NCBI GenBank assembly: GCA_033439255.1
Contig: CM065892.1
Location: 372,001 to 436,000 of the forward strand
DNA length: 64,000 bases
Reading direction: 5' to 3'
Origin: Hericium rajendrae
Lineage: Eukaryota > Basidiomycota > Agaricomycetes > Russulales > Hericiaceae
Part shown: piece after piece, positions 1 to 64,000 of the stretch
Layout of the letters: each line of letters starts with the position of its first letter
How positions within the stretch are numbered: the first letter of the stretch is position 1
The notes under the pieces: model-generated
What the model was told of the DNA's origin: nothing
The model's input: the letters and a program-made list of their open reading frames with translations, nothing else
Database searches by the model: none
Position numbers and translations under genes: made by a program

Positions 1-500
1 AACGATGCGGAATGACGTAGCGTGCGGATCGGCCACTGAACGATGCGGACATCGAAAGGAAGCAGACGCAATGTAGAGTCAACGAAACAGAGTGTACAAC
101 CAAACAGGGACAAAGCTGGGCCAGACGCGCGAAGAAGACTACAACCAAACATGTACAATTGCTGCGCAGCGTCCTGGGTAATAGTAGAGTAATAATCATT
201 GTGCTAACGTTTCTCAGCATGTCTGTGTTCCCAGTCCTTTCGATCAGCAAAGGGAGAGCTGGAACATGTCTAGTCTCCGAGCAGACCTTACACAGAAGAA
301 AGTCGTAGAACATGTCTATGATGTTCGCACTAGTTCGCAGAACATCCCTTTATCCGGTGCACTCTTAATCTCTTATGACGCATGCAGAAGAGCCAGAGAT
401 GAAGCGCATATAATTGCATAGGTAAGTGGTCGCATAGGGCATATAAGACATTCATACTAGTAAGGAGTGTGCATACTTCGAAAACGTGCAAATCCTTCAT
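1..500. other. left-edge intergenic sequence
   Basis: I see no gene, RNA or clear repeat here. It lies downstream of the minus-strand gene that ends at 501 and probably contains its 3' untranslated region and terminator. What lies to the left is outside the window. Confidence 0.5.
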
Positions 501-2588
501 CTACAACATCGACAGCCCACACCACACCGCCAGTCCACCCATCGCGCCCGCCAGCACCGCCTGCGCGCACCCCGGTCCACTCTCTCCAGCCTCGCGCTCC
601 TCAAGCCACCCGTCGCTCGCAGACGGCGGGACGACACGCGCGCTTTCCACCGACCGGCCGAACGCACCCGGCATCGCGCGCCCCGGCATCTCGAGGCAGG
701 CGCGCAGCATCGGCGCATCGGAGCTGAGCACGAGCCACGGGCCCGGGAGGCCCGGCGCGAGCGCGTTCAGGACGCCGGTGTGCAGGCCGCGCGCGTGGGC
801 GTCGAGGATGGCGGCGTGGAGCGCGACGGCGTCGGGTGGGCGGGTGAACGTGCAGAATGGGGCGGCGCTGGGGACGGGCGGTGCGGTCCAGGGCTCGGGC
901 TCGGGCGCTGCAGCGTGCGGCGGGGCGGGGTCGGTGTCCATGGCGTGGTCTTCTTCGGCGGGCGTCGTGCGCTCTTGTTCAATAACCTCCATCTCGGGCC
1001 ATGGGCCTGGGGTTCTGTATCCACGGGATGAGGATGGAGAGACTGGTGAAGGCGGGGTGTGGCTCGCATCGGGACGTTGAACGGCGTCAGTGTTGATCGA
1101 GAGGACGGGTATGTCCTTCTGCGACGTAGGTGCCTCTGGAACCTGCTCGGGCGGAGGAGTGAGATACTCGAGCTCCAGAGAGGGCGAGCGGGCGCGGCGA
1201 GCGGAGTCGGCTGGAGGACAGGGCGCAGGATCCGAGAACTCTGCTTCAGGTGCCGGCGAGGGAGGCGGCGAGGGAGGCCCGACTGGCGCTTCTTCCAGTC
1301 TTTGTCCTGGAGGGTTGGAGGCACGCCGCGGAGGCGGATGCACGCGTTCAGTCGCTGCTGGTCTACACTCTGGGGGCAAAATAATGTCGAACATTATCCT
1401 GGGCTGGAGCACCGGGTCGGGAGACGGTGACCGCTCCGGCGCAGGCCCCACTTCGACAGCCTGCCGCGTGCCGTTCGACGAATACGCCCACCCCGCCTTC
1501 GTCGACCTCACCGCGACCTTGCCCGACTTCCACCTCCTCCACGCCCGCCTCCTGTCCTTGTTCGTCTTGAACCCGCCCGACCAGAACCAATCCGGATGCT
1601 TGCGCCGGCGCTGCTCCTCATGCCGCCCTCTGAGCCACAGCTCCCAGATCTCGGGGACCGTCGTCGGCTTCATGAAGAGCAGCATATAGTCGTACTCCGA
1701 CCCGTTGTCCTTGACCTCCGGCTGATCTGGCAGCGCGCACCTGAACCGGTGGTACCAGCAACCCTGCTCCTTGTTGCGCTCTCCGTAGTTGATGATGTCC
1801 CACGCGGTGAGGCGCATGTGTCTCTCCGGGCGCCGCGTCTGCACGACATCGTCGCTCTCCCAGCTGTAGCCGTTGCAGATGATCGTTAGCGGCTCCGAGA
1901 CCCTGCGCCGGGGCGGCATGAGGTGCGACGCGGCTTGCTTCTTCTTCAGCCACGGGACGACGACCTCCTGCTCAATGCGCCGCTTCAGAAGCTTGTCCTC
2001 CGGGGTGGACGGCAGCCGCTGCTTGGCGACCTCGCGCGGAGTGAGGAAGAGCCGGCAGATCACCATGGCTGCTGCAACGTTGATGTGCTCTTCTGGATCG
2101 GGCGTCCAGCCGTACCAGTCTTCGGGGTTGGAATCCGGCGCGTCGTCGGTTTCGCTGAAAGATGGACGGATGGGAGCGGGGGCAGCGAAGCCGGCCTCGG
2201 AGCAGGAAGGAGACGTCGCTATTGAACGTGTAGGGCGCGGGGAGGGTGGGCTGGCAGGAGCCTCAGCGGGCGGGGCGATGAATTCCTCAGCAGGCGGAGT
2301 GACAGGCGCATCTGGGAGTAGTGGTGGCGTCGAAGCGGATTGCTTCGGAGGACGTATAGGGATGATCTGTAGCCATTCACAGTTCGAGCCATCGGAGTCG
2401 AGGAGGAGAGGGTCATCAGAACAGTCAGAGGAAGGGGATCCTTGTCGCTTCGAAGGAGGTTTCTGAGGCTCTTCGACGATATCGTGAGCTGAATATGGTG
2501 GAACCTTGGGCTCTCGTCTGTAAGGATGCATACGCACGGCGGGCAACTTGGAGCCAGAGCCTTTCTGGCGTCCGTTACGGCCTGCCAT
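501..2588 (-). CDS. unknown protein, proline-rich, single exon, with hydrophobic C-terminal tail
   Basis: One uninterrupted frame of 695 codons starts at an ATG at 2588. I do not recognise the family. The N-terminal 150 residues and residues about 385-560 are rich in Pro, Ser and charged residues and look disordered. A folded core at about residues 155-375 contains a Trp-rich basic stretch (WYGWTPDPEEH, then RRAWRRWKSGK). The last 130 residues form a second module that begins FCTFTRPPDAV and includes GLHTGVLNAL and WLVLSSDAPMLR; it ends in a short hydrophobic tail, MGGLAVWCGLSML, which could be a C-terminal membrane anchor. This C-terminal module resembles that of the gene at 3129-4358, so the two are probably old paralogs. 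Single-exon structure is unusual beside the intron-dense neighbours. The length of the open frame makes a real gene likely; function is unknown. Confidence 0.7.
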   Translation of the reverse strand: MAGRNGRQKGSGSKLPAVRMHPYRREPKVPPYSAHDIVEEPQKPPSKRQGSPSSDCSDDPLLLDSDGSNCEWLQIIPIRPPKQSASTPPLLPDAPVTPPAEEFIAPPAEAPASPPSPRPTRSIATSPSCSEAGFAAPAPIRPSFSETDDAPDSNPEDWYGWTPDPEEHINVAAAMVICRLFLTPREVAKQRLPSTPEDKLLKRRIEQEVVVPWLKKKQAASHLMPPRRRVSEPLTIICNGYSWESDDVVQTRRPERHMRLTAWDIINYGERNKEQGCWYHRFRCALPDQPEVKDNGSEYDYMLLFMKPTTVPEIWELWLRGRHEEQRRRKHPDWFWSGGFKTNKDRRRAWRRWKSGKVAVRSTKAGWAYSSNGTRQAVEVGPAPERSPSPDPVLQPRIMFDIILPPECRPAATERVHPPPRRASNPPGQRLEEAPVGPPSPPPSPAPEAEFSDPAPCPPADSARRARSPSLELEYLTPPPEQVPEAPTSQKDIPVLSINTDAVQRPDASHTPPSPVSPSSSRGYRTPGPWPEMEVIEQERTTPAEEDHAMDTDPAPPHAAAPEPEPWTAPPVPSAAPFCTFTRPPDAVALHAAILDAHARGLHTGVLNALAPGLPGPWLVLSSDAPMLRACLEMPGRAMPGAFGRSVESARVVPPSASDGWLEEREAGESGPGCAQAVLAGAMGGLAVWCGLSML

Positions 2589-3128
2589 GGCGGTAGATAT
2601 ACGCCAGGATCGCTAAGAGACTAGAGAATACCAAGTCAACTTCAGCTGGAAAGTTATATGAGCACTACAAAATAGCAGCGAAGGCGGGGAGCGGGACTCA
2701 CTAGAGACAGAAGGTAACAGCTACCCGGCGAAGGTGGATAGCTACAGACATTCTTATAAGATATCAAGAACAAGGCAAATGAGCATGTCAAATCGAGAAC
2801 AAGGGAAATACAACGTTTTCCAGTCTGTGCACATCGCATTCTACGAAATGCACAAAGTCAAGGGTTACCATTCTTAGACAAAGCACGGATGAAAACGGCG
2901 TTTGTAGTATTCCTGCAGGTCGTTCCTTCTCTCCAGAAGTAGTCAAAGTCGTGAGCAAGACGTAGTTCAAAGTCAGCGATTAGGACTGCGGTTGCGATAG
3001 CTACAAGTTCAAAGAATTCGGGGTAGACAACTGCCATGATGAGAGGATCTACATTACTGAGACAGACGCAAATGAATAAACGACGATACGTGACGACAAT
3101 CGGGTGAGCACTCACGCAACACTGCCAC
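2589..3128. other. intergenic spacer between two unknown genes
   Basis: This is the promoter side of the 501-2588 gene and the 3' side of the 3129-4358 gene. A short minus-strand open stretch at 2858-3115 reads VLIADFELRL followed by FDYFWREG. That faintly recalls the fungal DUF6533 membrane-protein motif, but no ATG-initiated complete gene can be built around it. Confidence 0.35.
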
Positions 3129-4358
3129 TTATCGCAACATGTAGGGACCTGCCCTACCTATGATACTTTTCGACCACCAGACTATGATACCTCCAGTGTT
3201 ACCCTGCATGAACTGGGCAGGTAATGTCGGCGGAGTACCCGGGATGTAAGCAGTCTCGTATACTGCGTATTCCAAGCGTTCTGCGATCTCAGTGACACTA
3301 GCTCCCCATGCCAAGGCTCCAAGGTCAGTCGCGAGAGAACCATGGGGCATCAAGACATCAACGATTTCAGACGGCCGGCGCATGATGTCCTTGTCGTCTT
3401 CATTTGTGAGAACGATCCACCAGCGGCCCAACCGTCCCACCACGCCAGCATAGAGCCCTGCTTCTTGCACTTCCGTCACGGTAGTGGGTAGATCCTCCGT
3501 CTTCGTCGGCCTGAACAGAGCACAGATGCCATGCGGCGAGTTGAGCACGGCCTTCACGTATTCCCAAGGGTGCATCGAAGCGTGCGAATGATCGACAAGC
3601 GTGTCACGGCCGCTGTACCCTCCATCCGAGCCGCATGCAACCACCTCCATGGCGTCGTCGCCTTCGAGGCTGGGTTGAGAGGGAAGATCTTCCGACTGAG
3701 CGCGTTGACTGCCCTCGGAGGACCCAGACCTCCGTTCAATGTATTCCGTCGCTGCAAGGAGAGTCTCGATTCTCCTCGATAACGCATCTCCAGTCCCACT
3801 GCTAGCACGGCTCGGTGCCTCTGCTGTCCTGTTGCGGTCATTGTCTGCAGACACCTCTTCGTCGTACGCCTCATCTGTGTGATCGAAAGTGAGTTGTATG
3901 TCGCGGGCTTCCTCTTTGATATTGCGAGAGGATGATGGAATGGAGGGATCGACTTCAGGATCGGGTCTGACATCTATCCTTCGAGCGGCATCCGGTTCAC
4001 ATTCGTCGATGGGCGGTGGGCGGAAGGTCTGGACGCTCGGAACACCCAAGTAGCTGAGGATCCGCTTGTCGCTGCCCGTGAAATCGGGAACAGCCCCGTC
4101 AGGCTCGGGCTTCCAAGTCCTGCCTTCTGCGGAGATCAACGACTGTGGTATGGTGATCTGTTGCGGAAAGTATTGAATCACATGAGCGTTTCCCTGGGGT
4201 ATGCCTGGCCCGCCCTCCTGAGGTTGAGCCCACCGAATATTTGCGAAGTCGAGAGCTAGTCTCTGGGCATGTGGCGAAAGATGAGAGGCTGGGCGAGTTA
4301 ATCTCGAGGGTCCGGCCTCAGCACCAGATGGAACAGCAGAAGAAGATGGAATTGTCAT
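3129..4358 (-). CDS. unknown protein, single exon, C-terminal module shared with the 501-2588 gene
   Basis: A single frame of 409 codons opens with ATG at 4358. The N-terminal 270 residues are low-complexity and acidic, with Ser and Glu runs, and are probably disordered. From about residue 275 a compact module follows: ICALFRPTKTEDLP, GLYAGVVGRLGRWWIVLTNEDD, then a conserved Arg/Glu/Met spacing. The protein finishes in a hydrophobic segment, GGIIVWWSKSIIG. By eye the order and spacing of FRP, GL-GV, W-VL, D, R, E and M match the last 130 residues of the neighbouring 501-2588 product. I infer a tandem, strongly diverged paralog pair. No catalytic motif is visible and no function can be assigned. 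Confidence 0.65.
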   Translation of the reverse strand: MTIPSSSAVPSGAEAGPSRLTRPASHLSPHAQRLALDFANIRWAQPQEGGPGIPQGNAHVIQYFPQQITIPQSLISAEGRTWKPEPDGAVPDFTGSDKRILSYLGVPSVQTFRPPPIDECEPDAARRIDVRPDPEVDPSIPSSSRNIKEEARDIQLTFDHTDEAYDEEVSADNDRNRTAEAPSRASSGTGDALSRRIETLLAATEYIERRSGSSEGSQRAQSEDLPSQPSLEGDDAMEVVACGSDGGYSGRDTLVDHSHASMHPWEYVKAVLNSPHGICALFRPTKTEDLPTTVTEVQEAGLYAGVVGRLGRWWIVLTNEDDKDIMRRPSEIVDVLMPHGSLATDLGALAWGASVTEIAERLEYAVYETAYIPGTPPTLPAQFMQGNTGGIIVWWSKSIIGRAGPYMLR

Positions 4359-7148
4359 TGTCCTGTACGATGGTGATTAGAGTGCTCAGTCTGTGAATAC
4401 GCATGTTCATCAACATCAGATCCGGAAAAGACATCGTATATACAACGCACCTTGACTCCTACGATTGCGCTTTGAGGGAGAAGTCAAAGATTATCCGTAT
4501 TTAAGCACAAGAAGAAAACTGCCACAAGCCTTCTCTGAACAAGGTTGCCTTATGATGGTCATGATCGTCGAACAAGGGGCCAATGTTCGGAACTGTTGAA
4601 GGCGAAGGTGAAGCTCGTTTTGGCACAAGGTCACGTAGGGTCACGTCGTCCGTCGCGTCCGTCAGAAGTTCACACGGCGTTGCACACCGACTTCCAGGCC
4701 GCCGCTGCAAGCCCTCTGAAGACTTTGGCCCGCAATTGTTCACGGTTCGGTACGACGCCAATTTGGTCCAGGAGGTAGGTCGTCGATTATTTTTAGACTT
4801 AGCAGCCTGAAGAACGTTAGTCAAACACGAACTTGCACTGTCTTGCTTTCAGGTTAACTGGAAACCTCCATGACCGTGTCTGTTGTTTCGGTTCTCCCTC
4901 ATTTGACGATTGAACGATGGACCACCATATCCCACTTCAAATCTCATAGAGATTTCAAAAGTGGTCTTATCCATCTTTTCCGAATCAATAACATTTAGTC
5001 CTCGCTTGTCCGCGCGCATCTGGTGATACCATAGAATCCAACTTCACGTCATCCTTGGATGACTTTCCGCGGCCTTATTTTTATTCTATGATATGTTTCG
5101 CAGCTCATTTAGATTCAGAGTCCGCTGATTTACGCGACCTGATTGGATGAACAGGTCATTTTGGACGTTAGCGAGGCATTTGAAATGGGGTCTGGAATAT
5201 CATACCATAGATTTAAGGCCGCGGAAAGTCATCCCTTGGTAGTATATCGGATAGTACATCCGCCTGTCATGCATCCTCAAGACCTGGCTCCTACGCGGAA
5301 AAGCGGAGTTTGACTCTCCGCCAGGGAGGTACGAGACTGTTTAGACGTTATTTTTTTGAATTGATGCTATCTGTTGTTCTGAAGGTATTTTTGTGGGCAA
5401 CCTAACACAGGCCAGCCGGAAAAGACGGACTGTACTAGTCCACTTGGATACTGATGTGCGTGAAGTCTCGAACTAATCTCATTTACTTACTGTATCCTGT
5501 ATCAGTCCGATCGAATGTAATGCACAAGAATGCGTAACAAGTATATCCTGACAAAAATGCCCAGCAAGAGGCATTGCGTGAGGTGTTTCGTTACCCTCTG
5601 GAGTTCTTATGCGTGTTGCATTTGAGTCAAGTCATATCTTATGCTCCACGCTAGGATGCAGGACGCAACAGTGCATGTCTCGCACCGTCTTCATGCTTCG
5701 CTATCCCCCGCACTGTTAACTTCATCGGAAGGCGAGAATGAGAAGCCTGGCGCGAGTCCTGTCCCAGCAGCTGAATCCCCAGCCCTTCGAGACATCCCTT
5801 CTTCCTTGCACCTATGGCTTTGGTCTAGTCCCGAGCGTCAAAATGTCACGAGAGAATAGACGACAAAGGATCGAGCACCGTATACCCCCCGGCCGAAAAA
5901 TTTGCATATCTTGCCGCATATATCATCAAGGCGTTCCAACAAGTGCTTGATCACGGTTTTCACATTCCTTACGCTAACACCAAAGGACAGAGACGCCGAT
6001 CACGACAGTTCGACACTAATTGTGCCCTATGCGCGCACTTAGTATGGCATTGAGGCAAGATGCCACTTCGCGACAATTCGCGTGGTCTCGGGCCTGACAG
6101 CCTGATCTGCCAAGCATATCGTCAATGCATCCTCTTCACTGGTGCAGTCCTCGGTTATCAGTGAAGTTCCCGACGGAAGCCGACTGCGCGGGAGGGAAAA
6201 CGGCGCACACGCCCTTCCAGTCATCTGACGTCGTGCAGCGGACGTCCGGAGATACGTGAGTACTGCTAATATAATTCTTCTCTGACTCGACACCGATGGA
6301 TGACGCCCAATCCATCGACCTCGCTTTCATTGCCTTTTTCGATGAGACATGGTCTCTTTGCTGCTAGTTTAGGATCCTAAGTTTTTATCCCGTCAGTGCT
6401 AATCACAATTTTTGGACAGTCTCTTCCGGATGACTATGCGAGTCGCTCGCCCTTTCTGGGTAGTTGCGTTAGCGATGACTCATGGGGCGTTACTTAGGAT
6501 ACGATGGAGACTTTCTGTATCCCGCGGGCCCGCACCATGCCGTCTGCGTTGGTGTTATCTGGGCACGTTACATCAAACACTACCGCGTATTGGTCATTCA
6601 GGTGCAGTCTTACTGAAGGCTTCGAGTCCTCGGACATCCCAGAAGAATTCGCCGTTAAATCCAGTCCGCTGATTCGATAGCGAAGGTCATATTAGACGCC
6701 GGCCTTTCTCTATGACAGAAGCGTCGGCTCTGAACAGGTTGTTAGCCAGGTGTTCCATAATTCTCCGGGATCGGCACCGTAAGCCAAGTCCTTGATGTGG
6801 TCAAGTATGAACATTCATAGCCGCCCGATATTCATTGCCGCTGAAGCATGCTTCCAAAATTGGGCATTTTTGAAACGTACGTCTGTCTGCTCCTGCGCTT
6901 GCGCGCTTCTATCAACTAATAAGAGCCTGCCACACACCAGTTTCTTTCTTTTTCGAGCAAGCAAATCATATCAATCCCCCCCTGGATGCCCGATAAGGGC
7001 CCAGCAGTCGCGCCAACACCGCACGAACCCTACATTCAATTGGTCGTGTCGTAAGTGAAGTGAGACTTCAAGTACTCACTTTGGCAGCCGTGAAAAATCA
7101 AGAACAAAATGTCGGCAAAGATAAATTTGTTCTATATGCCAGGCCAGC
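4359..7148. other. gene-poor spacer, about 2.8 kb
   Basis: Short open stretches occur on both strands, but none has a plausible start, splice signals or recognisable protein content. The only definable structure is the 178-bp inverted-repeat element at 5057-5234. It may hold decayed sequence, but I cannot identify a parent. Confidence 0.5.
5057..5234 (+). mobile_element. MITE family A, copy 1 (178 bp, 3-bp target duplication CTT)
   Basis: The element begins GGATGACTTTCCGCGGCCTT and ends in the reverse complement of that sequence, giving terminal inverted repeats of about 21 bp. CTT lies immediately outside each end (5054-5056 and 5235-5237) and is the target duplication. It has no coding capacity, so it is non-autonomous. 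A second copy of identical length, about 94% identical by eye and in the opposite orientation, lies at 60415-60592. A 3-bp duplication fits PIF/Harbinger- or CACTA-like transposases, but the superfamily cannot be settled from the ends alone. Confidence 0.9.
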
Positions 7149-7158
7149 ATATAAAAGG
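7149..7158 (+). promoter_or_regulatory. TATA box upstream of the isochorismatase-like gene
   Basis: TATATAAAAG lies about 75 bases upstream of the ATG at 7228, at a sensible distance for a fungal core promoter. The leader between them is pyrimidine- and CAGCA-rich. Confidence 0.6.
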
Positions 7159-7227
7159 CTGGCAGCTTTGAGCTGAAGCAGTCAGCACACTCAGCAGCAC
7201 TCAGACAGCCCTCTAACCACCGACAAT

Positions 7228-8158
7228 ATGAAGTTTTTCACCACCGCCATGCTCTTCTCCATGGGCCTTGCCAGCTCCACCGGCGCGAAAGGTGAGCATC
7301 GCCGATTTCTTTGTGGACTATCTTGCTGAACGTTCTCCGTAGCCTTCGACTTCATCCGTATCAACAAGAATGACAGCATGCTGCTCGTTCTTGATCACCA
7401 GGTCGGGTTGTTCCAGCTGGTACACGACTTCCAGCCGGACCAGTATAAGAACAACATCCTCGCTCACGCTGCCATCGGAAAAGTCTTCAACCTCCCCACC
7501 GTGCTGACAACGAGCTCTGAAACTGACACGCGCCTTGCTACGATCTGCACCTCTGAATTTGTCTTCTGATATCCTAAATTTAGGCCCGAACGGTCCGCTT
7601 CCGCAAGAGATCCTGGACATGCACAAGGACGCGCCGCTCATCAAGCGTCAGGGTGAGGTCGACGCTTGGGACAACCCCGACGTGCGCGCCGCCATTAAGG
7701 CGACTGGCAAGAAGCAGGTTATCATGGCCGGTATTACGACCGACGTAACCATCTTCTGCCGAGCCTTGTAAGTTCCCGAGCTCATCTCTTGTCCTCAGGT
7801 TTGCACGACCTTCATGGCTCTATCTCTCCTCCAGGAGGGTTATACCGTCTTCGCCAATGCCGATGCTAGCGGCACTTTCGATGAGAGGACGGCTCGCGAC
7901 TCCAACGACCGCATGCGCGCTGCCGGCATTCACATACTGTCGATGTTCGCTATCACCACGGACCTGATCCGCGACTGGCGCGACACTCCCGGTTCTCCCG
8001 AGCTGCTTCCCTACTACGACCAGTAAGTCCAGTTCTATGTTGCTCTCTAGCCTCGTTGATTTACAATTCTCAGGTACCTTACGGCGTACGGATACTTGGC
8101 CCGTGCTCATCGTGCGGCCATTTTGAACGGTACCATCCTTCCTGGTGAGGACTTCTAG
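7228..8158 (+). CDS. isochorismatase-family cysteine hydrolase
   Basis: I rebuild five exons: 7228-7291, 7343-7525, 7584-7744, 7799-8022 and 8074-8158, giving about 238 residues. The first 20 residues are hydrophobic and could be a signal peptide. The fold is the isochorismatase-like hydrolase type: the first Asp of the triad in SMLLVLDHQVG, Lys in the middle region, and the nucleophile Cys in the GITTDVCTTF motif, which only appears once the 54-bp intron 7745-7798 is removed. It is closer to YcaC-like hydrolases than to true isochorismatases; the substrate is unknown. The junction at 7525/7584 is odd: reading frame and homology place the exon end before ACACGC, which has no GT (see findings). 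A TATA box lies at 7149. No operon-like partner is evident. Confidence 0.8.
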
Positions 8159-8964
8159 ATGGACGGATGCGGGACTCGACGAGTTCATCAGCGACTTCTA
8201 CCATCTCGCGGTAGAAACAGAGAGTCAATCCCCTTTCAATCTGGTTTGAGTAGATGCTTCTTGCTGCATAATATAATTTGATTGCCCGACTGCCTCAAAG
8301 TGTTGATATGAGTGACGAGAGACCGAAATTGAGTGTCTTGACTTGTCATCACCCTGTAACTTCACCGACTCAAATTTAATTCCCTCATACAAAAAGGGGA
8401 CGGGGGATCACGATAGGCATTTCACTCATCATTCCCGATTGTTCCTGCCGATTGCAGAATAATAACACGAGGTGTAAACGTGCGCACGAATGTTAAGCGG
8501 AAGGTTGACGAGAAAGACATGTCAGACGTCAACAGGGTCACCATGCATGTGTGGGGAGTACTCCCGCATGCCTGACCCCTCCTCTTCGTTTTTACCTCAA
8601 GATCAAAATGCGTCGGGATAGCCTTCCAGATTACATCCGTACCGTCTCCAAGAACCTCTGTATATTGTACAAGCATAGATCACTACATATGCTCTTGCCC
8701 GGTGTATCCCGCTGGATCCATGTTTCCAGGATTGTGAAAAAGTCGACACTAGAGGTAGATATTGCTGTCGCCAATAAGTTAAAAGGAACTACGATGTTTT
8801 CGAAACTCGCAAAAAAGAGTGGCTGACTATCCGGTGCGAAATACGCCGCACGCGCGGGACGTAATTCAAAATTCAGTCGGACAAAGACATTCCATAACCA
8901 CACTGAGAGCAGACCTAGCTCGATATCGTACACTCATATCCAATTGTACTGCTACGATCCGCTT
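8159..8964. other. convergent spacer between hydrolase and NmrA-like gene
   Basis: This is the 3' region for both flanking genes. Open stretches on both strands lack starts and splice structure, and I see no repeat or RNA gene here. Confidence 0.5.
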
Positions 8965-10010
8965 TCAAGGAGCGATAAACTCGATGACCTTCTTCGGATT
9001 CCACTCGGGCCACAAGCTGTTGCTAACTTCCTCAGGCTTTCCCACAACACCATCGCCTTGGGCCCAAGTGAGGTGAAGAACGCTGCTGAAGTCCTGAGGG
9101 TCTGCTTTCAATGCGGCCTTCAGCTCCTCGATGGAGCGCAACTGGACCTCCAGTTTCTTGCCCGTTTTCGCTTCGTACTGACGTACGATTTCGTTGAATG
9201 ACTAGTCAGAGCGGAGGACTTACGATCATTTCCAGAGATCAGGGGACGAATAGACGTACGACGCGGTCTCCTTCAATGCGCAAGGTGTTCCATTCGAGCT
9301 TTTCGAGCGGAAGAGTCGTCAGGACGTGCGCGAGGAAACGTCCAACGTCGCGGCGTGAGGTGAAGGACACAGGGGCGTTTCCATCTGCACCGTACGATAT
9401 CTTCCCGCTTCCGATGTCAAGTCCAAGAGACCTGCAAGCACATTGTCAGTCACCATTCATACTGAGCCCCGAAAATATGTGTACTTACGGGGCAAAGGTA
9501 AAATCAGTGAATGGGCCATTGTAGACCAGCACGTAGGGCAGGCCCAAATCCTTCAAAGCCGCATGTGCCTGATATTTCTTGAGAAGCGGACCTTCCTTGG
9601 GCGTATCGTTGGCGTTTCCGAACTCAGACGGCACGAAGAGGCGAACTCCGGCTGCCTTGGCTGCCTGAGCTAGCGATAACTGGAAGTCGAAACCAGGAGG
9701 GGGTACGGTCGAGATGACCACGTCGACGCCCGCCAGCACAGACTCCAGCGCAACCTGCGACGTATAGTCGACCGTGGCGACGCGTGCGCCCTGCGTGGCG
9801 AGCTTTTCGACCGCCTTGTTCTTCGTCGCCTGTGAAGGAGGCGACCGTCGTCAGTCAAAACTTAGAGAAGGACGTCGAGGGGTTACATACAGAACGGCTG
9901 AGAATGACAACGTCTTTGACTTTACCAGACTGCTTCAAATTCAGAAGCTCTTCAGCGATGAAGACACCCACGTTGCCGATACCGGCGATAGCGTAGTTGG
10001 TCAAAGACAT
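8965..10010 (-). CDS. NmrA-like / isoflavone reductase-like NAD(P)-binding protein
   Basis: Four exons (10010-9891, 9829-9489, 9431-9260, 9201-8965) give 289 residues, the usual size for atypical short-chain dehydrogenases of the NmrA/PCBER group. The N-terminus has a Rossmann dinucleotide-binding loop, AIAGIGNVGVFIAEEL (consensus GxxGxxG with small residues). It continues with VVISTVPPPGFDFQ and VRLFVPSEFGN, typical of this family. The C-terminal half contains the SFNEIVRQYEAKTGKKL helix and ends KKVIEFIAP. Such proteins either reduce phenolic or polyketide substrates or sense NADP redox state; which applies here cannot be told. Introns are GTATGT, GTAAGT and GTACGT types. It is likely cytosolic because no signal peptide is seen. 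Confidence 0.88.
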
Positions 10011-11024
10011 GATACTACTGGCACGGGTGAACCCTGGAAAGATGAGACAAGCGAACGTTATCCTAACGGCTGGGTAGTGCGGTATTTATGCATTTAGCAC
10101 AGTTGGTTCCGGTTGCGTCGTTGCAGCATTGAATGACGGAGAGCCAGGACAGACGCCGACCCTCGTCATACAGGTGCGAAACATCGGCCTGAGCTCGAGA
10201 CAGCTCGAGACGCGCGGGACGTGTGCTCGCTGCGCCAGATTGCGCCACAATGCGCCTGTTACGCCCAACTTGTGCATCCGAGACGGCCCACATTGGCAAT
10301 CGACTAACAAGATTGATAAGCTCCAAGTTTTACGAGACAGGTCTTTGGCAGAGCAGATGGCGGCTTATTTAGCATTTCGTAGGTGTGATTGCGTGAGTGG
10401 ATGAGCAAGCTCGAGCAAGGCCGAAGACAGAAGACGAGTTCATGGTAACCTAGAGATGCTGCGCATCAGCTACTGTGATTTGGCTAGCGTAGGTGTTCGT
10501 GTGCTCGCAAACTTGTTGTAGACTTCAGGTGGATAACGAATCGGCCTCTCGGGGATCGACATCACTTGATGATCTCACAGTGCTTCAAAGCATGGGGGAT
10601 GCTGAGTTTCGAACAAGCTGGTTTAAGAAAGGGTGTGATTCGAGACTGAGACGGCACATAGTCCTTTAGTCGATGACAGCAGTTTGCAAAACATCGTTGG
10701 CAGTTTGTTGGCAGTCGGCTGGAAGAGAAAGACTGAGGTGATCGATTGATTGTCCCAGTCCGCGATATCCCACGCTACGGACATGACAAGGTTCCTTGAT
10801 CTGGTCGTTGATCTCATCCCACACAAATGGCAGAGTGAATAAGTCCAACTCACCAGCTGATAGAGGAATTGGTTGAATCGCGCGCATACACGCATACAAC
10901 ACCCGTAATCCCCACCACCCTTTGCGACCCATTATTCAGATACATACGTGTAACAGTACATACAAAGTTGCCTTCCTCGCCAAGCCCATCTATGCAAAGC
11001 ATCCGTATGTAGCATGATCCACCT
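10011..11024. other. spacer between NmrA-like gene and SEC18 3' end
   Basis: It holds the promoter of the NmrA-like gene and the SEC18 terminator region. A minus-strand open stretch at 10666-10932 (88 codons, GTGAGT donor inside) could be a tiny gene, but it has no recognisable domain and I do not call it. Confidence 0.4.
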
Positions 11025-13840
<2,816 letters not shown>

Positions 13841-14188
13841 TACACTTTGATATCAGTATCAGGGTATCGAGGTGGACGTCTGGGGTTCAAAACAGGATGC
13901 AGAGCAGTAGCGAGACGTCTATGAACGAGATGGTGAACGTGGAAGTGCAAGTAATGGAGCGCAGCAACGACCGGCGAGGCGATGTAACGTTATCCAACTA
14001 GTTATCGCAAGCTTATCTAAATTATTTCGCGAAGAAACTCTGACGCGACGATGCTGACGCGCGGCTGGGAATAGCCTTGGGTGACAATCCGCCGCCGGTC
14101 GCGCCTCTTTTGGACCACGCGTTGTCGCGCCGGCCAGTGCTGGCGTTGGTATCCCTCTACTTCTTCATCGTCCTCTTTGTCTCAGCTA
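13841..14188. promoter_or_regulatory. shared bidirectional promoter, SEC18 / STIMATE-like gene
   Basis: This 348-bp spacer lies between two divergent start codons and must contain both promoters. No strong TATA box is visible, as expected for housekeeping genes. Confidence 0.55.
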
Positions 14189-15671
14189 ATGGACGACTCA
14201 AATGACCGCGATGGAGGTCCAGTGTTTGAAGATTACCCGGTTGATCAGAGCTCGTGCCAGCTTCTCGGCCCCACTGCTCTGGTTAGGCGACATTTGCTGC
14301 AGTGACTGAGGCATAAACTAACGAGACGGTGTCACGTAGATCGTCCAAGGGCTTATGGGTGTTATCGTTATTGCTTCATTAGTATACAAGCGGCATAGGG
14401 AGACGCCGAAACGTCCATGGCGAATATGGTGCGTTCTATACCCATTTTACCGACCTCAACATCAATGAAGCATATCTTTCACCGCAGGCTGTTCGATTTG
14501 TCCAAGCAGGTAGTTGGTCAGATGTTCGTGCATGGAACAAATGTCCTCATCTCCGACCTTGGCTCTCACAAAACATCCGGCAACGCCTGCGTGTACTATT
14601 TTTTGAATATCCTCCTAGACACCACCTTCGGTGAGGATGTCTTCCGCTTTCTAGGACCCCATCTTAATTTTCCGTTTCTCAGGCGTCGGTATTATATACG
14701 TTATCATCCACTTTGCTACCTGGGTGCTGGCTGAGAAGCTTTCGCTGAAAGGCTTTGAATCAGGCCAGTACGGCAACCCTCCGTCAGTTATATACTGGTT
14801 ACGCCAGGCCGCGGTCTATGTCTTTGCCCTTACATCCATGAAGCTCGTCGTCATCGCGCTCTTCGCTCTGTGGCCTGGAATATTCGAGATAGGTGGTTGG
14901 TTGCTAGGATTCCTCGGTTCCAGCGAAGCCATGCAGGTTATATTGTGCGTCCCCATCATTCGTGGTGTCCATCAGCCTTCCGCATCAACTGACTCAATGT
15001 TAATCACTGATAGCGTGATGGGCCTCTTCCCCATATTCATGAACGTCCTTCAGTTCTGGCTTATCGACTCTATCGTCAAAGCCTCAGCTGACCCTGACGC
15101 TCTGTCCCTCCCCTCCTCTTTATACGATACAGATGCCGCGGAGCCTCTCTTCCATCATGAAGCCTCCGACACCGAAGACGAGGACGGCGCGCCCTCGCAA
15201 CTCCCTGACATCGAAGCGCAGCGCCGGCCCGGCCGATCACGCTCGCGCTCACGTTCGTCTGATCATATGAAGATGAACCGCCGCTCATCGAACGAAATTC
15301 CAACCACACACGCGTATCCACCTTCGATTGGAGGCTCGCCTCCACTTCCATTATCTCGCGCGACCAGCACATCTCCGACAGGAGGGCTCAGTGGCTCCCG
15401 TAGAAGACGCTCCCCGCCACCGCCCCTTCTCCCGCGCTCGCCCATGGTGCCAGCGATCAATGCGGCAGAACCAGAGTCATCGTTGCTTAGTTCCGCGGCG
15501 AAGATCGTAGGCGTGGCAAAAGGGGAACTTGAGACGCAAAACTGGAACAACTGGGACGAAGGGGATGCAGATGAAGGTGACTGGGCAGAGCGCGTCGGGG
15601 AGGAGGAGTGGACTGGAAAACGGATGGCCGCGAAGAAGGGCGAGGTCGACGGCGTTTGGAAGGACTCATAG
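14189..15671 (+). CDS. STIMATE/TMEM110-like multi-pass membrane protein
   Basis: Five exons (14189-14281, 14340-14428, 14488-14630, 14683-14944, 15014-15671) give 383 residues. The first 230 residues carry about five hydrophobic segments (VIVIASLVY, the helix after MFVHGTNVLISDL, VGIIYVIIHFATWVL, LVVIALFALWPGIFEIGGWLL, VMGLFPIFMNVLQFWLIDS). The intervening motif GNACVYYFLNILLDTTFGVG is characteristic of the STIMATE family. In animals STIMATE sits in the ER and controls STIM1 at ER-plasma membrane contacts; fungal relatives are annotated as vacuolar membrane proteins. Fungi lack STIM/Orai, so the role here is unknown. The C-terminal 150 residues are a disordered Ser/Arg/Pro tail. I chose the ATG at 14189 because the frame upstream of it has only a GTG. 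Confidence 0.85.
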
Positions 15672-16381
15672 TCATGGCGATCCGAGGCTATGGCATTGCA
15701 TGGGTGGTGCGTGACAAAGGACTTGCGATACCGTTGCGAACAGTCATTGTCGCACGGAGGAGATATATACTGTATAGACCTAATATTCGCTGATACCAAT
15801 TAGATTATACTCGGTGCTGGTTGTGTTCAGTGACATCAACGACCGTATCTGAAGGCTTCAAAAACAACTGCCACGGCCCATCGTCGAGGAGGGACGAAAT
15901 ATCTTCAGGGTCAACACTTCTTCCTTTGTCTATGTGCATGCTCCTTCTTTTGTCTGTTTGTTCTCACAGAAAGGAACCCATGACCTAGCAGTCCATGTGC
16001 TAAGTCTGACTCATCCTTTTGTTCACCCAATCATATCTTCTAACAATTTGAAATCGGGCTGCGGACCCTATTGTCTGGAGTTTATAAGGAGGGCCCCTGA
16101 GGGGCTTCCCAGCAACCCACTTTACTTTTTCTCCCCCCCATCTCAGAGCTCTCAGCTGTTGATTTCTGCCATTTGCCAGAAGGTGGGAGAAGGTCCTAGA
16201 CCTCCTACCACATTTGGAATAAGGCCAAACAAACACAACGCGTTAGTGGCGTAGCGCTAATCAGTGCTCGCGTCGCGTCTTTGTTCCCAATTACCACATC
16301 GTCAAAGCCCTTTTCGTCTCTCGACCTCTTTTCTCGCACCCTGCTTCTATAAAAACACGCCGTTCTCCAGTATCGACACCC
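15672..16381. promoter_or_regulatory. spacer and promoter of the Clr2-domain gene
   Basis: TATAAAAA at 16348-16355 lies about 30 bases before the first ATG (16382). That leaves almost no leader, so transcription may start downstream and use the second in-frame ATG at 16421. A further TATA-like TTTATAAGG lies near 16081. No coding sequence is evident. Confidence 0.5.
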
Positions 16382-17438
16382 ATGCCAGTCTCCCGAAGCC
16401 CGGGTGCCCTCCATAGAGCCATGCCTCACCCATACGGCCGACCCACTGCCAACGCCGACGCCGACGCGTCGAGTTCCAAAGCGCCCGACGTTGCGAGATA
16501 TGACGCCGACTGGGCACGCCGCGTGCACGCGGCGAATGCACCGCGCCTCTCACTCGCCGTCGACCCTTCCGACCCTGCATCCCTTCCCGACGCGACCCCC
16601 GCTCCTCGCCCCATCCCGCCCCTCGTCTCTCCGTCGTCGGCACACCCCTCGCTCACGCTGTTCAGCGGCGGGCGCGGCGGCTACAGCCTCTCGAAGACAT
16701 CCCCGCACTACGACGTGCACGCAAACACGATCACGCTCAAGCGATCCGACGGCGACCGTGCGCGTGCGATTCCGAGCGCAGCACCGATCGGGCGCGTTGA
16801 AGGCGAGAATGGCGAGCTCGACTATTATGAGCTAGTGCGGACGGGGGATCCGAAGATCCGAGAGTGGTTGGACAAGCTTGGCGGGTATATCGCGAACGAG
16901 GTCTGGGGCAAGAAGGGTGGTCAAGGTATGTGGTCCATCAATTTTCTCGAGACATTGTTTGCTCACGACGGTTTTCGACAGCGGGCCAATCGAAATGGAC
17001 GCTTGCAAAGCTGCCCAAGGGGTATAAGCTCTGGGTACACAAGAAAGGATATGTTGACGATGAATACAATGTGCGGAAGGATTACTACCTTCACGGTGAG
17101 TTTAGGATATCATGATATATTATATACAAGTGCTGATGACAACTTATATAGGCTCCACATATGTCACCGTATTTCGCTCACCTCAGGAGTTTGCTCCGCA
17201 CGCAATATGGCTCATGAATGGCCAGGAAGTTGACAGCCATGGCAATCCTCAATGCTTATGTCAATATTGCAGTGGTTATTCTCAGAAGGATATCACATCG
17301 CACCTGCATAAGGGCAAGAGCACAAGCCATGTGGTTTCAAACAGATTGAGAAAATTGAAGGTCGAGGCTGAGGATAAGCCAATTACATTTAAGGATTACA
17401 GGTCACTTTTGTCTAAAACTGAAGATGCTGAAAATTAA
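16382..17438 (+). CDS. Clr2-type transcriptional-silencing domain protein
   Basis: Three exons (16382-16925, 16982-17095, 17152-17438) give 314 residues. After a low-complexity N-terminus rich in Ala, Pro and Asp, residues from about 135 carry the fungal Clr2 transcription-silencing domain. Visible landmarks are the LPKGYKLWVHKK stretch, a spacer with DYYLHG, then FRSPQEFAPHAIWLM and the CLCQYC cysteine motif, which matches the Cys-x-Cys-x-x-Cys of that domain. In fission yeast Clr2 belongs to the SHREC histone deacetylase complex for heterochromatin silencing; here I infer only a chromatin-related role. Codon use changes along the gene: exon 1 is strongly G/C-ending while exon 3 is A/T-rich and merges into an AT-rich island. 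The protein stops soon after the cysteine motif and may be truncated relative to other family members. Confidence 0.75.
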
Positions 17439-17822
17439 ATTTGTCTTAGTTATTGAATTGCTTTGAAGCTTTGTGTTCTATTTATTTGTTGATCAACCTT
17501 ATGCACCTTTTTTCTAAAATAAAAAAATCACTTTTAAAATATGAAGCTATACTCTCTTCTGATTATCTCACATTATAACTATGCATTATAATGATGAGTT
17601 TTTTGAGCAAAGTCAGACACTTTTACTTCAATTGAAATGTACTTTTGATGCAAATTTTAAAATACCTTTGTTTTAGTAGAGAATCTAATTCTTCATCTGA
17701 AATTTTTTTTGGTAACAAGTCTTGATGCTATCAGTAATTCATTAAAATATTCTATTATTTATTAGATCCAAATGTTGAGGAGAAAATAAAAAGAAAAATA
17801 AATCCAGTCTTTGTTCAATAAA

Positions 17823-17916
17823 CTGCCCCAGTGAGACTTGAACTCACGACCTTCTGATGATGTCCATCATTGCAGATATAACAGTCAGACGCTGTAACCA
17901 ACTCAGCCATGAGGCA
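17823..17916 (-). tRNA. tRNA-Asn (anticodon GTT) with a 20-nt intron
   Basis: On the minus strand the 7-bp acceptor stem TGCCTCA pairs with TGGGGCA (one G-T wobble). The D stem GCTG/CAGC, anticodon stem TCTGA/TCAGA and T stem GTGAG/CTCAC all close. The anticodon loop is CTGTTA, then a 20-nt intron after position 37, then A. Without the intron the tRNA is 74 nt with discriminator base G, as expected for tRNA-Asn. An intron one base 3' of the anticodon is the standard nuclear position. A- and B-box sequences are intact, and T-rich sequence follows downstream on the transcribed strand. Confidence 0.9.
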
Positions 17917-18091
17917 CATATATTATTTATATTATTAATTTTAATTTCTTAGTTCTCAAATATTATAAGTGAGTATTGAATTAGTTCAACTCTTATTGAA
18001 ATTTATCTAGAATCTTCATCATTGTGTCTGACATTGTCAACTCGAAAAAAATGAGATATTTGTCATAAAATGGTCTAGTCAAAAGAATATT

Positions 18092-18127
18092 GAGAATCAC
18101 TCTGAGAATCACTCTGAGAATCACTCT
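18092..18127. repeat. 12-bp tandem repeat, three units
   Basis: GAGAATCACTCT is repeated three times head to tail, ending two bases from the 3' end of the initiator tRNA gene. Because the tRNA is transcribed leftwards, the repeat sits immediately downstream, between the tRNA and the first T4-type terminator (complement of AAAA near 18081). Confidence 0.85.
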
Positions 18128-18128
18128 A

Positions 18129-18203
18129 TAGCAGCACCTGGTTTCGATCCAGGGACCTCAGGGTTATGGGCCCTGCGCGCTATACCAGCTGCGCCATGCT
18201 GCT
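18129..18203 (-). tRNA. initiator tRNA-Met (CAT)
   Basis: The minus strand folds into a 75-nt cloverleaf: acceptor AGCAGCA/TGCTGCT with A73, D stem GCGC/GCGC, anticodon arm CAGGG-CCCATAA-CCCTG and T arm CCTGG-ATCGAAA-CCAGG. Initiator hallmarks are the A-T first acceptor pair, GGG/CCC pairs flanking the anticodon loop, and A at position 54 with AUCGAAA instead of TTC in the T loop. There is no intron. Confidence 0.95.
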
Positions 18204-18465
18204 CTAATTTCAATTTTTATTGCTTGCAGCTATATGGATCGATTATTCTGCATCGGCACACAACATGGGCTGCTCACCGCACACGATACAATCGGCTCTA
18301 CAAATTTACGGGCGAGTCCAGGACACAGCCATGCTCTCAGCGCGCGAGCCAACGCGCATAACGAATGCAGAACCAGATGCGCATGACGATTATCTTCCAA
18401 GACTCAAGATCGAGACAATTATATAGCACTACGTTCGCTAGGGTATCTTCGACCACGCACCGCCG

Positions 18466-19679
18466 TCACTGCGGCCGCCCCACAAGCACCATGCCCTCGT
18501 CCTCCTCCGTCTCCGCGCCGTTCTCGCTGCCGTCGCGCCGGCGCGCGGCCTGGCTCTGGCCCTCCGACGACTCGGAGCCGCCGAACGACGACGGCGGCGA
18601 CGGGTCCGTCGACGCGGACGCGGTGCTCAGCGCGGGCTCTGCGGGCTGCAGCGGCGGGAAATTCGTCGCGGCCTCCGGGAGGACCTCGAGGTCCGCGGCG
18701 TCGCGGGCGGGGGCGGGGGTAGTTTTGACATCGGTAGGTGTGGGGGCGGGAGGCGGTGGTGCGGAGGGATCCGAGATCTCCCGCAGCGCAGCGACCATCT
18801 GTGCGTGCACACGGGCCACGAGGTCGTGGACGTCCGCGGCGGTGAGGCCCTCGGTGGGCACGGGCGGCAGCACTATGTGAACCCCTCAGCGTCATATACA
18901 GCGGTGTGAAGTGAGTGAGACGGACGGACCCTTAATCTTGAGCGTGCCCGAGGACAAGACGCCCGTGCGGTACAACCGCCAGTAGTTCTCGCAGACAACG
19001 GGCACGATGGGGACCTGCGCCTGCACGGCGAGGTGGAACGCGCCCTTCTTGAACGGCAGCATGTCGTGGTACGGCCGCTGGCTGCGCGTGCCCTCGGGGA
19101 AGAGCCACAGCGACGTCCTGCGCGCGCGCATCGTCTCGCCCGCCGCCGCGAGCGAGCGCACCGCGCGCGCGTTGTTCCCGCGGTCGACGAACACGGCGCC
19201 GGAGGCCGTCATGAACTGGCCCAGCAGCGGCATCCACTGCAGCTCGCGCTTCGCCATGATGGACGTGCGCTTCGGGAAGATCCTGCGCGGGGTTAGTGGG
19301 GCGTGTGGGGGAGATGGCGGGATGCGCACCGGCCGATGTAGAGGATGTCGAGCATGCTCTGGTGGTTGCCGATGAGGACGGCCGGGCGCGTCTCGAGGTG
19401 CTCCTCTCCCTCGACCGTCATCTTGATATCCAGCGCGCGGCTCGCGATGGCGTAGAAGCTGCGCGCGATGACCCAGTTGATATCGAAGCGGCGCCCGATG
19501 AGAGACATGGCTATCGAGACGAAGACGCCCCATACGGAGCAGAGGCCGATGGTGGAGATGTAGAGGGTGAGGCGGACATAGTAGCGTGCGATCGGAGACG
19601 ATGCGGAGAGGGTGTGGAGGACGAAGAAAGGGACGCCGAGATATGCTAATGGCTTGACGAGGTATGAGAGGACCGACAT
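18466..19679 (-). CDS. SLC1: 1-acyl-sn-glycerol-3-phosphate acyltransferase (lysophosphatidate acyltransferase)
   Basis: Three exons (19679-19330, 19282-18930, 18872-18466) give 369 residues. It transfers an acyl chain to the sn-2 position of lysophosphatidic acid to make phosphatidic acid in ER or lipid-droplet membranes. Two or three hydrophobic segments occupy the first 90 residues. The PlsC acyltransferase motifs follow: motif I NHQSMLD (His and Asp catalytic), the GAVFVDRG region, motif III FPEGTRS and motif IV VPIVPVV. The last 135 residues are an unusual disordered Pro/Ala/Ser extension ending EEDEGMVLVGRPQ. It is tail-to-tail with the Clr2/tRNA island, and a 402-bp inverted-repeat element lies 254 bp upstream of its start. 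Confidence 0.92.
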
Positions 19680-19933
19680 GTCTAAGGTCTAGGGAACTTG
19701 GGACGCAGGAAGTCGGTGGTGAGGCGGGAGCGCTGAGGACGACGCAGCGCTTGGGAGCACGCTGCAGGACACAGTGAGCTCGATTACTCTCCTGCCGGCC
19801 GTGGAGCCAGTTTTTCGGCTCCGGCCCGCCTCCCGCCTCCGTGATTTCCACGTCTTCCCCGACTGCTCGCCTTGGCGAATGTGAGGCAGGCTCTGACAGG
19901 AAATCTGTATAAATATGACGAAAACTCATGAGT

Positions 19934-20335
19934 GGGTGACTTTCCGTGGGCTTTTATTCGCTGCATAGAATAGAATAAGTGAGATCGCCGAGATGCCGAC
20001 TCTACGCGAGATGAGAAACAGGCAGATCAGGTCTTGACCCCCTCGAATAAACCTTGAATAAACGAAAGTCTGTAAGGGGGGTCCGACCCCCTCGAATAGA
20101 TTCGACACACCAGAATAGACCGCATATGGGAAGGTTAGTTGATACGCGAAGCTACGCGAGCTCATTTCATCCTTATATGGCATTCCCTCATCACAATTTG
20201 TCCTCTCAATAAAAGTTTCGTGGTCTATTTCTTCGACGCGACGGAAGAGAGTGATCTGGAATAGGACGGAGCTCTGAACGATTCAACCTCCGTTCTATTG
20301 ACGACGAATAACATTTCACCCACGGAAAGTCACCC
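19934..20335. mobile_element. MITE related to family A (402 bp, target duplication AGT)
   Basis: The ends are GGGTGACTTTCCGTGGG and its exact complement, with further partial symmetry (ATTCG) inside. AGT flanks both ends (19931-19933 and 20336-20338). The terminal motif GG(A/G)TGACTTTCCG is shared with the 178-bp elements at 5057 and 60415, but the interior differs and is longer, so this is a second subfamily presumably moved by the same transposase. It has no coding capacity. It lies between the SLC1 start and the 3' end of the NOL11-like gene. Confidence 0.85.
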
Positions 20336-20515
20336 AGTGCTGCGGCGTGCTATGTAATCGTGAACATGCTGACTTGCAACTTTTCGATGCCCCTGGTCGG
20401 TGCTGTGCGCGGCTTGCTTGCAATATTCATTTCGCAAAACAATTCGACGATGTCCAGAAGCACAAGTCTAAAGCTACACAAGCATGCACAACACGTCGAG
20501 TACACTACCCACCCC

Positions 20516-23077
20516 TCAAATAACCAGCTCCTCGACCTGATACAGCCCGACCGCGCCCGCGGCCTCCCTTCGCCCCTTCCGCCGCCGCCGCCACTCGCCC
20601 TGCGGCTCCGCGTCCGGTGTGCCTGCACCCGCGCGCACGAACGGCTCCAGCGGGCCACGCAGCGCCTCGAGCTCACCGAGCGCCGCGAGCGTGGGCGCGA
20701 GGTGCGCCTGCGCGCGGCGCAGAAGGCGGTGTGCGGGCGCGTGCTGCAGGAGCGTCAGGAAGGACGCGTCGAGGATGTGTCGCAGGAACTCTACGGTCTG
20801 CGCGCGTCACGTCAGCATCCATACGTGCGTAGAACGATGTTGACACGTACCTTCTCCAAAGGCGGGACCTCCGATGCGGGCGCAGATACGGTCGTGGTCG
20901 GCGTGTCGGGGAGCAACGCAAGTGCGGCGCCCTGCGCGAGCCACGCGTCCAGCACGCCGAGCACCACGACGAGGCTCTCCGCGTCCGGAAGGCGCTCACG
21001 CAGCGCGCGGCGTAGCGGGACGGGTGAAACGGGATACGCGACGACACGCGCGAGCATCGCTGGCAGCGTGGGCCGCTCCGCTGCGTCGACCTGCATCGCG
21101 TGCGGATCCTCCTGGCGGTGTGCGACGACCGCCGCGTGCAGCAGCGCGATCAACGCGTCCTCCGGGATGTCGATGACATGCTCAAGCGCGAGATCGATCG
21201 ATTTCTGCGTGTCATATCGTTGTCAGCGCGGGGCACTGGTGGACAGGTAGGTAGAGGCAGCGTGTACGCACCCAGTCCTTGCGCGCCTGAAACGAGGCGA
21301 AAAGCCCGCCGGGCAGCATGTCCCACCGTACGACGCCGCGTCGCAGCAGGTGCTGCACGACCTTCGGTGAGTACGCCGCGCCCGGGGGCTTCGCGGGCTG
21401 CAACGCGACCTCGAGCACACGCCGCACGAACTCGCGGCCGAGCTCCGCGCCCCTCTCCGCGCGCTCCTCGCGCTGGAGCCATTCGAAGAATGCGCTGTCC
21501 GCGGCTTCTGGCCGATTCTGCTCGAGCGCGTTGCGCATCGTAGCCAGCAGCGTGCGCCGCGTGCTGTCGAGCCCCGCATCTGCGTGCTCCGCCGGTGGCG
21601 GGACGAGCCATGTAGCGGTGGCTGCTGCGCGGCCGAGCGCGAGCGCGATTGTCGATGTGGGCGGGACGCGCGCGGGGACGACGAGCACGCTTGAGCGGGA
21701 GGTCGACTGCGGGCGGAGCGTCTTAGGCGTCAGCACGAGAAGCGAGTGTCCGGCTGCGGCCGGCGCGAGCGCCAGTGCGATGCCTTCTTTTGTGTGCGAG
21801 AGCGAGGATGGGATCGGAAGGCTATGCGCGGCGAGGACGACGCTGTATTGCAGATCCCAGAGGAGGAGGGTCAGTTCGGGCGGGTGGGTGGTTGTGATAC
21901 CGGCGAGGAGGACGAAGGAGGCGCCGAGGGAGAAAAGCGAGATTTCAGATGCGCTACGATCTGGAGGTGCTCCTTGGGAGATGAAGGAGAAGCGGTGGAG
22001 GAGGAGGGAGGTGTTGGTTTGTTGGAGGGAGAGGGTTTTATTGGAGGACTCCAGGGCAAAAGACTGTAGTGTCCCATCGCGCTCTACCGTTGATTTTAGT
22101 CGACGAATAAGAAATCGTGCTAGACGACGTACGAACGATAGCAATGTAGCCCTCGGCACTGCAAGATATATCTGCGATGCACTAATTGAAAAGTTAGCTG
22201 ATCGTTAATACAAGTAGTATGAAGGAGCCTCATACATTGTTTCCGACTGGAAGAGATTCATCCAACAGCACTGTAATGGATTCCTTGCTCACAGACACCA
22301 CATGTATTCGCGTAGTCTCGTCCACGGCAACGAACGAAACGACCAGCAAGGCAGAAAGCGAAGGAAGGAGGGCGGATTTCTCGAACGCGAAGGATTTTCG
22401 CAAAGAGCTAGGGCGATGAAGGTAGGTCTGCGAGGCGATGACTTTGAGGTCACCATCCGCTAGAGATAACTCGCCTTCTGGGGACACCAGAACCACGCGG
22501 TCTGGCAGGTTATTTGGAGCATATATGCGGGATAAAGCATGTGGTGCCTGCAATAAACATATGAGAAAAGTAAGAAGTATTCCTGAGGAATAGTGAAACT
22601 TACGACGATGGATGTCTTCTGCGACCTCCCGCCCGACTCGGCTGATAGCGGCTCACTCCACATCCATACGGTTTTGGCCCTGTCCTCCGAGTTCACATCG
22701 GGGGCGGCGTCGATCGCGACGTATGTTTTTCGGACGCTGCTTCCATCTTCTGCGGAGATGCGCGAGACGGCGGGAGACGCAAAACTAGTTGAAGGACCCA
22801 AAGGATATGAGCTCGCCAGGTGCAAGTCAGATACCTATCTTAGTTCAAACATCGATAATGGGTTACGAGCAATACAAAGACATACATCTAGGATATGGAC
22901 ACCGTCCCCGTGCACGGCGACCGTAGCATGGCCGTCTTGGCCTGTACGAGAGTGATGGTGGGTCACATAGAGGTTGGAGGCGCTTTTGCCACTTGCACCG
23001 GCGGATTGACCAGGTGCGAAGCGTTTTGAGACATCGTAGGAGGAGAGGAGGAAGGGGTCGGAGATGGCAGCACTCAT
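20516..23077 (-). CDS. NOL11/Utp8-like nucleolar protein (tentative), WD40-like
   Basis: Seven exons (23077-22886, 22834-22604, 22547-22236, 22181-22133, 22083-21272, 21204-20851, 20797-20516) join without frame breaks into 743 residues. The N-terminal half has repeated short beta-strand-like blocks ending in W, D or V (for example HATVAVHGDGVHILD, RAKTVWMWS, TLLLWDLQYS), as expected for a beta-propeller. The C-terminal half is helical: VVQHLLRRGVVRWDML is followed by LALEHVIDIPEDALIALL, a pattern I associate with the C-terminal domain of NOL11/Utp8-type components of the small-subunit processome. That assignment is inference; the gene structure is firm. It is divergent from the molybdenum-cofactor gene, with a 453-bp spacer. 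Confidence 0.65.
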
Positions 23078-23530
23078 GGTGCGGTACAACCTCCTCGACG
23101 TCCCAGAGCAAAAGTTACGATCTTCGCGTAACCCGCTTATAGGGTTAGGTCCTTATGCCGGATTTCAGCAACTGTTCTAGTTGAACGTTACAGCTCGACA
23201 GATCAACTTCCTTAGTACTCGAAAACGTATACGACATGGCGACATACGGATTGGACGTTACGGAGAATACCATCCAGCTGTGCCTCAAGTATCAGCATGG
23301 AATTCTATAAGGGTGAGCACATGGCCGCGCACGGACACGACAGCCGCTCGAGACTGTGACGCGTTGGGTTCCTCGAATGCATCGGATCTCTTCACCTCCT
23401 GTTGACCTCCTCCAGCGTTAGCCTTCGAGCGTAACATTCATGTTCACTTCCCAACCCCCATCATATCTCTGAGATTGTAAGTCGTGCACTGCAGCACACA
23501 ACTAGTGATCGAAGATATCGCCCCAGCAAC
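23078..23530. promoter_or_regulatory. shared bidirectional promoter, NOL11-like / molybdenum cofactor gene
   Basis: This 453-bp spacer lies between two divergent ATGs. No clear TATA box or repeat is seen. Confidence 0.5.
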
Positions 23531-25978
23531 ATGACAGATATTCGAGTCGGTATCCTCACAGGTGCGTTCATTCGGGCGTCTGGAGTGCTCTCATCCAGCG
23601 CCGACACTCAAGGGCGCGCTCTCCACCGCAGTAAGCGACACAGCGTCGCGCGATGCAGCCGCCGACGCGTCCGGGCCCGCAATCTTGGAGATCCTGCTCG
23701 GTCGCGGAGGCTTCGACGTGCGGCAGCTGCGGATCGTCGCGGACGAGCCGGCCGACATCCAGAATGCTATATTCAGTTGGACTACAGACTCTAAAGTCGA
23801 CTTCGTTGTCACCACTGGCGGCACGGGCTTCGGGCTGCGCGATAGGACACCCGAGGTACGTGGGCCCGTTGTTCGACGGTGGTTACGCTCATCGCATGCA
23901 GGCGATAGGGGAACTCATCGAGCGCCCCGCTCCGGGCCTCGTGCACTTGCTCCTGAGCGCGTCGCTCCAGCATACGCCCCTCGCGGCGCTCTCGCGCCCG
24001 GTCGCGGGGACCATTAAGGACACGCTCGTGGTCACGTTGCCCGGGAGCGTCCGTGCGGTGCGCGAGAACATGGATGCGCTGCTCGCGGGCGGCGTCGTCC
24101 AGCACGCGGTCGAGCTCCTGCGCGGCGGCTCGGGCAGCGCGGTCCACGCGACGCTCGCTGCGTCCGCCGGGGAGCAGCAGCAGTCCGCACGGCTTCAGCA
24201 CACCCACCACAACGTACGCATGCACCCGCTTCACCACGTTCACCACGACCACGCGCACGCCGCCCTGCCGCTGCCCACGATTCTGTCACACGACCTCGCC
24301 CAGTCTGGTGAGCCCACCCACGTACTCGCGCGGCTATGCTGACGGCGCGCGCAGCGGCGGCGCGGCACCGCATCTCGCCGTACCCGCTGCTATCCTTCCA
24401 GGAGGCGATGGATGCAATCATGCAGCATGTCCAGCCCCTGCCCGTGGAGAGACGGCCGGTGCGTGCTTTCGTTTCGCGGGTGCCAGATGGACTGAGAATG
24501 CTCGTAATAGGTAAGTGCAGCGCTGAAGGGATACGTTCTGGCGGAGGACGTCTATGCAACGCAGGACGTTCCGTCGTTGCCGACGACTAATGTAGACGGG
24601 TACGCCGTGCGATGTATGCCGTCTTCCTGACACAGCGCGCAGAGCATTCACATTTTTGTTTAGCGACGGACAAGCCAGGGGTATATAAAGTAGTCACACC
24701 TTCGACACATCGGACGTCAGATCCACTCCCTGAAGGCACCATCTACCGCATCAACACCGGTGCCCCACTGCCCCGCGACGCAGATGCCGTCATCATGGTC
24801 GAAGACACGCGCCTCGTCTCGTCGCTCAAGGACGCCCATGGCCATGACGTCGAAGAGAACGAGGTGGAGCTCTTAGTGTCCGTACCAGCGGTGGAGAACA
24901 TCCGCGCGCCGGGCTCAGACATCAAGCAGGGCGCACTCGCGCTGCACAAGGGCGAGGTCCTGCGGGGCCTGGGCGGAGAGATTGGCACGCTCGTGTTCGT
25001 CGGACGTAGGCAGGTGAGCTGCGCGCTGCTTCTTCGGTTGTTCATGTCGCTGATGCCTCTTCCCCCACCTAGGTGGAGGTGATACGCAAGCCAATCGTGG
25101 GGATCTTGAGTACTGGAAATGAGCTGCTGGATATTGCGGATCCATCTCCGCAGGGTAGGGAGGGCTGGGGAGGGATCTGGGACACGAACCGCCCTTCGCT
25201 GCAAGCCGCGCTTGAAGGCCTGGGCTACGAAGTCCGCGACCTCGGTATCGTCTCGGATCAGTGTGTCCCACCGCAGTCTCTGCCCACACATCCATACTCA
25301 CCCAATAAACAAAAACAGGGTCGACGCGCACGTCGCAAAAATCAGGCAGGGCCTAACGTGCGACATCCTCCTCACGACGGGCGGAACCTCGATGGGCGCA
25401 AGCGACCTGCTGAAACCCGTCATCGAGCGGCACTTTGGCGGCACGATCCACGTCGGGCGCGTCAAGATCAAGCCCGGCAAACCGACGACGTTCGCGACGA
25501 TCCCCGGCGCGGGTGGCCGCACCACGCCGCTCTTCGCGCTGCCAGGCAACCCCGCGTCCGCGCTGGTGACGTTCCACGTGTTCGTCGTCCCTGTGTTGCG
25601 GACATTGGGTGGATGGCCGGCGCGCGCCCGCCAGTATCCCCGCGTCGCTGTGAAGGTGCGTGCGTTCAGCTCACCTGAGATATGCGTGCTCAAGACTGCT
25701 TATAGCTGCATCAATCTATGCGGCTCGACCCGCGCGTTGAGTTCCATCGGGTCGTGATTCGCGCGGGGAGCGAGGGCTTGGGGGCTTTCAGCACTGGCGG
25801 GCAGCGCTCGAGCAGGGTGGCCAGTCTGAGTGGCGCGAATGGGCTGGTGGTCCTTCCGATGCTGGAGGAAGGCCGTCCCGATATATTGGAGGCTGGGTCG
25901 CAGGTCGAGGCTATGGTTATTGGGGAAATCGAAATGTACGAGACTTACGAGCCCGATCTGTATAGCACTGCTTTGTGA
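23531..25978 (+). CDS. CNX1: molybdopterin adenylyltransferase / molybdenum insertase fusion (gephyrin/Cnx1 type)
   Basis: Nine exons (23531-23561, 23632-23855, 23902-24307, 24355-24458, 24511-24613, 24664-25013, 25073-25260, 25319-25655, 25706-25978) give 671 residues. The N-terminal MogA-like G domain adenylylates molybdopterin: VGILTVSDTASRD, VVTTGGTGFGLRDRTPE and the PGL/LPGSVRAVREN region are visible. A His-rich linker (HTHHNVRMHPLHHVHHDHAH) joins it to the MoeA-like E domain, which inserts molybdate: TTNVDGYAVR, RINTGAPLP, GILSTGNEL, LLTTGGTSMGASD and the signature LPGNPASALVTFHVF. Domain order G then E matches gephyrin and fungal CnxE rather than plant Cnx1 (E then G). Molybdenum cofactor serves nitrate reductase, sulfite oxidase and xanthine dehydrogenase. 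It is convergent with SPC19, 107 bp away. Confidence 0.93.
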
Positions 25979-26085
25979 GTGCATTGTTGTGTAGATGTCT
26001 TGCTTCCTGTTGTAACTGCCTGATGTACATTGATCCGTCCATGTATTGGTACATACTGAAATGGCATTGTTGTAAAATAGTCCAT

Positions 26086-26851
26086 TCATCGCTTCTGCTT
26101 TGCCTCCTACATCGGCAGCGTTAGTTCTGACTAGTGTCGAGACATGTGAGGAAAGGCTCACCAACGCCAAGACCTCCGACTCGAGCTGCCTGAGCTCTTC
26201 CTCCAATCGCTCTCGCTGCTTAACCAGCAGCTGAAGACGCCGACTCTCAAGTTTGTTCGTGGCCGTCGTACCGGTGGCGGGTCGGGACGGGGGCCTCGAC
26301 TGCACCGCTTCGACCTGGAACCATATTCAACGAAGTGAAACCAAACGAGCGCGAGCAAGCTTACCTTGGTCTGCAAAACGCTTTCCTTCTTCAGCAGCGC
26401 CTTCAGCCCTTTCTCCGCGCGCAAAACGAGCTCGGTAATTTGCGGCTCGATCTCTTCGCTCAGGTCGGACTTATATTTCCGCACGGTTCCTTCATTGACA
26501 AGCAGGAAGACCTGCACTCTCGTCAGCAAGGCCTCTCCTTTCACAACCAAGACAAAACACGCACCCGCTGATTGTCCAGAATCCTTGTCATCCGCGGCAG
26601 GTCGAACGTTCCGTTCCGCAATAGCTGCTGCGCCTCGTACGCCTGTGCAAACATGTCATGTGGAGAGCATCGCACATAGGCAAAGAGCGCACTTCTTCGC
26701 AGCAGTCCTCCATCGCCAGCACGCATTCGCGCAGGTTGGGGCTGCAGACCGTCTGCACGTCGCTGCGGTACAGCTCCGCGCCTCCGGGGAAGATTGACTC
26801 GCGCGGCCGCGGCCGCACAGAAAGCCTCGAGACCCTCGGCGCATGCGACAT
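26086..26851 (-). CDS. SPC19: DASH/Dam1 complex subunit Spc19
   Basis: Five exons (26851-26693, 26642-26565, 26511-26365, 26314-26162, 26106-26086) give 185 residues, the usual Spc19 size. The DASH complex forms rings on kinetochore microtubules and couples chromosomes to dynamic plus ends. Recognisable blocks are the N-terminal LRECVLAMEDCCEEAYEAQ, then TRILDNQRVFLLVNEGTVRKY, EIEPQITELVLRAEKGLKAL, and a C-terminal coiled coil rich in Leu, Glu and Arg (LQLLVKQRERLEEELRQLE). The last coding exon is only seven codons (EAKQKR and stop), entered through an intron with GTGAGC and CTAAC signals; without it the frame would run on antisense to CNX1. Confidence 0.88.
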
Positions 26852-27592
26852 CCCGTCTATCTGCTCAGAACAACGCTGAAAGTGGTCCAAACGCGAACAC
26901 TGAACAGCGCCGGCGCGACGCGTCGGTGGCACACGGCCACATGACTCGGCGATAACATTTCCAACTCCGCCCACAGCCTATAAAATTGCACGCCCCGCCT
27001 CTCCTTCCCTCCAGTGTCCGCCCACCTCCCGACCCGTCCGCTCGCGCGCAGAGGCAACTCTGAGTGACGGCCATCGCGGTGGCGGAGCGAAGGCGTCCCT
27101 CGGGGCGCTCACAAGAGCGAGCGCCGCCGCCGCTCGCCCCCGCTCGTCCTGCCGGCTGAGTCCACCGCGAGGTGTCGACTCGTCGGTGGGCGGGGGGCTT
27201 GAGCTGCGTGCGGCGCGGCGTCATATTCCTGTACTTGCCGTATTGCCCTCTCGGGGGCGGCTACTATGTGGCGATGACGGTTTGGTGAAACCATGACGAT
27301 GACATTTTTGTCTGCCCTTGCGCATTTTCTGATTTATTAGTAGTCTTGAAATGCGATTTCTCTGCCCTTGCACTTCCCGCCGCCGATTGACATGTTGTGA
27401 ACAAGAACATCTGGTCGACACCTCAAATTGTCCTCGCCGTCATCTCTCTCGTCACCGAAGAACGCAAGTATGCCCAGTGCCGGGCGACTTGTCTACCTGT
27501 GTCCTGCATTACCCCATGACAGATTCTATATACCATCCATCATGCCCTCCATCCAATATAAATACCAACAAGCTATATCACACCCACCCACA
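26852..27592. other. spacer: SPC19 promoter and KEX1 3' region
   Basis: The sequence is GC-rich near SPC19 and more AT-rich towards KEX1. No gene or repeat is seen. Open stretches here are shadows without splice or start support. Confidence 0.5.
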
Positions 27593-30044
27593 TCACCGCC
27601 CCCGTCCATCTGGACTTTTACTCTCATCATCGCTATCGCCTACGTCGAAAATCGCCTGCGCCTCCTCCGCAAACACGCGCTCCGCGTCCAACGCGCGCTC
27701 CTTGCCCTTTCGCCCGCGCGGCCCGCCGTTTTCGCGCGTGCTCCGCGTCAGCGGGATGCTCTCCTCCTCGTCGTTCGCTGCGAGCGGGAGCCCGCGCAGC
27801 AGGCGCCGCCGGCGCATGCGGCACCACAGGAAGGCCCCGATCGCGAGCGCGGCGATGAGCAGGATCAGCGCCGCCGAGCCTGCGTTGTAGTACGCTGTCC
27901 GTCGGCGCGTCAGAAAGAGATGAAAGAGGAGAATGAGAGTGCGACGCACCCTCCCACATCGCCTTGTTCTGCTCGGGCGTCTTAGTGGGCGCGGCGGGAC
28001 CCGCGGGCACGGCGTCGTCGAACGCGGGCTTGGCCGCGCCGCCGACGCTGCTCGGGATGCGCGCGGAGCCATCCGTGATCGCGGAGAAGTTCATGCCCAT
28101 GAAGCGCAGGATCATGTCGTGCGAGACGTGCGGGACGTCGAAGCCGACCATGTGCGACGCGTTGAAGACCTGTGCTGCTCGTCAGTGCGTTCGGTAAAGA
28201 GAGGGAGAGGAGGTCGCGCGCCTTGGCGTAGGTGAGGTTGCGCGAGGAGACCCATGTGCCGGCGGGCTGGTCGTCGACTGTCCAGGTCTGCGTCTCGACT
28301 TCCTGTGCGTCGGTCAGTCTCGGACAGGCGCGGGACGAGCAGAATGATGCTTACTCCCAAGCCTGTCTCCCCGTTCCACGTCATCGCCTGGATCATGGCC
28401 TCCTGCCCGACGTAGTTGCAGATGTAGTCCTGATCGCCCGCGAAGATGAGCACCTGTATCTTCTCGAGTATTTGCGGCATGAGCGTGATGGCCGACGGTG
28501 AGTTGTTCAGCCAGAGTTCTCTGGAAATTCGGTTCTGGCATTCGGTCCAGGCCTCCGACTTTGCCTGTGCGTTGAGGGCGCTCTTCACGTCCGGTCGCTG
28601 TGGGATTTTGAGTGAGCAGAACAAACAGGGCTTGAGATGGAGCGTACACGCAAGTATGTGGTGACGTTTGCGAGGTCTGGAGGCCAGTTCATCCCGCAGG
28701 CAGGGTCGATGTCGTCCAGTCGCACATCGTAGACATTAAGGCAAACCTTTTGGCCATTGACCCTGAGATTGATTCAGTGTACGGCCTAACGAAGGGACGA
28801 AGCTGCTCACTCGCGATCTCGCACGCTGGACACGACGCCCATGATGTTTTCGCATATATCCACCCGGACAGGTTCACCCTCGATCTTTTTGAGCTCGTTC
28901 TCGCAGGTCTCGATGGCACTCTTGCCCTTGTTGTAATACTATAATCGCGTCAGCCAGCCACTTGCGAGCTAGGAAAGGCTCGACGGACCTCTGATCCCTC
29001 CTCGACGATGCCATGTTTGATGGCGTATTCAAGGAAGGCAGGATACTGCCTGCGCGCATCTATCCATCCGTTGCCGATAGCTGCGCCGCGGAGATTGATA
29101 CCGAGCGATGCGCTTAAAATGGCGTCCGCTGCATCTTGTTGTGAATGCTTTTCGGTAGATGCGCAGTGACGTGACGTACCGAAGTAGGGAATGTATTGCC
29201 CGGCAAAGCTCTCGCCTCCGATATAGGTCTGCAGTTAAGCACGTCAGAGAAAGGCGCGTGGACGACGAAAGTGGTCCGTACATCCATGGGCTGGTACTCA
29301 GGGAATACGCGGTAAAAGTTGCGGAGGAACTCGATGAATTGGGTCGAGGCCTGTGTGCGGTCAGGAAACAGCGGACCGCACAAGATTGAGATGGACGTAC
29401 TTCTCCCAGTTCGTGGACATAGCGGTCTGTGCTGGTATAAGAGAAACCCGTACCAGCCGGCTGATCAACTGCACGACGCGTTCAAAGTGGTGGACTCTAT
29501 CATAAGGGCGAGAGGACGCACTGTAGATGATGGTGGTATACTCTTCCCAGCCTCCTTCGATCGTTCGCAGACCACCCTGCCCATCCACGCGCCATGGACC
29601 CACTTCCATCATGAGACCGTCGAACGACGAGCATCCTGGACCTCCCTGCAGTTCCACATTAGTAAGGCGGGGATGCTGATATGGTTCAAGCGCCTACATT
29701 GAACCAGAACAGTATGCGCTCTCTGTCCGCTGTGCGACGCGCCTTGATGAGCACAAAATACAGGTGTGAAGTAACAGTGGTATCGGGGAGAGTTGCAGCC
29801 TGTGGGTCGGCAGAGAGGTGTCCGGCGTATATGTGCAATGGGTGCGTGTCATCTTGATGGAGGTCGGGAAGGTTGTGGACGTAGAAGGAGGCCGCTGAAG
29901 GGACTACACGAGCCAATAAGGTCAGCAAAATGTGAGGTAGATAATAGTAGACCTACTATCGGTTGGTGCAGTTCGCACAGATAGCGCATGCAGGGCCAAG
30001 AGAAGGGAGGCCGTGAGGAAATTCCTCCAGAAAGTGAGACGCAT
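27593..30044 (-). CDS. KEX1: pheromone-processing carboxypeptidase Kex1
   Basis: I rebuild 13 exons from 30044 to 27593, giving 610 residues. Kex1 is a Golgi serine carboxypeptidase (peptidase family S10) that trims C-terminal Lys and Arg from peptides such as pheromone precursors. A signal peptide ([15 protein letters not shown]) starts the protein. The oxyanion/active-site block [10 protein letters not shown], the [11 protein letters not shown] motif, the nucleophile Ser in GESFAGQY, the catalytic Asp in LIFAGDQDY and the catalytic His in NASHMVGFD are all present. A single transmembrane segment follows ([19 protein letters not shown]), then a basic RMRRRR stop and an acidic cytosolic tail with EEEESIP-like sequence, which fits Golgi retention signals. 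One intron (starting 28221) has a GC instead of GT donor. It is divergent from the ER thioredoxin-like gene. Confidence 0.95.
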
Positions 30045-30407
30045 GCTGGTCAGTACACCTTGGCACGACGCGCTGGTATCGTGAGCACCCCGCCTATTGC
30101 AGCACAAGCAATCAGTTATGCTGCAACAAACACGGGAACAAACCACTAACGAGCAGACGGTTGAGCACCGAACAGTACTAGTGAGATGGCGACGACGGAC
30201 TGCAGACGGGCGGGGCTGACCGGTCTACAGATATTGTAGCAGTGCTGTCCGGGGGCCCAATGCGGGACGTGTTCTGGTGGCCGAGGGCCTGCTGCCGCTA
30301 TCATGCCAGGCACGCAGACGCACACGACCCCAGACGCTCAACAACAAAATGGCGAACACAATTGCGCATCCCACACGTCCAGATAACGACTCTTGTCCAC
30401 GACCGCC

Positions 30408-31594
30408 ATGAAGTTTTCGCCGTTGCTCGCCGCCGCCGTCGCGCTCGCCGTGCCCTGTAGTGCTCAGTACTTCTCGGAGGGGTGGAAGCCAGGCCAGCCC
30501 GTTCCATCCGCGACGCCGTCTCCAGTCTTCTTCGACCCCGCAAACCCGCCCTCGCCCCCATCGCAGAGCGCGCCGAAGTCGACTCCGTTCAGCTTTACGG
30601 GCCTGTTCTCGTCGGGGCCCGTCGCAGACCTCTTGGGACGCGCAGGCATCAATGTCACGCAGAGCCTGCAGGCTTTCCAGAACGCGTCGTCCCAGAGCCT
30701 CTGGGATGAGCGGATACCACTCATTCACGACGACAACTACGAGGACGTCATTGTGAACGAGGAGCTCACCGAGCAGGAGGAAAAAGACCGGGTCTGGTTC
30801 CTCTGCATGTGCGTGTTTTCCTGGGCTGTCCTGGTCCACCTCGACGCGTGTTCATTTCTTTTCTGCAGTACTGTCACCGCCGCCCAGCCAAGCGGCCTCT
30901 CATCATTCGTCGACTCCCAGTTCGATGCAGCCTACAATATCACGCAGCTAGAGAATGACATGCCTAACGTCCGATGGGGCCGCATCGACTACATTAACGT
31001 CACGGAGATCACCACCCGATGGGGCGTCTGGCAGTAGGTGTCCCCCGAATCGGGCAATCCATATCTTGCTGATGCACTTTCCGTCAGAGCACCCATACTG
31101 GTGGTATTGACAGATAGAGGGCAGACTTTGCGCTTCTATCGCGCTGCCAAACTCCAGATCAAGCCTGAATCCTTGCGTCAATTCATCAAGGGCCAATTTT
31201 ACCTGAAAACCGCACCATGGCAGTCCTCCTTCGGCCCAGGTGGTAAAAGGTAATTCAAAGTCACCATAAGCATAGTTCACGTGCTAATGGAGATGAATCC
31301 AGAGAATTTGTGTTGCGGTACTTTGCGATCGTACTGAGAAAGATCTACGATGTCACGTCTACCCTCCCGCGCTGGGTCCTCTACATCGTGACTGGGTCGG
31401 TCGGCAGCCTCGTGGTAAATATGCTGCATAGCAGGACCGCTCAAAGCCAGGCTACGTCTCAGAAGAAGGCCCAGGCTACCGCACCTACGCCGGGCCCTTC
31501 GGCGGCAGCAAACACGTCTGCAGCGTCCGGGGCGAGCCCCGCAAAGGGTAACAAACCACCCGCTCGCAATCGCGGGAAGAAAGAAAAGAATTAG
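30408..31594 (+). CDS. ER thioredoxin-like membrane protein
   Basis: Four exons (30408-30808, 30869-31033, 31088-31249, 31303-31594) give 339 residues. A clear signal peptide (MKFSPLLAAAVALAVPCSAQ) is followed by a Pro-rich segment, an acidic linker and a thioredoxin-like fold: VWFLCITVTAAQPSGLSSFVDSQF as the beta-alpha unit, VRWGRIDYINVTEITTRWGV, then the cis-Pro loop APILVVLTDRGQTLRFYR. There is no CxxC, so it is not a classical disulfide isomerase. A membrane segment near residue 270 (WVLYIVTGSVGSLVVNML) and a Lys/Arg-rich end (NRGKKEKN) suggest an ER type I protein. Four NxS/T sites are visible. The precise role is unknown; it may be a chaperone or quality-control factor. Confidence 0.8.
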
Positions 31595-31725
31595 GATACA
31601 CATGCGGCTGTAGCACGAAGATTTGGGTTCGAGGCGGTCATGTCCCTACGAAGCTCATTATTTCTAATTATCTAGTACCATCTATCTTGTGTAATACCAC
31701 CGAGCCCGAGCATACCACACAGACC

Positions 31726-32623
31726 TTACACAAAATCCGTTCCCGCGTCCACCTGCATCCACCCCTCAAACGCCTCCACAAGCCCCCTCCACCACCCCCC
31801 ATCCGCGCGCATAATCTCATCCCATTCCGCCGACTCGGCCCCATGCACGGCCTTCACCAAGAGTACATGCGCAACGAGCACGAGGTCCGCAAACACCGGC
31901 TCCGCGCCGCCGACGAACGCGCCGTCTTCCCCGCCCTCGGCGATCCAGCCGCGCACGGCGCTGAAGCCCGCGAGCGCGCACGCCCAGCACGCCTCGCGCG
32001 CGGCGCCCGGCGGCGCGATGTCCTCCATGCGCATCCCGAGCTCGGACTCGCGCGCGCGCCGGAAGTACGCCGCGCTGGGCGCGCTGAGGATGCCGAGCGT
32101 CTTGAGCGCGAGCGTCGGCCACAGGTGCGGCATCATCACCTGCCGTCGCGCGGTCAGTTCCACGAGTCCCTGGCGTAGATACGCTGAGGAGGGGAGCCAC
32201 CTTCTCCATGAATGCGTCGTTGAATGCGGCCTGCAACGCGCCTGCGCCGCGCGGGACGAGGCGCGGTCCTGCGGGGTACGTCCTATCGAGGTATTGCGCG
32301 ATCGCGAATGATTCCGCGACGATGACGCCTGTGTTTGGGTCCGTGATCACGGGGAGGGTGTACATCGGCGCGCCATCTGCAGTCGTGCGTGTAGGCGGCG
32401 CGCCGAGCTGCGTGCAGCAGCGCGCGATGTCCGGGTACTCGACCCAGACGGTGCGGTAGGGGATGCGCTTGATGTTGAGTGCGAAGCTGCGGGGTGTTTG
32501 TAAGTGGGCGGGCGAAGGGGGATGGGGAGAAGCGTACCGCGCTTTCCAGGGATTGGGGGTCCATGCTTTTTGTGGGAGGGTGCTGGGGATGTCGTAGAGC
32601 ACGAGGGGTTGGAGTTCAGCCAT
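31726..32623 (-). CDS. glutathione S-transferase (UstS/FuA-like)
   Basis: Three exons (32623-32538, 32486-32201, 32139-31726) give 261 residues. The thioredoxin-like N domain starts LVLYDIPSTLPQKAWTPNPWKARFALN, a pattern typical of fungal UstS/FuA-class transferases where the Ser near PST replaces the usual catalytic Tyr, Ser or Cys. The glutathione-binding motif ITDPNTGVIVAESFAIAQYL carries the expected Glu-Ser pair. The C-terminal domain is all-helical. This class detoxifies lignin-derived and other xenobiotic compounds in wood-decay fungi; the substrate is unknown here. For the second intron I chose the GTGGCT donor at 32200 and the acceptor with an upstream CTGAC branch; a 31-bp alternative acceptor is too short. 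It is convergent with the thioredoxin-like gene. Confidence 0.85.
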
Positions 32624-32947
32624 GTTGGGAGCGCGCGCCTCAGTGTGTGTGCGGTTGGGTTCTTGTATGCAGCGTCGTCGTGAACTCCGTGCGCTTCGAA
32701 GGTTTAGGGGCGAGTGAACTCCGAGTGGAAGACATCAGCTGGGGGTGGGCGAAGGCCTCGAAGCTGGGTGAAGTGGATTCGTACGGGCGCTCGCTGCGGT
32801 CAGTGTGGGTCAGTATTATCACCTTGCCCCGCGTATCTTGTCAGAGAAAGAGACGGTCCAATGTGCCGGGCTTTACCATGGCGATCATGTATGGAGCAAA
32901 AACCCAAGATAACATAAGTTAAGAAGCACGACAGACACTATGTGGAA
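32624..32947. other. GST promoter and CSN12 3' region
   Basis: This 324-bp spacer shows no TATA box or repeat. Confidence 0.45.
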
Positions 32948-34667
32948 TCAGTACAGAGCAAACGGCGTCGGACGGTCAGCAAGGCGCGGGAAGGGGTTCG
33001 TGTTCGCGAGCACCACCATCTGCTTTTCGTGCGAGATGTACCCCCGCATATACCCCTTATAGATCATGTTCGCGACGAGACACTCCGCCTCCACCTCGGG
33101 CACGTCCATGCCTGATATCTTCAGCGCCGTGTGGAACAGCGAGATCGGCATGCGCGTGGGCTTCTGCGACGCGACCCATCTAAAATTAAAATCACACCAG
33201 CACCAGCATGAGCACGAAGGGGCTAGAGTGTGGGAGGAGGGGCGCACGTTTTGCGGAAGAGACAGCGGATGCAGAGCTCGCGCGCTTTCTCGAGGGTGAG
33301 CCACAGGTTCAGGTCGACGAGGCGCCGCTCCCAGTGGTCGAGCGCGGCGTCGAAGGCCTTGATGTCGCCGCGTTTTATCGTGTCGATGAAGGGCGTGTAC
33401 AGCTCGTCTAGCGCGGGGAAGCGCTCCAGCAGCTCGCGCGAGGGCATGTGGCCGCGAAGGATGCGGAGCGGGATCAAGTAGGTCAGTATCCGTCTGTCAA
33501 TGGTGAGTCTCAGCACACTCGAAGTCGACTGGGAGCGGCCTGCACGCACTCTCGGTTGTTCCGTGCCTCGATGTGACAGGTGTAAAATGCAAATGTCAGC
33601 TCCTGTTCAGACTGAGGATCCCGGTGAGCGAGGCTAGGGGCAAGTATGAGGGACGCTCACTTTCACGTAGTCTTCATTCAAGAAACTCAGCATCCCCAGG
33701 TAATACCTGTATGTGACCTTCCAATCACTCAGTGCTTGTGCATCGAGAACGAAGACGGCGCGTACTTGGTGGGCTTTAGGGTACTGGGACAGGGGCGGCA
33801 GGTCGGGCGTTCCTTCCAGGGCTCGCAAGATGCTTTTTGACAGAGATATTCGTCTGATCTATGGGAACAGTGTTAGAGGCTGACAACGGCAAGATAAACA
33901 TGGCGCGTACTCGGAAATAGCTCTTCATGATCAGCCCGACCACGAAGTATATGCCCCACTTTCGCGACATCTCGTACGACGATGATCTAGACCCATGTAG
34001 TGAGAATCACAAAGTCAGGGGGACAGAATAGGAATAGCGACGCACCTGTCTGTAATGCATAGTGAGAATGCTTTAGAGATAATCCTGGCTGCTTCTTCCA
34101 TGCACACATCCTTAGCGCCCTCGTCGCCAGAATGCACATCAGCCTGGACAGTAAGCGAAGTAAGCGCAGGTCTGCAGATCATCTCGTCTAAAGCTCACGT
34201 CGAAAGCCAGGTCCCGTAGGTTCATGAGGATGGCGAATAGCGTCGGCAAGGTCCATCCGTTGTGGTTCCCGAAATATCGTAAGAACAAACTGGTCGACGA
34301 GATGAGTGTTCGGACGCAGAGGAGTTATTCGGCGCGAACGTACTTCACCAATGTCGTATGTTCTTTGAACGCCTCCCTGGAACGCTTTTTGGCAACATGC
34401 GTGCATACCAAGACGTATTGAATCGCGATCTCGTCCCAAGGGCTCTCCAGGACACCCTCGTAACGCGATAGAGATTGACGCTACAAAGGAATGAGTAGAA
34501 TAGCAAACGACGCTAGAGACCGAACTGACTGATGGATTCCGAAACTCCTTCACCAGGTCCTTCGCGTGCGGACTCCCGAGCTTTACGAGGTATGCAAGAT
34601 CTCGGCCGTCTTCATCCCGCAAGGCAGTCCCGATCTTCTGGACGTACTGAGCAAAGGTCAACGGCAT
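32948..34667 (-). CDS. CSN12: PCI-domain protein Csn12 (THP1/TREX-2 related)
   Basis: Ten exons from 34667 to 32948 join in frame to 409 residues. The N-terminal two-thirds are helical repeats (RYEGVLESPWDEIAIQYVL, NLFLRYFGNHNGWTLPTLFA, MSRKWGIYFVVGLIMKSYFRVR-like). The conserved block YRYYLGMLSFLNEDYVKSEQELTFAFYTCH and RILTYLIPLRILRGHMPS lead into a PCI winged-helix domain (TRMPISLFHTALKISGMDVPEVEAECLVANMI). This order is diagnostic for the Csn12/Thp1/PCID2 family. Yeast Csn12 associates with the COP9 signalosome and with mRNA processing factors, so both nuclear roles are possible. The donor after HQ and the acceptor GATTGGAAG (AAG type) at 33718 are slightly unusual but keep the frame. It is divergent from the DsbA-like gene over 325 bp. 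Confidence 0.92.
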
Positions 34668-34992
34668 CGTGTCTTTTGCTCCGACTTGCGATGGCCCGAA
34701 TCAAATGAAGATAGCACAAGCGTGCAAGCCAAATGCTGCAGTATGGATATGACGCCCAGCAAGATAGTCGGTACAATAGCCGTGAGAAAATGAGCTCAGA
34801 TGATGTCGTTGCGCAGATCCCAGATGTCGAGCAAGCTGGTTGCGACAGATCGCGCGTCCCCGGGCCCACAGGTGGAATGGCGAGCGCAGGAACAGGAGCG
34901 GCCTTCGGCGGGCATGGATCGATATATAATCAGACATCCCTATCACCTTGAGCTCCAAGACATCCTTTCGTCCTACCACCATCATCCAAGCC

Positions 34993-35907
34993 ATGGCTCT
35001 CCAACCGTCTCTGCGTCCCCTCATCATCGCGGGCACATACGATGCACCCCACACGCTTGACATTTTCCGTATGTCCAAGGTCCCTTATACTGGCTGACAT
35101 TTTAAGTATCGCATCTCATCGTCATGATCAGTGGACTACGTGTGCCCTTTCAGGTAGCTCTACCATGGACGAGTGTATCTGAACGCGTCGCTGAGCGTGC
35201 TCCGTCCTAAACGTGATCAGTGCCAAATTGGCACTGGCCATCGACAGCGTCCTGAAGCCGCTCTTCGGTCCAGGCGGCCAATACGACGGCAAAGTGAAAG
35301 CCATCATCCGGCTCCAGGTCCAGCCCTGGCACGGCTCCTCCATCTTCACGCACGAGACTGCGCTCGCGGTACGACACGCACCTCAGCTCTCCGCGGCCTC
35401 CAAGTCTGATGCGTCCACAGGTCGCCCGCGTCGCCCCCGAGCAATTCTGGCCCTTCTCGCTCGCGGTACGTCCGCGTATATGCGTTCCCCGGCGCGCCTG
35501 ACATGTTCCCCAGCTCTTCAAGCGCCAGACGGAATTTTTCGACATCCCCGCGTCGACGCTCACTCCCATCCAGATCCGCGAGAAGCTGGCCGACCTCGCA
35601 GGTGGTGTCATCGGGCAGGATAAGGTCGCCGCAGTGAAGGACCTCTTGACGCTCAAGAGCACGCCCAACGGCGGCGTCGAGGTCACGGACGATCTGAAGT
35701 ACACCAGTCAGTCTCCTCTGTCGTGTACTGTATTTGCTAAAGCGACGTTGACGTTGACGCGCATATATCGCAGTCAAATTCTCCAGGCAGAACGGGATCC
35801 ACGTCTCGCCGACTGTGCTTTGGGATGGGATCATTGCTGGTGAGATCTCGAGCTCCTGGGGCCAGAAGGAGTGGACGGACTTCTTGGCCAAGAAGGTTAC
35901 GGTCTGA
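34993..35907 (+). CDS. DsbA-like thioredoxin-fold protein
   Basis: Six exons (34993-35068, 35132-35153, 35221-35368, 35421-35465, 35514-35706, 35774-35907) give 205 residues. The second exon is only 22 nt and encodes the redox-site region DYVCPFS. A CPFS motif instead of CxxC places it with DsbA/2-hydroxychromene isomerase-like thioredoxin folds that keep only the first Cys. A helical insertion follows (SVLKPLFGPGGQYDGKVKAIIRLQVQPWH), then FWPFSLALFKRQTEFFD and the cis-Pro strand VSPTVLWDGIIAGEISSSWG. It has no signal peptide. It may be a glutathione-linked oxidoreductase; the substrate is unknown. It is convergent with GatB. Confidence 0.8.
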
Positions 35908-36120
35908 AGACAAGACATGAAGAATGATGCATGTAGTATTAGTGGTGTCTTGCGATCGCAGAAGTCTAATGAACAAATGACCGAAAGAATGCTAATCGGC
36001 CTGGATTGTGAGATTGCGATGACCTCTGTAATGCTGAGGCGCCTCGCTGCTAAAGGCGCCTCGCAGGATAATTAAAAAATGGGACGCGAGCAGCGCACAG
36101 TCCCAACAAGGGAGCAACCA

Positions 36121-38317
36121 TCACGAAGGCGAGGTATCTGGAAGCAGGATCTCCTGCAGTTTTGCTCTCACCGCCTGCGCATCCGCCCTACCTCTACTGG
36201 ACTTCATGACGCGCCCAACCAGTTTATTCAGCACCTTCACCCTGCCCGCGCGAACGGCATCCGCATCCTCTGGCAGCGCAATGACCGCCTCCTGGCACAA
36301 CTCAGCCAGCGCATCGTGGCCCCCGTCCATAGCCGTCAGCGCGAGCTTCTGCGCCAGCGTTTCTGGCAGTTCGGCCGTAGGCTCGTCCAGCATATGCCGC
36401 AATAGCAGCCGCCCCGACGTCCCTGCAAATAGCGAGCGATCAGAGCCGGCCCATCGGCAGCAAGCGGCGAGTACGCACGCGTAATTGTCCCGCTTTGCAC
36501 CAAATCGATGAGGCTTCCCATCTGTGCGACGGACACCGGGTTAGCATGGAACGTCTGCCCGCGGGCCGACAGCTGCCCCAACAGCTCATGCGTCATCCTG
36601 CCAGACAAACGTTAACGTTACTGCATCCGCGCAAGCATCACGAGCGGCGTGCGCACCAGTTCACGACCTCCTTCGGGTCGCGCGTCGCGGACAGCGCGTC
36701 GAAGTACGCAGTCGCGCCCGCGCTGAGCGCGCCGTCGGCGCCGACCTCGCGCCCCGCGTCCACGACCATGAGCACGTCCGCATCGCGCGGGCTGAGGCCC
36801 TGCGCCTGCAGGCGCCGCCGCGTCTGTTGCGGGAGCTCCGGCATCGCGTCGTGTATTCGCGCGATGTAGTGCTGCCGAGTGGTCAGTGCGGAGTATCACG
36901 CGGGGGCGACGGGCGTACGTCGTCGAGGAGGAGCGGCGGGAGGTTCGGGTCCGGCATGTAGCGGTAGTCGGGCGCGTCTTCTTTGCTCCGGAGCTTGAAG
37001 GTCAGGCCGCTGGCTTCGTTGAAGCCGCGGGTCTCCTGCGCGACGGGCTGGCCCGCGTCCAGCAGCGCGATGTGGCGGTGGATTTCGCAGGCTGCACAAG
37101 GGAATATCAGAAAGAGGACGAGGCAGCATAAGGAGCCGGGCGCACTGAGGGCAACTATCATGAATCTGACGCTGTTGAGGTTCTTGATTTCGCACCGGGT
37201 CCCGAAGGCGTCGCCTGGGCGATTGACGGAGACATTGACATCGCAGCGCAGGGAGCCCTTGCAAATTTGGTCAGACGGATACAGTGTTGACCAAGGCATG
37301 CGGTCTACCTGTTCCATGTTACCGTCACTCGCGCCGACAGATCTGAGCAATGCCTGCAAGGTGCGAACATACTCCCCGGCCTCTTCGGGAGTTCTGTGGG
37401 GGAGACACGATCAGAAAGTGTCACTGAGCGAGAATGGTGATTGCGAACCGCATGTCGGGCATGGACACGATCTCCATAAGTCCTGTGCCCGCTCTGTTCA
37501 GGTCGATAGCAGATTGCCGCCGACGCGGCTCGAACGTCGATTTCGCGGTGTCCTCAGGGCGTGTCAGTCTCCTGATGGGGGGGAAGAATCTTAAGCATAG
37601 CAACCTGCTCCAGTTGGATCTGCTCAATCCGAACAGAGATATCGGTTTGCGGGAGATGCAATTGGCCAGACCTCGCGAGTGGTGCTGTGATGTAGAACAA
37701 TGATCATCGCTGTAAATCTTCAAAAGATGCGACCGCTGCTCACCGTAACGCTGTGTGATCTGGTATCCCGCCGGCAGGTCAGAATAGAAGTAGTGTTTCC
37801 GGTCAAAAGAAGAACGGCGTTGGATGTCTGAATTCAGGGCCAGTGCAGCTCGAAGTGCCAGATCAACGCACTTCGCGTTGAGCCGCTAATAGAGATCGCT
37901 GTTAACTTGGCAACCTCGGATCGGAAAGTTCTTACGGGCAGTGTGCCAGGAAAGGCAGCGTCAAAGGGCGTGACATGGACATTGGACGATTCTCCCAGGT
38001 CAGAGGTCCATGCACCTGGAAGTTTTTTGATATGTTGCAGTCAAATCAAGGAAAAGAAACTGTATCATGCACTAACCAGAGAAGAGCTTCGCGCGCGACT
38101 TGATCTGGGCGTGGACCTCGAGGCCGATGACGACCTGCCAGCCAGGCCATCTCGGGTCGCGGACGAACGGCCGTGGGGTATGCGACGCATAGCCTCTCAA
38201 GACTGTCGGTTTCGCATGGAGAACACGCAAGGACCGTCGAGCGAGCATAAATTGAGACGTTGGCAGGAGCAGAGTCGCGCGCCTGCCTAATGCAAATTCA
38301 AAACGCGTCGAAGCCAT
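36121..38317 (-). CDS. PET112: mitochondrial glutamyl-tRNA(Gln) amidotransferase subunit B
   Basis: A multi-exon gene from ATG 38317 to the stop at 36121. Exons I could place at the 5' side are 38317-38077 and 38015-37936, followed by others in frame. The subunit is the tRNA-binding, kinase half of the GatCAB/GatFAB complex that turns Glu-tRNA(Gln) into Gln-tRNA(Gln) in mitochondria. The first 45 residues are Arg/Ser/Leu-rich without acids, a good mitochondrial targeting peptide. Family motifs are WQVVIGLEVHAQI, SSFDRKHYFYSDLPAGYQITQ, LNRAGTGLMEIVSMPD, GSLRCDVNVSVNRPGDAFGTRCEIKNLNS (split across exons) and the C-terminal YqeY-like helical domain ending LQEILLPDTSPS. The splice after MIVAL uses GTGCGC; reading through instead is also open, so that junction is less certain. 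Confidence 0.92.
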
Positions 38318-38655
38318 GACACGGGCACGCTGCCGTAAGCACTAGGTCCTAGGTTCAGCGCTCTCTCGAGGCGCGCTGCTAATCTCATTCGGGATTCGAT
38401 CATGCATCTGATACACGAAGTGACATTGCACAACAGAGACATCGCTGGCAGTGCTGCTTTCCGTATGCTGTGCCCATCGTTCGCCAAGGGCTCGTTTGGC
38501 GGCATCGAGCTTGGTATCACTAGCACTTGAACCATCTTGCCACGTTCACTTCTGCCCAGCATCCCCCTTCAAAGTTCAAAGCTTCCTCGAAGCTTCTGCA
38601 GTTTCAGCACCATCTCTGCACTGGTGTTGCAAGGCTATCCATCGGATCTTGACAC

Positions 38656-40042
38656 ATGTCTCTATACCCTTCTGACTTTGATGACCCGTCACCAGCCTAT
38701 ACCCCCACACCACTCTGGGTTCCTAATCCGTACGCTCGCCATCCTTGCTGTGGATGTGCGGATGTTGATCGACTGATCGGATGCAGACATGGCAACAGGC
38801 GTCTTCCAACACTTCCTCGACACTTTACGGCGCGTTCTATCGACAGGTCAGCCCGTGCAGCGCCAAAATAAACTCGAAGCTGACTCGCCGCACAGCACAT
38901 CAAGCACTTCCTCGTCGGACGTGCAGAAGGTGATACACACGTACAGCCTGACTGCCGGATCCGCCGAGCTGCAGTTCCTCATAACGTGAGTAGCCCTACG
39001 TACCATAGCTTTGCAGTCACATCACGCTGGTCGCAGGATTGAGCCTGCTCTCGAGTTTCCAGGCCACCACCTGTTTTTCTTGACCCTCAAGACCGGCCCG
39101 GCCGAGCGCCCGCTATGCCAGCCTGTGGCTCTCAAGCTGCAAGTCGAACCACGAGAACTCACGTTCTCGGTGTTGTGAGTTTGCCGTGCCGTGTCTGAGA
39201 TGATCATCCCTTGATGGCCAACGCGTTCAGCGTGTTCCCACCCAAGACCAGTCTCCCACAAGGATGTCTGTGGTCCCTACGCGTCTGGCTACGCAGCAAC
39301 GAGATCGACCACCGTCTGTTCTCAGACGACCGCCTCTGGATAGGCAAAGACCCCGACTTCTACTCCATCGAAGACGCGTCCTTCGCGCGCCTGCGCGAAT
39401 CGCGGCCCGACATGCAGGTCTACAAGACCGTGCTCGGCCGCACCCTCATCGATCTCATCGTCCGGTGCGTGATCCTTCCCACCGCGCGCGCATGGCGCAC
39501 TCACCCCATCACAGATGGCGGAGAGTCTCGAACAAAGTGTACAGCGTCAGTCTCGACTACGACGCGAGCGGCGTCGGCCGCACGCTGTTCACCGACTTCA
39601 TCGTGCGCCTGGACTGCTCGCCGCAGGATGTCGACTTCACGATCTAGTGCGTGCGCCGCGTCTTGCTCGCTGATCCATCATGCTGATGCGGATCTGCAGC
39701 ACGATCCCCATATCGTCCATGCCCCGCGGCGCCTCGCACCGGCTGCGCGTATGGCTGCGCGTGCCCGCGCCCCCGTCGTACCCGTCCGCGCCGTCCGCCT
39801 CGGGCGGCGCGAAGCCGATGATCTGCCACCGCGTGTGGAGCACAGACGACTTCAAGATCGGGCATCTGCTTGATTTCTCGATGCTCGGCTCGCGGATGAT
39901 CATGGCGTTGCCCCCGCGGGGCCCGGAAGTCAGAACGAGCGTCAGTGAGCAGGGGATGTACCCGAGCAGTGAGAAGAAGCGCGCCGATTCGTTTGTCTCT
40001 TCGCCCACGGAGTACACGAACGATCGGAAGGACGAGATGTGA
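38656..40042 (+). CDS. unknown conserved-looking protein with internal repeat
   Basis: The likely start is ATG 38656 (MSLYPSDFDDPSPAYTP). The first splice is uncertain: a junction into the frame that reads MATGVFQHFLDTLRRVL at about 38791 is needed, and the available donors give introns of only 31-37 bp. Later exons are firm: to 38985, 39037-39175, 39230-39462, then a W-starting exon after the acceptor at about 39515, and the last from about 39700 to 40042. The middle and end each contain LRVWLR followed about 20 residues later by a W-x-D...DF pattern (LRVWLRSNEIDHRLF...IGKDPDF and LRVWLRVPAPP...KIGHLLDF), which suggests an internally duplicated beta-rich domain. I do not recogn­ise the family and give no function. 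It is divergent from GatB. Confidence 0.65.
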
Positions 40043-40481
40043 CTTACTCTACTGTTACTATGTGCTTATTTGCCGGTTTGTTGGAGCTTAAATGTATATC
40101 CATCTTGCTTCAGGTTACAATCATGTATGCAATTAAAGGGTTATGAGATTTTGTAGGTAGCAATACAGAGTAGTTGTCGCAGACACACAGTACAGACAGA
40201 TTTAAATTTCTACCGAATGAAATGCAAGTAAAGTCGCAAAAGAAGGATTCAAAGGGTCCCTGCAGAAACACCCGAGCAGGCCGTGACGGAATCTGGGAAA
40301 CCGCAATCTTCGTCCTGCCTCGCAAATTGAAGATTCCTGTGGATATGGAATTTCATGTATAAACCAAAGATATTCAGCGAGACGGAAAGAAAGCAGCCGG
40401 GACGCTGAGGAATATTAAACGCAGGCATTGAGCAGATTCGGGGCGGGAGCTCAAGGTAGTGCCCAGGCGAGGAGGCTCAGA
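40043..40481. other. convergent spacer
   Basis: AT-richer sequence between the 3' ends of the unknown gene and PAP1. It contains AATAAA-like A-rich stretches but no gene. Confidence 0.45.
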
Positions 40482-43192
<2,711 letters not shown>

Positions 43193-44545
43193 ATCGCGAA
43201 TAACTCAATGAGCCGAAGGAGGATAACAAATGCAGTTCCCGGTCAGTCTGCCAACCGACAGACGGTGAGTAGAGAGGCTGAGCAAGGAGCGTTCCGCTCT
43301 GCGCACCTTGAATAAGCCGTGCACGTGCAGGTTACTTCCGCCGACGGCCCGCCACAGTGCCTTTCGCAGACAACCCGCAGAGGCTCCGAGATTTGTCGAA
43401 CAAAATGCAAATCAACCTCACAACTGAGGACGATATAGAGGTGTTGTCATTTTGGCTCTCATAATTATCACGATTTTATACGGAACTTCTATGACAAGGA
43501 ACAGTACATGTTGAGACTCCAAGATCAGCAAACATGGCGACAAGCTATAACAACGACGGCACGTCCGGATCCCTATATATGCAACTCTGACTGGAGACAT
43601 ACGGAACGCGAAAAAAGGAGCAGGGAAGTGTAGCGGGCGACGCACAGCGCTCAAGAGAACATGGATCCAGGCGTACCCAGACGTGTTGCCGATTATGATT
43701 AGTTCGTGGGTTGTCCTTCCTTATTCCCTAATACCACCTACTTGTCTATTTCTTGCGGGCTTGTCCCGAGGCACAAGGTCAAGGTCGAGCCAACGGTTGT
43801 CTGCTCTATGTCGGCGATAAATACGCACGTTAGCCGCGGTGCACAGACGGGGTGCACAGATGGACATCATACTACAGCTTGATGACACGCTAGTCGACGA
43901 TCTGTTGTAAGCCATCTGCATACAGGTCAATTGTGCAGATTTCTAATGTCTTCACCTTGTCATATTCTGCGTGTCATATGCTATTATCCAGAAGGACATC
44001 GTCTATTGATGACAGAGCGGTCGTGTGGGATTGTTTGACTATTCAAAGTGAAAAGAAGCACGAGAAGTAAGTCCTCATGTAGAATGGAACAACGAACTGG
44101 ATCACCAGAGCTCGAGAACGTTGTAAAAATCAGCATCTCGGCAGGAGGATTTATGTCATGAGGTTCGTCATGCCCCTAGCTCCTGACAAATATTTAGATT
44201 CCTGTGAGTGGTTTGCCAAGAGCAGGAGGAGGGCGTTTCGTTGGCATCGGACTACTGGCAAAGCTAAGCGCCAAGTGCCGTCAACATGCTACGACGACAG
44301 TCAGCTCTCGAGCTGGTTCTTCCAACCAGCGCATCTGGCTGTAATACAGCAGGAGTCATGCGCTTGGGAATAGGAGCGATTTGATCACCCGCTGCGGGAT
44401 CGGTCATATACTTAGGAGACCTGGAGCGGATGTTATCTGGTTGAGCGTCTTCCGCGAAGTCTCGAATTATATAAAGTGGTGGGTTGATTCAGACGCCATA
44501 CCGCATGCTCTGGCCTTTCGTCTCGCATCTTACCAGAATCCAGCT
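43193..44545. other. PAP1 promoter and upstream flank of methyltransferase 1
   Basis: The PAP1 promoter lies just right of 43192. From about 43420 the sequence is repetitive: first a relic matching the 3' flanks of the methyltransferase genes (43420-43970), then the duplicated 5' flank (from about 43996). A stretch at about 44150-44400 is absent from the second copy and may be an insertion. Confidence 0.6.
43420..43970. repeat. relic of a methyltransferase 3' flank
   Basis: Short shared blocks in the same order link this segment to 46640-47210 (after methyltransferase 1) and partly to 53010-53230 (after methyltransferase 2). They include ATGACAAGGAAC, TTGCCGATTA, CCTTCCTTATTCCCTAA and the GTCGACGATC...CAGGTTTCTAATGT-like end. 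There is no methyltransferase beside it, so it is probably what remains of a further, lost repeat unit. The CCTTCCTTATTCCCTAA part also resembles the 3' end of the beta-helix gene at 53157. Confidence 0.6.
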
Positions 44546-46670
44546 ATGGCCGGTGAGTAAATTGTGCTATCTTCGTCTGCTAATTGACAGTTCAATTCAA
44601 TCCAGTCGCCAATCAGGAGTACGCGTCCATCTGCCCACTTCACGTTCACGTCTGCTAACTGTTGAACTGGCGGACGTCTTAGTGCTCTCGCTGAGTTGAA
44701 GGCGCTATCCAACATCATTCAAGAAAATATCGACCGCCTCGAAGCCATCTGTAAAGCCAATGGTCTAGATTACCCGTCGTCCAAGGCACCCTACAGTCCT
44801 CAAAGCGAGGCTGCGCGCAATCTGCCTGATGCAATGGAGGCCGGTTCACTAATCGTGTCGGCGGCTACGCAGCTCGTAGCTGCGGTGAACCCCCCACCCA
44901 TGACCGCGTTTTCTCTGGTCGGGTCGGTAAGAGCATCATGGTCACGATCAGTCCATGGCTGCGATAGTGAAGACTATCTTTTTCCAGTTCCACATTCCGG
45001 CTGCTTTCCGAGTTGTATTGGAGACACACACAGCGGAAATTCTCCACGATGCCGGACCAAAGGTACGCACCTTGCCTCACGGTCATGCTATTTTCTCCTC
45101 ATGCCGCTCCTCAGGGAAAGCATGTCAATGAGATTGCAAAGCCAACAAATAAGGATCCGGCGAAGCTTGGTACGTGTTCGCAAGGCCATTGGTAAACACT
45201 GACAATGACACACGCTCCGCAGCCCGCGTCCTGCGCTTCCTGGCAACACACCATGTATTTGTCGAAGTGTCGCCCGATCACTTTGCCCACAATAGACTGT
45301 CCTCCTTGTTGGACACCCACAAATCGGTGGACAGCATCCTCGCCAAGTATGCTGCGTGATTCTCTATGTCCAAAGCTTCATTAAATGATAGCATCGCAGC
45401 CCAGACAAGAAACACGAAGGGACCCCCGGCATGACGGCGTTTATTGGACATCTGTGCGTCGCCCTTTCGTGTCGTCGGATTGCTCTGATATTACCTTAGC
45501 ACCGATGAATCATTTAAGTCGGCATCTTACATGCCGGACGTATTCCTAGACCCTAAGACGGCTTTCAGCGTGGATGCGAGCTCGACAGGCTTCAATAGGG
45601 CATATAACACCGATAAGAATGCGTTTGACTGGTTTGAGACACCGGGCAACGAATGGAGGCTAGCGAGATTCGGCATAGCGATGGACGGCACGAAGTCGAT
45701 GTCGCCTCCGGGTGCGATCCTAGAAGGTAGACCCGCCGTCAACATAAGTGTCTTCTCCATTTTCATCACGCCATTCACAGGTTTCGACTGGAAGGGCATG
45801 AAAGAGGGCTCTCTGGTTGTAGACGTTGGAGGAGGAGTCGGGTCCCAATCCTTGACTCTCGCACAATATCATCCACACCTGCGATTTATCATCGAGGATC
45901 GCATAGAAGTGATCCCCGATGCCAAAAAGGCAAGCCAGACATTAGGCTGTTCGAGCAGAAACTGACATCTCGTACAGTTCTGGAACAACAACGCACCTGA
46001 GCATGTTCAATCGGGCAAAGTCAAATTCCAGGGTAAGCACACTTGTCTCTCAATGTACATCCCAGTTTAATCTTGACCCTGGTGCGACAGCGTATAATTT
46101 CATGGAGGATGCACAGCCAGTCAAGAATGCGGACGTCTTTCTCTTGCGCGCCATCCTTCACGACTGGGCAGACCCATACTGTCTGACAATCTTGCGTCAT
46201 CTGCGTGCAGCGGCAACACCCGCTACGCGCTTAATCGTGGTGGACAACCTTATTCCTTACGCCTGTGAGGAAAGAGCAATAGAAGATATCCCCGGAGCGG
46301 AACGACGTCTTCCGCCCGCGCCTCTCCTCGCCAACCGGGGACAGGCGAATGCTATCCCATACATCACGGACATGCAGGTACGCAATAACAACAGTGCATA
46401 TCCGCTGCCTCTTGTCTGACTACTTGTGTACAGATGATGACTGTTCTCAACGGGCAAGAGCGTACGATCACACATGTCCGGAACCTCCTGGAGCAGACAG
46501 GGTGGAAGTTGGTGCAGGTTCACCACGGATCGCCGTTTGCCATGACGAACCAGAAGGCCATCGCTGTTCCAGTCTGAACGCGGCACGTAATATAGGAGAA
46601 TTCTATGAACGGTAGCTATCGACAACTCGAGAACGCCATATGACAAACAGAGACTACGATTACAAACGAG
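43985..46670 (+). repeat. segmental duplication, copy 1 (methyltransferase plus flanks)
   Basis: The block running from GGACATCGTCTATTGATGAC through the promoter, the whole methyltransferase gene and about 90 bp beyond its stop is duplicated at about 50630-53010. The flanks and introns align as well as the exons. Copy 1 has extra sequence at about 44150-44400. Confidence 0.85.
44546..46577 (+). CDS. SAM-dependent O-methyltransferase, copy 1
   Basis: Twelve exons (44546-44552, 44606-44618, 44683-44926, 44988-45062, 45115-45169, 45223-45346, 45400-45453, 45500-45726, 45781-45929, 45978-46032, 46091-46377, 46434-46577) give 477 residues. The first exon is 7 nt and the second a 13-nt microexon. 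An N-terminal winged-helix dimerisation domain (ARVLRFLATHHVFVEVSPDHFAHN) precedes the Rossmann methyltransferase domain with motif I VVDVGGGVGSQSL, the acidic motif II region and the catalytic base in AILHDWADPYC. This plant-caffeate-type family methylates phenolic hydroxyls. The intron starting 45930 has a GC donor (AAAAAG|GCAAGC), as does the second copy. No backbone enzyme of a secondary-metabolite cluster is near, so the substrate is unknown. Confidence 0.92.
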
Positions 46671-48094
46671 GACAATGTAGAGACGTTGCGTCTTGTCCTC
46701 CTTACTTATCATGGTTTTAGATAAAACTTGTGACAAGGAACGATACCTTTGGAGACCGCAAGACGAGCAAAACAAGGGGACAGACCGTAACAATGACAGT
46801 ACGTGCAGGTCTATTGATACATGTAACTCTTGCTAGACACACGTAGCGCGAAATAAATTACACGAAAGTGTACACAGTAAAGCAGGATGTACAGCGAGGT
46901 ACTGTGGTCCCACTGTCGCCGATTACGTCGTTTGTTCTTGGTTTGTTCTTCAACTTATATCTCTTGTTATTTGATACCGCCTCTCGCAGATGTCATCCTT
47001 AGGCAGAAGATGAAGATCGAGACATGTTCTTTCTGCTCTACTCCGGAACACTATAAATACGCATATTGCCCGCCACACAATGCACCAGACAGAGCTCATA
47101 TCACAAGTTGATGGTATGCCATGAGTCGACGATCCGAGTAAGCCGCTTGCATACAGCTCAACTGTTCAGGTTTCTAATGTTCCACACCCTGTTACCTTGC
47201 TTGTCAAGGTATCTCGCACCCCCGTAATTATTAGCGCCTTAACTCACATCGTCAACAGTGACAAACAAAGGTTCGGCCCACACCTACTCTTTGTCTAGCA
47301 CTCCAATCACGTACCGGAAACCTCTTTCTCATCATGAGCGATCAATTCTTATGATTTTAACATGTTCTTTCATCCTGCCTTGTCTTTGAATTAGACGGGC
47401 AAGAAGTTACAGCTTGAAGAGCCGACATCGTGACTAGTCACAGCACCGGTGACTTGAATCACACCCTCCCATTTCTCGACAAGTCGGCTCGCACTAACGT
47501 GCAAGATATTAGGCATGCTACCGAGCCCATAGGGCATGGTTAACAATGGTGGGGAGCATGACTTCAGCATCCCATGAATCAATTGGTGAGTTTGAGAGGG
47601 GTAGACTAACGGCTTCTTCCCCAAGCTTGCCTTTGTAGGCAGCGCCAGCCTCACGAAATCCATGCACTTTGCGCACCGCGTTCACCTAGCAACCTGTCTG
47701 GCGCCAATTTCATTGCCCGTCTGCGCTCGCATTCAAGCTCCCCAAGTGCAACATTGCATAGGCAGAACACTCGCAGGAGGATCTCCGACAGGGTCTGCCG
47801 AGGTGTGCCGTAGGCCTCCTTGCCATCTGCGGCCACCCGTGCTGCTGTGGCTCCACAGTGAAAACGGGGCTGGAGCGGGGCAGGGGCATGTGCGAGCCGG
47901 GATGCGAGAAGTAGTCGCTGCTCAGCATGCGCATGCGGCCGGCGATGAAGTGGAACACGGGCGGCACGAGCGCGTCCGACAGGGTCAACGAGTCGGTGCG
48001 CTTGGGCTTGCTGGCGAGGGTGTAGTGACGATGATGAGGCCCGTGTTGCTCCTGCTGTTCGCTCGGGATCTGCTGGTCTGCAAGTTCATGGCTT
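46578..48094. other. flank after methyltransferase 1, with unresolved degenerate sequence
   Basis: 46640-47210 matches the relic at 43420-43970. At about 47391-48060 the minus strand has long stretches that look like former coding sequence (for example FHFIAGRMRMLSSDYFSHPG, GTPRQTLSEILLRVFCLCNVALGE and ILHVSASRLVEKWEG), broken between frames. It is probably a decayed gene divergent from the glycosyltransferase pseudogene; I cannot name the family. Confidence 0.45.
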
Positions 48095-49365
48095 ATGCCC
48101 AAGAGGTGTCCCCTGACATCCCGCTGCCTGTCGCAAGCATCCTCATGGCGCATCAATCCATGGTCCCGCCAGATATGGCTGTATCTTGCTCTGGGTACAA
48201 TAGGCATCGTGAATGTCTTCCTGGGGTGGAAATGGTGGCATGGGCCCCCGCTCACGCCAATAGATCCCTACCAGATTCTGTCAGTACCTCCAAAATGATG
48301 TCACGGATCGAAAAAAGCTTACCCTTTCGCAGGAAAGACGACTTCTGCCTCACTTCCCAAATCAACTCAAATTCGACGGCGATTGTCACAACGCTCTATA
48401 ACGACCTCTACATGCTCCCCGTTTTGATCTTGGGATATTCACTCTCCACGCACTACGACAATACTACCTCGTCCGAATATCCAACATTGCCCGCTCCGCG
48501 ACGACTCCTCTTGTACATGCCCCACCGCATGTTGCCGCTCACCCTGTGCCTCACGCGCACCGTCGGCTGAGAGCCGCACCCCGTCGACTTCATCGCACCG
48601 CCCCACAACGGCGAAGGCATCAGCTCCCGCTTCAGCGACTAATACACGAAGCTCTCCCTCTGGACGCTCGACCAAATTGGTATCCAGAAGCTCGTACTGT
48701 ACCATTTCGATCGTAGGCTCATGGGGGTTGAGCTGTGACCGAGAACTTAGTAGGCTCATTTGGTCTCTTAGGCTCACGACGGGCTGTGACCCGTGACCAA
48801 AATGAAATAGGCTCACTCATCCCTTATGTTTTCGGGGATTTGCAGGCTCATATGCTTGAAGACATCTTGTTGTGAATGCTCAGACAGCTTGAACATGTAA
48901 TGAGATGATTTTAGCCCTCCACAAAGGTCTTGCATTACACCAAGAAAATTTTGATTTTAATTTAATTATAATCAAGATTTGGTCACAGATATCGACGAGG
49001 CTCATCAGGCCTTGTGACCAGTGACAAAGTGGTGATTAGGCGTAGCTCAAGGGTCCCTGTGACCTGTGACATGAGCCTACGATCGAAATGGTACAGTATA
49101 CCTCGACAGCGACACGCTCGTGCGCCGGCGCTTCGACGAGCTCTTCGCGCTGCCGTTCGACTTCGCGGCGTCCCCGACATCTGGGAGAACGAGCGCGGCT
49201 TCGCGATCGGCTTCAACGCGGGCGTGCCCGTGCTCCGCCTGTCGACGGCCGTGTTCCAGAACCTTATCGCGCGCAGAGGACGTGGTGTACCCGCCCGCTG
49301 AGGCGGAGCCGGCCTATCTCAACCTCTACTTCGGCGCGGAGGCCATGCGGCTGCCATATATCTAG
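48095..49365 (+). pseudogene. family 8 glycosyltransferase (glycogenin/galactinol synthase-like) pseudogene
   Basis: The N-terminus reads as a type II membrane anchor: WSRQIWLYLALGTIGIVNVF, then GWKWWHGPPLTPIDPYQ. Further on come AIVTTLYNDLYMLPVLILGYS, LLYMPHRMLPLTLCLTRTVG, a TGA, EPHPVDFIAPPHNGEG, a TAA, then YTKLSLWTLDQIG and, after the 400-bp insertion, the DxD-type metal site of GT8 enzymes (YLDSDTLV) followed by FDELFALPFDFAA. After that a frameshift separates the expected VPDIWENERGFAIGFNAGV, and a second shift precedes AYLNLYFGAEAMRLPYI. Two in-frame stops, at least two frameshifts and a transposon make it non-functional. The ends are approximate. Confidence 0.85.
48697..49096. mobile_element. 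MITE family B (400 bp, TA target duplication) inside the GT8 pseudogene
   Basis: Perfect 27-bp terminal inverted repeats begin CTGTACCATTTCGATC. TA lies immediately outside both ends (48695-48696 and 49097-49098), the hallmark of Tc1/mariner-type insertion. It has no coding capacity. The interior carries at least six copies of an AGGCTCA motif (both halves, several spaced 30-60 bp) and repeated GTGACC/GTGAC blocks, which look like sub-terminal transposase-binding repeats. The central part is AT-rich (TTTTAATTTAATTA). Removing the element and one TA rejoins the host gene exactly in frame. Confidence 0.93.
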
Positions 49366-49804
49366 AATGCACGGCTAAGAACTGTGCTCTTCTTTTCTAT
49401 CGGCCTGTGGTTGACTTGAAGACGGAGGACAGCAGTTGGGGAACATACGCGGGGCCGCGTGTCCGGCCTCGACATACATACAACAGCTACTCGTACGCAT
49501 CACCTGTCCCGCATTCTGTCATCCAGTGAGTAGCTTCAATAGATGGATGTAATATGTAGCTCTAAGGATTCAATGGTGCAAAGATGTACAGAACATAGTA
49601 CCCATGTATTTTTTGAGTTATCTTAATAAGAACATAGATATGCTGTGCCCGAATTTTTCAAAAGCCTTTAGCACCCATGAGAACTACCTAATAGCATAAG
49701 AAAAGCCGTTTTGTAACAGTTGTGTCTTCGTCAAGACAAGCAAGGTTTCTGCCGACGCAGTCGGCGCTTCCCTAGTCATCTCTTCCCAGCCATATTCGAG
49801 CCGC
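49366..49804. other. spacer between GT8 pseudogene and long-TIR element
   Basis: The first 150 bases may be degenerate 3' coding sequence of the pseudogene. No other gene or repeat is seen. Confidence 0.4.
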
Positions 49805-49984
49805 TTCAGTACGACGGTTGGAACAGTCCAGAGAAATACTCACGTTAACGATCTACCCGTACAGAGTATTTGCACAGCCACAACCAGCGCTAACGCGCTG
49901 GTGTCACCGTAGTACGGATACAACGGTCTCATGCCGAGACCGATGAATCCGTATCGCCGCAAGCCGAATTAATCGAGTAAAATA

Positions 49985-50060
49985 ATGGCTTGGGCAAGGA
50001 TTGAACCCACAACGTCGCAGGATAGTAAATATGCTAGAGCCGCTGCACCAAGAGGGCTAT
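49985..50060 (-). ncRNA. degenerate tRNA-like module (pol III A and B boxes)
   Basis: On the minus strand TGGTGCAGCGGCTC (A box, 50037-50050) is followed 30 bases later by GGTTCAATCC (B box, 49998-50007), with T-rich sequence after it. A D stem GTGC/GCAT closes, and a T stem closes only with several G-T pairs. The acceptor stem does not close fully. It is a tRNA pseudogene or SINE head, not a functional tRNA. Confidence 0.5.
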
Positions 50061-50220
50061 ATATATAACTTTACCGATTTATACCAATCTAGTTATTTTC
50101 AGAACAACGTCACGCTTCACGATGATGGGATAACACTTCGACTTGGAGAATTTTGGAGATGCCAAGGTCAGTGTAAAGACCGATATATCAGTCCCATTTC
50201 CGAGCAAACATATACCTGCC

Positions 50221-50290
50221 AACTCAACCTAAACCCAACCCCAACCCAACTGCCAACCCCAACCCCAACCCAGCCCATCCCAACCTCAAC
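50221..50290. repeat. CCCAAC-rich simple repeat
   Basis: Degenerate tandem (A)ACCCCAACCC units cover about 70 bp inside the long-TIR element. They resemble but do not equal the usual CCCTAA telomere unit. Confidence 0.75.
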
Positions 50291-50423
50291 CAGTGCACGC
50301 AAATGAGAGTATCCAGTGACCGATAGATCTGTCTCACGGCTGATACTGATAGATCTGTACATTTGAATATTAGGGCACGCGACACTAGACAGATAATATA
50401 ATATGTGGTTGTTATCTAAAGCA

Positions 50424-50510
50424 ATCTGCCTTAGTGGTTAAGTTGTCTACATTATGCTTATGTTTTCTTATCGTGAGGCGTGGTTCGAGTCCCGCTCCAG
50501 CCTCTTTTTT
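50424..50510 (+). ncRNA. degenerate tRNA-like module (pol III A and B boxes, T6 terminator)
   Basis: TTAGTGGTTAAG (50431-50442) and GGTTCGAGTCC (50482-50492) match the A and B boxes of Leu/Ser-type tRNAs, and a run of six T follows at 50505-50510. The spacing is right for a pol III unit, but the acceptor stem does not close, so it is a tRNA-derived relic. Confidence 0.55.
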
Positions 50511-50629
50511 GGCGGTAAAGGCTATGATTGTGGCTGTGCAAATACTCTGTACGGGTAGATCGTTAACGTGAGTATTACTCTAGACCGTTACAACCGTCCT
50601 ACTGAACACCTTCCATATTCTCATTATTC

Positions 50630-53010
50630 AGATGGACATCGTCTATCGATGACAGAGCGGTCGTGTGGGATCGTTTGACCGTTCAGAGTAAAAGAAGCGC
50701 AAGAAGTACGTCCTCATGTAGAGTATCATGGAACAATGACCTGTCACCAGAGCTCGAACTGTTTCATTAAAATCAGCGAACGTGACATGGTCGAGCTTCT
50801 TCCGCGAAGTCTCGAGGTATTTAAAGCGGTGGTTGATTCTAGTCCCCCATCGCACTCTGCCGTTTCTCTCGCATTGAACTAGCTATGGCCAGTGAGTATT
50901 TTGTGCTATTTCTGTCTGTCAATTTCTCAGCTCAACTTAACACAGCTGCCAATCACGAGTATGTGCTCATATGCACGCTGGTTCACGTTCACAGCTGCTA
51001 ACTGCTGAAATAATGGACATAGTGCCCTTGCTGAACTGAAGGCGCTCTCCAATATCATCCGAGAAAATATCGACCGCCTCGAAGCCACCTGCAAAGCCAA
51101 TGGTTTGGAGTACCCGTCATCCAAGGTACCCTTCAGTCCCCAAAGCGAGGCTGTGCGCAACCTGCCCGATGCAATGGAGGCGGGCTCCTTAATCGTGTCG
51201 GCTGCTACGCAGCTTGTAGCTGCAGTCAATCCACCGCCCGTGACCGTGATTTCTCTGGTCGGGTCGGTAAGAGCATCATGGTCATGATCAGTCCCTGGCT
51301 ACGATAATGAAGCTATCTGTGTTCAGTTCCACATTCCGGCTGCACTTCGAGTTGTATTGGAGACGCACACGGCGGAAATTCTCCGCGATGCCGGACCAGA
51401 GGTACGCACATCCTCTCGTGGTTGTGCTATTCTTCTTATGCCGCCACTCAGGGAAAGCATGTCAATAAGATCGCAAAGCCAACGAATAAGGATCCGGCGA
51501 AGCTTGGTATGTCTTCGCAAGGCCATCAGTGAACACTGATATTGATACACGTTTCGCAGCCCGCATCCTGCGTTTCTTGGCAACCCATCATGTATTTGTC
51601 GAAGTGTCGCCTGATCACTTCGCCCACAATAGACTGTCCTCCTTGTTGGACACACACAAATCGGTGGACAGCATCCTCGCCAAGTATGCTCCTCCAGCCT
51701 CCATATCTAATTCTCCACTCAACGACAGCATTGCAGCCCAGACAAGAAACACGAAGGGACTCCCGGAATGACGGCAGTGATTGGACACTTGTGCGTCGCC
51801 CTTTCGTGTCATCGAATTGCTCTAATATCACTCCAGCACCGATGAAGCGTTCAAGGCAGCATCTTATTTGCCGGACGTACTCCTAGACCCTAAGACGGCT
51901 TTCAACGTGGACGCAAGCTCGACAGGCTTCAATAGGGCATATAACACCGATAAGAATGTGTTTGACTGGTTTGAGACACCGGGCAACGAATGGAGGCTAG
52001 CGAGATTCGGCATAGCGATGGACGGCGCGAAGTCGATGTCGCCTCCGGGTGCGATCCTAGAAGGTAGACTCGCCGTCAACATAAGTGTCTTCTCCATTTT
52101 CATCACGCCATTAACAGGTTTCGATTGGAAGGGCATGAAAGAGAGCTCTCTGGTTGTGGACGTTGGAGGAGGAGTCGGGTCCCAATCCTTGACGCTCGCG
52201 CAAAATCACCCACATCTGCGGTTCATTGTCGAGGACCGCACAGAAGTGATCCCTGATGCCAAGAAGGCAAGCTCAATACTGAGCAGTGAGGACACAAACT
52301 GATACTCGTGTAGTTCTGGAACAGCAACCTACCTGAGCACGTCCAATCCGGCAAAGTCCAATTCCAGGGTAAGCATACGCGTCTGTCAATGTAAACACAT
52401 CCTAGTTTAATCTCGACATTGGCGATGACAGCGTATAACTTCCTGGAGGATGAGCAGCCGATCAAGAATGCGGACATCTTCCTTTTACGTGCCATCCTTC
52501 ATGACTGGGCCGACCCATACTGTCTGACAATTCTGCGTCACCTGCGTGCAGCGGCAGCACCCACCACGCGCTTGATTGTCGTTGACAACCTCATTCCTTA
52601 CGCCTGTGAGGAGAAATCAACGGAAGATGTCCCCGGAGCAGAGCGACGTCTTCCGCCCGCGCCTCTACTCGCAAACCGCGGACAGGCAAATGCCACCCCG
52701 TATATCACAGATATGCAGGTATGCGGCAGCAGCAGTGCATACTGAGTCCCCTCTCTCATCTTACTTTATCGTGCGCAGATGATGGCTCTTCTCAATGGGC
52801 AAGAGCGTACGATTACACATGTCCGGAACCTCCTGGAGCAGACAGGGTGGAAGTTGATGCAGGTCTACAACGGATCGCCATTTTCCATGATGAACCAGAA
52901 GGCCATCGCTGTTCCAGTCTGAGCGCAGCACGTAAAATAGGAGAATTCTATGAATAGCACCTGTCGACAACTCGAATGTGATATAACCAAACAGAGACTA
53001 CGACTACAAA
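50630..53010 (+). repeat. segmental duplication, copy 2 (methyltransferase plus flanks)
   Basis: It matches 43985-46670 from GGACATCGTCTATCGATGAC through the promoter, gene and immediate 3' flank (GGAGAATTCTATGAA...). Coding identity by eye is about 90%, with introns more diverged except intron 8. Confidence 0.85.
50885..52922 (+). CDS. SAM-dependent O-methyltransferase, copy 2
   Basis: The exon pattern is the same as copy 1, starting with a 7-nt exon (50885-50891) and a 13-nt microexon (50946-50958), and ending at TGA 52922. The reading frame is intact throughout, giving about 477 residues. The winged-helix domain, VVDVGGGVGSQSL, AILHDWADPYC and the C-terminal FSMMNQKAIAVPV-type end are present. 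The intron after DAKK again starts with GC. Differences from copy 1 are mostly conservative (for example EYPSS/DYPSS, AVIGH/AFIGH), so both may be functional with similar or slightly different substrates. The long-TIR element sits about 280 bp upstream and could have altered its promoter relative to copy 1. Confidence 0.92.
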
Positions 53011-53156
53011 TTCTAACAACGACAGCAGGTCCGAGTCCCAGTGTGAGAATCTAGCTAGCCGTGTGTATACGAAACAAGGAGTAGGAAGGCATAGTGCGAG
53101 TGGACAACGAGGGTATGCCACGTGTCTAGATGTAAAGTCCGTATCCATGTCGCCGA

Positions 53157-54807
53157 TTATCTCTGACCTTCCTTGTTCCCTAACGATCCCGAGCTCCCCA
53201 CCTGTCTACCTCTTGCGTCGGCTCTCCTGAGGGCCCACCGTCTAATGAACCATATCGCTATGGCCAGAGCTACAACGCCGAATATGACGCCGATGACAAT
53301 CCCAGCGATAGCACCTCCAGAAAGCCCTCCACCGCCAGTGGATGGCGTGGCAGCCGGTTCTGGAACGGGCACGGGCGGGGTCATATTGCCCTGCGCGGGG
53401 TTCCCCCCATACGGCCAGAAGTCTCCGCCGTCCGGCGGCAGGATGCAGGTCAACCCCAGGCCGGCGTTATCAGTGATAGTCTGGAAGTCGCTCTGCAAGT
53501 TCATCTGCGTCGTGTTGGCCGCGTCCACGATCCACGGCGCCGGGTTGGGCACGACCTCGTCATCGGTGCAATTGGGGCCGCGTGCGCCAATGAAGGACGT
53601 GTTTCCCGTCAGTGTGTTGCCCTGTATCGTGAAGTTCCGCGCAGATGTGACGGCGATACCGTACCCGAGAGCACCTGTGAACTGGTTGTTGAGAATTGTT
53701 CCCGAGAAGCTGACGTTGTCGCCGTATCGGTCACCGAACCAGGTGCGCGGGCCAACGGCGATGCCGATTCTTGTAACGAACGTTTAAACGAACAAGAATG
53801 TGGGTAGAACAGAAGTGTGCTCACTTGACGATAACATCGTCTAGATTTGACCCTTTTGTCTCGAACGTGGAATCTGAGTCTGTGGCAAATCCGCCTGCGA
53901 TGATGTTGTGTTGAACAACAGTTCCGGTGTAATTCCCACCCCAGGGATCGACATCAACCATATTCACGCCACCGAGAAGCGTATGCTGCATCATATTCGT
54001 CGGTAAAATGCCATTCGAGGACAAGGAAACCTACGTTGACAACCCAAATGGTGTTGTTCTCCACAACTGTACCCGGAGCTCCAAAAAGAACAACACCTCC
54101 GTCCGTTGGATTGTTTATCAAGTTGTTGCGGACAGTGGACGAGGCACAGCTCACGCTGATACCATCCGCCCATTCTTGGAAGGCATCACTTCCGCATGGC
54201 CCGATGTCGTTGTTCTGGATAGTGGCATTGCTGCAAAATAGGTTTCCCTCGGCTATATGAAGACAAGACCAGCTTCGCGGGTCAAAGGACCGGACGTATT
54301 CGACTAAGTGGCCAGAATTTGGGCCACCCATCTCGATGTTCGCATCACCGCCTGTCGGCGGCGCTCCAAGACGCGTCCCATTGACCTGGACTCGCGGTGC
54401 AGGTAAGCTCCATCCCTTGACAGCGAGGTAAATGAGCTGACTTGAATGTTCCGGACCCTACAACCATCCAGATTCGCGCCTCTTCCGTCAATAGCAGTGG
54501 TATGGCCCTGCCCGTCAGCGACGGGGCCATTGACGACGAGGACTGCTCTGCTGTCATCGGTCGGGTATCCAACTGTGCTGATCTCCTGGTCCGGAAATGC
54601 GAAGAAAATAGGTCTGACGATGATATACTGTCGGTTTGGACACAATCGTAGGACATAGCCAGGCCCCGAGGAATTAAGAGCAATGTTCATGCGGTCAGTG
54701 ACTGTATTGGCAGGGTCCGGATCGACACAGTCGCTATCGTCACGAGGTAGCAGTGCGACAGTGCTTGAGACAAGGATCGTTAGAATTTGCAAAAATGAAA
54801 TTCTCAA
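53157..54807 (-). CDS. secreted/membrane-anchored right-handed beta-helix protein
   Basis: Exons run from about 54807 to the stop at 53157. The N-terminus is a signal-peptide-like FLQILTILVSSTVA. The body has repeated beta-helix coils with Asn ladders: NATIQNNDIGPCG, SSTVRNNLINNPTDGGVV, GTVVENNTIWVV, GTVVQHNIIAGG, GTILNNQFTGALGYGI and NFTIQGNTLTGNTS. This is the pectate-lyase-like parallel beta-helix fold; no lyase catalytic set is recognisable. A Pro/Thr/Gly linker leads to one transmembrane helix (GAIAGIVIGVIFGVVALAIA) and a basic cytosolic tail. The natural start position holds TTG, not ATG (see findings). It is probably cell-surface, possibly carbohydrate-binding. Confidence 0.8.
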
Positions 54808-56967
54808 TGAAATAGTAACACCGACTTGTCCTGCAGAACCTCGCGAGCCCTGTGATGATGTGCGCTGCGTTTCATGGTTCCTGCCATGTCGCCTGGTATC
54901 GTATCTAAGCAGTAGACCAAACTCCCTTCAAGGAGAACGAAGACGGCAGGAAGAAAAGCAGACATGTTGCAAGCGCGACCCTAGGGCTTGTAAAGCCGTG
55001 CCAGGGCCGACCAATGCTGCCAAAGGTTAAGGTGTGGCAGAATCGGCCTCGTGTACGTAGGCCGTCTTGATAGCGCACGCTTTAGACACTGAATGGAAGA
55101 CAGGGGATTATTTAACGAGACCAGAAGGCTGTGAAAAGCATTGAAAACATCGTCGGCACCCACGTCGCGCTCCTCTTCGTTCTCCTGTCGATTTCTTCGC
55201 AGCGTCGTCGCGAATATTGCTGCGCCTCTCGCGTGCGATGGCTAGCTTCGGATAACTCCGGCCTGCAGGCAGCTCAGTTCCTTCAACTGCCACTAGCTGC
55301 TCGGCGCTCTCGTTCTTGCTTTCGCCGTGGAGCGCTCGACCGTTATCTCACTTCCTTCGAACCATATACTTATCTGGCAGTGCGTAACGTTCCCGAGAGG
55401 TTTCCGTCGGGCGCGTGCCCGCACTTGGTCCACTCTCATGTCGACACTGCAGGGCGAGCTGATAAACTGGAATCCAGTGCGGCAGGTCTACTTACTGGGG
55501 TATGGGAGACACTGGCGGCGTAAAAGCCCCGCCTCCAGATACAGATGGTCTCATGTTTTGCCAACCGTCTCTGATGGGATAACATCTGCCGCTTCGAATC
55601 CGCAGATCAGCGCTTCAAGCTTTAGATTCAGCGCCGGTGCTATCGCAGTTTCTGACCTTTCGCCAGCATGTATGTACAACCTGTGAACTTGTCCAAGTAC
55701 TCACGCGCACGGTCTACTATATAGGAAACTGCCAACCCATCTACCCATAGTCGTGACATCACTGCTTCGGAGCGCAGCCATTGTTCGGGTTGTCTGCCTT
55801 TCGAAGCTGGCACGAACAGCTGTACCTCCGTTGACCGCGGCTTCGCAGTAGTGAGTTCACTGTGTCACACTTAAGGTTTAGCTAGCTTGGAACGTACGTG
55901 ACTCCCGCGTCTCCTCGAGGAGTCCTTTCAGGTACGTCGACTGGTACATTGTACACCGTTCACCGCGGGCTGTGAGACTTATTGCAACGCAGACACAGTG
56001 CCCACGCTTGTCATCCAGATCCCCCTGAAGGTGAACCCAGCTCATGTGATGGTTTGGTTGCTCCGTTAATTGACATGGCACAGCCTCTCGCGCAGGAGGT
56101 CTTCTTTATGTTTCAACTTACGAGTGTCTTTAGAAATCCAGCGACGTCCTTATCGCCGCCGATCAGCGAGCGTAGGCTTCTGCAGCAAGCTCGTACGTCT
56201 CTAAAAGGCACCGTCGCACAAAGCGCCGAACGAAGATCAGGCGCAATCTTCTGTCTTGCCTTGGTGGCCTGCTGGATCTGGGCGAACCCCTTGCTGATTG
56301 GTGAACACTTGGTCCTCAGCACCGTTAGTTCCCGATGCTGCTGATGATTCCTTTGTGAGCCGTTTCTTCTCAGCGCCAACGTACGTTCCACCCACTATCC
56401 CGTTCTTTGCACAGGAACATGGCCAGGATTTCTTCTTCGCAGATCGCCTTCAGATGCGATGCATACGTAGGTCGCGCCCCTGCCGCACTTGGATCTTCGG
56501 TTGAGATCCTGTCGACTGGCGTTTTGAAATCTCCCCACGCAATACTGCCTCACGGCATGTCAGTTCACATGGTAAGGACAGCGGTTCTCAATATCTGCAG
56601 AAGTTCGAAGCCATGCCGAGAGAACCGCAATCAATGCCTGCGCCTGACTTTGTCGTCGTTATCGCTCAAAACAGTACTATGAGTACACCACTGCAATCAA
56701 AGCCGCGGCATTGCGGTCGTTCCATCATGTTTCAATCTTTCTTGTATGTCCGGCCACTTGTAGAGTATCCGTCTGTCGGTGGTGGTATCAGGAATCCCTC
56801 GGTAGAGGACCCTGAATGTGACTATGGGGTACTTCATTGGCCCGTAATAAAAATTCTCATGAATCAACAGCCCTGCAAGTATGGATTCGTACAACGCGTA
56901 AGTATGAGGACGAGCTTACGAGAACAAAGTCACCGTCGGAGCTCGTGAGGTAAAGCAGAGTCCAGAT
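54808..56967. other. 2.1-kb spacer without a confident gene
   Basis: Open stretches occur on both strands. The most coding-like is minus-strand 56113-56391 (helical, with RDVRACCRSLRSLIGGDKDVAGFLKTL), which resembles the helical N-termini of fungal NLR-like or HeLo-type proteins, but I could not assemble exons around it. A decayed gene is possible. Confidence 0.4.
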
Positions 56968-58098
56968 TCAATATGCGTCCCTATTCATGGACCTGTCTCC
57001 CAACCTATCTCTGCTTCTGCTTCGGTCGCGCCAGGGCTGGTTCGTGCGCGGTGAGAATGAGCGAGAAGGGCTTCGCCGCTTTGGGCGTGGGTGCTCGTCG
57101 TGCATGCGAGGTCGTTCCTCCGGTGACAGCGGGCGGCTATACTCTCGACGGCCAGCCCTCCGCGGCGAAGGGCTCCGTGACCGGGTTGGCGGGCGTCTTG
57201 GACGCTCGTCAAGCGATTGCAGCAAAGCCTCCACGCCCTTCAGCCCTTCAGACTTCCCAGCCGCTTTACGCGCCTTCTTCAGCTTCTTGCGCTCTCTTCT
57301 GGCCCTGCGCTCCTCTGGAGTCTCGCCCTTGTGCTTCCCCTTCGATTTGTCCCTCTTCGCCTTCTTCGCTTGCCGTTCTTCTCGCCATTTCGCGAGGAGG
57401 TAGTCGCGCATGGGGTCGTCAGGATCAATGTCGGGCGCGGACTCGGCGGAGGAGTCAGAAGCGGCCTCGTCTAGATGGACCAGCTGTGTAAACATGGAAT
57501 TTGGGACACCATAGAATTCGCTCACCGATAAGTATTTCCGGTCTCGCATTGAGACTCTGCTCCTCCGGTTCTTCCCATTCACCGCCTTCACCCTTGGTTC
57601 TCTTCTGTTTATAATTCTTGACATGATCTACTCGCAGCGTCCTGTTAAGGACTGTGGCGCTGTTGAGATTGTCTACAGCCAGTATTGTCGACCGCTGATC
57701 CTCATACATTAGGAATGCAAAGCCTTTGCTCTTTCCTGTCTCTTTGTCGCGTGGCATATTGATGTCCATAACTTCGCCATATCTTTGCAAATTGAGAAAT
57801 CAGGAAAGCGAGGTCGGAAAAGACAAGGAAGCGTACTGCGAGAATATGGTTATGACATCCCCTTCTGTTAAGTCAAAAGGCAGACCTCCAGCGAAGATAT
57901 ATGCAGAATCTGTCGCCGTATCAATACTGAGGTCGAGGAGACATTGCTATGACGCACCTTTGTATTCGTCATGCCATGATGCGCCGCTTAGACCGAGGTC
58001 GAGCTCGCGTTCGTTGATTTTGCTGATTTCGCGTACTACGCTGCCAAATTCCTATGTCAGAACGTGAATGCAGTAAGAAGTCCGACAACGCACTTCAT
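56968..58098 (-). CDS. IST3: U2 snRNP-associated RRM protein Ist3 (RBMX2/Cwf29)
   Basis: It starts with a 5-nt coding exon (58098-58094, ATGAA), then 58040-57958 and further exons to the stop at 56968. Spliced this way the N-terminus reads MNVVREISKINERELDLG, which matches the family. The RRM has RNP2 AYIFAGGLPFDLTEGDV and RNP1 GKSKGFAFLMYED. Ist3 is part of the RES complex that retains and splices pre-mRNA. The C-terminal half is a Lys/Glu-rich helix (EERRARRERKKLKKARKAA) and an Arg/Ser/Pro tail typical of splicing factors. It is divergent from eIF3d with a 184-bp shared promoter. Confidence 0.92.
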
Positions 58099-58282
58099 GA
58101 GGACGCGTTTTCTTGATGGTGCGCGAGGCAATAACGAGGTTTGAACGAATGTCGCGGTGCAGTCGAAGCCATTCCCCAGATTGAGACGTGTTCCCACGCC
58201 ACTATCGCCCTCGAAGTCAAGATTTTTGTCATCTCAAGCAAGAAGCAAGCTCTCATTCTCGACCAAGGTCTTTAAAAACAAA
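58099..58282. promoter_or_regulatory. short bidirectional promoter, IST3 / eIF3d
   Basis: Only 184 bp separate the two start codons, so both housekeeping genes must share promoter elements. No TATA box is visible. Confidence 0.6.
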
Positions 58283-60392
58283 ATGTCATTCTCTCTACCA
58301 CCAATCAATGACAACCCTGAGGGGGGCTGGGGCCCATCCCAGACTAACTTCCCCGAAAACTTCAAGTTCAAGGATATCCCCTATGCGCCGTACTCGAAAT
58401 CCGACAAGCTTGGCCGATTCGCCGATTGGAACGATATCGCGGGCGACAACCGTGGGCAGGCTGCAGGCGCATCGCAGGCGCAGCAGCGTCCGGGTGGCCG
58501 TGGCAGGCGCGACGGCACTGCTGCGTTCGGGAGCGGTGCGCCCAGCGCCTTCGCGTTCCAGGTCGAGGACGAGTCGAGCTTCTCCTTGGTCGACAGTAAA
58601 GCTACTGCTCCGCGCAGGGGCGGCGGATTTGCTCGGGGCAGAGGAGCTGCGCGCGGTGGTGGTGGCTATGGTGGCCGTGGTGGTCAGAGGGGCGGTCGCG
58701 GTGGATATAACACTGGTCGTGGGGGCGGGCAGCGAGGCGGCGCAAGAAGAGGGGGCTGGAGAGACTGGGAAAAGGTATCTTTTCTGCGCCTGTGTTGGTG
58801 GTCCATTTGCTGACGGTGTACAGAATAACCGCACCCGCGAGGCCTCGGTCGCCATCGACCCAAGCTGGCAAATGCTGGAGGAGATTGAATTTCACCGTCT
58901 CGCAAAACTTCGGCTGGAAGTCGATGAGCCGGAGGACCTGTGAGCACATTCACTCTGCCCTTAATTTCATCCCTAATGCAGTTTTACAGCGAGTCTTACG
59001 GACGGCTGTATGCCTACAACAAGACATTCGACCGCATAACTACAAAAACGGAGCGTCCTCTCCAACCCGTGGACCGTATCAAATACAATACCACAACTTC
59101 GGACGATCCCATCATTCAGCAGGTAGACCCTCAAACACCTTCTCACATCCTTACCCCATGCTCACACGTCTATCTAGCTCGCTGCCAAGGACACTGCCAC
59201 CGTGTACACTACTGATGTCATCCTCAGTGTTTTAATGACCGCACCGAGATCTGTCATTCCTTGGGACATCGTTATCGTGCGGGAAGGTAACAAGCTTTTC
59301 CTCGACAAGCGTGACGGGGGACCGTTCGACACCGTGACCGTCAACGAGAATGCCTCCGATCCTCCTCAGGACCCCGCTCCGCCGAACCCAAACAATCCCA
59401 CGGAGAAAGCGCCGGAAGTGCCCTCCATCAATTCCGCTACGTCGCTCTCATTGGAAGCCACGTACATCAACCAGTACTTCGGCTTCCAGTCCGTGGTTGA
59501 AACGCCGCCTCCCCCTCCAGTGGATCTGGCGAAGCCGAATCCGTTCTACGGGCCCGACGAGACTGAGCCGCTCGCCTCGTGCGGCTACAGGTACCGCGTC
59601 TTCGATCTCGGCATCACTGAGGATGAAGACCTCAAGATCTGTGTTCGCACGGAGGTCGACGCATACCTTCCCGGCCAGGGCAATCCAGCGGAGGGCCAAG
59701 GCCTGGCTACCATCCGCGCCCTGAACGAGTTTGACCCTCGCGCACCTGGCGCCGGTGGTGCCCCCGATTGGCGTCTCAAGCTTGACTCGCAGCGAGGCGC
59801 GGTCGTTGCGACTGAGATGAAAAACAACAGCGCTAAGCTTGCAAAATGGACCGTGCAGAGTATACTCGCTGGCGCAGAGCAGATGAAGATAGGGTATGAC
59901 AGTTTACTCCATTTGTGTCTTCGTGTTCTCACTCGATCTCGATCGCAGATATGTCTCTCGCGCCAACCCGCGTGACAATACGCGCCACGTTATCCTGAGC
60001 ACTGCATCAATGCGGCCTGCAGATTTCGCGGCGCAGCTGAACGTCTCTCTCGCAAACGGCTGGGGCATTGTCAGGACGGTTACCGACCTATGCATGAAGA
60101 TGCCCGAGGGCAAGTATGTCCTGGTTAAAGACCCTAACAGGGTAAGTCTTCAAATTCTAAATCTTGTCACCGTCACTTGGGGCCTGGCGTCTTGCCTCGG
60201 ATGGTATCAGCTTCTTTGCGGGCTGCCGCCGGATTCCCTTTGTTCCTTCCATTCATTCACCTCTGCGTGCAAAATGCTGACATCATCGGTATCCAGCCCG
60301 TGATCCGACTTTATGCCGTTCCATTCACGGCATTCACTGGCGACGACGACGACGACGAGGCACCTGCTTCTGATGCGGACGACGAGGCTTAA
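58283..60392 (+). CDS. eIF3d: translation initiation factor eIF3 subunit d
   Basis: Six exons (58283-58774, 58824-58939, 58990-59122, 59190-59893, 59949-60141, 60297-60392) give 577 residues. eIF3d is the cap-binding, mRNA-contacting subunit of eIF3. Family marks are the N-terminal NPEGGWGPSQ, KFKDIPYAPYSKSDKLGRFADW, an RGG-rich segment (ARGRGAARGGGGYGGRG), EEIEFHRLAKLRLEV, SYGRLYAYNKTFDRI, APRSVIPWDIVI, the cap-binding core around ATYINQYFGFQ and YRYRVFDLG, and CVRTEVDAYL. It ends in a poly-Asp tail (GDDDDDEAP). A 178-bp MITE begins 22 bases after the stop, so it probably lies in the transcript's 3' untranslated region. Confidence 0.95.
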
Positions 60393-60414
60393 GGGTATAA
60401 CACCGTGATGTAAT

Positions 60415-60592
60415 GGATGACTTTCCGCGGCCTTAAATCTATGGTATGATATGCCAAAGGCCATTTCAAATGCCTCGCTAACGTCCAAAATGACCTCCTC
60501 ATCCAATCAGGTCGCAAAAATCAGCGGACTCTGAATCTAAATGAGCTTCAAAACATATCATAGAATAAAAATAAGGCCGCGGAAAGTCATCC
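60415..60592 (-). mobile_element. MITE family A, copy 2 (178 bp, 3-bp target duplication AAT)
   Basis: Same length and ends (GGATGACTTTCCGCGGCCTT and complement) as the copy at 5057, but inverted relative to it. AAT flanks both sides (60412-60414 and 60593-60595). The two copies differ at about ten scattered positions. Confidence 0.92.
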
Positions 60593-60694
60593 AATGTCTG
60601 TAAACGTGTAAATGTGTAAACCAGCGCCGCCTTCTGGAACACCCCATCGCTGATAAACGTGTCGAGATTGGCCCATCAGTCCGGCATGCACGAG

Positions 60695-62030
60695 TTACGG
60701 TGAGCTTAACAAGTGTTCTACAGCGCCCTCGATATTGGGGCTATGACCGTGTGCATTCGCATGAGATCGCAATCGGCCCACACACGACATGACGCGACGC
60801 ACCTGCGCTGCAGCGCCGCTACGGCCGCGTCGCGCTGCACATTTGGGAACATGGCCATCAGCTGTGTGATCTCGCCCTCGCCCGGCACGCGCAGCCCCGT
60901 GGGCGCGCGCTCCGCCCGGCCCGTGAGCTCGTCGACCCACTCGCGCAGCGCGCCCTGTGTGCCTGTCGACGCCGTGGTGGCGTCCGTCGTGCCCGCGCCT
61001 GATGCGCTTCGGGGCGCAGCCGCAGCCCCTTCGGGCGCGCTGGCGTTGCTGGCCTGCGGGCGCTCCTCGGGCAGCGCGCGGTTCGTCCGCCGCGGTGCGC
61101 GTGTTGAGCCGACGAGCGGGAGCAGGAAGCGCGCGCACAGAGAGACGAGCCAGGGCGGGAGGCGGTAGGCCTTGAGGTTCGCAAGGTCGGAGCGGTAGAT
61201 CGCGCCGGTGAAAATGCCGATGGCAGCGACGATCACGGTTGGCCAGGGTTGGCTGATGGCGAGCTGTATTGAAAAACGAAAGTGATCAAGGGTCGCACAG
61301 GCAGTCCGGGGTGTAGGGAAAATCAGAAGGGCGAAATCATACCTGGAATGCGAGAATGTATATGAAGATTTTGTCATGCAGCGGGATACCAAAGATGCGG
61401 AAATGATAGGCCTTGGGGACGAGCTTGGAGTATTGATAGAGCAGGTTGAATGCCAGGGCTGTCGGGCCGGCTGGAATGTAGTTGAAGCCAAAGTGGTGAA
61501 GGGCCAACAGCGCGCCAAATTCAAGGAGCGTCGCGACGAGAGTGGAGAGCACGGCGAAGGACTGAGGAGCATCAGCCCAGCGGCCGCGTCGCGCGCAACG
61601 TCACGCACCGCAAATTTCACGCTGCCAAATTGCCGCTCGATATGGATGCCGGTGTTGTAGAGCAGCAGCTCCCACACGAAGAGCTCACTGGAGTTCGTGT
61701 AAGCGATATGATGGGCGAGTAAACGCCAGTACTATGGAGCCACGGCATCTGTGGGCAGTCTGAATTGCAGGGACGAGGGCCGTACCTGATGGTGCCGGGA
61801 TAGGTGCGGGACCAGCTGCCAGCCACGTCAGACGAGCCTCGGCGGTAATGGCGAGGAAAGACTACCTGCAGATGAAGATAGTGTTTCACGTCGAAAATGG
61901 CTATCACCACGGACGCCAGGGCACACCCCATCATGAGCCCTGGAGATAGGTAGACTTGTCAGACTCCATTGTGGTGAATAGCGCCAATAAGGAACACACC
62001 CTTCGTGACCGGTGCATGTTGGAAAGACAT
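60695..62030 (-). CDS. rhomboid-like/UBA membrane protein (Dsc2/UBAC2 type)
   Basis: The gene runs from ATG 62030 (MSFQHAPVTKG) to TAA 60695 in several exons. The N-terminal two-thirds form a six-helix rhomboid-like domain: MMGCALASVVIAIFDVKHYL, WELLLYNTGIHIERQFGSVKFA, a helix pair ending FGALLALHHFGFNYIPAGPTALAF, the IFGIPLHDKIFIYILAFQLA segment and PTVIVAAIGIFTGAIYRSDL. It lacks the Ser-His dyad, so it is a pseudoprotease. A disordered Ala/Ser/Thr linker leads to a UBA domain (ITQLMAMFPNVQRDAAVAALQR...IEGAVEHLLSS). This architecture is that of UBAC2 and fungal Dsc2, part of the Golgi DSC ubiquitin ligase that activates SREBP and does membrane protein quality control. Confidence 0.85.
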
Positions 62031-62686
62031 CTTTGCGGCTTATAAGGAGGAGGAGTACAAACGAGGAAAACAGGATAGCCTCGTGTCAACGTCTGTCAAG
62101 TTGGATATGAACGCCTAGACCGTGGCTTGATAGACCGTGGCTTGATGGCTATACACATAGAATGGTTTTCAGCAAGTCTGCACCGTTGCAGTTGTACAAT
62201 GAGGTCGCGTATTGGGCAGCATGCGCGTGGAATTGCTACGGAAGCTCGAACCTTATTTGCACGTGACGATCAATTCGGTTCGTCTGTCCAACGCTTTCAT
62301 GTCGATTCTTAGGTTTTCTTTCCAAATGTACGTCCATGGCGTCAATCTTTGCCACTCTATCCATCTCTAACATCTCCGCTGATAAGGGGGCACATACATC
62401 TAGTCGAGGCGTGACAATAGAAATAAACCTGTCTTGCATATGTCTTCCCCATCTGGCATCAACAGATTCTTTCAAGCTGATAATTCCGAACTTGACTTGG
62501 TAGCCACGTGCTCGCAAGTTAGGCATTGATAGTGCCGGGCGCTCGATCAATGAACATTGTGAGTGTGGGGAACTGGGGAACTGGGGGCTCATCACAACCA
62601 CTATACGGTTCTTTGCACCTACATCACTGAAAGCCTGTCAGAAGCCTGATGTACAGTCGCCACAGACAGTCAACAAACAGTATTCA
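62031..62686. other. spacer: DSC2-like promoter and reductase 3' region
   Basis: No gene or repeat is recognised, apart from an imperfect direct repeat of CTAGACCGTGGCTTGAT near 62114-62144. Confidence 0.45.
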
Positions 62687-64000
62687 TTACGCCCCCCGTC
62701 GACGCATCAACTGCTCCTGAATGACTCTCAGTTGCGCGTACACCGTATTGAGTCTGTCACACACTTCAATCATTTGCAATACGACGCAGAGCGGCACGCC
62801 TACCTTGGTATGTCCACCATATGCGTTTCCGCTGCCCGGACTATAGCGCCCACAATCACCTCCACCTCAATCGGGCGCCCGGCTTCTAGATCCAGCAGCA
62901 TCGATGGCTTGAATCTGCTCGGCGCCTCTGTCCTTTGATCGCTATACATGTCCAGGCATCTCTCGATGACGTCGTCCGCTGCCTGAGCTGGCAGCTGCTC
63001 CTCTGATATGCCAGCTTTACGAGCAACGGCCATGACCTGGTGCTCATCCATCAACACGATGATGAACACCACTGGATATGCCGGCCACTCACCTCTGCCA
63101 TCAACCCGCGGATCGTGGGCACCATGACGTCCAGAACGCGTACGCATAGGATATCAGCGACCGGCTGGCGCACAATTGTGCATAGTGTCGAGAACGTGAC
63201 GTTCCTGTGCACAACACGTGAGACGAAAACGCGTTGTTAAGACTATAGTCGCGCACCAGAGCACCTTGCGCCAGCGCGCTGCGTCGATCTCATCAACGGT
63301 CTCGCTCCCGGCCCCGCCGGCGACGAGCAGCTCGTCAAGCGTGCTCAGGACCGTCCTCCCGCGCGCAGCGGTCAGCGGTGCATGATGCGACGGCAAATAC
63401 GCGTGCAAGCCCGAGATCAGCTTGTCCTGTGCCGCAACGACAATGAGATCACGACATTGAGTGCAAGAGCGCCACGACCGCACCGGGCCCGTCTGCTCGA
63501 CCACTCGCCCGCCATCGAGCGGCGTCACGTCAATCCACGCGCAGCAAGAAATCACGTCCGCGTCCGGCCGCGCCTTTTGGAGATCAAGATGGATATCGAG
63601 CCCGTTCTGTATCAGAATGAAGGTGTCCGTGTGCGTGAGCAGTGGACCTAACAACCTCGGCGTCGTGACGACGTCGGGCAGTGCCCTGGCGCAGAACAGG
63701 GAATGATTGAGCTGGATGTGCGCGCGGCGAAGTGGACGTACTTGGTTGTGCAGATGATGAATTCGTACTTGCGGTCCGCCGCCTCTTCGGCCTTGGACAC
63801 AACTGTGCGGCATCAGCAGGCCATAGCGACGCCCGAAGCACCGAAGCATAGATCACCTCTGTGTGGTTTCCAGTGCCTGAAAATGCCAAGGCTGTCGGAG
63901 TGCACCGTCACGCCCTTCCCTGCATATCATTCGAGTTCAGCATCGACTTATATGGAGCAAGAGCTCTGCTGACAGGATAGAATCTGGTAGTTGGAACTGA
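62687..64000 (-). CDS. 2-dehydropantoate 2-reductase (ketopantoate reductase), 5' end missing
   Basis: Coding exons run leftwards from the window's right edge to TAA at 62687. ApbA/PanE-type features are VTVHSDSLGIFRHWKP (substrate-domain entry), YEFIICTTKY, FILIQNGLDIHLDL (conserved Asn), CCAWIDVTP, the catalytic-Lys region WRKVLWNVTFSTLCT and RFKPSMLLDLEAGRPIEVE with the conserved Ser/Asp and Glu. The family reduces ketopantoate to pantoate with NADPH for vitamin B5 and CoA synthesis, though fungi have several paralogs whose substrates are unproven. The N-terminal Rossmann GxGxxG lies beyond 64000, so the gene is partial here. Confidence 0.85.

Follow-up and report, generated by a model that had tools for sequence, protein, structure and literature searches.

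A low-copy, non-autonomous DNA transposon carrying two predicted pol III-type promoters in Hericium rajendrae

The analysis of a 64,000-nt stretch of the Hericium rajendrae genome (C15:372001-436000; hereafter, the window) identified an 816-bp element (window 49798-50613) that, judged from its sequence, is a non-autonomous DNA transposon of low copy number and contains two promoters of the pol III type. The element very probably belongs to a small, MITE-like cut-and-paste family and has a mosaic make-up, with two acquired, outward-pointing pol III-type units and a CCAAC block. It is unusual for a cut-and-paste element to carry two complete-looking tRNA-type promoters, and their retention across diverged copies makes it testable whether a DNA transposon can exploit TFIIIC or pol III. 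In addition, a small and clean family with unlike terminal 7-mers and 7-bp target duplications is good bait for its transposase.

Four copies with fixed ends and 7-bp target duplications

Searching the 46.8-Mb genome (19 contigs) revealed four copies of the element: that in the window, whose 816-bp span is the unit common to all four, and those at C13:395849-396636 (788 bp), C14:270233-270969 (737 bp) and C18:359136-360639 (1504 bp, including a 699-bp nested insert). The left terminal 7 bp, GAGCCGC (49798-49804), were the same in every copy and in a solo left end on C8. The right terminal 7 bp, YACCTTC (50607-50613; GAAGGTR on the other strand), were likewise found in the four copies and in a solo right end on C10. 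Read in this way, GAGCCGC and GAAGGTR do not form an inverted repeat. Inside them lie two inverted-repeat arms of 82 bp (49805-49886, plus strand; 50525-50606, minus strand), 93% complementary over these 82 nt, with the element reaching 7 bp beyond the arms on either side. The left arm was 99% identical to its counterparts in the three other copies; within one copy, 5-8 bases separated the left from the right arm, and some of these differences were common to several copies. An earlier reading made from the letters alone (the sequence-only reading) had described imperfect inverted ends of about 75 bp; the imperfect arms are real, but both they and the element are slightly larger than was proposed.

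The same reading had anticipated a TA duplication at the insertion sites. Instead, all four copies were flanked by a perfect 7-bp duplication, the target sequence differing each time: CATATTC in the window (49791-49797, with the same letters at 50614-50620), and CCATTCC, CACGGAA and GTCACGG for the others. Perfect 7-bp duplications together with fixed ends are the footprint of cut-and-paste insertion, not of retroposition. The DNA-transposon shell with tRNA-like modules that the sequence-only reading had offered as one possibility was thus borne out by four copies with common ends and duplications.

No open reading frame of 120 aa starting with ATG, GTG or TTG overlapped the window copy, in which the longest stop-free stretch was 106 aa. 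Four frames between stop codons that overlap the C13, C14 and C18 copies, which measure up to 225 aa and extend partly beyond the element, matched no family in Pfam. The mean pairwise difference among the copies was 1.7% for the left end plus arm, 3.4% for the right and 6.2% for the interior; ends less diverged than the interior fit ends that are held by transposase recognition. Since all 28 duplicated bases still match, the interior differences, small as the numbers are, probably for the most part predate these insertions and arose in lineages with constant ends.

Pfam matches placed the window copy beside an O-methyltransferase-like gene pair (one of the two matches being under the family cut-off), the C13 copy beside the end of a SUV3-type helicase, and the C14 copy between pieces of AMP-binding enzymes (again with one of two under the cut-off). 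The O-methyltransferase-like gene is tandemly duplicated (window 44680-46630 and 51020-52975; pieces 85-90% identical), and the upstream homology of its second copy begins exactly at the target duplication of the element. This neighbouring duplicate provided no clean empty site: the homology begins at the right duplicated 7-mer and is lost on the left. The insert nested in the C18 copy (C18:359617-360315; L011:2475-3173) is 699 bp long, is flanked by a 6-bp duplication (CGGTGT) and has the ends TATAGCG..CTCATA. This repeat gave 22 match rows genome-wide, itself counted; some of its copies may be recent, since two others were 98% identical over the full length.

Two divergent pol III-type units

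Module 1 (49979-50083, minus strand) contains an A box at 50050-50040 and a B box at 50008-49998, with a TATAAA at position -26 relative to its predicted 5' end (50057) and a T4 run (49982-49979) downstream. Module 2 (50395-50510, plus strand) contains an A box within 50427-50445 and a B box at 50481-50491, with AATATAAT at position -26 relative to its predicted 5' end (~50421) and a T6 run (50505-50510) downstream; across the copies the T runs were T4 for module 1 and T5-T6 for module 2. The modules do not face each other, as had been thought, but diverge: module 1 points leftwards (minus strand) and module 2 rightwards (plus strand). Each predicted RNA, of ~80-90 nt, would therefore end before the arm.

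The boxes were scored with a weight matrix derived from the A- and B-box sequences found in the tRNA genes of this genome. Rfam yielded 61 tRNA matches, 58 of them over the cut-off; 47 of these 58 were taken, 46 being distinct, and the matrix was built on 32 of the 46. The other 14 were missed by the B-box pattern and left out, so true tRNAs of that type are under-scored. With both strands of the 64-kb window scored, module 1 (26.4) and module 2 (26.3) were the two highest-ranking A+B pairs, and the third was a true tRNA gene (17909-17835; score 21.3), which other searches detected as well. The 46 native tRNAs had a median score of 28.6 and a minimum of 15.7, values that are partly circular since most of these genes had served to build the matrix. 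In 60 dinucleotide-shuffled versions of the window, the best pair scored 25.5 and none reached 26. A wider scan covered both strands of 16 stretches chosen for other reasons, 188,593 bases in total with the four copies included. It gave nine pairs scoring at least 20, namely seven modules (22.0-28.4), the true tRNA and a 20.8 match at 1637-1564; the seven pairs scoring at least 22 were all within copies of the element.

Module 2 was scored in all four copies and module 1 in three, the window copy and those on C13 and C18; in the C14 copy, the A-box half of module 1 is deleted. The sequence-only reading had named two ways in which its proposal might fail, copies lacking the modules and boxes that were chance matches. 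The former was encountered at a single site: A+B pairs were present in seven of the eight places where a module could be expected, with ~6% divergence between the interiors of the copies. The latter was countered by the shuffles and by the pairs in the other copies.

The sequences upstream of the modules were compared with those of 20 of the 58 native tRNA genes. In this sample the AT content was highest, at 87%, from -30 to -21, and a TATA was present between -40 and -11 in 10 of the 20; the upstream AT/TATA of both modules is positioned like that of these genes. The AATATAAT stretch upstream of module 2 was identical in the four copies, while the stretch upstream of module 1 in the C13 and C18 copies was AT-rich and variable. 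By these sequence features, the two modules are well-supported pol III-type promoters.

Neither module showed a tRNA fold (z -0.13 and -1.48), and neither was reported by the Rfam tRNA model at E values up to 10. Module 2 could be aligned with a native tRNA of the serine type (as we read it from the anticodon), 2 of 300 shuffles aligning as well; module 1 aligned weakly to native tRNAs (8 of 300). A genome search at E values up to 10 found no relatives of the modules outside the four copies among the best candidates scored, a result that lends no support to the captured SINE envisaged by the sequence-only reading. The modules may have originated as tRNA or tRNA-like genes that the element picked up and has carried ever since.

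Variable columns made up 5 of 44 in the boxes and 63 of 557 in the rest of the interior. The B boxes of both modules were invariant (0 of 22 columns), while the A boxes vary; at a background of 11%, 22 invariant columns are not significant (about 0.07 by our estimate). Since the boxes vary as much as the remaining interior, use of the promoters by the element is not supported, and they are most likely acquired passengers that are still intact.

A mosaic interior

Between the modules lies a CCAAC tract which, with its borders, forms a block of ~95 bp (50201-50295), G-rich on the minus strand. The tract, already noted in the sequence-only reading, is among the least variable parts of the element (3 of 98 columns). 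Of the 45 match rows obtained in the search with the element, 31 lay outside the four copies, all of them on the CCAAC stretch. Seven of these outside places were aligned; six had one common flanking context and the seventh (L136) had another. None of the seven stretches (one of 3.1 kb and six of ~300 bp) contained a pol III pair. The block has thus dispersed separately, and the element is a mosaic in which transposon ends, the two pol III-type units and this dispersed block have come together. Across the window and the outside places (L008 and L135-L140), the block had conserved borders in at least three sequence contexts. The G-rich strand, inspected by eye, might form quadruplexes.

A nested hairpin was likewise confirmed: the region next to the left arm (49887-49968) folds with a z of -4.03, none of 200 shuffles being as stable. 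Two copies of ACYGATAGATCTGT are present on the plus strand at 50319-50358. A palindromic motif resembling ACYGATAGATCTGT, though a weak match, was seen 149-182 bp inwards of the right end on C10.

Search for a transposase partner

The genome was searched with patterns of the two ends, allowing up to three mismatches and using the reversed patterns as a control. Beyond the four elements, the clear matches were one left end (C8:266604) and one right end (C10:1596554). The remaining matches, at 2, 19 and 7, did not exceed those of the reversed control (2, 23 and 20); one of those seven, on C4, has two mismatches. The C8 and C10 solo ends are each single copy in the genome and have 20 bp of inverted end in common before they diverge. 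The 7-mer outside the C10 end did not appear again within the ~30 kb read in the inward direction, and that outside the C8 end occurred twice more, 15.2 and 17.7 kb in, each time without right-end sequence. Shared ends identified no transposase partner, and neither solo end had a recognizable mate in the stretches read.

Moving inwards from the C10 right end, an ORF with a CxC6 domain (PF18721, E 1.7e-21) occurs at 8.8-9.8 kb; this proximity does not show that the two belong to the same element. CxC6 domains are associated with KDZ transposases. The ORF has relatives at other loci in the genome. Around two related CxC6 loci, on C2 and C7, neither TTCAGTA nor TACTGAA was present in the stretches read, and comparison of these two copies for KDZ ends showed common borders without a clear duplication. 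A 25-bp likeness of module 1 to the C2 and C7 copies was attributed to chance, the B-box score there being 3.6. Further in from the C10 right end, a JmjC-type dioxygenase-like ORF was recognized by eye (L047:2842-4014, minus strand); Pfam reported no family for it.

A pair of end-pattern matches on C14 was discarded, as both belong to a large inverted duplication that does not resemble the element; this near-perfect structure (L040; C14:41403-47008) is 99.9% identical between arms of at least 1.25 kb that lie about 3.1 kb apart. Two matches in a scan of viral contigs were judged to be chance, neither having either terminal 7-mer, and a scan of prokaryote genomes for the element gave 0 matches.

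Alternative explanations and comparison with known systems

MITEs are short, non-coding elements with inverted ends and a constant target duplication. The element resembles them in its short length, non-coding body without a transposase gene, inverted ends (the outermost 7 bp excepted) and constant 7-bp duplication. It differs in its unlike terminal 7-mers, in the two pol III-type units inside it, and in its low copy number and uneven size. A transposase encoded elsewhere would mobilize it in trans, while pol III would produce two RNAs of ~80-90 nt that terminate at the T runs, ahead of the arms. Several results weigh against this explanation: no transposase partner was identified, and the solo ends have no recognizable mate in the stretches read; four copies are few for a MITE; module 1 is weak against native tRNAs, and neither module has a tRNA fold or an Rfam tRNA report; box columns vary like other interior columns; and the gene duplicate next door shows no clean empty site. 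The lack of a tRNA fold or Rfam match, and boxes conserved no better than the rest, would also be expected if the A and B boxes were chance matches inside an ordinary MITE. That is very improbable, as the two best pairs of 64 kb fall in one 816-bp element, shuffles give none as good, and upstream AT/TATA and T runs accompany the boxes. Internal pol III promoters are a hallmark of retroposed SINEs, and the element has the A and B boxes and the pol III type 2 layout of tRNA-derived SINEs, at the sequence level. However, two opposed tRNA-derived SINEs moved together by reverse transcription are contradicted by the fixed ends, the 7-bp duplications in place of variable-length ones and termini without an A-rich or other retroposon tail. 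Unlike those of such SINEs, the two opposed units have T runs of their own within a DNA-transposon frame, so that a transcript, meeting a T run ahead of each arm, would not span the element; in addition, the module search found no relative elsewhere among the best candidates scored. A composite SINE is therefore highly improbable.

The pol III units might instead be working parts of the element: in the way that clusters of B boxes act at boundaries of fission yeast, TFIIIC bound at the outward units would keep the chromatin of the element open or shield it from silencing, and so aid access of the transposase. A+B pairs at seven of eight positions despite the interior divergence, and the invariant B boxes, are in its favour. 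So is the fission-yeast boundary IR-L, for which the available part of the report describes a five-B-box stretch as needed for full reporter activity (PMC4502379). In that part, the boundary elements combine B boxes with inverted repeats, as the element does, but they are not described as mobile, whereas the element has A+B pairs with T runs; the endogenous boundary was only mildly weakened without its B boxes (PMC4502379). As the B-box invariance is not significant, the A boxes vary and half of module 1 is lost in C14, we consider this explanation unlikely. The broader proposal that a DNA transposon exploits outward pol III promoters, whether through TFIIIC-bound open or insulated chromatin that favours mobility or through small RNAs serving the element, is likewise unlikely on the present sequences. 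Titles and abstract beginnings, from a literature with few subscription journals, contained no DNA transposon with such pol III units, and the 'B box' in the accessible text of PMC6947457 is a CENP-B box, while that of PMC11075540 contained nothing relevant.

Within the preferred explanation, a non-autonomous cut-and-paste family, membership of the KDZ (Kyakuja-type) or hAT7 transposons is conceivable but doubtful. According to the available text of PMC12730594, Kyakuja and hAT7 elements of basidiomycetes make 7-bp duplications, a length common with that seen here; but Kyakuja termini are CA..TG without inverted repeats, whereas the element has GA..TC and 82-bp arms. The CxC6 ORF near the C10 end speaks for a KDZ relationship, although it is tied to that end by proximity, and the stretches read at the related C2 and C7 loci lacked TTCAGTA and TACTGAA. 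Long inverted arms are also a feature of Foldback/Galileo of Drosophila, whose arms, in the accessible part of PMC3573991, are internally repetitive; those of the element are not reported as repeats. Elsewhere in the window, positions 5055-5237 and 60412-60594 form a further inverted repeat pair of 183 nt, 94% complementary and 55 kb apart.
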